The notes under the pieces were generated by a model. That model was not told the DNA's origin. It was given only the letters and a program-made list of their open reading frames with translations, and did not search any database. From Entophlyctis helioformis (lineage: Eukaryota; Chytridiomycota; Chytridiomycetes; Chytridiales; Chytriomycetaceae), in contig JAHLKH010000014.1 in assembly GCA_025526915.1 (NCBI GenBank), forward strand, positions 1-64,000: a stretch of 64,000 bases of DNA. Direction: 5' to 3'. Positions 1 through 64,000 of this stretch are shown piece by piece. Positions within the stretch are counted from its first letter, which is position 1, and the number at the start of each line of letters is the position of its first letter. Position numbers and translations under genes: made by a program.

Positions 1-768
1 ACTAGTGATAGCATCGGGGCAGCAGGGGCAGCCAAAGGTAGCAGGCGAAGCGGCAGCAGTGGGGGGCAGCGGCGGTAGTGGCGGTAAAGGCGGCGGCAGG
101 GGCGGTAGGCGCGAGAGAGGTGGCAGTAGTGGCAGCCGGCGGTGAGCAGCGGGTGGCGGGAGCGGGGGTGGTGGGGGCAGCCGGCGCATCTGTCCGCGTG
201 CGCTTGGGGGGTGACTCGAATATCTTCCTCTCGCGCACCTTACGCTTGGCCTCGATCATCGTGGGAGTTTCGTGGGCAGCGAGGGTGGCAGTAGCGGCGT
301 CGGGTTCGGCAAGAGTGGCTGATTCGGCACGGATGGCTGATTCGGCAGGTGCGGCTGAGTCTACAGGTGCGACAGGTGCGATAGACGCGACAGGCGCTGC
401 AGGCGCGACAGGCGCTGCAGGCGCGACAGGCGCTGCAGGCGCGACAGGCGCTGCAGGCGCTGCGGGCGCTGAAGGAACGTTGCGCCGTGCGCGTTTTGTC
501 CTTGCACCTGAGCCAATGTCGTCGTCCTTGTCCGCCGTACGCTTGGCCGCAGTCCTCCTTGGAGGGTCGCGGGCAGCGGGAGCAGCAGCGGTGGTGGTGG
601 CGGCAGCGACAGCGGCAGTGGTGGCAGCGGGGGCAGCGGGGGCAGCGGGGGCGGCAGCTGCAGCGGGGGGTGGGCTTGCGCTGGGCGATGGTGCTTGCCC
701 GGAGCATGCGGGTAGGGGCGGCAGCTGCTGCTGCAAGCCGGCGGGTCTGGCTGCGGGTTGCAACCATG
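1..768 (-). pseudogene. Duplicate of cyclin exon 1, frame-disrupted
   Basis: The minus strand matches exon 1 of the cyclin gene at 6672-7511, from the start codon (768-766) to the window edge. The Ala/Pro-rich body is recognisable, but extra bases in G runs (for example near 75, 145, 210 and 667) break the frame relative to the intact copy. Only exon 1 is in the window; exons 2-5 of this copy, if present, lie beyond base 1. It may be a decayed duplicate, or a real second copy with sequence errors, because all the differences are homopolymer indels. Confidence 0.6.
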
Positions 769-1085
769 CCGCCAGCGATGTTGGAATGGCGGCGAGGAGA
801 GGCAAGAGCCCCGCCTTGATAAAAGGAGCGGGGTGGCTCGTGTGTCGGTGCGTGCGACACACGCGGATGGCGCCACTGGATGGCTCCGCTCGGTTTATGT
901 TATCAAGCCTGCTCCGGCGCGTGCTGGGCGTGCTGGGCGTGCTGTTGATGCGCATCTGGATCTGCAGTCTGTTTTGCCACTCGCCGCAAGTGCCATCCAG
1001 ATGAGAAGACAAAAGGGCCACCGAGGCGGGCCACCGAGGCGGGCAGCCCAGATGAGAAGACGAGGGGTGGCGGCTGTGCGTGGCT

Positions 1086-1183
1086 CGTGTTGGTGCTCGT
1101 GTTGGTGCTCGTGTTGGTGCTCGTGTTGGTGCTCGTGTTGGTGCTCGTGTTGGTGCTCGTGTTGGTGCTCGTGTTGGTGCTCG
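1086..1183. repeat. 12-bp tandem repeat (TGTTGGTGCTCG)n
   Basis: About eight copies of a 12-bp unit lie in the intergenic part of the left duplicate. The equivalent site of the right copy (about 7830-7876) has only three to four, so the array has changed in length since the duplication. No spacers are present, so it is not a CRISPR array. The apparent Cys/Trp-repeat translation is an artefact of the unit. Confidence 0.9.
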
Positions 1184-3283
1184 TGCCGTGCTACCGTCGT
1201 GCCGTGCTTCCGTCGTGCTTCCGTCTTGCTTCGTGATCTAGCTTGGATCTCAGGTGCAGGCAACGACGTGCAGCAGAAACGACGTGCAGCAGCCAGCGAT
1301 GGCGTGCCCAGGCCAAGGGAAGCAGGGCAGCAGCCAGCGGGGGCTCGAGGCCACTGCCCTGCTCGCCTTGAGCTCGCCGGGTGCGGCGGGCCGCGGTCTT
1401 GCTCGGTGTCCAGGCGAGCGAGTCGAGCCGGCTTGGCTCGTGTGGCCCAGTGCCGGTTTCGCAGACAACGGGGCGGCTGCTGGCGGATCGGCCCGTGAGA
1501 CGCACAGAGGGCCGCTGGTCCGTCCGTCGCATGCTCGCATGCTTGCGTGTGTGCGCGGGTTGTGCGCGGGTTGTGCGTGCACGGGCCGTCCCCATGCACC
1601 TGCACAGCAGGCTGGCCAGCGAGCGTCGCCATTGCCGTCGTTGTTGTTGTTGTCGTTGTTGTTGTCGTCGTCGTCGCGTCCATGCTCTTGTCCTGCGTGC
1701 GATGCTGACTGTCTCGAGCATGTGCTGCTTGCCAGCGGCTCTGGATGGCCGCCTGGCTCGTGTGGGCGGCTGTTCACACAATGGCTGTTCACACACTGGC
1801 TGTGTGCCACGGCCTGCCACTGACGTCGATCCGCACGCTAACCACGCTCGGCCAGCACTGACGCAGGAGCTGACGGTGCTGACGGTGCAGACCGAAGCGA
1901 GCCGTTGAACCCCAAGGCGCGACGTGACGCGACGCGGCTCGCTCGTGCTCGTGTTTGCCGCTGGTGCTTGCTGCTCAAGAGATCCAATAGCCAGGCCGCG
2001 TTTGCAGTCGTGATTGCCCCATGGAGCGCACCTGTCTGCCATCGCGGAGCGGGGCGGGTCTGGGTTGAGATCGGCTGCCATTGCGGATTGGATGGGGCCA
2101 CACTCGGTGCTGCCAGTGGGGACTTGCATGGCTGCGAGCCAGCGGACCGACTGACCGACTGGCCGACTGACCGTCCCACCAGCCTGCCCACAATCGACAG
2201 GCCAGAGCCGCGCGTTTCGCCGTGGATGTGACCCCCAAGAGTGAGTTTGGTATGGCCGCAGGTGTCTGGGATGCGACAGGCTGACAGGCTGACATGTTGA
2301 CAGGTTGACAGGCCGAAAGAGGGTTGCAGAGGCAAGTCGCTGCATGCTCTGGAGGCAGGTGCTGTAAAGGGACGGTCAAGGCGAAAGTGTTGTTTGCGAT
2401 CCCGATCAGGCAAGCAGACGGACGGCCGAGCGGCTGGATGGCTGGATGGCTGGATGGCTGGGCGGCTGGATGGCTGGATGACCGGGTAGCTGAGCATGGT
2501 CGCTGCCCTTCAAGTTCCAGAGTGGCCGGGTGCACAAGGAGCGAGTGCCGCAGTACAGACTTGCTTGCGTGGGCAGACGTTTTGGCAGCAGCGGCGGCAG
2601 CGGAGGCTGTTTGTTTGTGTTGGCGTGGCTGCAACCAAAGGACGCTGGCGGTATGCATGCACGCACTTGCCTGTGTGTATGCTGCACAGACTGCCGCTGG
2701 GTCACTCGCTCTCTCGCTCTCTCGCTCTGCCGGCACAGCTGCGGTGCACAGGCGCTGTGCACAGGTCCTGGTTGCATCTGAGCCTTGCGCCGCATTGCTG
2801 CTGCGGCTGGTTTCTGTCGTGCAAGCCAAGATCGCATCGAATGCCGGTGGATGTTTGTGGATGTCAAGTGGATGTCGGTGGATCGCATCTGGCTGGCCGC
2901 TTGCTGTTCTCCTGCATGCCCTCTGCCGACGATGGCCGGAGAGTGGGATGGTTGGTGCGGCAGATGAATGAACAAACGAACGGTCGAATGCCAAGCAGCA
3001 GCAGGTACATTGCCCATCGCTGGCACGGAGCAAGCTGCCCAATACCTCCAGAGATACAACGCATTGAGACGGAAGCCATGCACCGTGCAGACATGATCAG
3101 GCTCTTACATGCAGCATGACAACGTGTCGCGGGTCGTTGCCTGTGTTGTTGGTCGGCCGTGTGGAGAACTCCATGATGCCGCACTTGTTGACACCAACAC
3201 GCCATCTGCCACTGGCCTGTCCAGACCGCGTTGGCTTGCACCGCGTCTGCCAATGCTGCATGCGGCCTTGTGGGGATTGTCCC

Positions 3284-5270
3284 ATGGCCGGCAGACATTG
3301 ATTTGTAGATGTCATGGCGAGGCACCGCCTGCACATGCCGAGAGCAGGAAATCGTGCATGTATCGACAGCAGTTGTTCCTCCGCCATGCAGAGATCCGGG
3401 CGAGTATGTGTCGTCGCATACATGAGCATTCCCACTGCGGCAGCGTACTCAAAGACCGTCTCTTGAGGCTTCGACTAGAGACGCTTGACCAAGACTAGCG
3501 ACGATTCGTACGGCAGAGAGACAGGGGACGAGCCGGTCATGCTAAACCCTTCAATGATCTCTTCTTGGTACGACCGCTGGCTCACACACAGCTTGTTTGC
3601 GTGCCGGCTCCGAGTGATTGCGACGCCCCCAATAATAGCTCCCATATCCGGCATCTCAGATCCCTACATCTCAGATTCGGCATCTTAAACCCGACCAGCC
3701 AGCTCCGCCTGGACTTGCTGGACGTCCGAGAGCCGAGGCACCATGATCAGACGGCCGTCCACGAAGGCAACCACGTTCACGTGCTGGCCGTCTGTAGACC
3801 ATGCGAGAAGAAGACGATGCGTCGCTCGCTGCACGACTTCCTGAAGCCCAGGCTGAGAACAGCGTCCACTGACAACAGTACCAATGCAAGGGAGACTGGC
3901 TCAGGCCGTAGAGAGCGCGCAACCGACGCCAGACGCGGCCATCCTGCTGTGGCAGACCAGGCGGGATCACCACATAAGCTTTATCCTGCATGGGAGCACT
4001 CAGGAACGCCGTCTTGACATCCATCTGGTGGAGCTCCCAGCCACGAGTCGCTGCAATGGAGAGCATCCTATGCATGTCGGGCATGGAAACGGCGGACGCG
4101 TGCGTCTCAACAATCCTGGTCTGCATGAAACTGCGGGAAACCCACAGACGCGCCTTGAAGGTCGCCAGCCAGCCGTCCTTGCCCGGCTTGACCGAGAACA
4201 CCCACTTGACGCCGATAATCCTGTGCCCTGACGGCCGAGAGACATGACGAAACACGCCCTTGGCCATTGAGCGAGTGCCAAGGTTCTGCGGTCAAGACGC
4301 CCAAGGTCTTTGGGCAGTCAGCGAGCCTGGCTGGCACGCGGAAGAAGGCAGGCATCAGCGCAAGTGGCTCGGCGTGTCGCGAGAGAAGAAGCGTGTGGCG
4401 GGACGGCGGGCATCGGCGTGGAACGCGTGACATTGCAGGACTTGCTGTGTGGTCACGTGGCCCAACAACAGGCAGATCAGCAAGCCGCGAGACAAGCTTC
4501 CTTCTCAAGGGCAGCGCTTTCCAGAACGGCCAGGACAGCGGCTGTTGCCGCTGTGCGAGAGTCGAGGGGATCGTGTTGCGGGCGTCTGGGCTCTTGGCCC
4601 TCGGGAAAGCCAAGCCGAGCTTGTCGGAAGCCGGGGCATCCAGGGCATCCAGGGCATCCAGCTCGGTCTCGCCCACCGCATCGTCAATGGCGCGCTCGCC
4701 CGCCGGACCTTCAGCGGCCACAGCATGCTGACGGCCATCCGCAGAGGCCGATGCAAAAGTCCCATCCCGCTCGCCAGTGGTAGACTGCCGTGCTGACTGA
4801 CGAATCTCTGCAGTCGCAGCAGGAGTAGCAGCGGGCAGTGGGGCACCAACCGGAAGCCTCAGCATCGGCCAGAACGGGCGGCACAGCAGCGGCTGCACCT
4901 TGCCAACGACCGCACCAAAGGGCATCGCGTCAATGTGAGAGTCCGCTCGATCGCCGCGTGCTCCTCGACCGGCAGCTCGTCCTGGCGAGTCAGGCTCTCG
5001 TTGGTCTATGCCTCGCACCCGTCGACCGCGTCGATCGCTTGGCACGGTCCCAAAAGCAGATGCGTCTCATCCGCCAGAGTGGTGCCCATCATGCGACACT
5101 GCAACACTGCGCTCAATCTCGCTCGTGATGACGACGCCATTGTGGTCGACGCCAGGAACGCCAAATGCGCGCAGATGAGCCACACCACCACCAGGCACTT
5201 GCCAGCGAGCCACTGCACTTGAGCTGCTTGCTGTTGTGCCTTGATTGGCAGCCAAGTCGCAGTCCATTCC
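3284..5270 (-). mobile_element. Ty1/copia retrotransposon pol remnant (integrase end, RT, start of RNase H)
   Basis: Reading the minus strand, an integrase-like tail (HLRAFG, about 5190) is followed by a copia reverse transcriptase. RT landmarks are HRIIGVKWVFSVKPGKDG (about 4230-4170), MDVKTAFLSAPM (about 4020), PPGLPQ and LRALYGLSQ (about 3960-3890), and a degenerate YVDD region read as AFVDGRLIM near 3760. The RNase H lead-in LMYATTHTRPDL is at about 3430-3390. Frames change repeatedly, the YVDD aspartates are not intact, and no LTRs are visible, so it is a dead fragment. It ends exactly where homology between the two 3.28 kb repeats ends, so it sits at the duplication junction. Confidence 0.82.
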
Positions 5271-5476
5271 ACACGTCTGTGTCGCTTCTCAAACACGCAC
5301 TGGGTAGATGGATATGTATTCCGGATCGGCGTCACCAAGATGGCATCTCACAAGAGAAACGGCGATGGGAATAGAGGGGAGGGGAAGTGGGTAGTGTCGA
5401 CGTGCACAATATAGAGAGAGAATGAAAAGAAGTGTCAAGTGGAGCTGCATCAATGAGCGCAGGAGAGAACTGTGGA

Positions 5477-7511
5477 TCATGAGATGTTGAATCTGCTCAT
5501 GAACTCGAGACACTCTTCCAACTCGGCCAAGGTGAATCCAGTAACCAGCTCAACGTCGGCCGGGTAGAATGGCACCTCTGTTAAGCGTGTGCACATCACG
5601 GTCAGCTACTGCAACAGCCAAAGAAGAGCCTGCATGAACACGAGCAGGCACGATCTGTGAGGTTGGGACATACCAGACACAGATTCATGGGTCATCACCG
5701 TGCGGTAGAATGCAGACGAGGCCAGTTGGCTGTTTGAAAACTTGAGCGACTCGACCTCGCAGACCGCGTGATGGAGGAGCGATGCCGCCTGTGAAAAGAA
5801 CCCCGTGTTGTCGTACTGGTATCCGTCCATGTCAAAGTGGGCAAACTCGACTCGACTCTTGCAGGCGGTCAGCATCCTGTGCCGCTCGAAGCATCCCAGA
5901 AGATAGTCAATTGCAGAAGGGATAAGCATATTCCAATCAAACATCTGACCAGATGCGCCATGCAATGTCAGTCATTGACGATACAAGGCAACTCTCAAGT
6001 GATCAGACGGTAGCAGAGCAAAGAAGGGGATGGCTTACATTCAAAAGCTCGTGTTGGAAACATTTGTACAGATACTTGATCTTGCTCAGCATCTGTGCTC
6101 TGTCGGCGTCCGTCGTGAGGTCTTCGAGGGCAAACTTGACAAAATGAGACAGCTTGGTCGAAAAGTCGGTTTCCTGTGCACAGCAGCTACATGTCAGCAC
6201 CAGATTGGACGGATATGAAGAAGTAGATGGCCTAGTATGATGGACACCAAGTTCTCACCTCGATCTTTGCAGCCGTAAACAGACAGAATATCGCCAGCAG
6301 CTGAAAGTCCTCCAGCCTCACTTGGCCGGAATAGTACGTCATGTACGCATCCAGGAAGTTGACACCCATATGGAACGTCTTGCACTGAAACCCGTGATTG
6401 TACGACACGCCACGCATCCACTTGGTGACTTCCTTGCGGGAGTCTCCATCGATCTCGCCGTTGAACGCCTCATGGTCTCGACACCCTGACATTATGAGAT
6501 GCTCGCGCCTGATTTCCAGCTCCCATTTGTGAATGTAGTCGCCCACAATGGAAGCTGGGTCGCCCTGTAGTAGTTGGATAAAGACACATATCGACAGCAT
6601 GGTGGTCAGAACAGGATACATGGATAGAAAACAACGCGTGCATGGACAGCATGCTCGTCAAGCATGCATACCTGCGACCACGCCATGAGCTTGTCCGCCA
6701 TCTTGGCCGTGCATGCCAATGCAGGCGAGCCGGTCTCCTCCTTGGCCGCCTCATGCTTGGCCGCGATACTAGTGATAGCATCGGGGGCAGCAGGGGCAGC
6801 CAAGGTAGCAGGCGAAGCGGCAGCAGTGGGGGCAGCGGCGGTAGTGGCGGTAAAGGCGGCGGCAGGGGCGGTAGGCGCGAGAGAGGTGGCAGTAGTGGCA
6901 GCGGCGTGAGCAGCGGTGGCGGGAGCGGGGGTGGTGGGGGCAGCCGGCGCATCTGTCCGCGTGCGCTTGGGGGTGACTCGAATATCTTCCTCCTCGCGCA
7001 CCTTACGCTTGGCCTCGATCATCGTGGGAGTTTCGTGGGCAGCGAGGGTGGCAGTAGCGGCGTCGGGTTCGGCAAGAGTGGCTGATTCGGCACGGATGGC
7101 TGATTCGGCAGGTGCGGCTGAGTCTACAGGTGCGACAGGTGCGATAGACGCGACAGGCGCTGCAGGCGCGACAGGCGCTGCAGGCGCGACAGGCGCTGCA
7201 GGCGCTGCGGGCGCTGAAGGAACGTTGCGCCGTGCGCGTTTTGTCCTTGCACCTGAGTCAATGTCGTCGTCCTTGTCCGCCGTACGCTTGGCCGCAGTCC
7301 TCCTTGGAGGGTCGCGGGCAGCGGGAGCAGCAGCGGTGGTGGTGGCGGCAGCGACAGCGGCAGTGGTGGCAGCGGGGGCAGCGGGGGCAGCGGGGGCGGC
7401 AGCTGCAGCGGGGGTGGGCTTGCGCTGGGCGATGGTGCTTGCCCGGAGCATGCGGGTAGGGGCGGCAGCTGCTGCTGCAAGCCGGCGGGTCTGGCTGCGG
7501 GTTGCAACCAT
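5477..7511 (-). CDS. Cyclin with long Ala/Pro-rich N-terminal extension
   Basis: Five exons on the minus strand (7511-6672, 6564-6259, 6173-6039, 5944-5674, 5577-5477) splice in phase with GT-AG ends into about 550 residues. Exon 1 encodes about 280 residues of Ala/Pro/Thr-rich sequence with basic KR patches that may be nuclear signals. Exon 2 encodes the cyclin box, with MRGVSYNHGFQCKTFHMGVN, then NFLDAYM and FCLFTAAKIE, the helices that contact the CDK. Exons 3-5 supply the C-terminal fold (FDWNMLIPSAIDYL). Cyclins activate cyclin-dependent kinases; the subfamily (A/B-like or other) cannot be fixed by eye. The ATG at 7511 (MVATRSQT) is chosen because the open frame further 5' has only a GTG. 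An 18-bp unit encoding APVAPA repeats three times in exon 1. Confidence 0.88.
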
Positions 7512-10004
7512 GCCGCCAGCGATGTTGGAATGGCGGCGAGGAGAGGCAAGAGCCCCGCCTTGATAAAAGGAGCGGGGTGGCTCGTGTGTCGGTGCGTGCG
7601 ACACACGCGGATGGCGCCACTGGATGGCTCCGCTCGGTTTATGTTATCAAGCCTGCTCCGGCGCGTGCTGGGCGTGCTGGGCGTGCTGTTGATGCGCATC
7701 TGGATCTGCAGTCTGTTTTGCCACTCGCCGCAAGTGCCATCCAGATGAGAAGACAAAAGGGCCACCGAGACGGGCCACCGAGGCGGGCAGCCCAGATGAG
7801 AAGACGAGGGGTGGCGGCTGTGCGTGGCTTGTGTTGTGCTTGTGTTGGTGCTCGTGTTGGTGCTCGTGTTGGTGCTGGCTGGTGCCGTGCTACCGTCGTG
7901 CCGTGCTACCGTCGTGCCGTGCTTCCGTCGTGCTTCCGTCTTGCTTCGTGATCTAGCTTGGATCTCAGGTGCAGGCAACGACGTGCAGCAGCGCGACGTG
8001 CAGCAGCCAGCGATGGCGTGCCCAGGCCAAGGGAAGCAGGGCAGCAGCCAGCGGGGGCTCGAGGCCACTGCCCTGCTCGCCTTGAGCTCGCCCGGGTGCG
8101 GCGGGCCGCGGTCTTGCTCGGTGTCCAGGCGAGCGAGTCGAGCCGGCTTGGCTCGTGTGGCCCAGTGCCGGTTTCGCAGACAACGGGGCGGCTGCTGGCG
8201 GATCGGCCCGTGAGACGCACAGAGGGCCGCTGGTCCGTCCGTCGCATGCTCGCATGCTTGCGTGTGTGCGCGGGTTGTGAGCGGGCTGTGCGTGCACGGG
8301 CCGTCCCCATGCACCTGCACAGCAGGCTGGCCAGCGAGCGTCGCCATTGCCGTCGTTGTTGTTGTTGTCGTTGTTGTTGTTGTCGTCGCGTCCATGCTCT
8401 TGTCCTGCGTGCGATGCTGACTGTCTCGAGCATGTGCTACTTGCCAGCGGCTCTGGATGGCCGCCTGGCTCGTGTGGGCGGCTGTTCACACAATGGCTGT
8501 TCACACACTGGCTGTGTGCCACGGCCTGCCACTGACGTCGATCCGCACGCTAACCACGCTCGGCCCACACTGACGCAGGTGCAGCAGGTGCAGCAGGTGC
8601 TGACGGTGCAGACCGAAGCGAGCCGCTGAACCCCAAGGCGCGACGTGACGCGACGCGGCTCGCTCGTGCTCTTGCTTGCCGCTGGTGCTTGCTGCTCAAG
8701 AGATCCAATAGCCAGGCCGCGTTTGCAGTCGTGATTGCCCCATGGAGCGCACCTGTCTGCCATCGCGGAGCGGGGGGCCGGCAGGCGGGTCTGGGTTGAG
8801 ATCGGCTGCCATTGCGGATTGCATGGGGCCGCACTCGGTGCTGCCAAAGGGGACTTGCACGGCTGCGAGCCAGCGGACCGACTGACCGACTGGCCGACTG
8901 ACTGACCGTCCGACCAGCCTGCCCACAATCGACAGGCCAGAGCCGCGCGTTTCGCCGTGGATGTGACCCCCAAGAGTGAGTTTGGTATGGCCGCAGGTGT
9001 CTGGGATGCGACAGGCTGACAGGCTGACATGTTGACAGGTTGACAGGCCGAAAGAGGGTTGCAGAGGCAAGTCGCTGCATGCTCTGGAGGCAGGTGCTGT
9101 CAAGGGACGGTCAAGGCGAAAGTGTTGTTTGCGATCCCGATCAGGCAAGCAGACGGACGGCCGAGCGGCTGGATGGCTGGATGGCTGGATGGCTGAGCAT
9201 GGTCGCTGCCCCTCAACTTCCAGAGCGGCCGGGTGCACAAGGAGCGAGTGCCGCAGTACAGACTTGCTTGCGTGGGCAGACGTTTTGGCAGCAGCGGCGG
9301 CAGCGGAGGCTGTTTGTTTGTGTTGGCGTGGCTGCAACCAAAGGACGCTGGCGGTATGCATGCACGCACTTGCCTGTGTGTATGCTGCACAGACTGCCGC
9401 TGGGTCACTCGCTCTCTCGCTCTCTCGCTCTCTCGCTCCATCGCTCTGCCGGCACAGCTGCGGTGCACAGGCGCTGTGCACAGGTCCTGGTTGCATCTGA
9501 GCCTTGCGCCGCATTGCTGCTGCGGCTGGTTTCTGTCGTGCAAGCCAAGATCGCATCGAATGCCGGTGGATGTTTGTGGATGTCAAGTGGATGTCGGTGG
9601 ATCGCATCTGGCTGGCCGCTTGCTGTTCTCCTGCATGCCCTCTGCCGACGATGGCCGGAGAGTGGGATGGTTGGTGCGGCAGATGAATGAACAAACGAAC
9701 GGTCGAATGCCAAGCAGCAGCAGGTACATTGCCCATCGCTGGCACGGAGCAAGCTGCCCAATACCTCCAGAGATACAACGCATTGAGACGGAAGCCATGC
9801 ACCGTGCAGACATGATCAGGCTCTTACATGCAGCATGACAACGTGTCGCGGGTCGTTGCCTGTGTTGTTGGTCGGCCGTGTGGAGAACTCCATGATGCCG
9901 CACTTGTTGACACCAACACGCCATCTGCCACTGGCCTGTCCAGACCGCGTTGGCTTGCACCGCGTCTGCCAATGCTGCATGCGGCCTTGTGCGGATCGTC
10001 TCAG
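6768..10004. repeat. Right copy of the ~3.28 kb direct repeat
   Basis: This segment repeats 1-3283. It covers most of cyclin exon 1 and the whole 2.5 kb flank between the cyclin and the plus-strand gene at 10034. Bases 7512-10033 hold no supportable gene. They contain short tandem runs, including CGTTGTTGTTGT near 8354, GACCGACTGGCC near 8878, TGACAGGC near 9010, GGATGGCT near 9170 and CTCTCGCT near 9410. The long open frames here are made of this simple sequence and are not conserved in frame between the two copies, which argues that the region is non-coding. Confidence 0.95.
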
Positions 10005-10033
10005 ATCCTGTCCTTCATCTCACCAGCTTAACG

Positions 10034-11020
10034 ATGGCCCAGGCACAGCTGGCACGGACAGACATTGACAGCTGGCGAAATGCTCTGACGCTCTACCCAG
10101 CCGCACTGCTGGCACTGGCCGGCAGCAAGAAGGACAAGCGACGTGGCGAGAGATTGCGAGAGCTGGATGCATGGGTATGCGAGGAACAGGACAAAGCGCA
10201 CAAGTGTCTGCAAGGCCAGAGGAGCGACGAGCAGGCGTTTGCAGCCAAGGTGGCAGCCATGGACAAGGCTGCAGTGCTCAAAGTGGTCGAGTGGAAGCTG
10301 TCGGTGAGTCAACGCCGGCCGGAAGTGGCGAGCCGATGGAGTGTATGCAGCTGACGGCCCGAGCCACAACAGAGAGGCACGTTTCGACCTGGGCTTCTTG
10401 CCAAGGTTAGCAGCAATGGTGAGACGGCCATGGCAGATGCATTGAAGGCGGCCTTTGAGAGGGCAACGGGCAAGCTGCCGGGCAAGACACATGAAGCACT
10501 ATTGGCCGCAGACGCTGTCGAAGCCTTGTCAGAGCCGCTGTTGGGCGTCGGGCCAGCGACAGCATCTGCCATTCTGTCGTGTCTGACGGCGGACGCGGCG
10601 TTCATGTCGGACGAGGCGCTGGCAGCGTTGGACGGGTCTGATCCCAAGAGGCTGAAGTACACGCACGCAGAGTATCGCCGTCTGTTGGGCGTGCTGACGA
10701 TCAAGGCTAGCGAGCTGTCCAAGCTGGGCCAGCCGATGCTTGGCGAGCACGAACCGAATGGGCCATCTACATGGACACCCGTGCTTGTGGAGCGTGCACT
10801 GTGGGCAAGCGAGACAGCCAAGCGGTTTGGCATTGATGGCTGTGCTCGTGTTGGTGCGGGTATGGGATCTCCTCTGGAAGCCCAGCCTGTGGACGATCCA
10901 GCACCCATCGCAGCAGCAAGGAAAGTAGCGTCCAAGCGAGGTGCACCGCAGATGGATCATGAGGGCCAGACAGGCCAGGACGGGCAGCCTCTGAGGAGAT
11001 CCAGCCGAAGGAAGGGCTGA
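10034..11020 (+). CDS. Conserved fungal protein with HhH-like motif, function unknown
   Basis: Two exons (10034-10303, 10373-11020) join in phase 0 across a 69-bp GTGAGT-CAACAG intron into 305 residues. The fold resembles a protein family common in fungi but not functionally assigned: an N-terminal helical part ending in VVEWKLS, then RGTFRPGLLAKV, then LLGVGPATASAIL. That last motif reads like a helix-hairpin-helix turn of DNA glycosylases, though no catalytic lysine/aspartate arrangement is evident. A later segment (KYTHAEYRRLLGVL, WTPVLVERALW) is typical of the same family. The C-terminus is basic (RRSSRRKG). The start is the first ATG after the end of the upstream duplication, 30 bp away, so its promoter lies in duplicated sequence. 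Confidence 0.8.
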
Positions 11021-11100
11021 GCCTGTTGTGGATGGCATCCCGGGCACGGCCAAAAGCCGACGATTAAAATCCTCCACTCTCCTCTTCATCATCAGCCGAC

Positions 11101-14100
11101 ATGACGCAGCCAAGCGATGGAGCCCAAGTGCGATCGCAGCAGCAGCAGCAGCAACAGCAGCAGGCCAAGCGATCGGGGGTGTCTGTGCTGATGGCCGGTG
11201 CGGCAGGAGCGAATCTGTCGTTCAAGATGCCGTCGCTGTCTTCGGCATCCACCAGCAGCGCAGCAGGTGCAGGTGCAGGTGCAGGTGCATCGCCTCCGCC
11301 GTCAGCCCCAGCGTTGGCGGAGACTGCAGCCGGCTCGACGCCGTTTGTGCGAAAGTCGACCTCTGTGGGACGCCTGTCCTTCTTTGGGTTTGGGGCGACC
11401 CTGCGCCGCGCATCGTCTGCAGCCACCGGCTCGGGGCTGACCACGGCCACCTCGACGCCGTCGCCGTCGGCATCTCCAGCGTCGGTGCCAGCAGCGGCCG
11501 CCGGGGCCGCACGGGCCGGTCCCTCTGCAGCCGTGATGGTGCCTGCCCAGCCTTTGCCGGCATCTGGCTCGGCATCTGGCTCGCCAGGTGGCTCTCCCCA
11601 TGGTGCACACGGCAGCGCAACGACACCACCGCTATCGTCGCCGTCGTCGTCGTCGTCGTCCCGCACCCGCATGGGCCGTGCTCGATCGATGGCCACCATG
11701 TCGCTGGCATCGCTGACTCGCACGCTGTCGTCGCTGCCGTCGACTCCCGAGGGCCCTTTGCCACCGCCGCCGCCCCCGCCCAAGTCGTCCTTTGTGATGT
11801 CGCTGTTCTCAGCTGGATCGCCCCCGTCGTCGGCGCAGGCACGCAAATCTGATCTTTCCAACGCCCCCGCAGCAGCACAAACAGCAGCACAAGCAGCAGC
11901 TGCATCGCCTGTGTCTGTGCCAGCGCCTGTCGTAGCAGCAACAACAACAGCGGCCGCAGCAGAAGCAGCAGCAGAAATAGCAGCAGCAGCATCACCATTG
12001 GCAGCGTCGTCGTCGCTGTCGTCGTCCCACTCGCTGTCACTTTCGCTCACTCCCACCCAGCAGTCGCAGTCGCAGTCGCAGTCGCAGTCGCAGCCGGCCA
12101 TGCTCACGGTGCACGACCCCGCCACGAGCACATCGGGTGCACACAGCGCCATGGCTGCATCTCCGTCCGCCAAGACCACGTCATCGACGCATGTGCTTGC
12201 ACAGCGAGCAGGCCAGGCGCCAGCATACGGCGGGAGCAGCCAGTCGCAGAGCAGCCCGTCACAGTTCCAGCCCGTTCAACCGCATGCTGAGCAGCAGCAG
12301 CAGTTCCAGCAGTTCCAGCGGCAGCAGCCGATTGTTGTGCTGCAAGACCTGTCCCAGTCCCAGTCCCAGCGCACGGCAGGCCATCCAGCGGCCGATGCAG
12401 CAGCAGCAGCCATGACAGCAACCAATGCATCGTCGCATTCCCGCGTGCCTGCCAGGTCGCCCCCGCTCACCAACGCCCGCGCGCTGTCCAACCTGATGCC
12501 GCTGTCGTCCACGCTGTCGTCCACGCTGCCCCGCCCGCCCGGTGAGTTCTGTGTGTGTGTGTGTGTGTCCATGTGTGTGTGTGTGTGTGTGGATGCTGGC
12601 TGGATCTGCCCAACAATGCCCTGCAATGCCCTGCAATGCCGTGACTAACACCGCCCTGCCATGGCCTGGCATCGCTCGCTGGCTGGCTTCGCTGTCGCTG
12701 CGTGTGTGCACGGGGCAGCCTCTGCCTCGACAACCACGGCCACTGCGACCACTGCGACCACTGCGACCACTGCGACCACTGCCCGCCGCAGATCCATCGG
12801 GTCGGAGCTCTTGGCGCTGTCGCTATCGTCGCCCGCCGGTCCCGCCGGTCCCTCTGGCCCTGCTCCGCCGCCGTCATCGCTGCCGCCATCGCAATCCGCG
12901 ACGGCCCCGAGTCTGCCTGCCGCCTCGATTGCCAACACCGCCTTTGGCTCCCTCGGCCCTGCCGCCTCTCTTGGCCCTGCTGCCCCTGCTGCCCCTGCTG
13001 GCCCTCTCGGTCCTCTTGCCACGCCCGCCAGCCACCACCACGACATCCACAGCAACGGCAACAGCAGCAGCAGCAGCAGCCAAGGGCCCCCGTCGCACTC
13101 GCTGGAGCATCTGCAGCAGCAGCAGCTCTTTCAGCTGGACCAGAGCCTGCTCAACCACCACCACCACCACCACCACAACAACAACAACAACAACAACAAC
13201 AACAGCAAGCAGCAGCAGCAGGCGTATCTGCACCAACAACAGCAGCAGCAGCAGCAGCAGGCCTCCATGCCCATCGCCTCGCTGCCAGCCGCGGCTCCCA
13301 TGCTGGTCCCGCTGGCTCCGCTGGCGCCTCTGTCGGCCATGTCCCAGGCCACTCCCGTAGCTTCCACCACTGCACCTGCAGCCAACAACTCGCCGCGTCT
13401 GCAGCCGCCGTCGGCGTCGGCACCGTCCTCGTCCTCGTCGTCGGCCCGCTCAAAGTCGACCATCATCAGCCTGCCCTTAACCCCCGAAGGTGCGCTCTGT
13501 CTGCCTGCCTGTCCATCTGCCTGCCTGCCAACCTGTCCGTCCATCCGCACATTGCCTGCTCACCACTCGTGTCTCGTGGCCCTCCTCTCGCCTGCCGACC
13601 GTTCTCCGACGGTTCAACCAACCATCCTCGCTCCGGTCTGCTCAGCCACCATCAAGCAGTTCAAGTCGCTGCTCACGCCCTATGAGCTCGAGGAGATCAA
13701 AGACTTTCCAGACATCTACTTTGCTGGTGCCCAAAAGATCGAAAAGATTGGCGGCCCAAAGCGTCGCACTGGCGCAGACCTCGCCGAGACGTCCAATGTC
13801 GAGGGCACCTCAAAGGACCGCGACGGCAGTGTCTACAACTCGGGCTTCGACGACTCGCGCGGCGATCTGTACCTGACTCGCCACGACCATGTGGGCTACC
13901 GCTACGAGATCCTGTCGCTCCTCGGCAAGGGCTCCTTTGGCCAGGTGCTCAAGTGCTACGACCACAAGACAAAGACCAACATCGCCCTCAAGATCATCCG
14001 CAACAAGACGCGCTTTGAGAAGCAAGGTGCCATTGAAGTCAAGGTGCTCAGGAAGCTGCGCGACGAGGATCCTGCAGACGACCACTCGCTCGTCCACATC

Positions 14101-16731
14101 CTCGACCACTTTTACTTCCGCGGCCATCTCTGTCTGACGTTTGAGCTGCTCGGTGCAAACCTGTACGAGTGGCTCAAGGCCGGCTCGTTCAAGGGCGTTC
14201 ATCTGGGTGTCATTCGGCGACTCACGCACCAAATGCTCAAGTGTCTGCAGGTCCTGCAGCGCACCGCGATTGTGCACTGCGACCTCAAGCCAGAGGTAGG
14301 GTCTCGCTTCTGTCTCTTTTACATCTTCTTCTTCCTTCTCTTCGTGCCTCTGTCGCCTGACGGCTGTCTGACCCCAACCCCACTTTGCCTTGCTCGGCAC
14401 GTCAATCACACGCCAAACAGAACGTGCTCTTAAAAGACGTCACCTTCCTGCAGCCCTCTCGCTCAGACATCAACTACTACCCAAGCTCATCGGCGTCTGC
14501 GACTTCTCGTGCTGCCCCCACGCCACGCATCCCTCCAGAGTTTGACGAGATGCTGCCCAAGTACGACATCAAGGTCATTGACTTTGGCAGCAGCTGCTTT
14601 GAAAACGAGCGTCTGTATACCTATGTCCAGTCCCGCTTCTACCGCTCTCCCGAAGTCATCCTGGGCATCCCATACCGCATGGCCATTGACATGTGGTCGC
14701 TTGGATGCATCCTCGCCGAGCTGTACACTGGATACCCGCTGTTCCCTGGCGAGAACGAGAAGGAGCAGCTGGCGTGCATCATGGAGATCAAGGGCGTGCC
14801 GTCGCCTGAAGTGCTCAGCCAGGCGTCCCGCGCAAGGAACTTCTTTGACGGAAACCAGCCCATCATTTCGGCAAACTCCAAAGGAAAGAAGCGCCGCCCG
14901 TCCACAAAGACCTTGTCCTCGGTGCTGAGATGTACCGACATGGCGTTCCTTGACTTTATCGACCGCTGCTTGTGCTGGGACGCGTCGCGCCGCATGACGC
15001 CCTTTGAAGCCATGCGCCACCCGTACATAACAGGTGCACGCTTCATCCCGCACTCGGCCGACATCCCCGTGATCTCATCTGCCTCGCTTCGCAAAGTGCC
15101 GTCGTCCATCGAGGCGAGCGTCGTTCGCGGCACTGCCTCTCTCGAGACCATGGGCTCGCTCTCTGGGTCTTCAACGGCAGTCGCAAGCATCGGGTCTGTC
15201 AACAGCTCTGCGGCCGGCATGCTAGGCAAGTCAAGCGGTCTGGGCTCGTCTGGCCACTGTCGTCGTCGAGTGGAACCGCTGCCTCTGTTGCTGCTGCCGC
15301 CGCTGCAGGAAAGCCGGTCATGTCCTCGCGCATGAAGTTTGCCTCGGCCGCCTCGATCCCCTCGGCTCCTTCGTTTTCATCGTCGGGCAAGTCAAGCAGA
15401 GTCATGACGGCACCTGCTGTTGATCAGTACCATCTGGATTCTACTGCCACGCATCCCTCGCAGCTGCAACGCACACGCCAGTCCAACTACGACCAGCCGC
15501 CGCTGTCGTCGCGCGGGTTGCTGCCCGTCGTTGCAGGCCAGATGCGTTCCAACGGCCGGTTGCGCACCACTGGCCATGGCTACTCCACCAACACGTCGCC
15601 GACGCGTCAGGCTACTGCGAATGGGCCGTCCAGCTCGCAACCAGCATCCTCATCCCGGCCATACACAACTGGATACACGGGCAACAACGGTGCCAGCAAT
15701 GGGCACAATGCAACTGCCGGCGGTGGCATGGTTGGTCTGTATGACCAGTCTGCCCAACAGTACCAGTACCAACAGTCGATGCACTACCATCATCAACAGC
15801 AGCAGCAGCAACAGCAGCATTCTCAGCATTCTCAGCAGCACCAAAGCAGCATCCCCGTGACATACATCAACGATGTGCTTCCCCCCATTGCATACCCAAA
15901 TGCCACGGGACACGCAGCCAGCGACCCTCATCACCATCACCAGCAGCATCACCAACATCACCAACACCACCACCACGGCTATCAGCAGCAGCAGCAGCAA
16001 ATGCAGCAGCAAGGGTATGGCTACAACTCTCAGCCCCTGCAGCAGCAGATGCAGCAGCAGCAAATGGCTGCATCACAGCCATCTCAGCACTTCAGCAAGC
16101 GCCAGTCGTACCACTCCACCACCTCGAATGGCTCCAACGTGACGTCAAATGGCACGATTGTCATGGGCATGAGCAACATCGTGTCTGGAACATCCAACAG
16201 GACAAGCGCTAGTGCGATCAACAACAGCCCATCGGCAAACGCGATTGGCGGTCTGGCTACTGGCGTCAACGCGTCCGGATTGCCCATTGGTGGGGAACAC
16301 AGCAGAGCCTGTCGTCCTCATCGTCGTCCACGCTGCCCAATGCTCTGCGATGGTCGTCGTCCTCGTCGCCCTCGGGCGGCCAGACCGGCACGGGTGACGG
16401 ACAGCGGTTCCTGCGCAAGTCATCCTCGAGCAACTTGCGGTCCTCTGCGGCACAGAGTGCAGGCGTGCCAGTGTCTGGCACGGTGTCCATGAGTGCCACG
16501 CGCGGACTCAAGGAATCCTCGTCCCAAGGTCACACAGAACCGCACGTGGCGGTAGTTGGGGGATGCCCTGCATGGCCCTGCTTTTCTCGCCTGGCCCCTC
16601 GCTCCTTTTCTTTGTGTCTGTCCCACTCCACTGTACACACACTATGCCGATCATGTCTCTTTCTCTCTCCCCCTTCTCACGCCGTCTCACTCCGAGCCCC
16701 GTCAACAACAACACCGCATATAAACACATGA
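11101..16731 (+). CDS. DYRK2/Pom1-type dual-specificity protein kinase
   Basis: Exons 11101-12541, 12719-13489, 13646-14295 and 14421 onward splice in phase. Residues 1-740 or so are disordered (Q, S, A, H and N runs). Then comes the DYRK-homology box ([20 protein letters not shown]), and the kinase domain with [24 protein letters not shown] split by the third intron, IDFGSSCFE and the DYRK signature [14 protein letters not shown]. Such kinases autophosphorylate on the activation-loop tyrosine and then act on Ser/Thr; fungal Pom1 controls polarity and division. About 45 residues are inserted between NVLL and IKVIDFG, which is unusual. The Q/H/S-rich tail changes frame near 15245 and 16291, each explained by one missing base; the end at 16731 assumes those corrections. 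Confidence 0.92.
12548..12593. repeat. (TG)n microsatellite in kinase intron 1
   Basis: Two runs of alternating TG, split by TCCA, follow the GTGAGT donor directly in the first intron of the kinase gene. The intron then has a CTAAC branch-like site (about 12645) and no AG until the acceptor at 12717-12718. Confidence 0.85.
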
Positions 16732-16850
16732 ATTTCCCCACTTTATCTGGCCAGCGATTCCGCATGTGAGGTTCACAAGCCTATGGTGTTCATTGCACAA
16801 GCCACATCCGTTGGTGCTACATGTCACGCTTCTTCTTGGACCGGATGCGG

Positions 16851-19709
16851 TCAGACCGTCGGGACACTGATGGCTCGGGTGGCGGGCTCTTGCTCTCCAG
16901 CTTGCGTTTGCTGGCCACAGGTCCAGCCGGAGAGGGTTGGCGATCTTGGTGTCCAAGTCTGTTGCGCGTCCTTTGCCTTTTCGATTGACTCGGCCAGCAC
17001 CCCTGGCCACGCCGCCAGACTCTGCAAGACCGTCCCGTGCCGCGACATGTTCCGCCGTCTCGTCCACGTCGGCCCCCACATCCACACCGTCACCGTCGCC
17101 TTCACCCCGTCGCCTTCGCCTTCGCCCTCGCCCTCTTCCAACACGTCAAAGCAAATCCACAGCTCACGACCGCCGACGCGACACAGCTCAAAGCGGCGTT
17201 CGCGCGACCGCAGCACGCGATAGTCCCACACAAACAGCGACCGCTGGCCCTCGTACTCGACCGAGCTCACCATCATGCTTTCGTCCGGGTCCAGCCGCGC
17301 GTGCTTGAGATCGCGAAACGGCGGGACAAAGTGGCCGGCCTGCCGTTGCATGGCGCAGGTCTCGGACGCTGCATACGCGTGGCGGCTGCGCGCGTGGTGT
17401 CGGTTGGGCGGCTGCGACTGCGGCTGCGGCTGGAGCGACGGCGGTGCAGGTGGTAGCGGTGGTGGCAGTGTGCTGGCACTCTGCGTCGGGTGTTGGTGGT
17501 GGTGCAGATGATGGTGGGGTACAAGTGTCGTGGCTGTGAGGGTCGATGCGAACGTGGGGAGGGCGGCCGTGTCCAGTGGGTTCATCGGTGGTGGGTCGTC
17601 CGATGCAAGATCGTTGACGGGCGGCGTCAATGTATGCGATACGGACAGGGGCCAAAGGGAAGCTGCTTGATGAGTTGGATACGGTGCTGATGCACTCTGC
17701 GTCCGACCAAGTCCGATAGAGGGTGACGGTGGAGGGGCTTTGAACAGTGACGGTGGCTGCGGTGCTGGTGCCGGTGACAACGTCCACACAGAGAGCTCAT
17801 CTGGGTATGCGCCGTTGGTCACCACAAAATGCGTGCCGAGGCAAAAGGTCTGCGGTGCGTAGGTGAATCCGTGGTTGTCAATGTCGTCGTCGCGCAGGTT
17901 GCAGATGCAGCTGACGGACATGGGCAGCGTGCCTATACCTGGCTGCGCCGACTCTGGCGGATCTGCTGCCAGGCGGGTACGCGGTTTTCTGTTTTCGGTC
18001 GAGGGAGAGGGCTCCGCGCTTGCGCTGCGCGTTGCAGGTGGACGGTTCCTATTCAATGCGGCTGATGGCAAACCAAGGGTGCCTGATCCAATGCTTCCAT
18101 TGAGATGCGACGATCTTGACCTTCCGCGAAGCTCGGGTGTGGATGACGACGACGACGATGATGGCAATGACGGCAATGATGGCAACAGTGATGGACCTGC
18201 ATGCGCTCCATTCGCCATGACCAGTGATGCGGGGTTCTTTGCAAACCTTGCTTGACGGGGCGGCGACGTTGCAGGTGCACTGGGTGTCATTTCGTGAATG
18301 AGATACGTGCCCTCGGACATGCCAATGCCAATGTACGCGTCTCGCACAGCAACATGAACCTCGGAACGGTTCTGGGACAAGAGCCGATGCACACTGTACG
18401 CATATCGAGGAAGCAGGTCAAATTTGGCGATGCAGACTCGATTGCATATGTCCCACACATGCGTCGTCGAGTTGGCATGCATGATGGCGAGCGTGGTCTT
18501 GTGGATGTCAAACGCAACAAACGACGGCGACTGGTTGGCCGGCGGCAAAATGTCAAACGCGACGCGACGCTCCGCCAGGCTCCAGACCTTGATGTTCCCG
18601 CCCACATCGCCGGACACCAGACTGCCGATGCCGTTGCCCACCATCATCTTGATGGCCGCAGCATGTCCTTTCATTGCAAACCTGGCGCGCGCCGGTCGTC
18701 TTTCGGCCAGATCCAGCGCTTCAATGTTGGGTGTCAACTCCATGTCCCCACGCTCGTCCATGTATCCAGCCCAGTAGATGGTCGTGCCGTCCAGAATGAT
18801 GCTCGTTTGGTGCTCGGGCTTGACAGGCCAGATCATGAGAAAACGCATCCGCGACCGGTCGCCCGGGCCGCCTGGAATGTGGTCCATGGATGCATTGGAG
18901 GCCAACAGCGAGTCCTCTTCGGGAGATATGATCGGCTCCAGATCAATCAGGCGCGGTGTCCGGACCAAACCCAAGTCGGGAGCCTGAGGCGTAACCGTTG
19001 AAGCAGCCGATGCCGATGCCGATGCTGACGCCGAAGCGGATCCGATTGGGGCTTTGGGGCACAGTCCAACCAGGGATCGGTCACGGATCGTGTCCCATCC
19101 AGCACGGTGGATGACAAACGAGCCCTTCATCGAGAAAAAGTCTGAGCGGCCCGTAGCGATGCTGTTGTGGTTGCCATAGTAGGCCTTCCAAGACGGAAAC
19201 GAGCGATGCAGCGGAGCCGCGATGTTGGCGACGGGGTCGTTGGAGCACATGGGAAAGCGGCCGACAGCAAGGCGGTGCCAGAGAGGATCGTCGTGGGCAG
19301 AGACGAGTGATCGCCAAGCAGAGCACACCTGCTCGGCCGTGAGCAGGCTTGGGGTGTCGAGGAAGCCAAAGATGCGCACTGCAAGCTCGTTTGGCAAGCC
19401 CTGAGTAGCCATGGCCAGCCGCCATCAAGCGCAGACAGGCACGGTCAGACACAAGCAGACAGAGGAAGACAGGCTGACAGAGGCCGACAGACAGACAGGC
19501 CGTGGACACACCTGGATGGCAAGCGACAGAAAGTGCTCGACGGCTTGGCGCATGGCTGCCACCTGCTCGTCGAACGAGAGCGTCGTGGACGCATATGCGC
19601 TGTCGACCTGGTCGCACAAGGAGGCGGCTGAAAGGCGAGCTGGCTCATGGGCAGCAGGCGCAGAGGTCCTCGACGTTCCGGCTGTAGTCTGAGTGTGCAT
19701 ACTGGCCAT
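16851..19709 (-). CDS. F-box protein with WD40-like repeats
   Basis: The long exon (19400-16851) begins with an F-box, GLPNELAVRIFGFLDTPSLL then QVCSAWRSLV, which would bind Skp1 in an SCF ubiquitin ligase. A WD-like beta-propeller follows (KGHAAAIKMMV, SGDVGGNIKVWSL, THVWDICNRVCIAKF), interrupted by long S/P/Q-rich inserts; the last blade is near SSVEYEGQRSLFVWDYR. I extend it 5' by an exon 19709-19512 because a GTGTGT-TCAG intron joins it in phase 0 and it encodes an amphipathic stretch (DEQVAAMRQAVEHFLSLAIQ). A shorter start at 19412 (MATQGLPN), inside that intron, is the alternative. It converges with the kinase gene, 119 bp apart. The substrate is unknown. Confidence 0.85.
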
Positions 19710-19855
19710 ACATGCAATGCTGCCGATATCGTTCCGGCCTGTCTGCTGAGCGGCGTGCAACCGTGTCTATCTGAGGGGCAACAATGCGCTGGCCGTTGTT
19801 GGACCAAAACGAAGCCGTTGGGTAAGGACTGTGTAATGAATTTCGACGATATTTG

Positions 19856-20601
19856 TTATTGTGGCTGAGCCTGATGCTGTTGAAAGTCGGATGCCGCGGA
19901 TCGCAGAGCAGACTGCACCTTGGCAAGCATCACGTCTGGCAGAGCAGCAGAGCAGTAGAGCAGCAGATCAGCAGCAGAGCGGCAGAGCAGCGGCATGCCA
20001 GTCAGCAGCAGATCCACACAGACACGGCGGATCAGCATTCGCCGGCACATACCCGCCTCTGCGACGGTGCGCTCCATCTCTTCGCCCGCGATGCGGTTCT
20101 CTTCCTCGAGCTCCTGCAGCAGCCGCACCTGCTCCTCCTCAGTTGTTGCGATGCCGGGCAGCTGTGCTATCAGAAAGTCAATCACCTTGGCCGTCTCCAC
20201 AATGTCCTTGGCCACGGTCCGTGCAAGCTCTGCCATGAACGCATGATCGGATCTGTCCCGTCAGCCTGCGCTGCAACAGACTGCCAACGAGCCAACATGC
20301 CGACGAGCCAACATGGCGGCATGCATGCTGCTGGCAGAAATGCCCCCTCTGCGCTTGCCTTGGTTGCCTGTCCAGTTGGCCTGCACCTGCTCGGCTGTCC
20401 ACGATGTCACGGGCAGCTCTTGGTTGGTCGCCACAAGCGGTGCGTCTCGTTGCAGCACGCCGACGGATGTGTAGAACATCTCAGACATCTGCACCGTTGC
20501 CGTCAGTCAGTCGCCAGCGAGCGGCTCGGTTGGCCATCGTACGACAGGCCCATCCTGCTTGCCTTGTCCACGCACTCTTGCAGCTGTGTGAGCCTGTCCA
20601 T
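19856..20601 (-). CDS. MED21: Mediator complex subunit 21
   Basis: Four exons (20601-20563, 20488-20359, 20229-20053, 19935-19856) give a 141-residue protein of normal MED21 length. It starts MDRLTQLQECVDK, the hallmark N-terminus, and continues with EMFYTSVGVLQRDAP. Then come VAKDIVETAKVIDFLIAQLPG, here split by exon limits, and RLLQELEEENRIAGEEM, which form the coiled coil that pairs with MED7. The end is VMLAKVQSALRS. MED21 belongs to the Mediator middle module that links regulators to RNA polymerase II. The first two introns use GC rather than GT donors (AAG|GCAAGC both times); with them every junction is in phase. Confidence 0.93.
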
Positions 20602-20802
20602 CTAGTACGGCTGCATGCATGTCAGTGTTTGCAACGACACACGGGCAATCCAGCACACCGAGTCTGGCTCGATGGCCCAAGAGTCAGCAGCCAGCATGCG
20701 CCACCAGCCAGCGACACACATGCACAGACATGCAACCTTTGTGAAGATGCCCGTTTGGTTGGCCGTGAGGATCCGACTGAACATTGTCTGCAATCGAAAT
20801 CG

Positions 20803-20837
20803 CTGCGTGGAATGCGAGTCACGTGTCTTCACGTGAC
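20803..20837 (+). promoter_or_regulatory. Composite promoter module with paired CACGTG sites (MED21/CFAP97 divergent promoter)
   Basis: CTGCGTGGAA, 5 bases, GTCACGTG, 4 bases, then CACGTGAC. The last two form an inverted repeat of two E-box-type CACGTG cores. It lies about 200 bp upstream of MED21 and 155 bp upstream of the CFAP97-domain gene. The same arrangement recurs at 30497-30530. CACGTG is the known core site of bHLH factors such as Cbf1; the binder here is inference. Confidence 0.7.
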
Positions 20838-20990
20838 ACTCGCTACATCCGGCCAAGGTCAACATGTGATTCGGGATCCCTCCCGGTCGACCATACTGCC
20901 CAACAACAGGTCATTCTAACAATACACGGCGCATCAGCAACACAGCCAAAGGATCTCGGAAGGCATAGAAGGAGCAGCAGCACCTAGACC

Positions 20991-22671
20991 ATGATCGTTT
21001 CTGGCAGTGCAGAAAAGACAGCGACACCAAAGCCTGTCCGAAAGACCGTGATGGTTGTTGCGCCAAAAGACAAGGACATGCCCCGACTCGCGCCGTCCGA
21101 ACATGCGCGCACTACCACCACCACGGCCGCAACGGCAACGTCCGAATCTGTCTCTAGCACAGTCTCACCGCAAGCAACCGCAAGCAAGTCTGCGCTTGTG
21201 CAGGCATCTCAGACCACCGCGTCGCGAGCATCCAGTACAGCTGCCCATCCATTGCTTCCTTCTGCATCCACATCCGCCTCGGCAGCGCGGCCACAAGGAT
21301 CAGAAGCGCCACGCAACACAGCCGCCCCTGCTGTCGCTCCAGCTGCAGGACCCTCGAAATCGCGTCCGTCAGCATCTGCTCCACCAGCCTCGGCCAGAAC
21401 ACCCACACAGCCAGTCACGCAACACGTCCAATGACGGCAAAAGCATCATCTGCGATTACGTCAACAAACGGCCCACAGACATGCGCAACAGCCGGCCCGC
21501 GCCGGCCGAAGGCGAGGACCCGTTTTCGTACAGGCACTACAACGCCTACCATCCAACAGCCAACAAGCTTCTGTCGAAGAAGTGGGAAGAGCGGAGCCGT
21601 TCGCTGCACCTCAAGAAGCTCAAAGAGGTTCGCGCCACCATCGACAATGCTCCGCCCAAGGTCTATCCGCACCTGGAGATGCGTCTCAAGAAACTCAAGC
21701 TCGAGGAAGGTAGGTCATCAGCAAGCGCCTTTGATCTTGCTCTTGCTCGGTATTGTCCCATGTGTGTTGACTCTGATGCGTGTGTACCGCGTGCGAACCA
21801 ACCAGACCGACTGGTAGACATCAAGCGCAAGAACCAGATCTTGCTCGAGCGCATCGCATTCCAAATGGTGCGCATCTCGGATGTTGGCCAAAAGGGGCTG
21901 TTGGAGACACCCGCAATCCGATCCTGCAGCGAGAAACGGCGGCGAGACAAGGCCATCATCGCTTCTCAGAACCTGGCAAGTGGAGGCTCCTGCTTAGCGT
22001 TCCATGCGCATCACAAAAGAGCGTAGTGCAGGGTCTAACGCACATGTGACTGCGCACCAACCTGCGCACCAACCTGCGCCATTTGATGCTTTAACCCACA
22101 GGAGATCTACGAGCGCATAGAAAACAAGTCGCCATTCTACAACCGATTCGAGTGGCTCGCCGACCGCAGACGCAACCTCGGCTACCTCAAAAACATCTCC
22201 CAGTACCCCAAGCACTACTTCCGTCTGATCAATGAGTTTGACAACAACGAGGATCTTGTGCGGCTGTCAAAGGCTGCAACACGTCCAACCACTCGCGCGC
22301 AGACGGCGTTTCCGGCCCTCCGTGGTGCCTACTCCACAAGCGCAGCCGTCAGCGACATCCGCGCTGCGTATGGCGACGAGGCGTACACTAGTGGAGGCAT
22401 TGGAAGCGTTGGTGTCAAGGGCATGGGGTATGCTGCCATGGCTAGTGGCCGTAAACCGCGGCCCATGACTGCAGCACCTGTGCGACCCAAGGAGCATATT
22501 GGGACAGGGTTCTATCTAAGCGAGGACGAGGAGGATGACGAGAAGTCGACAAGAACGCGCGACAGCAGCCAGCAGCAGCAGCAGCAAGACAATGATCAAG
22601 GTACAGGTGATCGCCCAGAGAGCCTCCGACACTCCAAAGCAGTCGAAAGGGATGCGGTTGCTGTGCAATGA
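20991..22671 (+). CDS. CFAP97/hemingway-domain protein (flagellar axoneme family)
   Basis: Exons 20991-21709, 21806-21975 and 22102-22671 join in phase. The first ~145 residues are A/S/T/P-rich. A conserved block follows: HYNAYHPTANKLLSKKWEER, then PPKVYPHLEMRLKKLKLEE, then DRLVDIKRKNQILLERI. The pattern (P-x-x-x-x-HL-x-x-x-x-KK-x-x-x-EE, then I-x-x-x-N-x-x-LL-x-x-I) is that of the CFAP97/KIAA1430 family, found in organisms with cilia or flagella. The C-terminal part is acidic and Q-rich (LSEDEEDDE). The frame shifts by one base near 21425, between the low-complexity part and the conserved block; total exon length is one base over a multiple of three. The intron ending exon 2 uses a GC donor (CTG|GCAAGT). 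Confidence 0.75.
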
Positions 22672-22889
22672 TGCTGCCGTGGTAACTTCTACAGACGGAA
22701 GCGAAATGCACGTGTCCTGCGCGGTGTATGACTGCTTCTGTGCAACTCTGAGTGCCAATGCACAGATGGATGGAATGAACTTGTGCATTCAATGATGCTT
22801 TATTGATGCTCATGGGACTCCGCAGCGGATGAGCAGGCCCCGCAACGGCCCTGAAATGCATTCGCCTAGGATCATGCTGCCACCTGCCG

Positions 22890-24676
22890 TCAATGCGCCA
22901 TTAGGCTCCGTGTTGTGCCTGCACTGGAGCCGTGGCTCGCGCTTTTCGGCCAGAGCCGCCACTGGAAGAGACGCCGTCGGCGTGCCTGAGCAGCCGTCTG
23001 GCCAGTGGCCCCATCGGCATGAGTGTCGGCACTGCCCGAGATGCTGCCCTTGTCCCAACCCTCCGGCGCCGATGCTGCTGCTGTTGCCTGTTGATCGGCT
23101 TGCCCCGCGTCGAGCAGCGCATGAGCCGCGTCGTGTGCCTCTGGCGCGTGCTCGCCAAGCGGGACATTGGCGTGATGGCTTGACGCAGACGGACGCCTGA
23201 TGAGGACCGACTTGATCCATTGCGCGGCGTGGCCAAGTGCCTCGCTGATCGACGGTCGGCTCGAGCTGTAGCCCGAGTCCATGGTCGCGTGAGAGCCTTG
23301 GTGCGGCACCTTGTCTGAGATGACAAACGGCTGTGGCGCAACAACAGCTGCTGCTGCTGCTGCAACTGCAACGTCTTCCTCCAGCTGCGTCTCTGCTTGA
23401 GGAGTTTCCGGCTCGCCACCAGCCGTCGGAGTTGTTGCTGCTGCTGCTGCTGCTGCTTTGACGTGGATGGCTGCATGCCCCTCCACGTCGTCGACATCCA
23501 CCACCGTGTCCCGCATGGATACCTCGGCGGTCTCGCCGTCACTGCTTTCGGGAATGGCAGTCGGTGCCAATGTCGCAGATCGGAGGGGTGGCGAGTGCAC
23601 CACCACAGCCCAATCTCTGGCGCGTATGACGGCAATGACGACGGCTCGCCAGACACGCTGCCACGGATGCCGCTGCCGCCCTGCTTGGTCTCCATCTGAA
23701 GGATGGAGAGCAGCTCCTCCTCCGTGAGTCCCTCGATGGGAGGCTCACCGTAGACATTGGTCCACGAAGACCGGGCCAGCGAGGAGAGGGCAGTAGGTGG
23801 CTGCTGGCCGCGCTGCTGCACATGACCCGATGACGCGGCGTGGACATGGGCGTGGACATGGGCATGGGCATTGCTGCGGGCATCCGAGTCTGCCACAGGC
23901 TCGCCGTTCACCGTGGCAGCCTTAAATTGGCCCCAAGGATCGGCGGATGAGTGGTCTTTGACTGAATGTGGCATTGATGAATGTCAATATCAACGATGAA
24001 ACGCGTGCATAAACGTGCATGCCGGCTGAATCATGCGTTGCAACTTACGCTGGACAGCGGCCTTTGCTTCCGCCACAACTTCCGCGCATGGCTGGGTGGG
24101 GTCGAACGGCTGAATGGTCATGGTCTCATTGAACGAGATGCCGCTGACCGACTTCTTGCCCTTGAGATGCGCTGGCCATTCGCGCTTCTCAATGTCGCAA
24201 TCCATCATCTTCATCCAAGCCTCGTTGACAGCCTAGAGGAGCGGCATTCGCATTTCAGCATATGGCAGCAATTAGTGGATGCTTGTTGGATGCACTCTAT
24301 CATGGTCTGATCAGAGAAAGACTCGGCTTACCAAGATGTCATGGGCAGATCGCCGGGGATGAGATGCATTTGGATGGATCTCTGTTGATGCTGCGGCGAG
24401 CTTTTCTGCAAAGATCTTCTCGAGCCGCTCTTTTGCTGCCGCTTCAGATCCAAGGCCCTCAGCCAGCGGACTGCGCTTGGAAAACTGGCTTGGCATAATC
24501 GGCAAGCTCACGCGGCGAGCACGAACATACGGGCCTCTCGTGTCAAGGGTTGTTGAGCTCAGGGTCGACGACGAACGAGAGAGCAAAGTGGCCCGCAATT
24601 CGTCAATGCCGTCGTCGTCCTCATCAAGCGACTCGAGAAGTTGGCCGTGAGAAACAGATTTGCGAGGTGAAACCAT
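22890..24676 (-). CDS. Large disordered protein, function unknown (may be the 3' part of the next gene)
   Basis: Exons 24676-24332, 24232-24049 and 23961-22890 splice in phase. The N-terminal part has an acidic stretch (LDEDDDGIDELRATLL) and a helical segment (AAAKERLEKIFAEKLAAAS). The middle exon (NEAWMKMMDCDIEKREWP) is compositionally ordinary and probably folded. The last exon opens KDHSSADPWGQFKAATV and becomes A/H/Q-rich, with EEELLSILQMETKQGG near its start. A one-base frame change near 23612 separates two good coding frames (SLPSYAPEIGL and VVHSPPLRSATLAPTAIPE). I recognise no domain. The start ATG lies inside the 3' end of the upstream open frame, so the two may be one gene split by another missing base. 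Confidence 0.55.
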
Positions 24677-26738
24677 GCGGTCTTGTATGAATCGCGTTCC
24701 GCCAGTACGGTGCTAAGTGGCGGCCTGATCTGAACCGTACAAGCGCGTCGCCCGTTCTACGAGACTCTCCAGCAATCGTTACAGCAGAAACACTGTCTGT
24801 CTGGGCAGAGTGGGTTGTATCCACAGACTTGGTAATGGGATACGCAGCCACGGCTACGGCGTCACCGGATCGTGCAGTCGCAGTCGAGGCAGCTGGATTT
24901 GGCTCCGATCGAACTAGGCGTTGATCTATGGTGGCTGCACTTTTTCTGGCGCTCGTATGAGAAGCGGCTGCTGAGGCATTTTGAGGGAAAGCCGGCACAA
25001 CTACTGGCGCGAGTTCGACCGGATCCTCTTCGGATGGATCATCAAAGGCCGATGTTGCGAGAATCCGGGGCGAAGAGGAGCTGGAAATCGACGGCGAGGA
25101 AGACGTGGATGCCAGCGCAACTTGGCTGGCTGATCGAGGCGTGCTGGAACCAAGTGGAGGCGAAGGCGATGGAGATACATTCTGATCGCTGGGCAAAGAC
25201 GCAACGATCGAATCTTGGTGTACCTGAGCGTACAAGTAAGTGTCTGTACGCAACTTCTTGGCGGCGAGTGCCTCATGGAGAACCGATAGGAGATGCTTTA
25301 GCCGGCCTGATTTGCTGTCGTTAATGCTGTCGTTACTGATGCTGCTGATGCTGCTGCTGCTGCTGGCCAATGCAGGTGCCGCGCTGTGCACGTCTGCCGG
25401 CATGGGATAACTGCCAAGAGACTTTGGATATGGCTGCGTGCTGAACTGCATGCGAAAGAGCTGTTGCTTTGGTATATCGCCATCGCTAGACATGACAGCC
25501 GGCTGGTGCGTCTTTGCGTCAATGCCAGCCGGCATCGCGATTGGACTGGGCTGATGCTGCTGCTGCTGCTGCTGCTGATTCTGCTGCTGTTGTCGCAGTT
25601 GTTTGTTGTAGCTCGAATTGACCGGCTTTCTCCGCTTTTGGGTGATAGCCTCAAAAGCGCGGCGTGCGACTCGTGTCAAGGTGTTTGGATCAAACCTCTC
25701 AATAGCAATCTGCGACCGTGGCGTGAGTCTCTGGGGTACTCCCCGTGCAGCGAGACGCTCCTCGGCGCGAAAATTCCGCTGGCTGAATGGCAATGCTGCT
25801 GCCCACCATCGTGGGTCTCGCTGGAAGAGGAGGCGGCGACGCTGGTGATATTGCGATGAGCATGGGAGCTTCCAACGCGACTGGATGTATGCCGTTTCCA
25901 ACTGTCATCGTCTGTGGTGTATGAACAGAGTGGCCGACGCTTGTCGTTGGAGACTCGCCTCCACGGCGATGAAGAGGCATCCGGTCGCCTAACCCGTTCA
26001 CATCAGTGCTTGACCGAGGGCCCGCAGCCGTTTCCTGTACTCCCACATCGCGCGATTTATGCCGCGATGGACGATTTGGCGTACTGGGAACAAACGCATC
26101 GCCTGCCAATGTACTCCCCACCGCTGCAGGCGTTTCGCCAGCGGGAAGTACTGCGCCATCGTGGTCGTCTTCTTCTGTGATGGCACCGAGACCGACCCCA
26201 AGACTCTTGGCTGTCATTCGCTTGGTTGCTGCGACCTTGTTGTGCGATCGCACCATTGAGACTAGTCCTTGTGGAGGACTGATCATAACGGTTGACGACT
26301 CTGCAACCGAAAACGGACGCACCAGAGCCACAGTCCCGCTTTGCTCCAGCTGCTTCCCAATGGACCTTGCCGAAAAGCGGCCCGGCCGCGACGCCAGAGG
26401 AAACGATCGCGATTGTGGCCGTACTGTCCGCAGCTGCATGCGTTGTGTGCGTCGACGTCCCAAGTCGTTTGCGGGACGATACCGTCACTTGCAGTACCGC
26501 TGTTGTGTTTGTACCCATCGCTATCATCATCATCATCATCATCATCATCAGCCATGCCTTGGTCCTCTGCACTGACAGGAGGCGGCGCAGGGCGTGCGTG
26601 GGCAGCGGAAGGAGTCGTGTGTCTGCGGGTGGCGTCGGCATATGCTGGGTGCAGGCGGAGATCGTTGGCGAGGCTGTCGCTCTCCTCGAACGCCTGGCGA
26701 GAGCGGCGGTGTCTCGAGCGAGTCTTTGTGTCGTCCAT
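24624..26738 (-). CDS. Large disordered protein, function unknown
   Basis: The start at 26738 (MDDTKTRSRHRRSRQAF) leads an acidic poly-Asp tract, then a probable ~70 bp intron near 26510-26430. A coding stretch from about 26430 contains STVMISPPQGLVSMV and VGVGLGAITEED-like sequence. At about 25785 a TTTT run appears to hold one extra base; after it the frame reads RAEERLAARGVPQRLTPRS, then FDPNTLTRVARRAFEAITQK, then Q-, S- and P-rich sequence (KSGRLKHLLSVLHEALAAKK). No known domain is visible. The gene is divergent from the plus-strand gene at 26794, only 55 bp away. It may continue into the feature at 22890-24676. Confidence 0.5.
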
Positions 26739-26793
26739 TGTGTGTTTGATGGAAAGACGCGGTGACACTCTTTCACTTGTATTGGTCAGCTAG

Positions 26794-29190
26794 ATGAGCA
26801 TCCTGCAGGGATCGGATGCTGTGAATACACAAGAGCAGGAGCAGCTAGATCGTGAACTGTCGCAGAGACGCAGGCAATCTCTCCCCATCGCCCACGTGGC
26901 CTATGCGTCGCCAGCGGCACGGGCTGCCGCCGCACGGCGCATGTCGCATACCGTCAATTCCTCAAATGCAGCGGGCTCGGTTTCCGGGAATGGCGATGGC
27001 TACACAGGCACAAGTGTCGCCGATCGTATTGTGCCGTCCGTCTCTGTCAGCGCGATCCCCAAATCCTCGTCAACGGCTCGTCTCTCTGTGCCGAGCATGA
27101 CCTCACCGGCCCAGCCTGTGATAGCGCGTCACAGCAGCATGTCCAAAGCCACAGCATCGAGCCAAGTGGCACAAGCCCCTCCAAGGCTAACGCTTTCACG
27201 TGACGGGCTTCACGCGACCAGCGCGCAGGCCGAACAGTCTCCAGTCGAGCCAGCAGCGTTACCTAGTCCCGACTTTGGCTTGCAACACACTGCGGATCAT
27301 CTCAGCCCACATCAAAGGCAGCATCAACACGGCCAGCAGCAATCGTCCGCAGACGCGGCTTATGACGGAGACGAGCCCATGCCGAATGTTGTTGCTGAGC
27401 TTCAGCAGTTGGGACGGCGTCGAACCAAGGCACTACTGGATCCACAGCTGTTTGACAAGATGACTCGATCCTCAGTATCATCCACGTCCTCCAGTGCACG
27501 CGAAGGGCCACCGTCGCTCAGACGAGCGTCCTCTTCCACCGTGACAGCAACACGCCGACTATCGACGGACGCAGGTACAAGCATCAAGCATTCCGCTCAT
27601 ACCCCAGTCAGCACCAATATCAGCAGCAACAGCAACATCGACAACACAAGCGGCAGCAACAATAATGCCATGAATTCGTTGGTAGGAATCGGCTCGTTCA
27701 CAGCCGCGTTTGGACGATCCAAAAGCGTTTCTAGGTCGCATTCTAGGAAGGCATCACGAGATAGCCACACACCGCCACCTGGAACCGAGACTGCCACTGG
27801 CACAATGTTCAGCACAGTGACGAATGCGGCCACCAGCATGGCGGCATACAATGGGACAATAACCAGCTTCACCAATACAACTCCAGCGTTCATGCAGACC
27901 CTCGACCGAAAGCAAGCGTCAGCAGAGTCGGTCGTCCAGACGGCCAACACGTTTGCTTCTGGAAGCGCGTTTTTTGCGGGCGTAAAGCGACATTCAAGCA
28001 ACGCCAGCGTCAGCGACCATCGTCACAGCTACAACCATCCGCACACAAGCTCTGCCCGATTGGGAAGTACGGGGGCATTTCAGCACCAGCTTCAACACGC
28101 GCAGCAGCACCAAGTGTCACAGCCGCCACAGCCGTCTCAGCAGCTTCTCCATCGCCTTCACAGCCACAGCATCAGCATTAATGTCAGTTCAATCGCAGGC
28201 AACGAGACTGGCAGCGGCGATCTGCTTGGCACAGACTATTCCATGGATACCGCTGGTACCGCGACAGGAACAGGGACAGGAACAGGGACAGGAACAGGCG
28301 AGCGCCAGCTTGTGCATTCGTCTGGGCTGAAAAACAGCAGCGGATCAAACCAGCAGGACCGGCGACCGAGCCCAAGACAGACACAACGTTCTTTGCAAGT
28401 CTCGAACCAATCCGCACTGCCTGTTGCACAACAAGCCTCGCTGGGATCCAATCTGTCCTTGGCAAGCTCGGTTCTTTCGACAGCGGCCTCGGCCGGATCA
28501 CGCCCCGCCACGCCGACGCAGAAGCTGTCGCATTCTGGACCCAGACAGCAAGCAGCGCCATCTCCCATCTCTGCATCAGCATCTGCATTGGGGGTAACCT
28601 CTTCAACGGCCATGTCGCCCATCCTCCGAGACCGCAGCTTCGAGTCAACACCGGCCTCCGTATCAGGGGTTGTCTCTGCAGCCGGACCGATCGCGGCCTC
28701 TCGGGCACAAAGCCACGATCAAGACTCGGACGAGGATGAAGAAGCAGACTCATTGTTGCCACTTGCCTCTGAGGCATTTGGGCGACGAATGTCGCGCCGA
28801 GCCAACGACAGTATGGCAGAGACAGAGATGGGTGCAGGGTCAAACCTCGCCGGCACTAGCGGAATTGGAGGCAATGCCAAGAACAAGATAAAGGGAGGCC
28901 ATGGCGTGCCAGACCGATCGGGGCTGTCCATGGCGGATCAGGGCAATCCCATGGGCTCTCATGACCATGCACACAAGCATGGGGCAAGCCATTCTTCTGC
29001 ACCGGGCTCTGAGCAAGACGATCAGAGCCGCACAATATCGCGTCCTTGGCGATGGGTGCTGTGCTGCAGTACAGACGAGGACGAGCTGCGGACAAGAGCA
29101 GCGAATGGACGAGTTGCACCAGACCCACTCGGAGGCTCGATGAACGCATATCCCAGCAACAACACGTATGGTGCCAAACACATTGACTGA
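26794..29190 (+). CDS. Ser/Thr/Gln-rich disordered protein, function unknown
   Basis: A single uninterrupted exon of 798 codons. It is disordered throughout: many SS, NN and Q runs, a (TG)n peptide near 28265-28300 from a 12-bp tandem repeat, and short motifs such as RSKSVSRSHSRKASRDS that look like phosphorylation sites. Near the C-terminus an acidic cluster (DQDSDEDEEADSLLPLA) resembles a dileucine sorting signal, and PWRWVLCCSTDEDE could be a palmitoylated or membrane-proximal segment; both readings are inference. The unbroken long frame supports it as a real gene. No homologue is recognised. Confidence 0.7.
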   Translation: MSILQGSDAVNTQEQEQLDRELSQRRRQSLPIAHVAYASPAARAAAARRMSHTVNSSNAAGSVSGNGDGYTGTSVADRIVPSVSVSAIPKSSSTARLSVPSMTSPAQPVIARHSSMSKATASSQVAQAPPRLTLSRDGLHATSAQAEQSPVEPAALPSPDFGLQHTADHLSPHQRQHQHGQQQSSADAAYDGDEPMPNVVAELQQLGRRRTKALLDPQLFDKMTRSSVSSTSSSAREGPPSLRRASSSTVTATRRLSTDAGTSIKHSAHTPVSTNISSNSNIDNTSGSNNNAMNSLVGIGSFTAAFGRSKSVSRSHSRKASRDSHTPPPGTETATGTMFSTVTNAATSMAAYNGTITSFTNTTPAFMQTLDRKQASAESVVQTANTFASGSAFFAGVKRHSSNASVSDHRHSYNHPHTSSARLGSTGAFQHQLQHAQQHQVSQPPQPSQQLLHRLHSHSISINVSSIAGNETGSGDLLGTDYSMDTAGTATGTGTGTGTGTGERQLVHSSGLKNSSGSNQQDRRPSPRQTQRSLQVSNQSALPVAQQASLGSNLSLASSVLSTAASAGSRPATPTQKLSHSGPRQQAAPSPISASASALGVTSSTAMSPILRDRSFESTPASVSGVVSAAGPIAASRAQSHDQDSDEDEEADSLLPLASEAFGRRMSRRANDSMAETEMGAGSNLAGTSGIGGNAKNKIKGGHGVPDRSGLSMADQGNPMGSHDHAHKHGASHSSAPGSEQDDQSRTISRPWRWVLCCSTDEDELRTRAANGRVAPDPLGGSMNAYPSNNTYGAKHID

Positions 29191-29324
29191 ATAAATGCAT
29201 GTACAGCCTATTGATCAGACACTTGGCCATCCAAGATCGCATCGATAGATGGATAGTGCGTACATCTTGCGGCCAGCATGCCATCCCATGCCAGCCCATG
29301 GCCACCAACGCTTTCCAATGGCAA

Positions 29325-30425
29325 CTAGAAAATGCCGTTCATTTGCGTTCGCATGCCAGTGCCAGCAGGCACCGCACCAGCCATGCCCATGCCTACACCG
29401 CCAAGCCCACCATTTGTGCCTGAAAATGCACCCATGCCGCCCGATTCATCCGAGATTTCCTTGAGAAGAAGCTGGAAGAGAGACAGTTTTGCCTGGAGCA
29501 TGCGCAGTCCAGTAATGACAATGTCCTTGGCCTCGATCGCGCCAGTGCTTTCCACGGTCATGTAAAACTTTTCGGGCTTGGCAAGGTAGTCGAACGGCTC
29601 GCCGTCCTGCACCTCTGGCTCTTCCGAGGCATACGGAGAGAGCGGCCACTCCGCCTTTACATCTTCTTCGTACCAATACGTCGTGTGTCTCAGGCGATTG
29701 TGTGGATCGTACTCGAACGAGATGCCGGAGCAGGGCGACCACTTGGCATGTTCCTTGGCTGTTCCTTTTTTGGCGATGCAGCGCAGGTTAATCTCCTGGC
29801 CCTTGCGCAGCTTGGCAATGAGGATGCCGGCGTCGTTGTGATCGCGCAGGACGGGGCCGATGGACACATGCGACGAGATAAGGTCGCGCGTCGTGACTTC
29901 GCGGGTGCGGTCGTCTGTGCAGCGCACATTGAGGTGCAGCTCGACGGAGCACTGCATGCAGTACTGCTGGCAGGAGCACTCGCGGGTGTATGTGATGTTG
30001 CCGACCTCTTCCGAAAGGAGCGGAATGAGACCCAGGCGATGTGCCAGAAACTCGTCCGTAAGCACCGACTGTTGCATTGCAAGGGGTGAGTCGGGCGACT
30101 TTCATGAGAGAGCGACTGGATGGCTGGATGGCTGGATGAACCGTCCAGACGAGGCCGACAGCTGGGCTCTCCAGTGAAGCAACGGGAGGCAGAGGGTGCT
30201 GTGCTTGAGACAGACATCACATCCCACCCATGGCACGGCACTCACCGAGTTGGCCTCGAACTCGACCAGGTCGATGGCCATGGTGGGCACCTCGGCAATC
30301 ATGATACGGCGCAGAGAGTTGGCCACCGACAGGTCGGTGTTGTTGAGGGTGAAGGTGATGGAGCGGCGCTCGCGGTCAATCTCCTTGATGACCACAAACG
30401 GCCCAGACTGCTGTTCAAAGGCCAT
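29325..30425 (-). CDS. RPB3: RNA polymerase II subunit RPB3
   Basis: Two exons (30425-30246, 30068-29325) join in phase 0 to 307 residues. The first has FVVIKEIDRERRSITFTLNN and SVANSLRRIMIAEVPTMAID, the alpha-subunit N-terminal assembly motif. The second continues SVLTDEFLAHRLGLIPL, then the zinc-binding loop CSCQQYCMQC, then the insert domain and IVITGLRMLQAKLSLFQLLL dimerisation helix. RPB3 pairs with RPB11 to nucleate Pol II assembly. The C-terminal tail is Gly/Met-rich, as in other fungi. The promoter carries the CACGTG module at 30497-30530. I am sure of the identity. Confidence 0.97.
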
Positions 30426-30496
30426 GTTGCTGATGCGCTGTGCTGGGCTGTGCTTTAATCGGTCTGAAGGATCGAAAGTTGATCTTTTGGAAATAA

Positions 30497-30545
30497 CTGC
30501 GTGGAACACTGGTCACGTGATACACGTGACTGCTGACGGGCCAAT
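30497..30545 (+). promoter_or_regulatory. Composite promoter module with paired CACGTG sites plus CCAAT box (RPB3 divergent promoter)
   Basis: CTGCGTGGAA, 5 bases, GTCACGTG, 3 bases, CACGTGAC, then a CCAAT box at 30541-30545. It lies 72-105 bp upstream of the RPB3 start and 84 bp upstream of the divergent gene at 30614. Order, orientation and the 5-base spacer match the element at 20803-20837. Confidence 0.75.
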
Positions 30546-30613
30546 CAACGCGGGACTCTCGAGGCTGGGCCACTCTTTCCACCACTCTTTCCACCACCCG
30601 ATCCGACACCAAC

Positions 30614-33152
30614 ATGAGCACAGAGCGAACGTCTGCGGCTGCTGCGGGCTCTGCTAGCGGAGCTTCTGCACAACCAGCCCCCGCGGCTGCTACCGAGCCA
30701 ACATCTGCTGCTGTTCCTGCTGCTGCTTCACCTGCACCTGCACCGGCGCCTGCTGTTCAAACGGCAGAGGCAAAGACAGCCGGCTCGCCGGTGCAAGGCA
30801 GCACCGCGTCGAGCAGCGTGCCTTTGTCGCCCGCCGCTCCCCCGGCTTCTGCAACGTCGCAAGACGGGCCTGTAAGCAACGAGCATGCCCAAGCATAGCG
30901 CCTACTCCAGCCTTCCTGTCCCCCCTAGGCTGCCGTTGGTTTGCGGCCACTCCACTAACACAGGTAGAACAACCTCTTGCACGTTGGCACGCCCCATGCC
31001 CGATCAAACTCCGAAGTCGCGTTCAACCGCGCCACCACAAGCTCCGCCACCCGAACAGACAAAAGACGTGGCCGGCTCAGTACCCGTGCCAGCGCCCCCC
31101 TCGTCGCCCCCCTCGTCGCCTCTGCCGCCATCGACGACATCGGCTCCACAACCTCCTGTTCCTGTTCCGGCCCCTGCTCCGGCCTCTGCTCCGACCGTCT
31201 CTGCCCCACTTCCGGCACCTCCTGCACTTCCTGCAATTGCTCAGCCGCCTGCTGCAGGCCAAAGTCAGATAGCATCTCCAAGCCCAACACGCCTGCAAGA
31301 TGGCCGTGCGTTGGCGGTCGCTGGCCCAAGCAGAACGACTGCCCAGCCATCCGGCCTGCCAGCCGTCTCGACAATATTGATTCCTTCGAGATCGCTTGCA
31401 ACGTTTCAGGCCCAGTCCGCGGACCGCAGCAACATCGTGCCAGGAGTATCGCCATCCCTGCTGCCGTCCGTGTTCCCTTTGCCGTCCGGAAACTCAACGA
31501 CGTTCTCGTCGGATTCCTCGTCGCAGTCTTCCAGTGCAAACTATGCTCGCATTGCCGGAGGCGTCGCTGCAGGCGTTGCGTTTTGCGCCATCTTCTTTGT
31601 TGCTCTCAAGATCGTCCTCACCACACGCCGCAGCAGATCCTCGCTCGACCGTGACGTTAATCTCGCAGACGTGTTCCACAGCAACGGCTCTCTACAGCCG
31701 AGACGTGACGGCGGTGGCGCGTACGAGAAAGGCCCGCGACCTGTTTCCAACGCTCGAGGGCTGCCTGGCTATGGCAACATGGGCAGCTTTGATCGCCACC
31801 CCACTTTTACGGACCACGCTCTGTTCAGCCGTGAGCCACACGCAAGCGACCTTGGGCGATCGACGCCATTGCAAGCTCCGTCACTTCCCCCACTTCCGTC
31901 GCCTGTCGTACTGCAGCCATTGCACATGTATTCTGCGACACCGCAGACACCCACCACGGCCATGTCGTTCTTCCCAGCTTCTCCTGTCATGCCACCGACC
32001 ATGGTGTACGCGCAACATGGAGCTCCATTGCCCTTTTCGGCAGTCGTGCCTCCGCCTTCACCACATGTCCAGCATGTACCCGCGTATGCAGCAGCACAAC
32101 TTGGGAGTTCTACACCCGACCGCGGCTATGGCCATGAGCAGCATGGTCACAACTTTGTGGGATATGGATCAGGCGTGTCTAGCTCAGAGTATGGATACGA
32201 GTACGGCTATGATGTAAGACATGTACGGTCGCTAGCTCGACCTTCTTCCGCGTCAACAGGCTTCCCGGAGACGCCAGCAAGCGCAGCTGGGCTATACAGC
32301 CAGAGCAACGCGGGCTTGAATGATGCACCATCGTATCCTACGCCCGTAGCTGCAGTCATGGCTGTCGACGTTGCAGCTGCCCAAGTCGTACAGGCGGCTT
32401 CGCGAGATGTCTTGGCCAAGTCAAGCACGGCAATCAACCAGCCAGTTGATGGTCGCCAAGACAGGCACGGCATGGCCCACCAACAACGCGACCCATTCGG
32501 ACGCCCACCGCTGCCAAGTGCTCATGTGTCCAAGAAAGCACAGCCTGTCTCGCACTCAGCCACTGCAGATTGGGTCTTTGGCAGTCCCGATGCCAAAGCC
32601 GACAGATCGATTCAGGCGGACGCAAGCTTTGATGCAGGGCAAACCGAAGCCCCAAAGACGTTTGACCGGCTGGGCAATGTCACGATGCGGCATGCCAGTC
32701 TGTACTCGGTGGCTGAGTACAAGCTTGCTGGAAAACACGGATCGTGTCGTCTGGATGCAGATCAGGCATTCATTGCTGCGCAGCAAGACTCAAACGTCAA
32801 GCTCATGATAGCAGTTGCATTCTACAACCCGACAAAAGACGACGAACTGCAGGTTTCCCGCGGAGATAAGATCGATGTGCACCACACGTATCCAGATGGT
32901 AAGTTGGGCGATGTGTGATGGAGAGTGTGTTGATTGGAACAGCTCATGCCTCTGGTCAAAACAGGATGGGGCTATGCTGAGAATGTCAGCACATCGAAGC
33001 GTGGCATGTGCCCGCTCAACTTTCTGAAACCACGCAGCGGAGGCATCTCTGCCGTTGACCGTGCATCGTCTCCCACGCACGATTATGATCACGATCTCCA
33101 GGATCAACAGCAGCAGACTCTTCCGCGCGATGCATCTCTTACTGCCGTGTAG
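30614..33152 (+). CDS. Single-pass membrane protein with cytoplasmic SH3 domain (Fus1-like architecture)
   Basis: The P/A/S-rich N-terminal half is probably extracellular. One hydrophobic segment (IAGGVAAGVAFCAIFFVALK, about 31550-31620) is followed by the stop-transfer TTRRSR. A long Pro/Tyr-rich region then leads to an SH3 domain: AVAFYNPTKDDELQVSRGD, and across the intron 32899-32964, PDGWGYAEN and GMCPLNFLKP. The last junction is in phase. Architecture matches fungal Fus1-type proteins, which scaffold cell fusion or polarity factors; orthology is not shown. The 5' end is uncertain: the frame from the ATG at 30614 ends at 30898 and the main frame is open from 30885, so an intron (perhaps 30870-30963) plus a frame change must join them. 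ATGs at 30885 or 30996 are alternatives. Confidence 0.7.
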
Positions 33153-33303
33153 CGCCTATCCACTGCACCCATATCTTGTTTCTGTTGTTGCTTGGTGCCT
33201 TGCCATTCATTTTACATTACACTGTGCTCCAGCCGTTGCGGGTCTTTACAACTTTTCGAGGACGTTTGTCAGCCGTTCATACGCGTCCACCGTCGCCAAG
33301 AAC

Positions 33304-33991
33304 ATGCTGTCATTCTCGCCTGCCAGGTTGGGATACAGACCTGTGCAGCTGCTCGTACAAAAGAGCTGGCTCACATCCACCTGTGCGGCAGCGGCAGCTT
33401 CAAACTGCGCTGTTGCTTCGACTGCCGCAGCCGTACCACCAAAGCCGTCAAAGTTCAAGGTGTCTTGGTCGTCCCTGGCCAGCGAGACCTATGTTGCCAC
33501 CTCGCCAGACACGAATGTGCAACTGTCCATGGTATGCCATCCGAAGCGGCATCAGAAGCCGTTCGCTGGACAATAACACACTCGCATGGGCCAGGGTCCC
33601 CGTGCGCCTGCTCTTGAGCCAAAGCCGCTTCTTCTTGCTGCACTTGGCGGATGCATCATGGCATGCCTTGTTGGGATCCTGCAAAAGCAGCGCTTGGCTG
33701 TGCAGCACATCGATGTCGCTCTGACTGGAACACCTGCCGCCAAACTGCCGCACTACTATACCTCGATCCAGATGGACATCCAGCTTGCAAGCGCATCGCC
33801 GATCACTCAAAAGCAGGTGTGTTTGCAATGCGACTTCCGCCCCCCTAGCGCAAAGCATCCCAGTCGACTGATCTCATGCTCGGCCATGCCAGGCAGACCG
33901 AGCACTCGAGCTTGCGCTGGTTTACTGCCCAGTGCATCGCTGCCTGTCCGTTCCGGTTTTGCATTCCATCTGCATCGTGGACAAACAATAA
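33304..33991 (+). CDS. OsmC/Ohr-family protein, probably mitochondrial
   Basis: Exons 33304-33531, 33595-33816 and 33893-33991 all join in phase 0 into 182 residues. Residues 1-45 are basic and Ala/Ser-rich and look like a mitochondrial presequence. The OsmC fold follows: FKVSWSSLASETYVATSP, then PLLLAALGGCIMACLVGIL with the first conserved cysteine, and in the last exon ALELALVYCPVHRCL with the second. In this family the two cysteines reduce organic or fatty-acid hydroperoxides. The glutamate of the usual SPLELLLA motif reads K here (EPKPLLLA), so substrate handling may differ. It is 151 bp downstream of the SH3 gene. Confidence 0.88.
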
Positions 33992-34074
33992 AGGGATGCC
34001 GGACGTGATGTCACTCGGCCCTGTCCAGGTCCATCTCATTTTCCATCTGCCGCTCTTGGCCGAGAACCAGCCAT

Positions 34075-37000
34075 ATGCAGGCCAGACCTCCCGTCAGCAA
34101 GACTGCATCAAGCCCGTCCCTCGGCAGGCAAAACACGAATGGGGACCAGGCAACCGTTGCGCGACTGCCCGATGAGCATTACGGTCTGCAAGACGGCGGA
34201 GAGCGCGAGGACGCCAATAAAGGCCGAATCTCGCACCAGAATGGCGACTCGATGGAAGTTGCCGACCAGCAGCAGCAGCAACCACAACAACAAAGCTCAA
34301 GTCTTGGGCCGTCGCGTGCGTCTTCTTCGCCATGTTCAGCGTCGTATCGCGACCAAGAGGAGGACGCCACAAGGAGCACGCAGGAAGAAGATGCCGGCTC
34401 AAGAGAAGAGTATCTTGTGCGTGGCGGCAGCAAGGTTGCTAAAGACGATTCGGAAGGGTATCCAACAGGGCAGAACCCTGACACCGACACCGCGGATCGC
34501 ATTCGGGATTCTGCACAGAAGGATCGCAGCCATCGTGTGATCGAGCTGGACAGTGACACGCATGACCTCACGATGCGACTCAACGAGCTGATTGCACGAG
34601 AAACGGAAGGGAGGCTGTCGTTGGAAAAGCGCGACTCGGAGGGTTGGCGACAGAGGCCAGCAGCAGCAGCAGCAGCAGGGGCAAACAACAACCAGCAGGG
34701 ACAGCCGCCGCGACAGTCTCTGCAAGGATCCCGCCAGCAAAGCATCAAACGCAGCGAGAGGCCTCGATCGCGGTCAAGTGCGGGTTTCTGGGCAACCGTC
34801 AATGATGTGCTTTGCGGCTGCTGCACTGGCGGTGGCCATCACAACGCCGTGGTTGTGCCCCTCGCAAGCACGCCTCCCGCAGAAACGGATCGTATGGACG
34901 CACATTTCCTTTCGACAAACGCACACAGCCAGTTTGTGAGCGATGGCGCCACCACCGACTCGCGCGAGACGGCGTGGACAACCATCAACCACGGCAGCCA
35001 GACAGACAGACAGAGTTCCCAGCAACATTCAGCAAGATCGCAGGGCTCTTCCAAGCAGCAGCAACAGCACAATGTGCCGCAGGTGTATCGGCTGCGTCTG
35101 CGCACGTCGCAGGTTGCCAAACAATCGCAATCCGTCAGTCAAAGCAGCGAGTGGGATCCATCATCAGAAGCCGAGAGCACACCAAGCACAACAGCGTTTC
35201 GGCAGTCTGGCTCGGCGTTTTCGCGTGGCACGACTGAGCGCCGCTACTCGTTGCTGAGCAATGAGCGGCGATCGACCTCGAGCAGCTCTAACCGGGATAG
35301 TCTGCCGTCAAGCCCGTCGTCAGAAGGACCCACGCCGTTCCAGTCGCCCCGCCAAAGCACAATACGCCGTCTCGTCAACAGAACGCCCAGTGGTCGCAGT
35401 GTGCAAAGCAACCCACAGGCACGAATCTACGACTCCAAAGAGCTCAACCTGTCCATGACACTCAGTCGCGACGACCTACGAAACGCGCTGGAAGCATTCA
35501 CAAGTGATGCAGTCGCCAAGCAGGTTGAACAGGGCTACGATCCTGTTGCCGCCGTCCGCCAGCCCACCATTGTTGTATCAGACGACAATGCCGAGCGACT
35601 TCCAGCCTCCAAGATGAGCTCCATGCTCGAAGGCCTGTATCCGCTCAAGGATACAACCCACATCATGCGACAGAGTGACGAAATCTCGACTCTGTCGGCG
35701 TTTGGCGTGATCGAAACCAAAGGCTACCTGCTGGATAATCGAGGATCTGTTGTCACCATCTCGGGCACGAGCAGCACGCCTGCGGTCGACGCTGCCGTTG
35801 GAGGCCTAGCGACCATAAGCGGCGCGCCAGGAACGGCCGGACGCGTGACTGGAAACGGCTGGACAAGCGGCGCTGGCGCTGCTTCAAGTGGCGCTGCTTC
35901 TCAGGCAGCAAATGCAAACATGGGATCCCCGAGCAGCAGCAGCGGAGCAGTCAGTGACAGCATCGGTGCCATGGATGGGCTGGCCAATGCGCGGCGCACG
36001 TCCACATCAACGCAGGGCTCGGATGGCGCGTCGGTGCACAGTGCGACCTGCGACGCACACCGAGCGGCAGACGAAGGTGGTCGCTGCCTGCATCAGAGTT
36101 TTTAGCCAAAACTTCGACGCAAGGGCCAAGCTGCGACCAGGGGTCGCTGGACACTACAGGTGGATCCATAACATCTGTGACACACACACAAACGGCAACC
36201 TCGAGTTTTTTGATGTCGCCCCCCACCTCGCATGTGCAGTCAATTCACAGTCAGCCCAACACAACACACACGAGCCGCTCGTCGGTCAATTCGCGGCAGA
36301 CCACAACGCGACGGTCAATCAACCGCATGCGCTTGGCCAACATGAGCAGCAGCGGCGATAGCTTCAGATCACTCTCTGGGTTTGCAGGAAGTGCTAACTC
36401 GACCTCGCTCGCTCATGTGCGCGGCATCCTGAAAAACTCGGTCACGGCCACGTCTTCGTCGATTGCGTCGCCGGCCGAACAGATGGACCCAGGGCTTGTG
36501 ATTGACTTTGGAGGCCAGGTGCAGATGAATGCGATGCCGATGCTGGAGCAGCGACATCCAATGTATTCATCGCTTGCATCAAGCATGAATCGTGGCAGCC
36601 AAGCAAGTGTTCCGGCTGGAGGCATTCTGTCGTCGCAAGACTCCATCTCGCAGTATGCATCCGCCGTAGCCTCCACGGGCACGTCGCTTGAGTCGCGCGG
36701 ATCCGCTCATCAGCAAACCCCATTCCAGTCGCTCGATCGTCCATCAGACTCGATCGCGCAGGAGCTCGGGCGGGAGCTGCCTGAGATGGAGCGTCGCCTG
36801 ATGCAGCGCATGCGACCGGCAGTCTACTTTGTGGGAGAGTTTATCATTCGCAAGCACGACATTGGAAAGCAAATGTACTTTTTGTCCAAGGGAAAAGTCG
36901 AGGTTGTATCGGGCGACGGCAAGGTTCAGTACAGTATCATCAATCGCGGCTCGTTCTTTGGTATGTTGCCTGCACATCGATGCTGCTTGGCCGTGCAAGT

Positions 37001-37317
37001 AGAGTATGAGACTGATCGTTTCTGCCCACACGACTAGGCGAGCTGGGGGTGTTGTTTGACATCCACGGACCGCGTCGGTTCGTGCCATTGAAAACTGCAT
37101 CTGCATGGTGTTGACGCGCAAGGATCTGGACGATGTCATGAAGGACTTTCCAGCCATCTCTGAGCGTTTTCAGCAGGTGGTTGCGTCGCGCATGGAGGAA
37201 GTCAACCAGAAGCGCGCAACAGCCAGGCGAGCCAAGGTCAACTTTGCAGGACCCGCTGCAATGCAGAGGGTAACGGAGGAGGAGGAATTCTTGAGTGGGC
37301 GTAAGACAAAACAATAA
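34075..37317 (+). CDS. Disordered protein with C-terminal cyclic nucleotide-binding domain
   Basis: A long S/Q-rich N-terminal region (about 800 residues) ends in a cNMP-binding fold. Its parts are MRPAVYFVGEFIIRKHDIG, MYFLSKGKVEVVSGDGKVQY, then GSFFGELGVLFDIHGPR across the intron 36961-37037, and IENCICMVLTRKDLDDVMKD. The phosphate-binding cassette FGELGVLF-IHGPR resembles the regulatory-subunit FGE(L/I)AL-x-x-x-x-PR(A/T) motif, so cAMP or cGMP binding is plausible. Two single-base frame changes are needed (about 36045 and 37078). N-terminal residues 250-270 hold a Cys-rich patch (CGCCTGGG). The cyclase-like gene starts 33 bp downstream on the same strand, which suggests a shared pathway. 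Confidence 0.78.
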
Positions 37318-37349
37318 ATCGGGGTTTCACGCCAGAAACAAAAGTGGCT

Positions 37350-40300
37350 ATGGCGCAGGCGATTATTCCGTACGAAGGGGGGCTGCCCCCCATAGCGCAG
37401 CTAGATCCGATTGAAGGCAGTCAAGAGCAGCTGGCTATGCCGCCCATGACACCGCACACCAAGAGCCGCATCCCTCGCAATGCGCGTCCGTCGGGATCAG
37501 ATGCTGCGATGGCTGGTTTAGGCGTCACATCCTCTATAGCAGCATCTGGTGTCGGGAGCGGAGGAAACGAGATGACGGCTGGCATGCCAGCCGCCGGTCC
37601 TCAAGGGCAGTCGCCAGCCGCGCTTGCGATACAGCCTGACCAAAGCGCAGCCGGGACGAGCAGTCTCGCTGCTGGCGAGGACGAACGCGGCACAGGCAGG
37701 GTAGCCCCAATACTGCAGGGGCAACAGGGGCAGCCGCAACTTCATTACATGGGCGGTGGGCCTCCTTTGGCGCAGATGATCGCGGAGGAGAATGTTATCG
37801 CGCGTGAGGCTCGGAGGTCTCAGGCAGACACAGGCTCGCCCGTCACACCGCAGCAGCAGCAAACGCCGCCGTCTCAAAGACAGCAGCAATCGCAGCTGCC
37901 GCCTCACATTCAGACAGCTGGAGCTGTGCTGCCTGCAGACGCCCAACTAGCCCTCGATCAGCAGCAGCAGCAGCAGCAGCAACAGCCAAGCAGCGATCGT
38001 AAGCACAAGAAACGCCAGCACCGCAAACGCGGGCAGTCTGATGCAGCCACCTATCACTACCATGGCAGCATAGCACCAGACATGCAGCTCAAGGCAATGG
38101 TGCCGCTCCGAGCGGCGTGGCAGAGACCCGCATCGGAGCCCCAGGCACCGAAGGCTACAAGAGCGACGCGTCCATGAGCGACTATAAAAAGACCCATCGC
38201 CAGCAACGATCATACGATGTTGGCCAAGGCAGTCGCATGAATATGGGTAGCGCAATACAGTCAGCCGTAAGCATGCCGCCCAAGTCCAGCCAACCTCAGC
38301 AGCAGTCGCAACAGCAGTCGTCTCAGATCCCACCGCAGCAGCCACTTCAGCAAGGCTCCCACTCGCAAGCACCACTCCAGCAACAGCAACAGCAGCAACA
38401 ACAGACTATGAATGCATACGCCAACTTTGTCGCAGGGCAAGCCTCTCCGCTGCGCTCGCCATGGGACCAGCAATACCTGGATATGGGCGGGTTTCCAGGT
38501 CAATGGGGGCCAACACCATGGTCCAGCCAAGCGCCGTTCTTTCGACAGAGCGTATACGAAGACGATCGCATGGGCATGGGCATGCAAGGCCGTCCCTCGG
38601 CCGTATCGGTATGCGTCCAGACATGGCTGGCCGTGCATCACAGGCGATGGCACCCAACTTTGCTGGCGGTCAAATGGCCCCATATGGATATGCAGGCATG
38701 CAAGTTCAATTCAACGATCTGTACATGCAGCAACAGCAAGACCAGTTCCAGTTGCAGCAGCAGTTGCAGCTACAGCAGCAGCGGCAGCCTGCTGGCCATG
38801 CGCCACCGAAAAAGTCGGGCCGGAAACAAAAACGATCTGCAACCATTGACTCATCATCAGCACTTCCGCCACTCTACGCGTCTGGCCAGACTACGATCAG
38901 CCACCAATACAGGCACAGCAGCCGCCCGTGCAGCTTCCGATGATCTCTGCGACGGGAACACCTCAGGGTCTAGGATCGCAGCCGACTGCCATCAATGCCT
39001 CTCCAACCGGCTCGATTCCAGGTGATCCTGGCCAGTCAACGAATGGACAGCGCCTGTCGGTTGGAACCGTTGAGCAACCAATCGCAGCGTCCTCGGCGCC
39101 AGCAACAGCCGTTGCAAGTGGTGCTGGTGGAACGGCATCAGAGCCTCTGATGAACTTTGCGACACAGCTTCTATCCACAAGTCCCATTGGGCTCTCTGGT
39201 CCACTGGGGGTTGCGCTGTCTGGCCCGCTAGCGACGCCAAACTCGTCTCATGCAGGGGAAAAGGAAAGGCTTGCAACAATCCACTCGCTCGGTATCATTG
39301 ATTCAGGCGACCGTAAGTCTGTCCAGATGACTGTAAAGAGCAGCATTCTGGCACACATACTGACCGTCCATCTGCAGAGCCGAGACTGAACAAGATCACA
39401 CAGATGACCGCGCGTCTGCTTGGTGGTACCTGCTGTGTGCTGACGATTGTGGACACCGACAAGGTCATCTGGAAGTCGACCTTTTGGTCTTCGCAGCCAC
39501 TGCCCATCAAGGAAGAAGCGCGATACGAGTCGTTTTGCTCGTGGGTTGTTCAGGATGAGACGGGACGCGGAGTGACAATTCTGGACGCAAGAACCGACCC
39601 GCGATGCGTGCACATGCGTGTTAGTGCCTCATGCTTGTGGCTGCTATGCCAAAGACCCAAGCTTATTGAATCCCATCTTGCCTGGCACGCTGCAATCATT
39701 TTGTATGCACGCATCGGCCATCACCGCAGGTCAAGCAAGGTCTGGAATTCTATGCCGGCGTTCCGATTGCTGCCGCGTAAGCTTTGACTGTACATGTCGT
39801 TGAGTGCCACGTCTCATGTATGGTATAAAATGGCGCTGACATGCTTCCCCCGCAAACCCTATCAACCAGCGATCGTCGGCGCATTGGTGCACTGAGTATC
39901 CGCGGCGGTCCTCGCACGCAGTTTAGTGTGATGGACATGAATATCTTGCACGAGATGGCCTTTTGGGCGACCGGTGAGCTCGAGACGATTTCGCAGAAAC
40001 GAGAGCTCGAGTGCCGCGAGACAATGCTCATGGCGCAGATCAAGCTGGCAAAAATGCTTGAAACCAGCAGGCATAGTGATAAGAGCCTGTCGGCAGGTGT
40101 CGTCGAAAAGGTGCTGAAAACAGCGCACTTTTGTGGCCTGTATCCCACGCTGCCTTGTGCCCACTAACCGGCATTGAGTCTGGCTACATGCGGCCAACTG
40201 CATCCATGGTTAGGCTCTTGCTGTCATTCGCACCGCGCTGAATGCCGCCAGCGTCATCTTTTTGAGATTCACATCTGAAGGAAGCGGGCAAGTTTCGTCG

Positions 40301-42431
40301 CCTGTGCTTTTGTCGGCGTGCCCTCCTCTGTATTGTCATGTTTGGACTCCAAGGCAATAGCTGATCGTAACGAGACCACCAAACAGCATCAAGTCGGTAC
40401 TCCATGGATACTCGACAGCACCCAACACGACAGCCTCCCTGGCGATTGGCGACGAGATATTCTACGAGCTTGCAATGATGACGCTTAAGAAGGAGCCTCT
40501 CAATGCCCTCTCCACCTCGAGTCCCTGATCTCGGGGCCAGTGACCAAGGATGTGGACCACTATCTCAACAAAAGCATTGTACGGTGCGCAAGTGAGCTTG
40601 TTTGGAGCAACAACAGGCCGACGGGCGTCATTGCACTCTTTTTCGATGGCCAGTACCGATTCCTGTCTGTCCAGGTACATCTGTTGCTGAGGGCTCGTCA
40701 CCGGATTGGAGCCTTCTTGCTCCACGAGACACAGCTGACATGGTGGCGTGAACCTTGCTGCAGGAGCTATCGTTTGTCTCTTCTGGAGCAGCCCTTTTTT
40801 CGGCACTGCTTGAACGGGTCGACCTGTCCGACGCGTTCTCGCAGGCACAGACTCATGCCAAGACGCTCTCGACAGCCCTAAAGAAATCGTCGGTGCCGTT
40901 TGGACAAACGCAGGGACTTGCGCCTGTTGTGGTTGTGCTCGAACCCATGTTTCCGCCAGTCAAGGGCTATGTGTCTCAGCTCGACGACTCGCCAACCAAA
41001 CCGGGCTCCGGCATTGGGCAGGGCGGCATCTCATCGAATCCGTCGGGTGCAGCCGAGCAGGTGATCAGCAAAGGGCCCAAAGGTCAGGCTCACGCCCAAG
41101 TTCTGGCGCAGCTCAACGACATGGAAATGGTGATTGGCGCGGCAGGCGGTGGCAAAGAATCGGGGACAGGCCAGGCTGCCACGTCGACAGCTACGGAATC
41201 GGACAAGACAGCACCGCTACCGGCGCTGACGCCGTTGGAAAGCGTTGAGATATTGTCAGACTTTTCGCAAATGCTTGATGTGCTTGCGGATAGATTTGGC
41301 GTGAAGCGGGCCAGACGCTGTGGAAACATGGTGAGTGGCATGCATGGATGCATGGATGCATGCATTCTTTTTTGATCCGTGTGCTATGGCTACTCACCAA
41401 TACCGTGCAATCCCCGGCCACAATTGCTGGCTGAACAACAACTATAGTATTGTAGGTTTTGAGATATGAGAGGGATTGGGAAGGTGAAATGCTGTCGTTT
41501 CTAATCAGATGATCACTCTATGACTGTGCACCAACAGTGATCGTTGCCAACTTTGGGTCTGACACTGGAACACCCGAGACGGTAGCAGCATTCGCCCACG
41601 AGCTGTTTTTTACACTTGATGTGTACAATCGCAAGACGCGTCGAAACATCAAGGCGCGGATCGGCATCCACTGCGACTTTCTACCGGCGGAGCTGGCCGG
41701 CGAATCCCAGACACTTAAAGATGCATGGTCCAACATGGTGCACTTTGCATACAAGCTGGTAAATTAGGCGGTTGGTGTTGCATGCAATTGTTCAATGTCT
41801 GCTGCAGATCAAGTGGTAGACACAAAACGAGTCTGACAGACATTGGTTCACGTTGTGGTGACCACGCTGTAGGAAACAATCACCGACGCGGCGCTTGTGT
41901 CGGACATCTTCTACCACCAAACCAAGGATAAATGCACGTATGAGCAAGCCTCGCAAGTCGTGGTGCGGGGACAAGGTAAGACGCAAGCCACGCCTGCTTG
42001 CTTGGCAGTGCATGCCAACAGGCTCTAACCTGTGTCCCGCTTTAGGAGCATTCACAACGTATCGGCTCATTGGCATGGTTCTGGCGGGCGGAGATGGCCA
42101 GTCCGGTGAAGCAAATGTTTCGGTGCCGCCCAAAGAAAACGGCGTCAACAACGGCAGCTCACTCCTGATGCAGAAACTTGTGACTGGTGGACCCGCCGAC
42201 GCGTCTGGCGGTGGTGCAAGCGGCGCGAGTAGCGGTGGGTTGAGCGGAGGCAACGCCAATGCAGGCGGAGGCAGTTCGGGCGGCGGTGCGATGGCCAGTG
42301 CAGGCGGGCAGGGGCACGGTGGATCAGGCTCAGCAGTCGGCGTCAATGCCAATGCAGGCGATGCGGGGCGTGCCGATCAGAGTGATGCCAAGTCACGCGC
42401 GAAGAAGTCCAGGGCGTGTAATGTGATGTAG
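37350..42431 (+). CDS. GAF plus class III nucleotidyl cyclase-like protein with C-terminal CaaX box
   Basis: The first ~650 residues are Q/P/G-rich. Then comes a GAF domain: ERLATIHSLGIIDSGD, LNKITQMTARLLGGTCCVLT, DARTDPRC, GLEFYAGVPIAA and RRRIGALSIRGG, across introns 39313-39377, near 39620-39729, and 39777-39890. A linker (KDVDHYLNKSIVRCASELVW) precedes a class III cyclase fold: EILSDFSQMLDVLADRFGVK, RRCGNMVIVANFG, IKARIGIHCDFLPAELAG, DAWSNMVHFAYKL and VVVRGQGAFTTYRLIG. Metal-binding aspartates appear replaced (VLEPMF for the FxDI site, GN for GD), and the catalytic N/R read H/K, so activity is doubtful. The protein ends SRAKKSRACNVM, a polybasic CaaX prenylation signal. Frame changes near 38105, 38597, 38890 and 40505 each need one extra base. 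Confidence 0.75.
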
Positions 42432-42478
42432 AGGTTCATTGCAAGGCAATAAAGGGACCAGTCGATCCATGCAGACAA

Positions 42479-43256
42479 TCACGCAGACCAGCTGATCCAG
42501 CCACCAGAGAAGTCTTTGACTCTGGACAAACGTGCAGAACAATGAGTCTGCTGCTGTGAATGGAAGACAGGCAGTGGTAACTGATCGGCATGGACAACTT
42601 ACTTGAATCCATGCGACAACAACGTCTGCGTCGCCATGCCACTGCGGCGGCCAGATCTGCAATAGACGACAATGTCTTGATCGTTGGTAGGCTTATCAAA
42701 GCCGTGAGTGGCCTTGAAAGTGGACGCATCCAGACGAAATGCATCGTCGAGTGCTCCCACTTTGACGATTTCGCACAAACATTAGAGATCAGTCTCGACT
42801 GCAGTGCTGCGCCTTGGCAAAACATGTGCCGGCTCACCTGGAATGTGCTTGGCTGTCGGGATCATACCCTGCGCTGTCTCTGATGGCTCGCGGACATCAA
42901 TGAGGACGATCTAGAAGATACAAGGCACGTCATGTAAGCAGCAAGATCCATGCTGTTGATGCGATGCAGATGCAGATGCAGATGCACGACAGGCTGCCCG
43001 GTCTCACGTTGGGATTTGGTGCTGCGATGAGCTCCTGGATGTACGCCTTGTCGACGGTGGCATGCGGCTGTTGGGAGAGACCTGTTGCGTCCATGAGAGT
43101 AGCTGGAAACCGCCACAGCATGTTGTGCAGAGCGACGACCGCCGACCAAGCGTCCGACGTTTGAACCGCCGCCGCAGACGCCGTTTCGGCCGCACAGCAT
43201 GGCGTCATTGCCAGAGCGAGCGCGGTGCAGGCGAGAAACGCAGATGGGATGTGCAT
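42479..43256 (-). CDS. Single-domain rhodanese with N-terminal signal sequence
   Basis: Four exons (43256-43008, 42910-42838, 42759-42603, 42521-42479) join in phase to 173 residues. Residues 1-23 (MHIPSAFLACTALALAMTPC) are a hydrophobic leader. The fold follows: IVLIDVREPSETAQGMIPTA, IPVGALDDAFRL, DIVVYCRSGRRSGMATQTLL and FSGGWISW at the C-terminus. CRSGRRS is the six-residue active-site loop with the persulfide-forming cysteine, so the enzyme should transfer sulfane sulfur. The leader implies secretory or mitochondrial placement. It converges with the cyclase gene (48 bp between stops) and diverges from PEX5. Confidence 0.9.
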
Positions 43257-43361
43257 GGGAGAGTAGTGCCCTGGGTCAGTTCTGGCTGCCTGCTCTGCTA
43301 GATGGTATGCGAACCGAGCGACTTGCCCTTGGTTGGGTGAAGCGAACGTCCCCGAAACGCG

Positions 43362-43475
43362 CCGGTTTATGAACCGGAAAAAACCATTTGTTCCGGGAGG
43401 GTTGCAGCGGCCGAGGGTTTGTCCGTTTATGGCCGGCCAATCAAGGACCGACTCTCAAGCCAAGACCCAGCCAAT
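43362..43475. promoter_or_regulatory. Rhodanese/PEX5 divergent promoter: inverted repeat and two CCAAT boxes
   Basis: CCGGTT-TATG-AACCGG (43362-43377) is a perfect 6-bp inverted repeat with a 4-base spacer, the kind of CGG half-site pair bound by Zn2Cys6 factors. CCAAT boxes lie at 43437-43441 and 43471-43475, both followed by CA(A/G), 57-95 bp before the PEX5 start. Confidence 0.5.
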
Positions 43476-43531
43476 CAGCGGGAGACTCTCAACTGGCGAT
43501 CGAGAGACTCGGACGTTCCCCAACCCCTCAC

Positions 43532-45826
43532 ATGAACGGTGGCAATGGCAACGGCGGCCTCCTTGGTGCACTGGTAGGCTCCAAGGGCGACTGCGACACA
43601 GGCAACTCGCTTGCTCGGCTGGTCAATCACTCTGCCCAAAAGAGTGGCAGCAGCTGGGCAGACCGGCTCGAATCTGGGTCCCCTGGCCCGTCGGCTGCAT
43701 CGTCGTCGTCGTTGTCAGCGTTCCGCCAGCGCAGCCTTCGCAATGGTGGTGGTGCGCACATAATGGTGAGCGGACGGGCTGTGACGACAGCAGGCCATCG
43801 GCAGGTGCTGACAAATGTGCTCGTGTGCCTTGCTGCCTGGATCCGCTTGCACCCCTATGCTGGCTATCGTGAGCAGGCGGGCTCCATGGGCCGTGCCGAG
43901 TTCCGAGTCGAAGAGTTTCTCGAGCAGCACCAGCAGGGCGGCAGCAGTGGCCACCACCCGTTCGAGTTTGGCGAGCTGCGGCACGAGCTCGATCGGTCGC
44001 TGGCTGGCCCACCTCCAGCAGCGGCAGCAGCGGCAGCAGCTCGAGCCCGTCCAGCAGTGTCATGGGCCGATGAGTTTTCCCACCCGCACGCACTTCACCA
44101 CATCCAGCCGCAGCAACAGCAGCAGCAGCAGCAGCAGCATGACTTTGCCGAGTTTGAGCACGTGTTCGCCAACGCTGGGCTCCATCGTGCTGCAGCAAAC
44201 GGTGGCGGCGACTGGGAGCGAGAGTTTGTTTCGGCGGCATCGGCTTCGGGCATCGAGATTGACGGCGTTCTCGACACCAAGAGCATGCTCGCTGGCCAAA
44301 ACCTGACTCCTGTCGAGCGCGAGGCCTTTGAGCTCGAGTGGACGAAGCAGTTTGATGCTGTGCAGAATGCGATTCAAGGCAAGGAGCCGTTCGAAGGCGA
44401 TCTTCTTGCCACAGCCGGCGGATCGTCCGAGTGGGAGCAGCAGTTCCAGGAGCACGTCAGCAAGGGCCCCCAGAGTGAGAACGACGGCGAGTGGTTCGAA
44501 AAGTTCAACGAGATCTGGTCGAGTCTCAAGGGCCAGCATGCCTCTGGAGGCGACATGGACGAGTTTGGGTTTGGGTTTGACACGCAAGACTTTGGCGGCA
44601 ACATGGACCTAGACTTTGAGGATGCCTTCCAGCGCAGCCTTGCAGGCGACAACAGGGACCTGTTTGGCCATGGCGGCGACGAGTTTGGGTCGTTGAGCGA
44701 GATGGTTGACCCAGACCCAGTAACGGCGCCAGCGGCTCCGTACACGTTTGAGACGGAGAATCCGTACTTGGACCATCCTGATCCGCTTGCCGAAGGATTG
44801 AGTCTGATTCGTCAACAAGGCTCTCTCTCGCAGGCAGCGCTTGCCTTTGAGGCAGCCGTGCAGCGCGACGGGACGAACTCGGATGCTTGGATGTTCCTTG
44901 GACGAGTGCAGGCCGAGAACGAAAAGGACGGGCCAGCAATTGCGGCGCTGCAGCGCAGTGTGCAGGAGAATCCTGCAAACACGAGCGCGTTGATGGTGGG
45001 TCGTCTCCCTCTGCTGGTGCGTAATGCGTTGCGATTCTTGGTTGTTGACTCCCATGCTGCACAGAGCCTTGCCGTCAGCTATGTCAACGAGCGTCAGGAG
45101 CTGCAGGCCTATGCTACGCTTGATCGCTGGCTGTCAACGTGCCGTCCCGATGTGGCCCAATCCAGTGCATCGCCGTCGTCCAAAATGGGCATGTATCCAA
45201 ACTCTGCCGACATGCAGGCCCGTCTGACGACTCTGTTCCTCTCGGCTGCACACGATGGCGAATCCGGCCCAGCCGATGCGGACCTGCAAGTGGGACTTGG
45301 ACTGTTGTACTACAGCGTCGAAGACTTTGCAAAGTCTGTCGACTGCTTCACGGCCGCACTGTCTGTGCGGCCCAACGACTACATTCTCTGGAACCATCTG
45401 GGTGCGACACTGACCAACTCTGGACGCAGTGAGTATTGGCATGAAGACGCGTGGCATGTGCAGGTGTTGTGCAATGTCTTGCTGACCGAGACTGGCTTTA
45501 TTGGGGAATGTGTGCAATCCATTGATACAGCTGAAGAGGCCATTGATGCGTACTACAAGGCGCTGGAGCTCAAGCCGACGTTTGTGCGTGCGCGGTACAA
45601 CCTCGGTGTCGGATGCAACAACATTGGCTGCTACCGCGAGGCTGTCGAGCACCTGCTTGGCGCGCTCAGTCTGCATGGATCCAACCACCAGCAGCAGGCA
45701 AACGTGTCGCGGAGCCTGTGGGAGACCCTTCGCCGCACGTTCAGTTCGATGGGCCGTCGCGATCTGGCTGAAAAGGCCAGGTCGACACAGGATCTGGACG
45801 TTTTCCGTGCCGAGTTTGACTTTTGA
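43532..45826 (+). CDS. PEX5: Peroxisomal targeting signal 1 receptor PEX5
   Basis: The N-terminus LLGALVGSKGDCDTGNSLAR has the conserved cysteine that is monoubiquitinated for receptor recycling. Five WxxxF motifs that bind Pex13/Pex14 follow: WADEF, WEREF, WTKQF, WEQQF and WFEKF. C-terminal TPRs start at NPYLDHPDPLAEGLSLI and include DAWMFLGRVQAENEKDGPAI, LGLLYYSVEDFAKSVDCF, WNHLGATLTNSGR and ARYNLGVGCNNIGCYREAVE, forming the PTS1 (SKL) pocket. Introns 43766-43876, 44996-45064 and 45429-45530 keep the frame. The receptor imports matrix proteins from the cytosol. The ATG at 43532 is chosen from homology; upstream frame lacks another ATG. Confidence 0.96.
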   Translation: MNGGNGNGGLLGALVGSKGDCDTGNSLARLVNHSAQKSGSSWADRLESGSPGPSAASSSSLSAFRQRSLRNGGGAHIMVSGRAVTTAGHRQVLTNVLVCLAAWIRLHPYAGYREQAGSMGRAEFRVEEFLEQHQQGGSSGHHPFEFGELRHELDRSLAGPPPAAAAAAAARARPAVSWADEFSHPHALHHIQPQQQQQQQQQHDFAEFEHVFANAGLHRAAANGGGDWEREFVSAASASGIEIDGVLDTKSMLAGQNLTPVEREAFELEWTKQFDAVQNAIQGKEPFEGDLLATAGGSSEWEQQFQEHVSKGPQSENDGEWFEKFNEIWSSLKGQHASGGDMDEFGFGFDTQDFGGNMDLDFEDAFQRSLAGDNRDLFGHGGDEFGSLSEMVDPDPVTAPAAPYTFETENPYLDHPDPLAEGLSLIRQQGSLSQAALAFEAAVQRDGTNSDAWMFLGRVQAENEKDGPAIAALQRSVQENPANTSALMVGRLPLLVRNALRFLVVDSHAAQSLAVSYVNERQELQAYATLDRWLSTCRPDVAQSSASPSSKMGMYPNSADMQARLTTLFLSAAHDGESGPADADLQVGLGLLYYSVEDFAKSVDCFTAALSVRPNDYILWNHLGATLTNSGRSEYWHEDAWHVQVLCNVLLTETGFIGECVQSIDTAEEAIDAYYKALELKPTFVRARYNLGVGCNNIGCYREAVEHLLGALSLHGSNHQQQANVSRSLWETLRRTFSSMGRRDLAEKARSTQDLDVFRAEFDF

Positions 45827-45904
45827 GCAGCCATCGTGGACGGCCAGTGGACGGCCAGTGGACGAGGCCATGCCACCGTCGTAGAGTGATCGGTTTGGTT
45901 GATG

Positions 45905-46090
45905 GATAGGATCCATGGGCCAATAAACCGGATGACATCATGCAATGCTGCAATGCCGTCGAGGTGCTCTTGCATGGCCGAATGGTTGCTGTCTGGAGAG
46001 TGCGTCAAGTAGAGCGGCCGGTCTCCAAAGAGCAGATGCCACAGAAGCAGATCTGTGTGAGAGAGTGCGACCGTGCCTATACTTTGGCAG
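45905..46090 (-). pseudogene. Relic of a Fanzor C-terminus
   Basis: On the minus strand this encodes SIGTVAL, an insert, then LLWHLLFGDRPLYLTHSPDS. This matches the last exon of the Fanzor at 63150-63300 (NIGMVALWHLLFGHRPLYLT). About 45 bp around TGTGGCATCTGCTCTTTGGA are almost identical between the two loci, and similarity continues weakly for ~80 bp (HLDGIAALHDVI against YLADIEATHHDI). Bases encoding the zinc finger and HRD motif are not recognisable. It sits between the convergent-side end of PEX5 and the start of the next gene. The rest of 45827-46246 shows no gene. Confidence 0.8.
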
Positions 46091-46246
46091 GAAGTCAGTG
46101 TGCCTTTACACAATCTGGCCACGATCCGGCCAACTTGCCACATCTGAAAGCAACCCAAGGTGGGCTGCATGCGCGTGGATGTGCCTCGCCCCCTGGCCGT
46201 CCATGCAGGCTGCTGACTCGCAGGTCATGGCAGCACCGCTATCGTC

Positions 46247-47512
46247 ATGCCGCCAAAGCCTGCGTTTCTGAAGCAGCTGCGTCTGCCTGTTATTGCAGCC
46301 CCCATGTTCCTGGTGTCTGGCACCGACCTTGTTGTGGCCGCCTGCAGGCAAGGTGCGTCTGTGTCGCTGCCACCGCCGCCGACAACAACGGCTACGGCTG
46401 CGAGTTGCTGACAATGTTGGCATGAAAAGGCATCGTCGGCACGTTTCCAGCGCTCAACGCACGCACCGACACGGTTCTGGACACCTGGCTGACGGACATT
46501 GGCCGTGGGCTCAACCAGCCTGGAGCGTCGACCGCAGTGGCGCCATACGGAGTCAACCTTATTGTCCACAAGACCAACAAGCGGCTGGACGGGAACCTCA
46601 AGCGCATTGTGGACCACAAGGTGCCGCTCGTCATCACATCCCTCGGAGCAGTGCGGGACATTGTTGACGCCGTCCACAGCTATGGCGGCGTTGTGTTCCA
46701 CGACGTGACAAACGTCCATCATGCTCGCAAGGCGATCTCGGTGAGTGTATCGCAGATCCTGCCTCGATCCTGCCCCGGTCCTTGAAAGAAGCATGCCTAG
46801 GCTGGCCTTTGACAAACTGCTGACTCTGTTACGGTTTGGCAACGAGCGTACAGGCTGGCGTCGACGGGCTGATTGCAGTGTGCGCAGGTGCCGGTGGCCA
46901 TGCAGGTGTCGCGTCTCCATTTGCGCTCGTTCCTCAGGTACGGCCGCCGCCTGCTTGCCACTAACGGCTGTGCTGTAACAGAGACCAGGATGCAAGGTGC
47001 TGACTACTGGCTCGACACACTTGCACTTCTCCAGCTCCGCAGCGAGTTTGACGGTGCCATTTGTCTGGCAGGAGCCATTTCAGACGGGCATGGCATCAGA
47101 GCAGCTCGTGCACTTGGCGCGGATCTGGCATACATGGGTACGCGATTCATAGCCACAAAGGAGTCTATGGCGGGGGAAGATACAAGAACATGATTGTGCG
47201 CGCCAAGTCAGGGCCAGCGCCATCGTTTCTGCCGACGGTGTATACGAGCAAGATCAGCGGCGTCAATGCCTCGTTTTTACGTGAAAGTCTTGAGCGTGCG
47301 GCCTGGATCCAGACAATCCGGTTGGCGATGGTCTTGGAGAAGAGGATTTTTCCAAGCTGGATGCAGGCAGTGCGCGCAAGTCTGACCAAGGCAGCAAGGC
47401 GTGGAAGGACATCTGGTCTGCTGGGCAGGGAGTGATCAACATCAACAGCGTGCCAACCGTCGCCGATCTCGTACAGCAGCTCGAGGCAGAGTTCAAGCAA
47501 GCGTTTGAATAA
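46247..47512 (+). CDS. Nitronate monooxygenase (2-nitropropane dioxygenase family)
   Basis: Exons 46247-46352, 46430-46740, 46854-46937 and 47035 onward join in phase. Motifs of this FMN-dependent TIM barrel are RLPVIAAPMFLVSGTDLVVA at the N-terminus, HDVTNVHHARKAI, then GVDGLIAVCAGAGGHAG with the FMN-phosphate glycines, then GAICLAGAISDGHGIRAARA and GADLAYMGTRFIATKESMA. The enzyme oxidises nitronates to carbonyls and nitrite. Two single-base deletions are evident: in the G5 run near 47166 (ESMAG then RYKNMIVRAKSG) and near 47302 (RESLERA then GLDPDNPVGDGLGEEDF). Corrected, the protein ends at the TAA at 47510-47512. Confidence 0.9.
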
Positions 47513-48979
47513 ATGCCGTTTCCCCCCAAAATGACTTCGTCTCTGTTCGCGAGGTCGGCCGGCAGCAGTATGAGCAGCATGAGCATGAGCAGCAGTCTAA
47601 GCCGCATGGCTCTGGCTTCACGCCTCGCGCCCATCCGTCTGCAGACCACAGCCGCATCCACCGGACAGGTTGCCAACTCTGCAGATGCAAGCGTCGCCGT
47701 TGCCGCTGCCGCTGCCGCTTCTGCCTCTGATGCCGCAGCTGCAGCTGCAACCACTTTTGCAACGAGCGCCAACGCAGCTCCAGCTCTGGCCGCTGCCGTC
47801 GGCCAGGCGCAAGGGCCGTGAACAGCAGCGAGGGCAGGGTGCTCAAGTCCGCAGCTCCTACCCACATGTCCAAGCTGTTTGAGCTGCCCACCTCAGCGGC
47901 CAACAGTGCAAGCGCCAGCACCACCTCGACGTCGCTCCTGCACCCCAAAACAGAGATCATTTCTGTTGGCCGCCTGCCACTAGTCAGTGTGCCGCAGTAC
48001 GAAGACCGTGCAAGTGCGTTTCTGCTGGATGGCCCTTGGTGCCCTTGAGGCTCTTGTCTTTGCGGTCGTGCTGGATGTGTGGAGACTGACACTGGCACGC
48101 ACTGGCTGATCGGCCTGGCTCTGTCGGCAACAGACGCCTGGTGGAAGTACCCGTTTGTGCAGTCTTGGCTGCATGCATTCAACACTGGAGCCTTTGCTGG
48201 TCTGGTGGAGCTGAGCCGCGATGTCTTTGGCCAGCCGGTGCGCTCAGATGTGATTGCGCAGGTGCTCGAGTACGAGCGCAACTGGCGCGAGCAGGGCACG
48301 GAGAGCAGCAAGACCCGTGGCCAGGTGCGTGGTTCGACACGCAAGGCGTTCCAGCAAAAGGGACGTGGCAAGGCTCGTGTTGGCACGATTCGTGCTCCGC
48401 AGTTTGTCGGAGGTAGGCAGGCATTGTGCTGGCTGCGGCATCCGCAGATTGGCTGTCGACCATTGGATGTGTGCCATGGCCGCTGACATTGGTGGCAACT
48501 GGCGCTTGCGGACCAATAATCCGTGCGTCTGCGCGTGGCGGACAGGCTACACGGTGCACGGACCCCACCCTCACAACAAGGCGACAGACATTCCTCGCAA
48601 GGTGTACAACCTGGGCATCCGCACGGCGCTGTCTACCAAGTTTGCACAGGACCAGCTTCTGGTGGTGGACCTTCTCGCTGCACCGAACGCGTCCAAGGCA
48701 GAGATGCGCGACCGCCTGCGGCGACTGGGCATTTCGGGCCGCAAAACGTGCTTCTTCTACGGTGCTTCGCAGCCGTCTCTGGCGCTTATTGAGGCTCTGG
48801 ACTCGTTCGAGGTTGCAAACCCGACCGAGGATGTTCCCGAAGGCGAGAGAAAGCAGCTGGTTGCAGCTGCCGAGCACGTCTCTGTGAGTGCGCTCATGGA
48901 GTACGAGATGGTTGTGCTGGACAAGGAGGCTGTGGAGGTATTGGAGGAGCTCTACCGCACGGAAATGGCCGCGCACTAG
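47513..48979 (+). CDS. MRPL4: Mitochondrial large-subunit ribosomal protein uL4m
   Basis: Exons 47513-48013, 48134-48412 and 48546-48979 join in phase. The first ~110 residues are a Ser/Ala/Arg-rich mitochondrial presequence. The uL4 core follows: VFGQPVRSDVIAQVLEYERN, the diagnostic TRGQVRGSTRKAFQQKGRGK loop (rRNA-binding and tunnel-facing), VGTIRAPQFVGG, YTVHGPHPHNKATDIPRK and DQLLVVDLLAAP. A single missing base near 47818 (GQAQGP then VNSSEGRVLK) interrupts the presequence. The ATG directly abuts the stop of the upstream gene; a second ATG at 47531 is possible. Confidence 0.92.
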
Positions 48980-49197
48980 GCGATCGCACCGGTTTATACT
49001 CTCTGGCATGGCGTTTATTGGCCGCCGGAATATAAAACACCATGGAACTATGTTTAGGGTACTTTTCGTTGCTGGCAGTGCTGGATCAAGTGCCAGACGC
49101 TGCGAGCTCTTCTCGCCACCAGCATCGACTGCCACAGTATGGGTCTCTGCACGTCCAACACTTGAAGGGCGGTGATCGGTTGGCAATCCATGCTTGC

Positions 49198-50403
49198 TTA
49201 TGTCAGTACGTCTGTGAGGAGAAGATCAACAACCCATGGCTCCGAGCGCAGCTGCTCGCAGAACTGCTTGGCCGTGATGCCCAGAGTGTCGGCTGTCAGA
49301 AGAGTGTTTGTCACGCCACTTGGGTCGCTTGTGGTTGGCTGGCCCAAGTGTTTGAGCAAGTCATGGCATGCCTCATAGTCTGGTTCAAAGTCTAGCGATG
49401 TCAATTCGACAAAGACCCCGTGTTTGTCCTTGGTATTAAAGTATCGCCGGCCGTCAACAAGGCCATTGTGGCGACCAGCTACGACGTACAAGCAGTGCAA
49501 GTACACAAAGTCAGGTCCGAGCTGGCCAATGGTGAAGCGTGGAAACCGAGCAACCTACTAGGCTCATCCAGATCGATGCCTGCCCAGACACGGCCGCCTG
49601 TGCTAAAGTGAGGGACCCCAATGTAGCGCAGAACGCCATGGCTAGCCAGCGACCGACGAACACGCACGCGATCGCCAGTCTTGAACTGGGCGGCTGTCAG
49701 ATTGCATGTCGTGTCAGACAATTGGGCGCATGCACGAATCACAACTACCTGGTGTGGCAAGAGCTGCTGAAGCATCATTAGCAAGTCGTCGTCAGAGAGG
49801 GCCTTGTCGCCGTCAAGATCCAAGACCCGAAAAACGACTATGGCAAGGCGAGTGGTGAGCGAGGAAGGAAATGGTCACGCTTGGAACGCGCCGACATACA
49901 TTCCAGACGTTCGTCGATGCTCGACCGTTGCCAGGCACAAACAGCATGCAGATATGTGTCAAAGGAAACTGGGGATGGGCTGGCTGGTGTGTGCCGGTGA
50001 AGAGCAGCGAAAACACCTGCGCAGCAGAGCTGTCAGGGAAGTGGATGCACGGCCGATACTAGCACAAATGGCAAGTGAGCTGGCTGACCCTCTCCAAGAC
50101 CCATTCTTGTGTGATGCGTTGCGCGACAGATGCCGGCCTGGAGTTTTTGGCTGCTGTGCCAGTGCTGGTGGCTGCTTCTTGTCCAACAGTGTCGAGCTGG
50201 ATTGACGCAAAGTGCCTGAAACAGCTGTCCAGCTGTGCAATGGATACTGGCCATGGGCACATCGTCAGCAAAGTAGCTGAAGCGCAATGTATGGCCAGCG
50301 GCAAACGTACGGCCGTGTTTGGCTGCAAGCGACAGCACCTGCTCAGACGGCAGATGCGCGGGATGAGAGGCCGGCCGCCAGCCTGGGAGTTGCTATTGCC
50401 CAT
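49198..50403 (-). CDS. CAP-Gly domain protein with preceding EF-hand-like segment
   Basis: The 3' exons are well supported: 49837-49749, 49685-49559 and 49478-49198 join in phase. The first encodes VVFRVLDLDGDKALSDDDLL, an EF-hand-like loop (DLDGDKALSDDD). The next two give a CAP-Gly domain: FKTGDRVRVRRSLASHGVLR, VPHFSTGGRVWAGIDLDEPT and GRHNGLVDGRRYF, then KHGVFVELTSLDF. CAP-Gly domains bind the EEY/F tails of tubulin and EB proteins. The GKNDG core reads GRHNG. The C-terminal ~60 residues are not recognised. The 5' part (50403-49838) is uncertain: the ATG at 50403 (MGNSNSQAG) looks like an N-myristoylation start, as in calcineurin-B proteins, but I could not join it confidently. It may be two genes. 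Confidence 0.55.
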
Positions 50404-50458
50404 AAGGTTCCACTAAACAGCAAATGGAATGCAATGAAATGATTTTATTGTACGATGC

Positions 50459-51185
50459 TTAAAGCTCCTTCTCGGTGGCGGCAGAGACCTCCTTGACGTC
50501 AGTGACAACCTCGCCCTCGGACACCTCGCCGGCCTTCTTGACGCCGAGCTTGGTGAGGATGGGGGTGGTGAGCTTGTTGAGCTGGTCAATCAGGCTGCCG
50601 ATGGCAGGGACCGAGGTGACAGCCTTGACGGTGCCGTTGACCTTGGTGACAATGAAGCCGGTGGCGGCAGACACGTTCTGGGTGGTGCGGTCCTTGGTGT
50701 GCTGGACAATCTCGTAGGTCTTCTCACCGGCGTGGATGACAAAGGTGGGGACGTAGGGCTTGACGGTGCCGACGGGGTCAGAGCCGAGAGCCTTGGCGCC
50801 GTCAACGGTCGACTGGACGAGCTTGACAATGGGGCCGGGGGTGTAGGCAGTGACGGTGGTGGTGGCGTAGTTGACGGCAGACGAGGCAGTCGAGGCGGCA
50901 CCGCGGGCAGCCGACGAAGCGGTCGACGTGGCGTAGTTGACAGCCGACGAAGCGGTCGAGGTGGCGTAGTTGACGGCCGAGGTGGCAGTCGACGTGGCGT
51001 AGTTGACGGCCGACGAAGCGGTCTTGACGGCAGTGTTGGCAGCCGACGAAGCGGTGTTGACGGCAGACGAAGCAGCGGACTGTAGAGAGCAGCCAAGAGT
51101 TGTGTGAGCAGCACGTCGTGGGCAGTGGTGCACCATCCGCGACCAGACACAAACGTACCTTGGCGGTGTCGATGATGCCAGACAT
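50459..51185 (-). CDS. Perilipin-like 11-mer repeat protein (lipid droplet coat candidate)
   Basis: Exons 51185-51159 and 51079-50459 join in phase 0 into 215 residues. After MSGIIDTAK come tandem 11-residue repeats (SSAVNYATSTA, TSAVNYATSTA and so on, about five clear and several looser). These form an amphipathic 11/3 helix as in perilipins and synuclein. A more compact C-terminal part follows (PGPIVKLVQSTVDGAKALGS, PYVPTFVIHAGEKTYEIVQH), ending in an acidic tail. This layout resembles fungal perilipin-type lipid-droplet proteins. Codon use is strongly biased to GCC, GTC and ACC, unlike the neighbours, which suggests high expression. Orthology is inferred. Confidence 0.65.
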
Positions 51186-52102
51186 GTTTGACTAGGTGAC
51201 GAGAACGAGGGAAAGAGAGAGAACAAAAGGCGGACGAGCGCAAGACAAGCAGACGGCGATGACGAGGATGGACGGGCGGCGAGACAGACGAGCAGACGGC
51301 ACAAGCATTTGGCCAAAACGGAAGGATGAAGGCGTCAGATGATGAAAGGCGGCGGCCGGCGGCGTTTCAAGTGTCAGCGAAAAATTGCAGCGGCAGGCGT
51401 TGCACAAGACAGGGGGCGGCGGGGCCGCCAGAGGAACAGCGGACAGCGGCATCTGAATTGCAGTGCGATGCAATGCAAGCAACATTGCACACGATGCCCA
51501 GAGAGCAGAGCAGAGCAGAGCAGAGAGCAGAGCATGTGTGTGCGTGTGCACTGGTGGCGTACAGCGATGCAGCACGCAGACTGCGGCTGCTGGTGTCAAA
51601 GAGACGCACACCAGACAGGCTGCAGCCGTGTGCACGGCGAGTCGGCTGGGCTCACATGGCTCACATGGCTCGCATGGACGCTCTTGCGGGGAAACGGTGC
51701 GGGTGTGTGCGGCGCAGGCGTGTGCGGCCAGAGCAAGGCAGACGACAGGGCGGACTGGCAGGACGGCTGCAAGGCGATGAAGGCAGCGCACTGGTGAAGT
51801 GGCGCCGCAACAGACAGCCGCAGCGGCGCCAGCGCAGCCAATGCATGCAGGCAGGGGAACGCTGCGATCGACGGACGGCTGCGACGGATACGCACCTTGT
51901 TGTTGATGTGAGTTGGGCAGACCTCGACAAGGGACAGGGTCCTTGTTATATAGCCAAGGTAGGATTAACCATTCCGGCCGCTCTCACGTGAAAGATGGAG
52001 GTGGCGGCGGCACGGACGACGCGGGACCCTCGATGAAACCCATTGTTTCAAGAGGCCTGTGCAGCTGCATCAGGTTGAGACTGCCCTCACAACCACGAGC
52101 CG
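51186..52102. other. Long intergenic region, no gene seen
   Basis: The region separates two divergent genes. It is purine-rich on the plus strand and contains a run of GAGCA/CAGAG units at about 51498-51535, a TATA-like TTATATAG at 51946 and a TCACGTGA at 51985. Open frames here are shadows of the simple sequence and share no coding features. Confidence 0.6.
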
Positions 52103-52946
52103 ATGGACGGCAACGACAGCAGCATCGACCTGCTCGACACCATCAACACGCCGCTCGAACGGTCGCACATCCTGCGGCTCGCATTGGCACGCATCATTCA
52201 CACACGTGATGGAAACACCGACGGCGATGGTTGCATTGAGGCATTTGAGGCGTCGGCATTGGAGTCGTGGGAGCATGCGTCATCGCCAAGCGGCAGCAGC
52301 ACCTCCAGCAGCAGTAGCAGCAGCGATCCGAAGCCGGGGCAAGACGGGACAAGACGGGCAAGAAGCAGCTCCAGCACCACGGTCGCAATGGATCGCATCC
52401 CCAGCCCCTTCTTGCAGACCGCAGAGCGTCGCCAGCTGTCGATATCGCAGCCGTTTGTGCACTTGAATATGCACACTGCCACAACACCAAACAGCATCAC
52501 GGACAGCGAGACAGCGACGACAGCGACGACAGCGACATCCTCCAAGAGCAGTTGCCGGATCAACCTCTCTTTGACCACACACTCCTCCTTGACGACTTTA
52601 CAGACGGGATCGACAGCATGGACGACGACAGCCAACAACTGCACGATCAGGATGATCATCGCCGATACTCGCCGTTCCTGTCTCGGCTCAGCGCGCCGCT
52701 CCCTGCGTTCCTGGACAGCATCGCAACCTTCCCGCTGGCGTCCGTCTTTGCCGCCAGCTTTGAAGCACGCCTCGAGTCTCTACAGCTGCTACTCCTTGAC
52801 GAAACGGCACCATCTCTGCCTCTCGTCGCGGCCACTCCAGGTCAAGCCACGCCAAGCATCGCGGCTTGGACCATGCGCTGTTTGACTTTGAGCATCTGCA
52901 GCTGTCCATCGACTCTCTCCGCATGGTGTCGCACGTTGGTCGATGA
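52103..52946 (+). CDS. Small Ser/Asp-rich protein, function unknown
   Basis: The ATG at 52103 opens MDGNDSSIDLLDTINTPLER, then LRLALARIIHTRDGNTDGDG, whose DGNTDGDG could be a single EF-like loop but lacks a clear partner. Ser-rich sequence follows, then an Asp-rich repeat and, after a one-base frame change near 52515, LPDQPLFDHTLLLDDFTDGI and FLDSIATFPLASVFAASFEA. A second frame change near 52858 leads to GLDHALFDFEHLQLSIDSLR and a stop at 52944-52946. The end at 52977 in the uncorrected frame is the alternative. No homologue is recognised; the helical C-terminal half looks folded. Confidence 0.5.
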
Positions 52947-53175
52947 CATTGAAGAAATGCATCATCTACAGGCTTAAAAGTATGGTGTGGGAAAACTGAA
53001 CATTGTTGGTTCAAGCCCAAAGTGATCAAGAGTGAGACACGACAAAACAGAGAGTGTTGCACGAGAATATGGCGGATGTGAGAGGGAGATTCACAGGCTG
53101 CATGCGGACAGAGTAGCTTTGATGGGTTGGAGGCGTGTCGAATGCAGAAAAGTAGCCAGTATATGCCGATCTAGC

Positions 53176-55799
53176 CTAGTTGAGTGACACTGCTTCCAGA
53201 GCGATTTCTTCCGCTTGGTTGGTCTTGTTGATGAGCTTGGCACGATCGTCCTCGTCCTCTCGCTTCTTGTGCGAAATGGACATGGGCGACTGAACAAGAC
53301 CTGATCCTCCAACGTGTCCGCCCATCTGCGACACAACGCTGAGACGAGTCTCGAGCATCGACGACTGCCGCGACTGGATTCGCGACTCGCGGCGATGGAT
53401 GGCTGCAAGGGCTTGAATATGGTCCTTGGCATTGTGCGAAAGGTGCGGACGGATGTACCTTGGGAGCCGCACAATCGCGAGAGCGTCAACAAACAGTGTG
53501 TCGGCCACCTTGATGGCATGTTCATATGTGCAATCTTCGCATTGCCAAACAAGACAACTTACTGTGCGTCAAGACGGTAGAGCCAGCCAAACACGGGCTG
53601 CTCAAGGTCTTCTTCAGTAATGACATTCTCTTCCTCCTCGTACTTGACCTCTCTCCTCTGATCGCCGCTCTGGTTGGCGCCTTGCTCGTTGCCAGCGACA
53701 GCCTCGTGGTCGCCATGACCGTCCGAGCCGGGCTCGTCGTCAGGCGTGATCTTGAGCCACTTGAGCATGTATGGAGTCATACCGCCGAAAATCAGCACAG
53801 TTGCGACAACCACCATGACCGTCGTGCCAAAGATGAGGCCTTTGATGGCAGGTCCAAAGTCTGGGTGGTCAAGGAAATTGACACCGAGGGCAAACGCGAC
53901 GCTCCACGAAGGCCAGAGAACCACATGAGTGTCTGCTGGTTCAGAGGGACCGGCTGCTGGCCAGGAAGGAACTGGCTCATTGAGAGGATGATGAAAACAT
54001 GACTGCGGGAGATGAGAATGGCAATCTGTCACAATGCATTCGCACCAGTCATTGCATCGGTTGATGGGTCAGCAATCATCGCCATCGCACATGTCGACAG
54101 AATATCAGACTTACAAGAGCAAAAATGATAAAGACGGGGTCGTACACGGTGCCAAAGGAGAGAAGACCCAAGCCAAGGTACAGGAAAATGAATCCTTCGC
54201 ACATGATGCAGATCATGCGAATCGTCACCTGTTGCAGGAAAGGACGCGAACCAAACGGGAAGCATGGTTGTAAAGGCAACGAAAATGGTTGGAATGCATG
54301 CGCGTTTGGTGAGACGGCGGATCGGACGAAATGCTTGCTGTCATCTCTCCAGCTCCAGCCGACTGACCTTCATGGTGCGCTGGGTTAGGTCGGTCAAATT
54401 ACTATAGGCATAGTGCGACATGGCAATGCCGCAAAAGAAGATGCTGATAATGCCGGTCAGAGACAGGATTTCGGCGAGGAGGTAGCTTGAGTAGGCGAAG
54501 ATGAACAGCATCACCATTTCGTAGATGGCTCCCTCATAGCCCGGGATCCAAACGTGCTTTGTGATCTTTGCAAACACCATGGCGACGATAACGCCAACAC
54601 AGAACGAGCCAAGAAACACGCCAAAACTAGCCAAACAGACACAAAAAACGGGAGCACGCCGAGGTCAGAGGATTCAGCCTGGAGACCCGTGAAGAAGCGG
54701 TAAAGAATGATCGAGACGGCATCGTTGAGAGCGCTTTCACCAAAGATGAGCATGTAGAGACGCCGGTCGACATTCGAGGGAAGCAGCGACAGGACAGTGA
54801 CCGGGTCCGTGGAGGAAATGATGGAGCCAAACACAAGTGACTCGATGACGGTCCATCCCTGCTCTGTCAAGATGCGCGAGAACGCCCACATGAGGATGGA
54901 TGTCACAAAGGTCGAATAAAACGCGCCGACGAGCGCCAGGCCGAGAATCGGGATGATGTTGTTGAAGAAGGACGTCCGTTGCAGATTAAAGCCGCCCTAT
55001 GTTCAGAGAAATGCCGTATGAGGAGGAAGGCGGGCAGGGCAAGCGGCAGTCTGTTAGGCTTTGACAGAGCCAAGCAGACGGCAACATCACAGACAACAAT
55101 GATGGCACCGCGGACGCACCTCAAAGATGATGGGAGGGAGCAAGACCAGCGAGAAAAAGTGAGAGTTGAGCCGGATGGCCATGTTGCTTGGGTCGTATGC
55201 CATGGATGTCCAGCCAAACGAAATGACAAGGCCTTTCAAGGCAACAGGACACGCCAACCCATAGCACAAGTCAGCCATCCAATCCAGCCGTACGTATTCA
55301 GTGTACCAGGTGGCACCAAGCTGAGTGTTTGCAAGACCTGAGTCGAGCATCGCCACGTCACTGTCGCGGCTTCATGGCTGCCCTCATGAAGACGCAAACG
55401 CAAGACGCGACGTGTCGTGTCGTGACTATCTGCCAACCATCGAATGCCAGCACAAGGCAGACTGGCCCACTGACCAGGGCAGTGTAGACAATGCGCAGAG
55501 GCAGCACAGCAAGCGACCAAGCATACATGCCAATGCAAACAGCAACCAAGGAGACCAACCCTGGCTTGGCAGTACCATAGAACCCACATACCAAGCAAAA
55601 TGTATACGGCCGATTCTCCAATGTACTTGAATTTCTTATGATGCAGGTAGTGCGCCAGATTGAGTGCAGCGGTAATCATCACGAGCATGAGCAGCACGCG
55701 AATGAAGATGTCATGCTCGCCCGCCTCTGTCACTTCGCAGGCATCGTGTGCTGGCGATGTGCTTGTATTGCTCGTTGTTGTATTGCCAACTCCGCCCAT
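53176..55799 (-). CDS. Sodium/proton exchanger, endosomal NHX1/NHE6 type
   Basis: Exons 55799-55592, 55232-55120, 54996-54368, 54228-54115, 54025-53563 and about 53500-53176 give roughly 640 residues. CPA1-family motifs are LVLLPPIIFE, FGSIISSTDPVTVLSLLPS with the ion-binding region, FGESALNDAVSIILYRF with the ND pair, IISIFFCGIAMSHYAY and WFSGLRGA-VAFALG. About twelve hydrophobic segments are evident, and the hydrophilic tail is charged (RREVKYEEEENVITEEDLEQ). Such exchangers alkalinise endosomes or vacuoles. Two single-base deletions are certain because they fall in conserved motifs: T6 near 54645 (LPFF then ASFGVFLG) and near 53905 (LRGA then VAFALG). The start at 55799 is the first ATG in frame. 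Confidence 0.93.
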
Positions 55800-55913
55800 T
55801 GTGGTTGCTGATGGGTTGGGAAAGACGGAAAACGCGTCGAGCAATTTGAAAACCGCAGGTCCAAGTGCTGCGCGATGAATATTCTCACGTTCGCATGCAA
55901 AAGTGACCCCCAA

Positions 55914-57378
55914 CTAGAGCTACAACAAAACAACATACACATTCAAATCCATTGCGACAGAAAATATGCCGGGACTGTTGCGTCAAGCCATGGATTCACT
56001 CCTGGTCTTTCCCTATCGTGTTTTTTGGACTGACACGACTGACACCATGCCGCTTCAACCATTGAAGCAGCAGCAAGCACCATAAGATCATCAGGCCAGT
56101 CAAAGTTGGGAAGAACAAAGGCTAGTTCATACTGCGACCAACCGTGTGGCAAACTACGATCGGGATTGACGCACGTTTCGATAAGGCCACTATGGATTTG
56201 CAACCAAATGTTTACATGCGTGCATCTTGATAAAGTGCAGTGCAGCCTGGAAGTTCAAGGCTAGTCATGTAAGGCCAGAGAATCAAAGCACAGCGGAGAC
56301 GACGAAGCACAGTATTGTCGACCGATACAACGGACTAGTAACCATAGTTATTGACGACATCAGCATCAGCATCCTTGATTTGATCGTTAATGGCTACATC
56401 GCACAAACCGCATCTGAATCTCACAGGTTCATATAAAACACGAACAAAAGCGTGAGCGCAAGGTCATATGCACCTGCTTGATAGATCAAGACGGGACGAT
56501 TAGGGAGGATACTGTCGAGTGTTGAGACTATCAGAGGCGAAAGAAAGCGTAAAGCAGCCGTCTTCATTGGCGGAAAGACATGTCTTTGGTTGTAAGCGCC
56601 ATTTGGTATGCTTCAAAGTCAACTCTGTGTTGCTGTCAGGCAATATTGATATGTTTTCATTGTATGGGATTGTTGAATGTAAGCATGCGATACACTTGTG
56701 CACAAAGCTTGCGCTTATCATCCAATCACCATTGGTCTACCCGCTAAATGCTCGTCTTGCAGCTCCATTTAGGGACCAGACTAGCATGTCGTCATGGTCA
56801 TACTTCCGCCGATATCTCAACTCCGGAAGTGGCAACTGACAATTTATCCTGCATGGGAGTCAAAAGCTGTCGAAACTTGGATACCTCGTGGTGGATCCAC
56901 TCTACGACACAAACACGGCTGATATCGGTTAAGCAACTCTCAGCAAGTTGAGCGAAAACTCACCCACATTCGTTGAAGGATGAACAATACTACTTGCGCA
57001 AACAATATGCTTTACATTGAACGTCCCTTGCAATAATCCAATACATTCACAACAACAAGTTCAAATTCATTTATGAACGCAGACACAACAAATACTGCAT
57101 GATCAGAAATCAGTATTGTGCCTTGTCAGAATCATAGGCTTAGCCAATGACCATTAATTGCTTAACCATAGCTTTCAATACATTCTGGGACATTGCGTCT
57201 CGACGTTTGAGGCGGCAATATCCCAATCAAAATCCAGACAACAACCAAACACGTCACTGAGTCGAAACACATGCCCCTTTCCTTGCTATGATAGCAACGT
57301 TGCATTCATCAACTGGACGGCAAGGGCTGGAGTGAACAACCCTAAATTGTGTAGCAGTCATTTCAACTTAACTTGTGA
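55914..57378. other. AT-rich gene-poor stretch
   Basis: Base composition falls clearly from the GC-rich background, most strongly from about 56200 to 57380, where long A/T-rich runs and TATAAA-like words occur. Only short frames without ATG starts or coding character are present. It ends where coding-like sequence of the next gene begins, so it may be the left flank of a mobile unit or simply a long promoter. Confidence 0.6.
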
Positions 57379-59990
57379 TAGGATACTTTGTAAGGAGAGT
57401 TGACAGTGCTACAAATATCCTCGTGCAGCCATTCAAGAACGCATTTGAAGTCTTTGTCAACCGGAATGATGTTGGGGCCTCTGCTGGTGCAATCACAGCG
57501 CCGATCGTCGCGAGGTATGTTTATTCTTGAAGGATGTCACGGACATGATGGCATTGACGCGTTGAATGCCTTGCACAGATCTGAGCCTCAAGCCGACCAC
57601 ATCAACCACATGGATGTCAACACGACTCCATCTGTTGGAATGAAGTATGAATGCATGGAATCTGTGGCGTTTCTGGCAAAACTGACACTGAGTTTCTGTT
57701 TCTGATGCTGCGATCTTGTTATTGTGCAGGTGCTTGATGGATGGATGCTGCTTGAGCCATACTGCACAGCAGCGGCAGCAGGCTGAGAACGGCGTCCAGC
57801 TTGTCCACCTGACACGTGGCAGGGTCGAGCAGCTTGTCAGCAGCACTGTTGGCAGCAGGCGGTTGGATGCTGCCTTCAGTGAGGTGAAGGGTTGCCATGT
57901 GGCACTCGACACCATCATCAGGTGCACAGTCAACCGCCTTGCGAGCAGCTACGATGCTGTCACGCGTCGCAACATCCTGGCAGCCATCTGCAAAGCAGCA
58001 AGTGCCCAGCTGCTGCAGATTGCCAGCGAGCAGTTTCTTGGCGCAGATGGCATTTTTAAGCTCCTCCCAGCAGATGAGCCAATCTATCGCGCATTGGTAT
58101 GTTTGCATGGCTTGAATGCATGCTGTTGCTCTTGCACCACGTGCATTTGTTCATTTTGAATGCGGCTGACTTGATCCATTGCTTCTGGACAGAACGCAGC
58201 AATGAGAATGCAGACGCAGCTGGACAAGATTGCCAATCCGCCATGCGCATCCCACCGGCATACATCCACTCCCAGTAGGTGTTGATTGCATTGAAATGAT
58301 TGCACAATGCACTCACAGATCCATTTGTGTTGAATGCATAGTACTGGACACAGAGACGCAGAAAGTCGAGTACCATGGCAGGATGACCACGCGAGTTGCA
58401 CCGCGATCCATTGTCGCTGCTATCCACGACAAGGCGTCAGCCTGGCTGTATTTCCTGGAGCACCCCATAGGTCCACATCCAGAAAACGCCAAACCGCCAA
58501 CACTCATCAATCAGCGCCAAAAGGCCGTCGCTCTGCTGCAGTCCATCATTGAGCAAAGTGCAGTGCGTCTCGACTTCCACTGACTGCATGTGCATGGAAT
58601 GATTTGGCGCGATTGCTCACCATCCCACTCCACAGGTTGGTCCTCCTCCACCGCCGCCCAAGCCACCACGGTTGTCCAACAACATTTTCGCAGCACTGGC
58701 ATGCTCCAAGACCTTTCCCATTGGCGATCTTGCCGACACTGAGACGACGGTGAGTTTGGTGCACCATTGGCGATTGTGGCTGTGTTTGGTGCACTTGGAA
58801 TGGCCGCCTGATGCTGCATCCAACCGTCACAGGCGCCATTCCAATTCACGGCAGCCAAGCGGGCTGCGCACACAAAGGAGCGTGCCAAGAAAAAAGAGAA
58901 GGCCACACTACAGGAGATCATCAGAGAGAACAAGAAGAAGTCAGGCCTGCGTGCTCGCAAGGCTGGAACTGTTGGCAAGAAGAAGGCGTACGCGACATAT
59001 GGCATGCCATGTGCCTTGAATGTGCTTGCTGACACGTGTGTCATGCCACAGATGGGTTGCTGGCAGTCGAGTGGCAACTCGTCAGAAGCTTGCAAAGCTC
59101 GGCCGCATGATTGCGATGCCAGTCATGACACTTGCCGCAGCCACCATCCCAAAGGACAGCCAAGACCTAAAGGCAATGCACACAGCCGCCCTGAGCAGAT
59201 TGTCAAAATGGCGGTATGGGGTTTGATCGGCATGCTGCTCTGTTTGCTTGGCTTTGTGGATGCTGACTTGTGTGGTATGCAGGAGATGCAGTCATGCGAT
59301 CTCGCAAACACCAAGTTTTTTGGGCCCCAAACCAAGACACCACTCGCTGAGCAGACACCCAGTTCAATCAGCCACGACGCCACCCTCACAGTCTACTATT
59401 TCACGGCCGGCTTGTGGCGTGCTGCCCTTGCCTTGATCGGCGCCATGGTCGCGGATCTGATCAAGCTGAATGCAGACGCGCCTCTGCCTCTGGAGTACTG
59501 TGTCCTGGAGGCAAGCCAAGGCAAGCTGACGCAGTATTACTATGTCAACCCGGAGGACTTTGATGAGGACGAGAGCGCGACGCTCTTGTCAGGTGGATGC
59601 ATTCACAAGCAGGGCATCATTGTTTGGCACATGTACGGCACCGGCCCGCACAGCAGCGACACAAAGATCCCTCGCTATGGCAGCTTGGTGACTCTCGACA
59701 GTGACACGGCTCTCAAGATCTGCGCCTTTGATACTGCCAAGATTGCCAAGCAACCCAACATGCATGGCGACCTCGACGATCAGGACGAGCAGAACGATCA
59801 GGACGAGCAGGACGAGCAGGACGAGCACGATGAGCAGGATGAACCCATGTGCAGCCTGACGACCCATGCATCCAGGACGAGCATGATGTGCACAATCAGC
59901 CGACAGCAGGCCAGCAGCACCGGCGCTTCATCTTCAGCCGTCCAACCGCCACCACCACCACCCAGCAGCAGCAGTTCCATCAGCAAATGA
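57379..59990 (+). CDS. Unrecognised multi-exon gene upstream of the Fanzor
   Basis: Coding exons with in-phase splice sites include one ending at about 57514 (PFKNAFEVFVNRNDVGASAG), about 57581-57648, 57730-58096, 58193-58274, 58319-58562, 58636-58749, 58833-58987, 59052-59213 and 59283-59990. The start codon was not found. Notable parts are a possible Cys pair (SICVECIVLDTETQKVEYHG), a PPPPPPKPP stretch, and a very basic coiled segment (AAHTKERAKKKEKATLQEII then RENKKKSGLRARKA). A hydrophobic helix (LWRAALALIGAMVADLIKL) and an acidic tail repeat (DEQDEQDEHDEQDE) follow. One missing base is needed near 58235 and another near 59283. No known domain is visible. It is 52 bp from the Fanzor start and the two might be one transcript or gene. 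Confidence 0.55.
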
Positions 59991-60042
59991 GCTGCTTACA
60001 GCCCTCACCAGCAGTATATCAGGTGGAGGCGGTGCTGTGGAA

Positions 60043-61815
60043 ATGCTGCTGCGCCATCTTGGCTATGTCCTGGCGGACAGCATGATGGTGCAGCCGCAAG
60101 CAACAAAGCATGCCATCCACTCCTGGATCGTAACAGTCATGCAAATGACGATCCATCGCACCTGGACGCGGAGGGTGCTGCAAACCAACGCAGCCAAGCT
60201 GCAGGATGACACGGTACAGATGGACATGATGCAGACGTGCACAATGCTGATGGACATGCCACTGATTGATGCAATGCAGCAGGCGGCCACGGCACACAGC
60301 GACACGTTCCAGAAAGACGCGCGGCAAGCAGCCATGATGGACATGGCACAGATGGACGCGATGCAAGCAGCCACGATGGATGTCGACATGATGGACGCGA
60401 CGCAGCAGACGGTGACAATCCAGGCCGATGCGATCCTGTCAGCCGTGGTGCAGGCAGATGCAGAGCTGTCGGCCTTGATGCACACAAGTGCGCAGACGGC
60501 AGACGCTGTGCACGCGGGCACTATGGAGGCTGTCTTGCCCTACAGGCTTGATGGCAGCCTTTGCGCAGATGCAAAGAACGACATTTACGGCAATCTGGCC
60601 AGGGATGTGTGTGGCATGCTCGCGCGGCACTACATCTCTAGCCAGTCTGAGCTGGCCGTCACTGCAGCCCTCAAGATGATGCCCAGTGCATCCATTGAGG
60701 ACGTGAGAGTGTGGATTGCGGCACTTTTCAAGACCGCCAAGGCTGCCAAGGCCGCCAAGGCTGCTGCTGCCAAGGCTGCCAAGGACGCTACACCACCAGC
60801 GATCGAGGACGCCACACCGCTGGCCACTTTGGATACTGCTCCTCCCACCTCAAGTCTCAAGCGGGGCCGGTCCACCTCTTCGTCAGCCAACAAGGGCGGC
60901 AGGCCCAAGAAGCGACGGGGCAGGAAGGCCACCACCACCAAGGACGCGGCATCCAGCTCTTCCTCGGCCACTGAGGACAGCGGTCTTGATACAATCCCGC
61001 AAGAGCTGCACGAGCTCAAGACGCTGGTGCCTGATGTGTCTCGGTCAGAGATCGTGATCTTTTACGAGCTGTCCAAGCTTGCTGGCACGACAAACAAGCT
61101 GTGCCCGCAAGCAGCCAGCCGCGATCCCTTCATCCTCGTCACCGAGACAACGCTCTTTTGGGCGGTGATGGGGAGTAGGGGTGATCGCATCCGTGGCGAG
61201 CAAAGTGCTGCTTTGGCATACTTGCGGCTGCAGCTCCTTGCTGCACTCAGTAGGTCGCACTTGTTTATGCCATGTCTACATGATATGATGCTAACACTCC
61301 ACTTTTATCCAAGACTACCAAAAAGCCAGATTGGGTCTCGCATCATCCAACAGGACGATCAAGAAGGCGTTCAGCAATAGCAAGGAGCTCTGTATCCTCA
61401 ACATACTTCTTCCCGGCCTCCGCCCCAAGAAAGGCCGCTATCAGACGCCAGACGAGGCCGACAAGGAGGTGTTTGAGCAGGTCCAAGCAAATGACGCAGT
61501 CATTGCTGATGCGATGCAACTGGCTGATCACGAGGGTCTGGTTGGCAAGGAGCGCCAGGAGTTTATAGACGCCGTGATTGATGGTCTTCCTCCTGCAATT
61601 CCAAGCAAACCGACCGCGGTGGGCAGCTTCCGGACGGACGGATACAGCATCTTTCAATTGGCGCTGGACTATTGCACAGACCGTCCAGAGTCGCCTCGCA
61701 GTATGTGGCGTGCTTGAATGCTTTGGTGCACACATTGGTTCTGACTGCCGCCTTGATCTGCATGCTCCAACATGGCATCTTTAGGCGAGCAGCCCAGCCT
61801 TGCTGATGGCATGCC

Positions 61816-61848
<33 letters not shown>

Positions 61849-63447
61849 CGATGAGGCTGATGATGGGCATGACGGGCATGATCACTTGGATGGCGAATGT
61901 GAGTTGCTGTGCCAATCCAGACGCGTTCTTGTTGTCCACACCGACTGACATGCCATCCACAGCCGCCAATCCAGCCAACCCATCAGCCACCAAGCCAAAA
62001 GCGACCAATCCTGTAAGCCACTTGCATGCTAAACTTGCGCATTGGTGCACATGCATTGCACATTCCTCACTCATGCATGGCATGACAGGGCAAGCTCAGC
62101 TTCTACGCCTCGCAGCGATTGCTCAACATCATCAACGCCAACAATCTGTTCACTGACCAAGGCTACCAGCTGTTCGCGTTGTCAGCTTGATTGGGGCAGC
62201 GGTACCTGTATGGCGCGTCCAGTATCTGGTTGATCTCAGAGACTTTCGTATAAGCTCGAGTCCAACTATGTGCTCTCCTCTGGCATGTTCAAGCTGAGCG
62301 TGACTTTCAGCAGTGGTATGCATGCAATGACTCTGCCATGCGCACTCTTGACCAGATCAACTCACAGTGCTTGTCTCTTGTGTCAGGTTTGCTGATCGAC
62401 TTGCCAAGGCTGCTGACATCCACAAGCCATCGCATTCAAGACAGCAAAGCATGCCGATCCAGGCGTCAAGCCTGGCGAGAGAGCCTTTTGGGATCTGCGC
62501 TGCCATGCGTACTGCACGCCATTCCTGAATGCACGGGTACGCTTTCTCTGTATCTGGATGCCCATTGACATGACCGCCATGCTGCTTGATCGCCATGCTG
62601 ATTGCACTGGATGGCATGGCATGGCGTGGCATTCCACAGAAGGTCAAGGCCAAGCGGTTTGCCATGCGCTGCAGCGCATGTCTGATCGCGGACAGCTCTT
62701 GAGGGCATCATGAAGCTGGCAGGATCGACCACTGGAGAGCGTGCATCCGATGCGTCTCAAGGCCGCTGTGACAAGCCAACAGAGAAGGACATTCCCGTTG
62801 TCTGGGCATTTGGCATCGACTTTACAGGTCAAGGTGGCGGCACGCTGTGTTTGAGAAGTTCTCATCAGGCATCTGCGGTCGTCTGGATATGCCTATGTGC
62901 GTCTGATATGCCATCCATCCATCCATCCATCCATCCATCCATCCATCTGTGCACCAACTGACACACGATCATGCCACACACCACACACACACACCACACA
63001 CACACACACACACAGATCTACCGCTGCAACGAGAACCTGACCAGCCAGATGTGCCCGCAGTGCAAGCAGCGGATCCCATACGAGAACCGCACCAACCTGC
63101 GACGCTACGAGTGCATACCATGCAAGACCGTCTACCACCGAGACGTGCTTGGAGCCACCAACATCGGGATGGTTGCACTGTGGCATCTGCTCTTTGGACA
63201 CCGGCCGCTCTACTTGACGCACACGCCACCTGACAGCAATCCAGCCACGCCAGAGTACCTTGCAGACATTGAGGCAACTCATCATGACATCCAGTGGCGT
63301 GCACAACATCACATCATGCTGCTCGCGACACCGCCTGATCAGCCTGTCGTCCAGCAGCCTCCGTCACCCGATCTGCTTCCCTTCAAGTTGCACGTGGCCT
63401 CATGGGATCAGATCATGCTGCCATGTCTGCCAACAACAACACTTTGA
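60043..63447 (+). CDS. Fanzor (TnpB-like RNA-guided nuclease), Fanzor1 type
   Basis: Exons about 60043-61249, 61314-61700, 61785-61898, 61963-62012, 62089 onward, about 62250-62700 and 63016-63447. The N-terminal part is helical, then basic with AT-hook-like GGRPKKRRGRK, then poly-Asp (61817-61855). The nuclease end has a candidate RuvC-I DPGVK (62456-62470), a RuvC-II region IPVVWAFGIDFTG (62794-62830), and the final exon NENLTSQMCPQC...YECIPC...VYHRDVLGATNIG. The zinc cysteines lie at 63052, 63061, 63112 and 63121 and the RuvC-III aspartate at 63142. This C-terminal pattern is diagnostic of TnpB/Fanzor. Frame changes near 62430, 62690 and 62842 are probable one-base errors; otherwise the copy is decaying. 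The start is uncertain because the frame is open upstream to 59887. Confidence 0.85.
61817..61855. repeat. (GAT)n tract encoding poly-Asp inside the Fanzor
   Basis: Twelve or so GAT/GAC codons follow MP in exon 3 and encode an acidic run. It is in frame, so length changes would be tolerated. Confidence 0.9.
62911..62946. repeat. (CCAT)n microsatellite in last Fanzor intron
   Basis: Eight to nine CCAT units in the intron before the zinc-finger exon. Confidence 0.95.
62973..63015. repeat. (CA)n tract ending in the last Fanzor splice acceptor
   Basis: A CA-rich run (CACACA with ACC interruptions) ends in CACAG, the acceptor of the zinc-finger exon at 63016. It replaces the usual pyrimidine tract. 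Confidence 0.9.
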
Positions 63448-63501
63448 ATCGGGGGACCTCCCGATCGACCTAACGGGTCACTTCAATAGAAGGTGAGACC
63501 C
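63448..63501 (+). ncRNA. Candidate omega-RNA 3' scaffold: two hairpins after the Fanzor stop codon
   Basis: Hairpin 1 starts on the base after TGA: ATCGGG (63448-63453), 6-base loop, CCCGAT (63460-63465), a perfect 6-bp stem. Hairpin 2 is 63475-63501: GGGTCACTTC, AATA tetraloop, then GAAG-G-TGA-GA-CCC, ten pairs with a 1-base and a 2-base bulge. Known Fanzors use an omega-RNA from the 3' end of the gene and its adjacent flank, so position and structure fit. No transcript evidence exists here and the guide boundary is not known. Confidence 0.5.
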
Positions 63502-64000
63502 TTGTTGGATGTGCCATCGCCCGCCTGTCGTCGCATGCTCGTTGCTGACTCGAACCTCCCATCGTGTGATATCTGGGTTGCATCCGTCGCCTCTTGCCAC
63601 GAATTTAATTCCAAAATCCTTGGTGTTTGTTTGAATATCGTCCCGTCAATCAAGCCCATCATGAACGGCATGGTGTGTGCTCCTGTGCCTCTGTGCTCGT
63701 GTGCCATCTGTCGAGTGCTCCTGTGCTTCAGCAGACAGAGAAGCGGCCGGTGGCAGGCTGTTGGTTCTTGATGCAATGGTCCAAGTGGGTCCTTTCAGGG
63801 GCAGTGACTCTGCAGCCGTCCTACAACATCGTCGCGGTTCATGCCGCACAGGACCGTTGTGGGACCCTGGCTCGCTCAGATCACGGTCGGCTGGACCGTT
63901 GCGGTCCTGCTCGAGCTGCTCGAGTAGTTGAGCGGCTTGAGCAGCAGCAGTTGTGCGCCACCTGCCAGCCGGTCTGCACCATGTTCACCATCCGCCGACC
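63502..64000. other. Right flank, no supportable gene
   Basis: Short open frames on both strands (for example minus-strand GTIFKQTPRILELNSW near 63660-63610) could belong to a gene running off the window, but no domain, splice pattern or start supports one. If the Fanzor sits in a mobile unit, its right end should lie here or just beyond. Confidence 0.4.

Follow-up and report, generated by a model that had tools for sequence, protein, structure and literature searches.

At the right-hand side of the window (the whole 64,000-nucleotide stretch analysed here) lies a left-truncated copy of a high-copy DNA transposon of the chytrid Entophlyctis helioformis. The copy contains the 3' part of a candidate XPG/FEN-like gene, a Fanzor-like gene of eight modelled exons, and a 3' non-coding end (Table 1). 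Its left terminal inverted repeat (TIR) is missing; the sister copies extend to the left beyond 57419.

Table 1. Features of the transposon copy in the window
Feature	Position	Strand	Basis
Left-truncated transposon copy, subfamily A	57419..63640	+	alignment to sister copies begins and stops here; others extend leftward
Candidate XPG/FEN-like gene, 3' part (approximate)	57419..58100	+	JGI model P0122 of a sister copy spans the stretch; motif assignment weak
Fanzor-like gene, exon 1 (frame broken in window)	59020..61249	+	start from open sister copies; modelled part 60907-61249
Exon 2	61314..61700	+	comparison of copies
Exon 3, with Asp tract	61785..61898	+	comparison of copies
Exon 4	61963..62012	+	comparison of copies
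Exon 5, with RuvC-I (DWG in sister copies, about 62181-62205; window frame broken)	62089..62315	+	
Exon 6, with DPGVK, non-catalytic	62387..62536	+	
Exon 7, with VVWAFGIDFTG	62640..62896	+	
Exon 8: displaced Glu 63031-63033, zinc finger, RuvC-III Asp 63142-63144, stop	63016..63447	+	codon positions from sequence
3' non-coding right end, candidate guide-RNA scaffold	63448..63640	+	
Right TIR, lacking the GGCC that most copies have	63622..63640	+	

The left end of the element is GGCCCGGTTCTCATACCATTACC and the right end, in reverse complement, is GGCCCGATATTCATACAATTACC. These 23-bp, imperfect repeats begin with GGCCCG and agree in 19 of 23 bases, which makes the element a TIR DNA transposon. 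Allowing one mismatch, the right-end pattern is found at 122 genomic places and the left-end pattern at 85, and the reversed control patterns of both ends give zero matches. Paired ends are 7.2-9.1 kb apart in many copies and farther apart in others; the element measures ~7-9 kb in well-paired copies. The target site duplication (TSD) is 8 bp: in 12 of 21 end pairs the 8 bases flanking the element on either side match at 7 or 8 positions, at most 11 independent cases because C18 and C272 have common flanks. Two further pairs (C5b, C219) have shifted duplications, and seven lack an agreeing one, where chimeric or wrong pairing is possible. C122, C408, C36 and C60 (L020, L021, L024, L040) have a right flank in common, so some of the "copies" may be alleles or segmental duplicates. 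At the C36 copy, ~35 bp of the right flank are repeated in the left flank (L029 around 5072; L024 after 6696); this duplication, longer than the usual 8 bp, adjoins a left end without a TIR. The TNB zinc-finger profile PF07282 scores above its cut-off at all 150 genomic places scored (205 candidates). A second match on the window's contig lies beyond the window, at G000:C14:143829-143981.

The initial annotation took the gene to be domesticated or long resident. Long residence holds, as that of a transposon family. Many introns would suit a domesticated single host gene, but copy number, TIRs and TSDs make that reading practically untenable. No transposase domain was found by Pfam in six frames of the C36 element. 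The transposase may act in trans, or one of the element's own proteins may be a transposase that goes unrecognised. The left-end count includes at least one 28-bp remnant, the C4 match, which has no Fanzor match nearby; it was considered as an autonomous partner and rejected for being only a remnant. It stands alone (L099 48-75, G000:C4) and is perhaps the trace of an excision or abortive insertion.

The seven introns are GT-AG in all nine copies checked intron by intron, in line with the intron richness first reported, and the window copy keeps the splice sites of its sister copies. In C237 the introns are 64-103 bp long and the modelled part gives a clean 655-residue product. Among the 28 sequences tried, 16 map over the eight exons and 10 over exons 5-8 only; C35 is unmapped and C24, a left-part piece, has no match. 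Half of the 16 are stop-free over exons 1-8 (C58, C395, C237, C63, C76, C239, C129 and C108) and the other half contain stops, eight of them in the window copy. Exon lengths differ by multiples of three across the stop-free copies, and so does the length of the in-frame Asp tract, confirming its earlier description; C108, though stop-free, shifts frame in part of exon 1. The basic stretch, also described correctly, belongs to exon 1 of subfamily A and is missing in the subfamily-B copies C129 and C108. The gene start had been placed at 60043, but open copies can start near the equivalent of 59020; from a Met there, a candidate start, C239 is open for 1,285 residues. Seven insertions of ~240-340 bp are carried by sister copies (L012, L013, L022, L023, L017). 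They were considered as new introns and rejected: six resemble small TIR elements, with related ends (TGTAAC...) and internal repeats, two showing 5-bp duplications by eye, and the one in L017 differs.

The C-terminal signature recognised initially, CPQC-x16-CIPC followed by HRDVLGATNIG, is present in the last exon, which matches PF07282 with E=2.1e-9 (37.8 bits, cut-off 26.3). The spliced core matches the same profile in 7 of 7 copies (best E=1.1e-11), bearing out the proposed TnpB/Fanzor kinship, and the NCBIfam model guided_TnpB matches all seven core sequences (best E=5e-8) at the zinc-finger end only, with scores that fall far short of its cut-off. D35, E221, D258 and all four zinc-finger Cys show no variation among seven aligned proteins. 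VVWAFGIDFTG was likewise recovered as first read. The DPGVK at 62456 had been proposed as RuvC-I and is rejected for lack of conservation: the G occurs in just two printed sister copies (C395, C262), and N replaces the D in C76 and C67. The conserved motif is DWG, at about 62187, encoded by GA[T/C]TGGGG in all 25 non-window rows (24 distinct places). The sequence evidence supports membership of the protein in the TnpB/Fanzor superfamily. The superfamily motif D-X(125,275)-[TS]-[TS]-X-X-C4-X(5,50)-RD, as given in the excerpted text of PMC3627910, is found in the spliced C239 product, and in C237 the stretch from D35 to T224 measures 188 residues.

The Fanzor fingerprint, as stated in the available portion of PMC10711439, comprises DPG, a displaced Glu in E-x6-CxxC-x(12,18)-CxxC-x(4,8)-D, and a spacer of 120-160 residues. 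The E-x6-CxxC-x16-CxxC-x6-D of the present protein fits the displaced-Glu pattern, but RuvC-I is DWG and the RuvC-I-to-Glu spacer is 183 residues; the protein is therefore called Fanzor-like. Section 23 of the same source, in the portion available, describes TnpB-family proteins that pair DPhiG with a displaced Glu, the same RuvC-I/RuvC-II pairing as here. As points of difference, the host of the present protein is a fungus, its gene is intron-rich, and it resides in a TIR/TSD transposon. The catalytic signature, together with the unusually conserved introns, departs from the described Fanzor pattern. A homologue search with residues 300-560 returned nothing at E<=1e-3; it is weak because exact words are required and length is limited, and it missed even models from the E. 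helioformis genome itself. No viral relative and no significant PDB match were found.

As assembled, the window copy is broken in frame, including the RuvC-I region. It does not read through: over 58695-63640, 14 one-base deletions are private to this copy, 11 falling in exons 5-7, compared with 0-8 in ten other subfamily-A copies. In a 25-copy core alignment the number is eight, the count varying with the alignment used, with zero private insertions and an ordinary seven private substitutions (0-12 in the others); 19 of the 25 copies have no private one-base deletion. Most of the deletions lie in the stretch with the highest similarity between subfamilies A and B; within A, that stretch is the more diverse. 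Three of the eight fall in homopolymers (background 0.37), and a homopolymer origin is rejected. Because the copy is rich in deletions, free of private insertions and ordinary in substitutions, its frame breaks are more probably consensus or assembly errors than decay, a long-read assembly being assumed. Genuine decay of this one copy into a pseudogene, with no artefact, keeps a substantial minority chance: the left truncation, the altered right end and the lack of a homopolymer excess would suit it, and the one-sided deletions, scarce in other copies, speak against it.

The left part of the element encodes a second protein. Stretches of it resemble XPG/FEN nucleases by eye, judged against motifs which we take to be those of that family. 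The exon model of this gene agrees with JGI model P0121 up to the last intron; P0121, P0122 and P0123 belong to the contigs of C36, C239 and C254. Pfam XPG_I_2 gives E=0.018 and 0.013, under its cut-off, no PDB relative was found, and the predicted structure of P0122 has a pLDDT of 37.9 and is unusable. Six proteins were found for this gene, all from E. helioformis. The candidate XPG/FEN-like assignment is offered as a lead only.

Along the stretch after the stop codon, C237 shows 92%, 86% and 88% identity to three copies from other subfamilies; in exons 1-2 its identity to these copies is 66-72%. For C239, which belongs to the subfamily of C237, the figure after the stop is just 91%. Within subfamily A this stretch is the most diverse of four compared (pi 0.071). 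The similarity across subfamilies may come from sharing between them or from the needs of transposition. Two hairpins 3' of the stop hardly vary. A guide-RNA fold of the right end is unsupported by two-sided changes (0 of 37 pairs), by folding (z=-0.70) or by any Rfam match. No motif common to the flanks of the duplicated sites was seen by eye; TAMs are found by cleavage assay.

Between subfamilies, the introns are more alike than the exons. When C237 is compared with C129, C108 and C336, 7, 5 and 6 of the seven introns, or 18 of 21 in all, are closer in sequence than the exon on either side; in the comparison with C239, of its own subfamily, this holds for 1 of 7. Over exons 1-4, fourfold-site divergence (K4) is 0.57-0.75 and intron K 0.12-0.18 in six between-subfamily pairs, the C108 values being blurred by its frame-shifted stretch, and four within-subfamily pairs give K4/intron K of 0.01/0.01, 0.06/0.04, 0.06/0.04 and 0.08/0.07. 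Over exons 5-8, with the out-of-frame C336 values excluded, A-B pairs have K4 of 0.17-0.18 and intron K of 0.04-0.09, the latter not above within-subfamily values (0.05-0.10). Exon divergence falls near introns 3-7. In the XPG-like gene, C36 and C198 share 77%, 98% and 97% in the introns and 77%, 70%, 78% and 95% in the exons. Introns and exons diverge alike within subfamilies, which argues against slow mutation or ordinary constraint of the introns, although the pairs are few and non-independent. The pattern may reflect intron-anchored exchange or exon-restricted replacement, which the present pairs do not distinguish. In snake venom phospholipase A2 genes, a multi-copy family with a similar pattern but unrelated proteins, coding parts also evolve faster than introns.

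The nuclease core is a fine-grained mosaic, with the caveat that the assembly may mix near-identical copies. All 25 haplotypes are distinct over 154 shared polymorphic coding sites, and mean r2 drops from 0.49 (1-10 bp) through 0.21 and 0.088 to 0.077 (301-1100 bp), compared with 0.041-0.042 after shuffling. Mean pN is 0.074, pS 0.138 and intron divergence 0.063 (105 pairs, from 15 of the 25 aligned copies). Among ten subfamily-A copies, the core has a pi of 0.057, compared with 0.026 and 0.027 for the upstream stretches.

Taken jointly, the locus is a truncated copy of a TIR DNA transposon amplified in E. helioformis, and the Fanzor-like protein of the family is probably an RNA-guided double-strand DNA nuclease serving the transposon. 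For the Fanzor-like protein we infer RNA-guided cutting: the 3' region would supply the scaffold RNA and the sequence past the right end the guide, so that alleles without the insertion would be cut and then repaired by copying the element back. The PF07282 matches in window and sister copies, the partial guided_TnpB matches, the invariant D-E-D and Cys residues, the open copies, and the TIRs and TSDs favour this reading; DWG in place of DPG, the 183-residue spacer, the lack of a homologue, viral relative or significant PDB match, the unsupported RNA structure at the right end, the high diversity of the post-stop stretch within subfamily A, the lack of a shared flank motif and the C108 frame shift count against it. 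The initial suggestion of an active nuclease is not supported for the window copy, which is cut short on the left, has no left TIR and, as assembled, has a broken frame. In the sister copies the D, E and D residues, the zinc finger and open frames are all retained.

Alternatively, the RuvC-like protein might act, singly or together with the XPG/FEN-like one, as the element's own transposase and not as an RNA-guided accessory nuclease. Both proteins sit inside the element, and the Pfam search of the C36 element revealed no transposase; but the TNB/zinc-finger signature is of the TnpB/Fanzor type, and in the studied elements covered by the excerpted literature TnpB/Fanzor is an accessory, so this is unlikely. 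Slightly less likely still would be a TnpB-family protein that binds RNA and DNA as a regulator and has lost cutting. The atypical RuvC-I motif could point that way, but D, E and D are invariant in the seven aligned copies and DWG fits the DPhiG motif of TnpBs (PMC10711439, portion available).

The nearest described systems, as far as the excerpted sources go, share some features each. Fanzor1 of Spizellomyces punctatus (SPu-1, SpuFz1) also has a chytrid host, a TIR transposon and a C-terminal D...[TS][TS]xx-C4-RD, but SPu-1 measures ~2.1 kb, its single ORF (633 aa) is uninterrupted, its TIRs are 33 bp long and its TSD is TA, whereas the E. helioformis element is ~7-9 kb long, has 8-bp TSDs and a second gene, and carries its Fanzor-like gene with seven introns and DWG. 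In Ectocarpus and its virus, the Fanzor1 elements likewise have 8-bp TSDs but are assigned to the IS4 type; the present element has no recognised transposase, and its TIRs are unrelated as far as seen. CMe-1A of Cyanidioschyzon merolae is comparable in its very high copy number and differs in being ~3 kb long, without TIRs and with TSDs given as undetermined. High copy number is thus already known (~150 CMe-1A copies, hundreds in some hosts). In titles and the beginnings of abstracts, no Fanzor literature naming E. helioformis was found; PMC10432273, in the part available, joins Fanzor with a chytrid.

Searches for Fanzors, which are RNA-guided nucleases of eukaryotes, have used the fingerprint of DPG with the displaced Glu, and the same fingerprint has served as an argument for a single bacterial source. 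A high-copy eukaryotic DWG family would escape it, and may point to a second capture or to a looser signature. Introns more alike than exons between subfamilies, with equal rates inside them, make the diversifying of a transposon nuclease by recombination testable in a small fungal genome. A bolder reading, to which we give a modest chance, places the protein in a TnpB-family lineage of eukaryotes that is separate from the DPG Fanzors and marked by DWG plus displaced Glu; within one chytrid it would have been amplified as a transposon with a recombining pool of copies. As introns and not exons are most recently common to the subfamilies, exons of diverged element lineages would have been shuffled, perhaps through conversion that the element's nucleases initiate, or through conversion confined to exons with RNA/cDNA as the template.

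Elsewhere in the window, the ORF at 43373-45826 is Pex5-like; its best hit, an E. helioformis protein, is 84% identical along the compared stretch, and the difference presumably comes from introns translated within the ORF. Near-identical Ala/Pro-rich ORFs on the minus strand at 2-1237 and 6606-8485 suggest a large tandem duplication at the window start.
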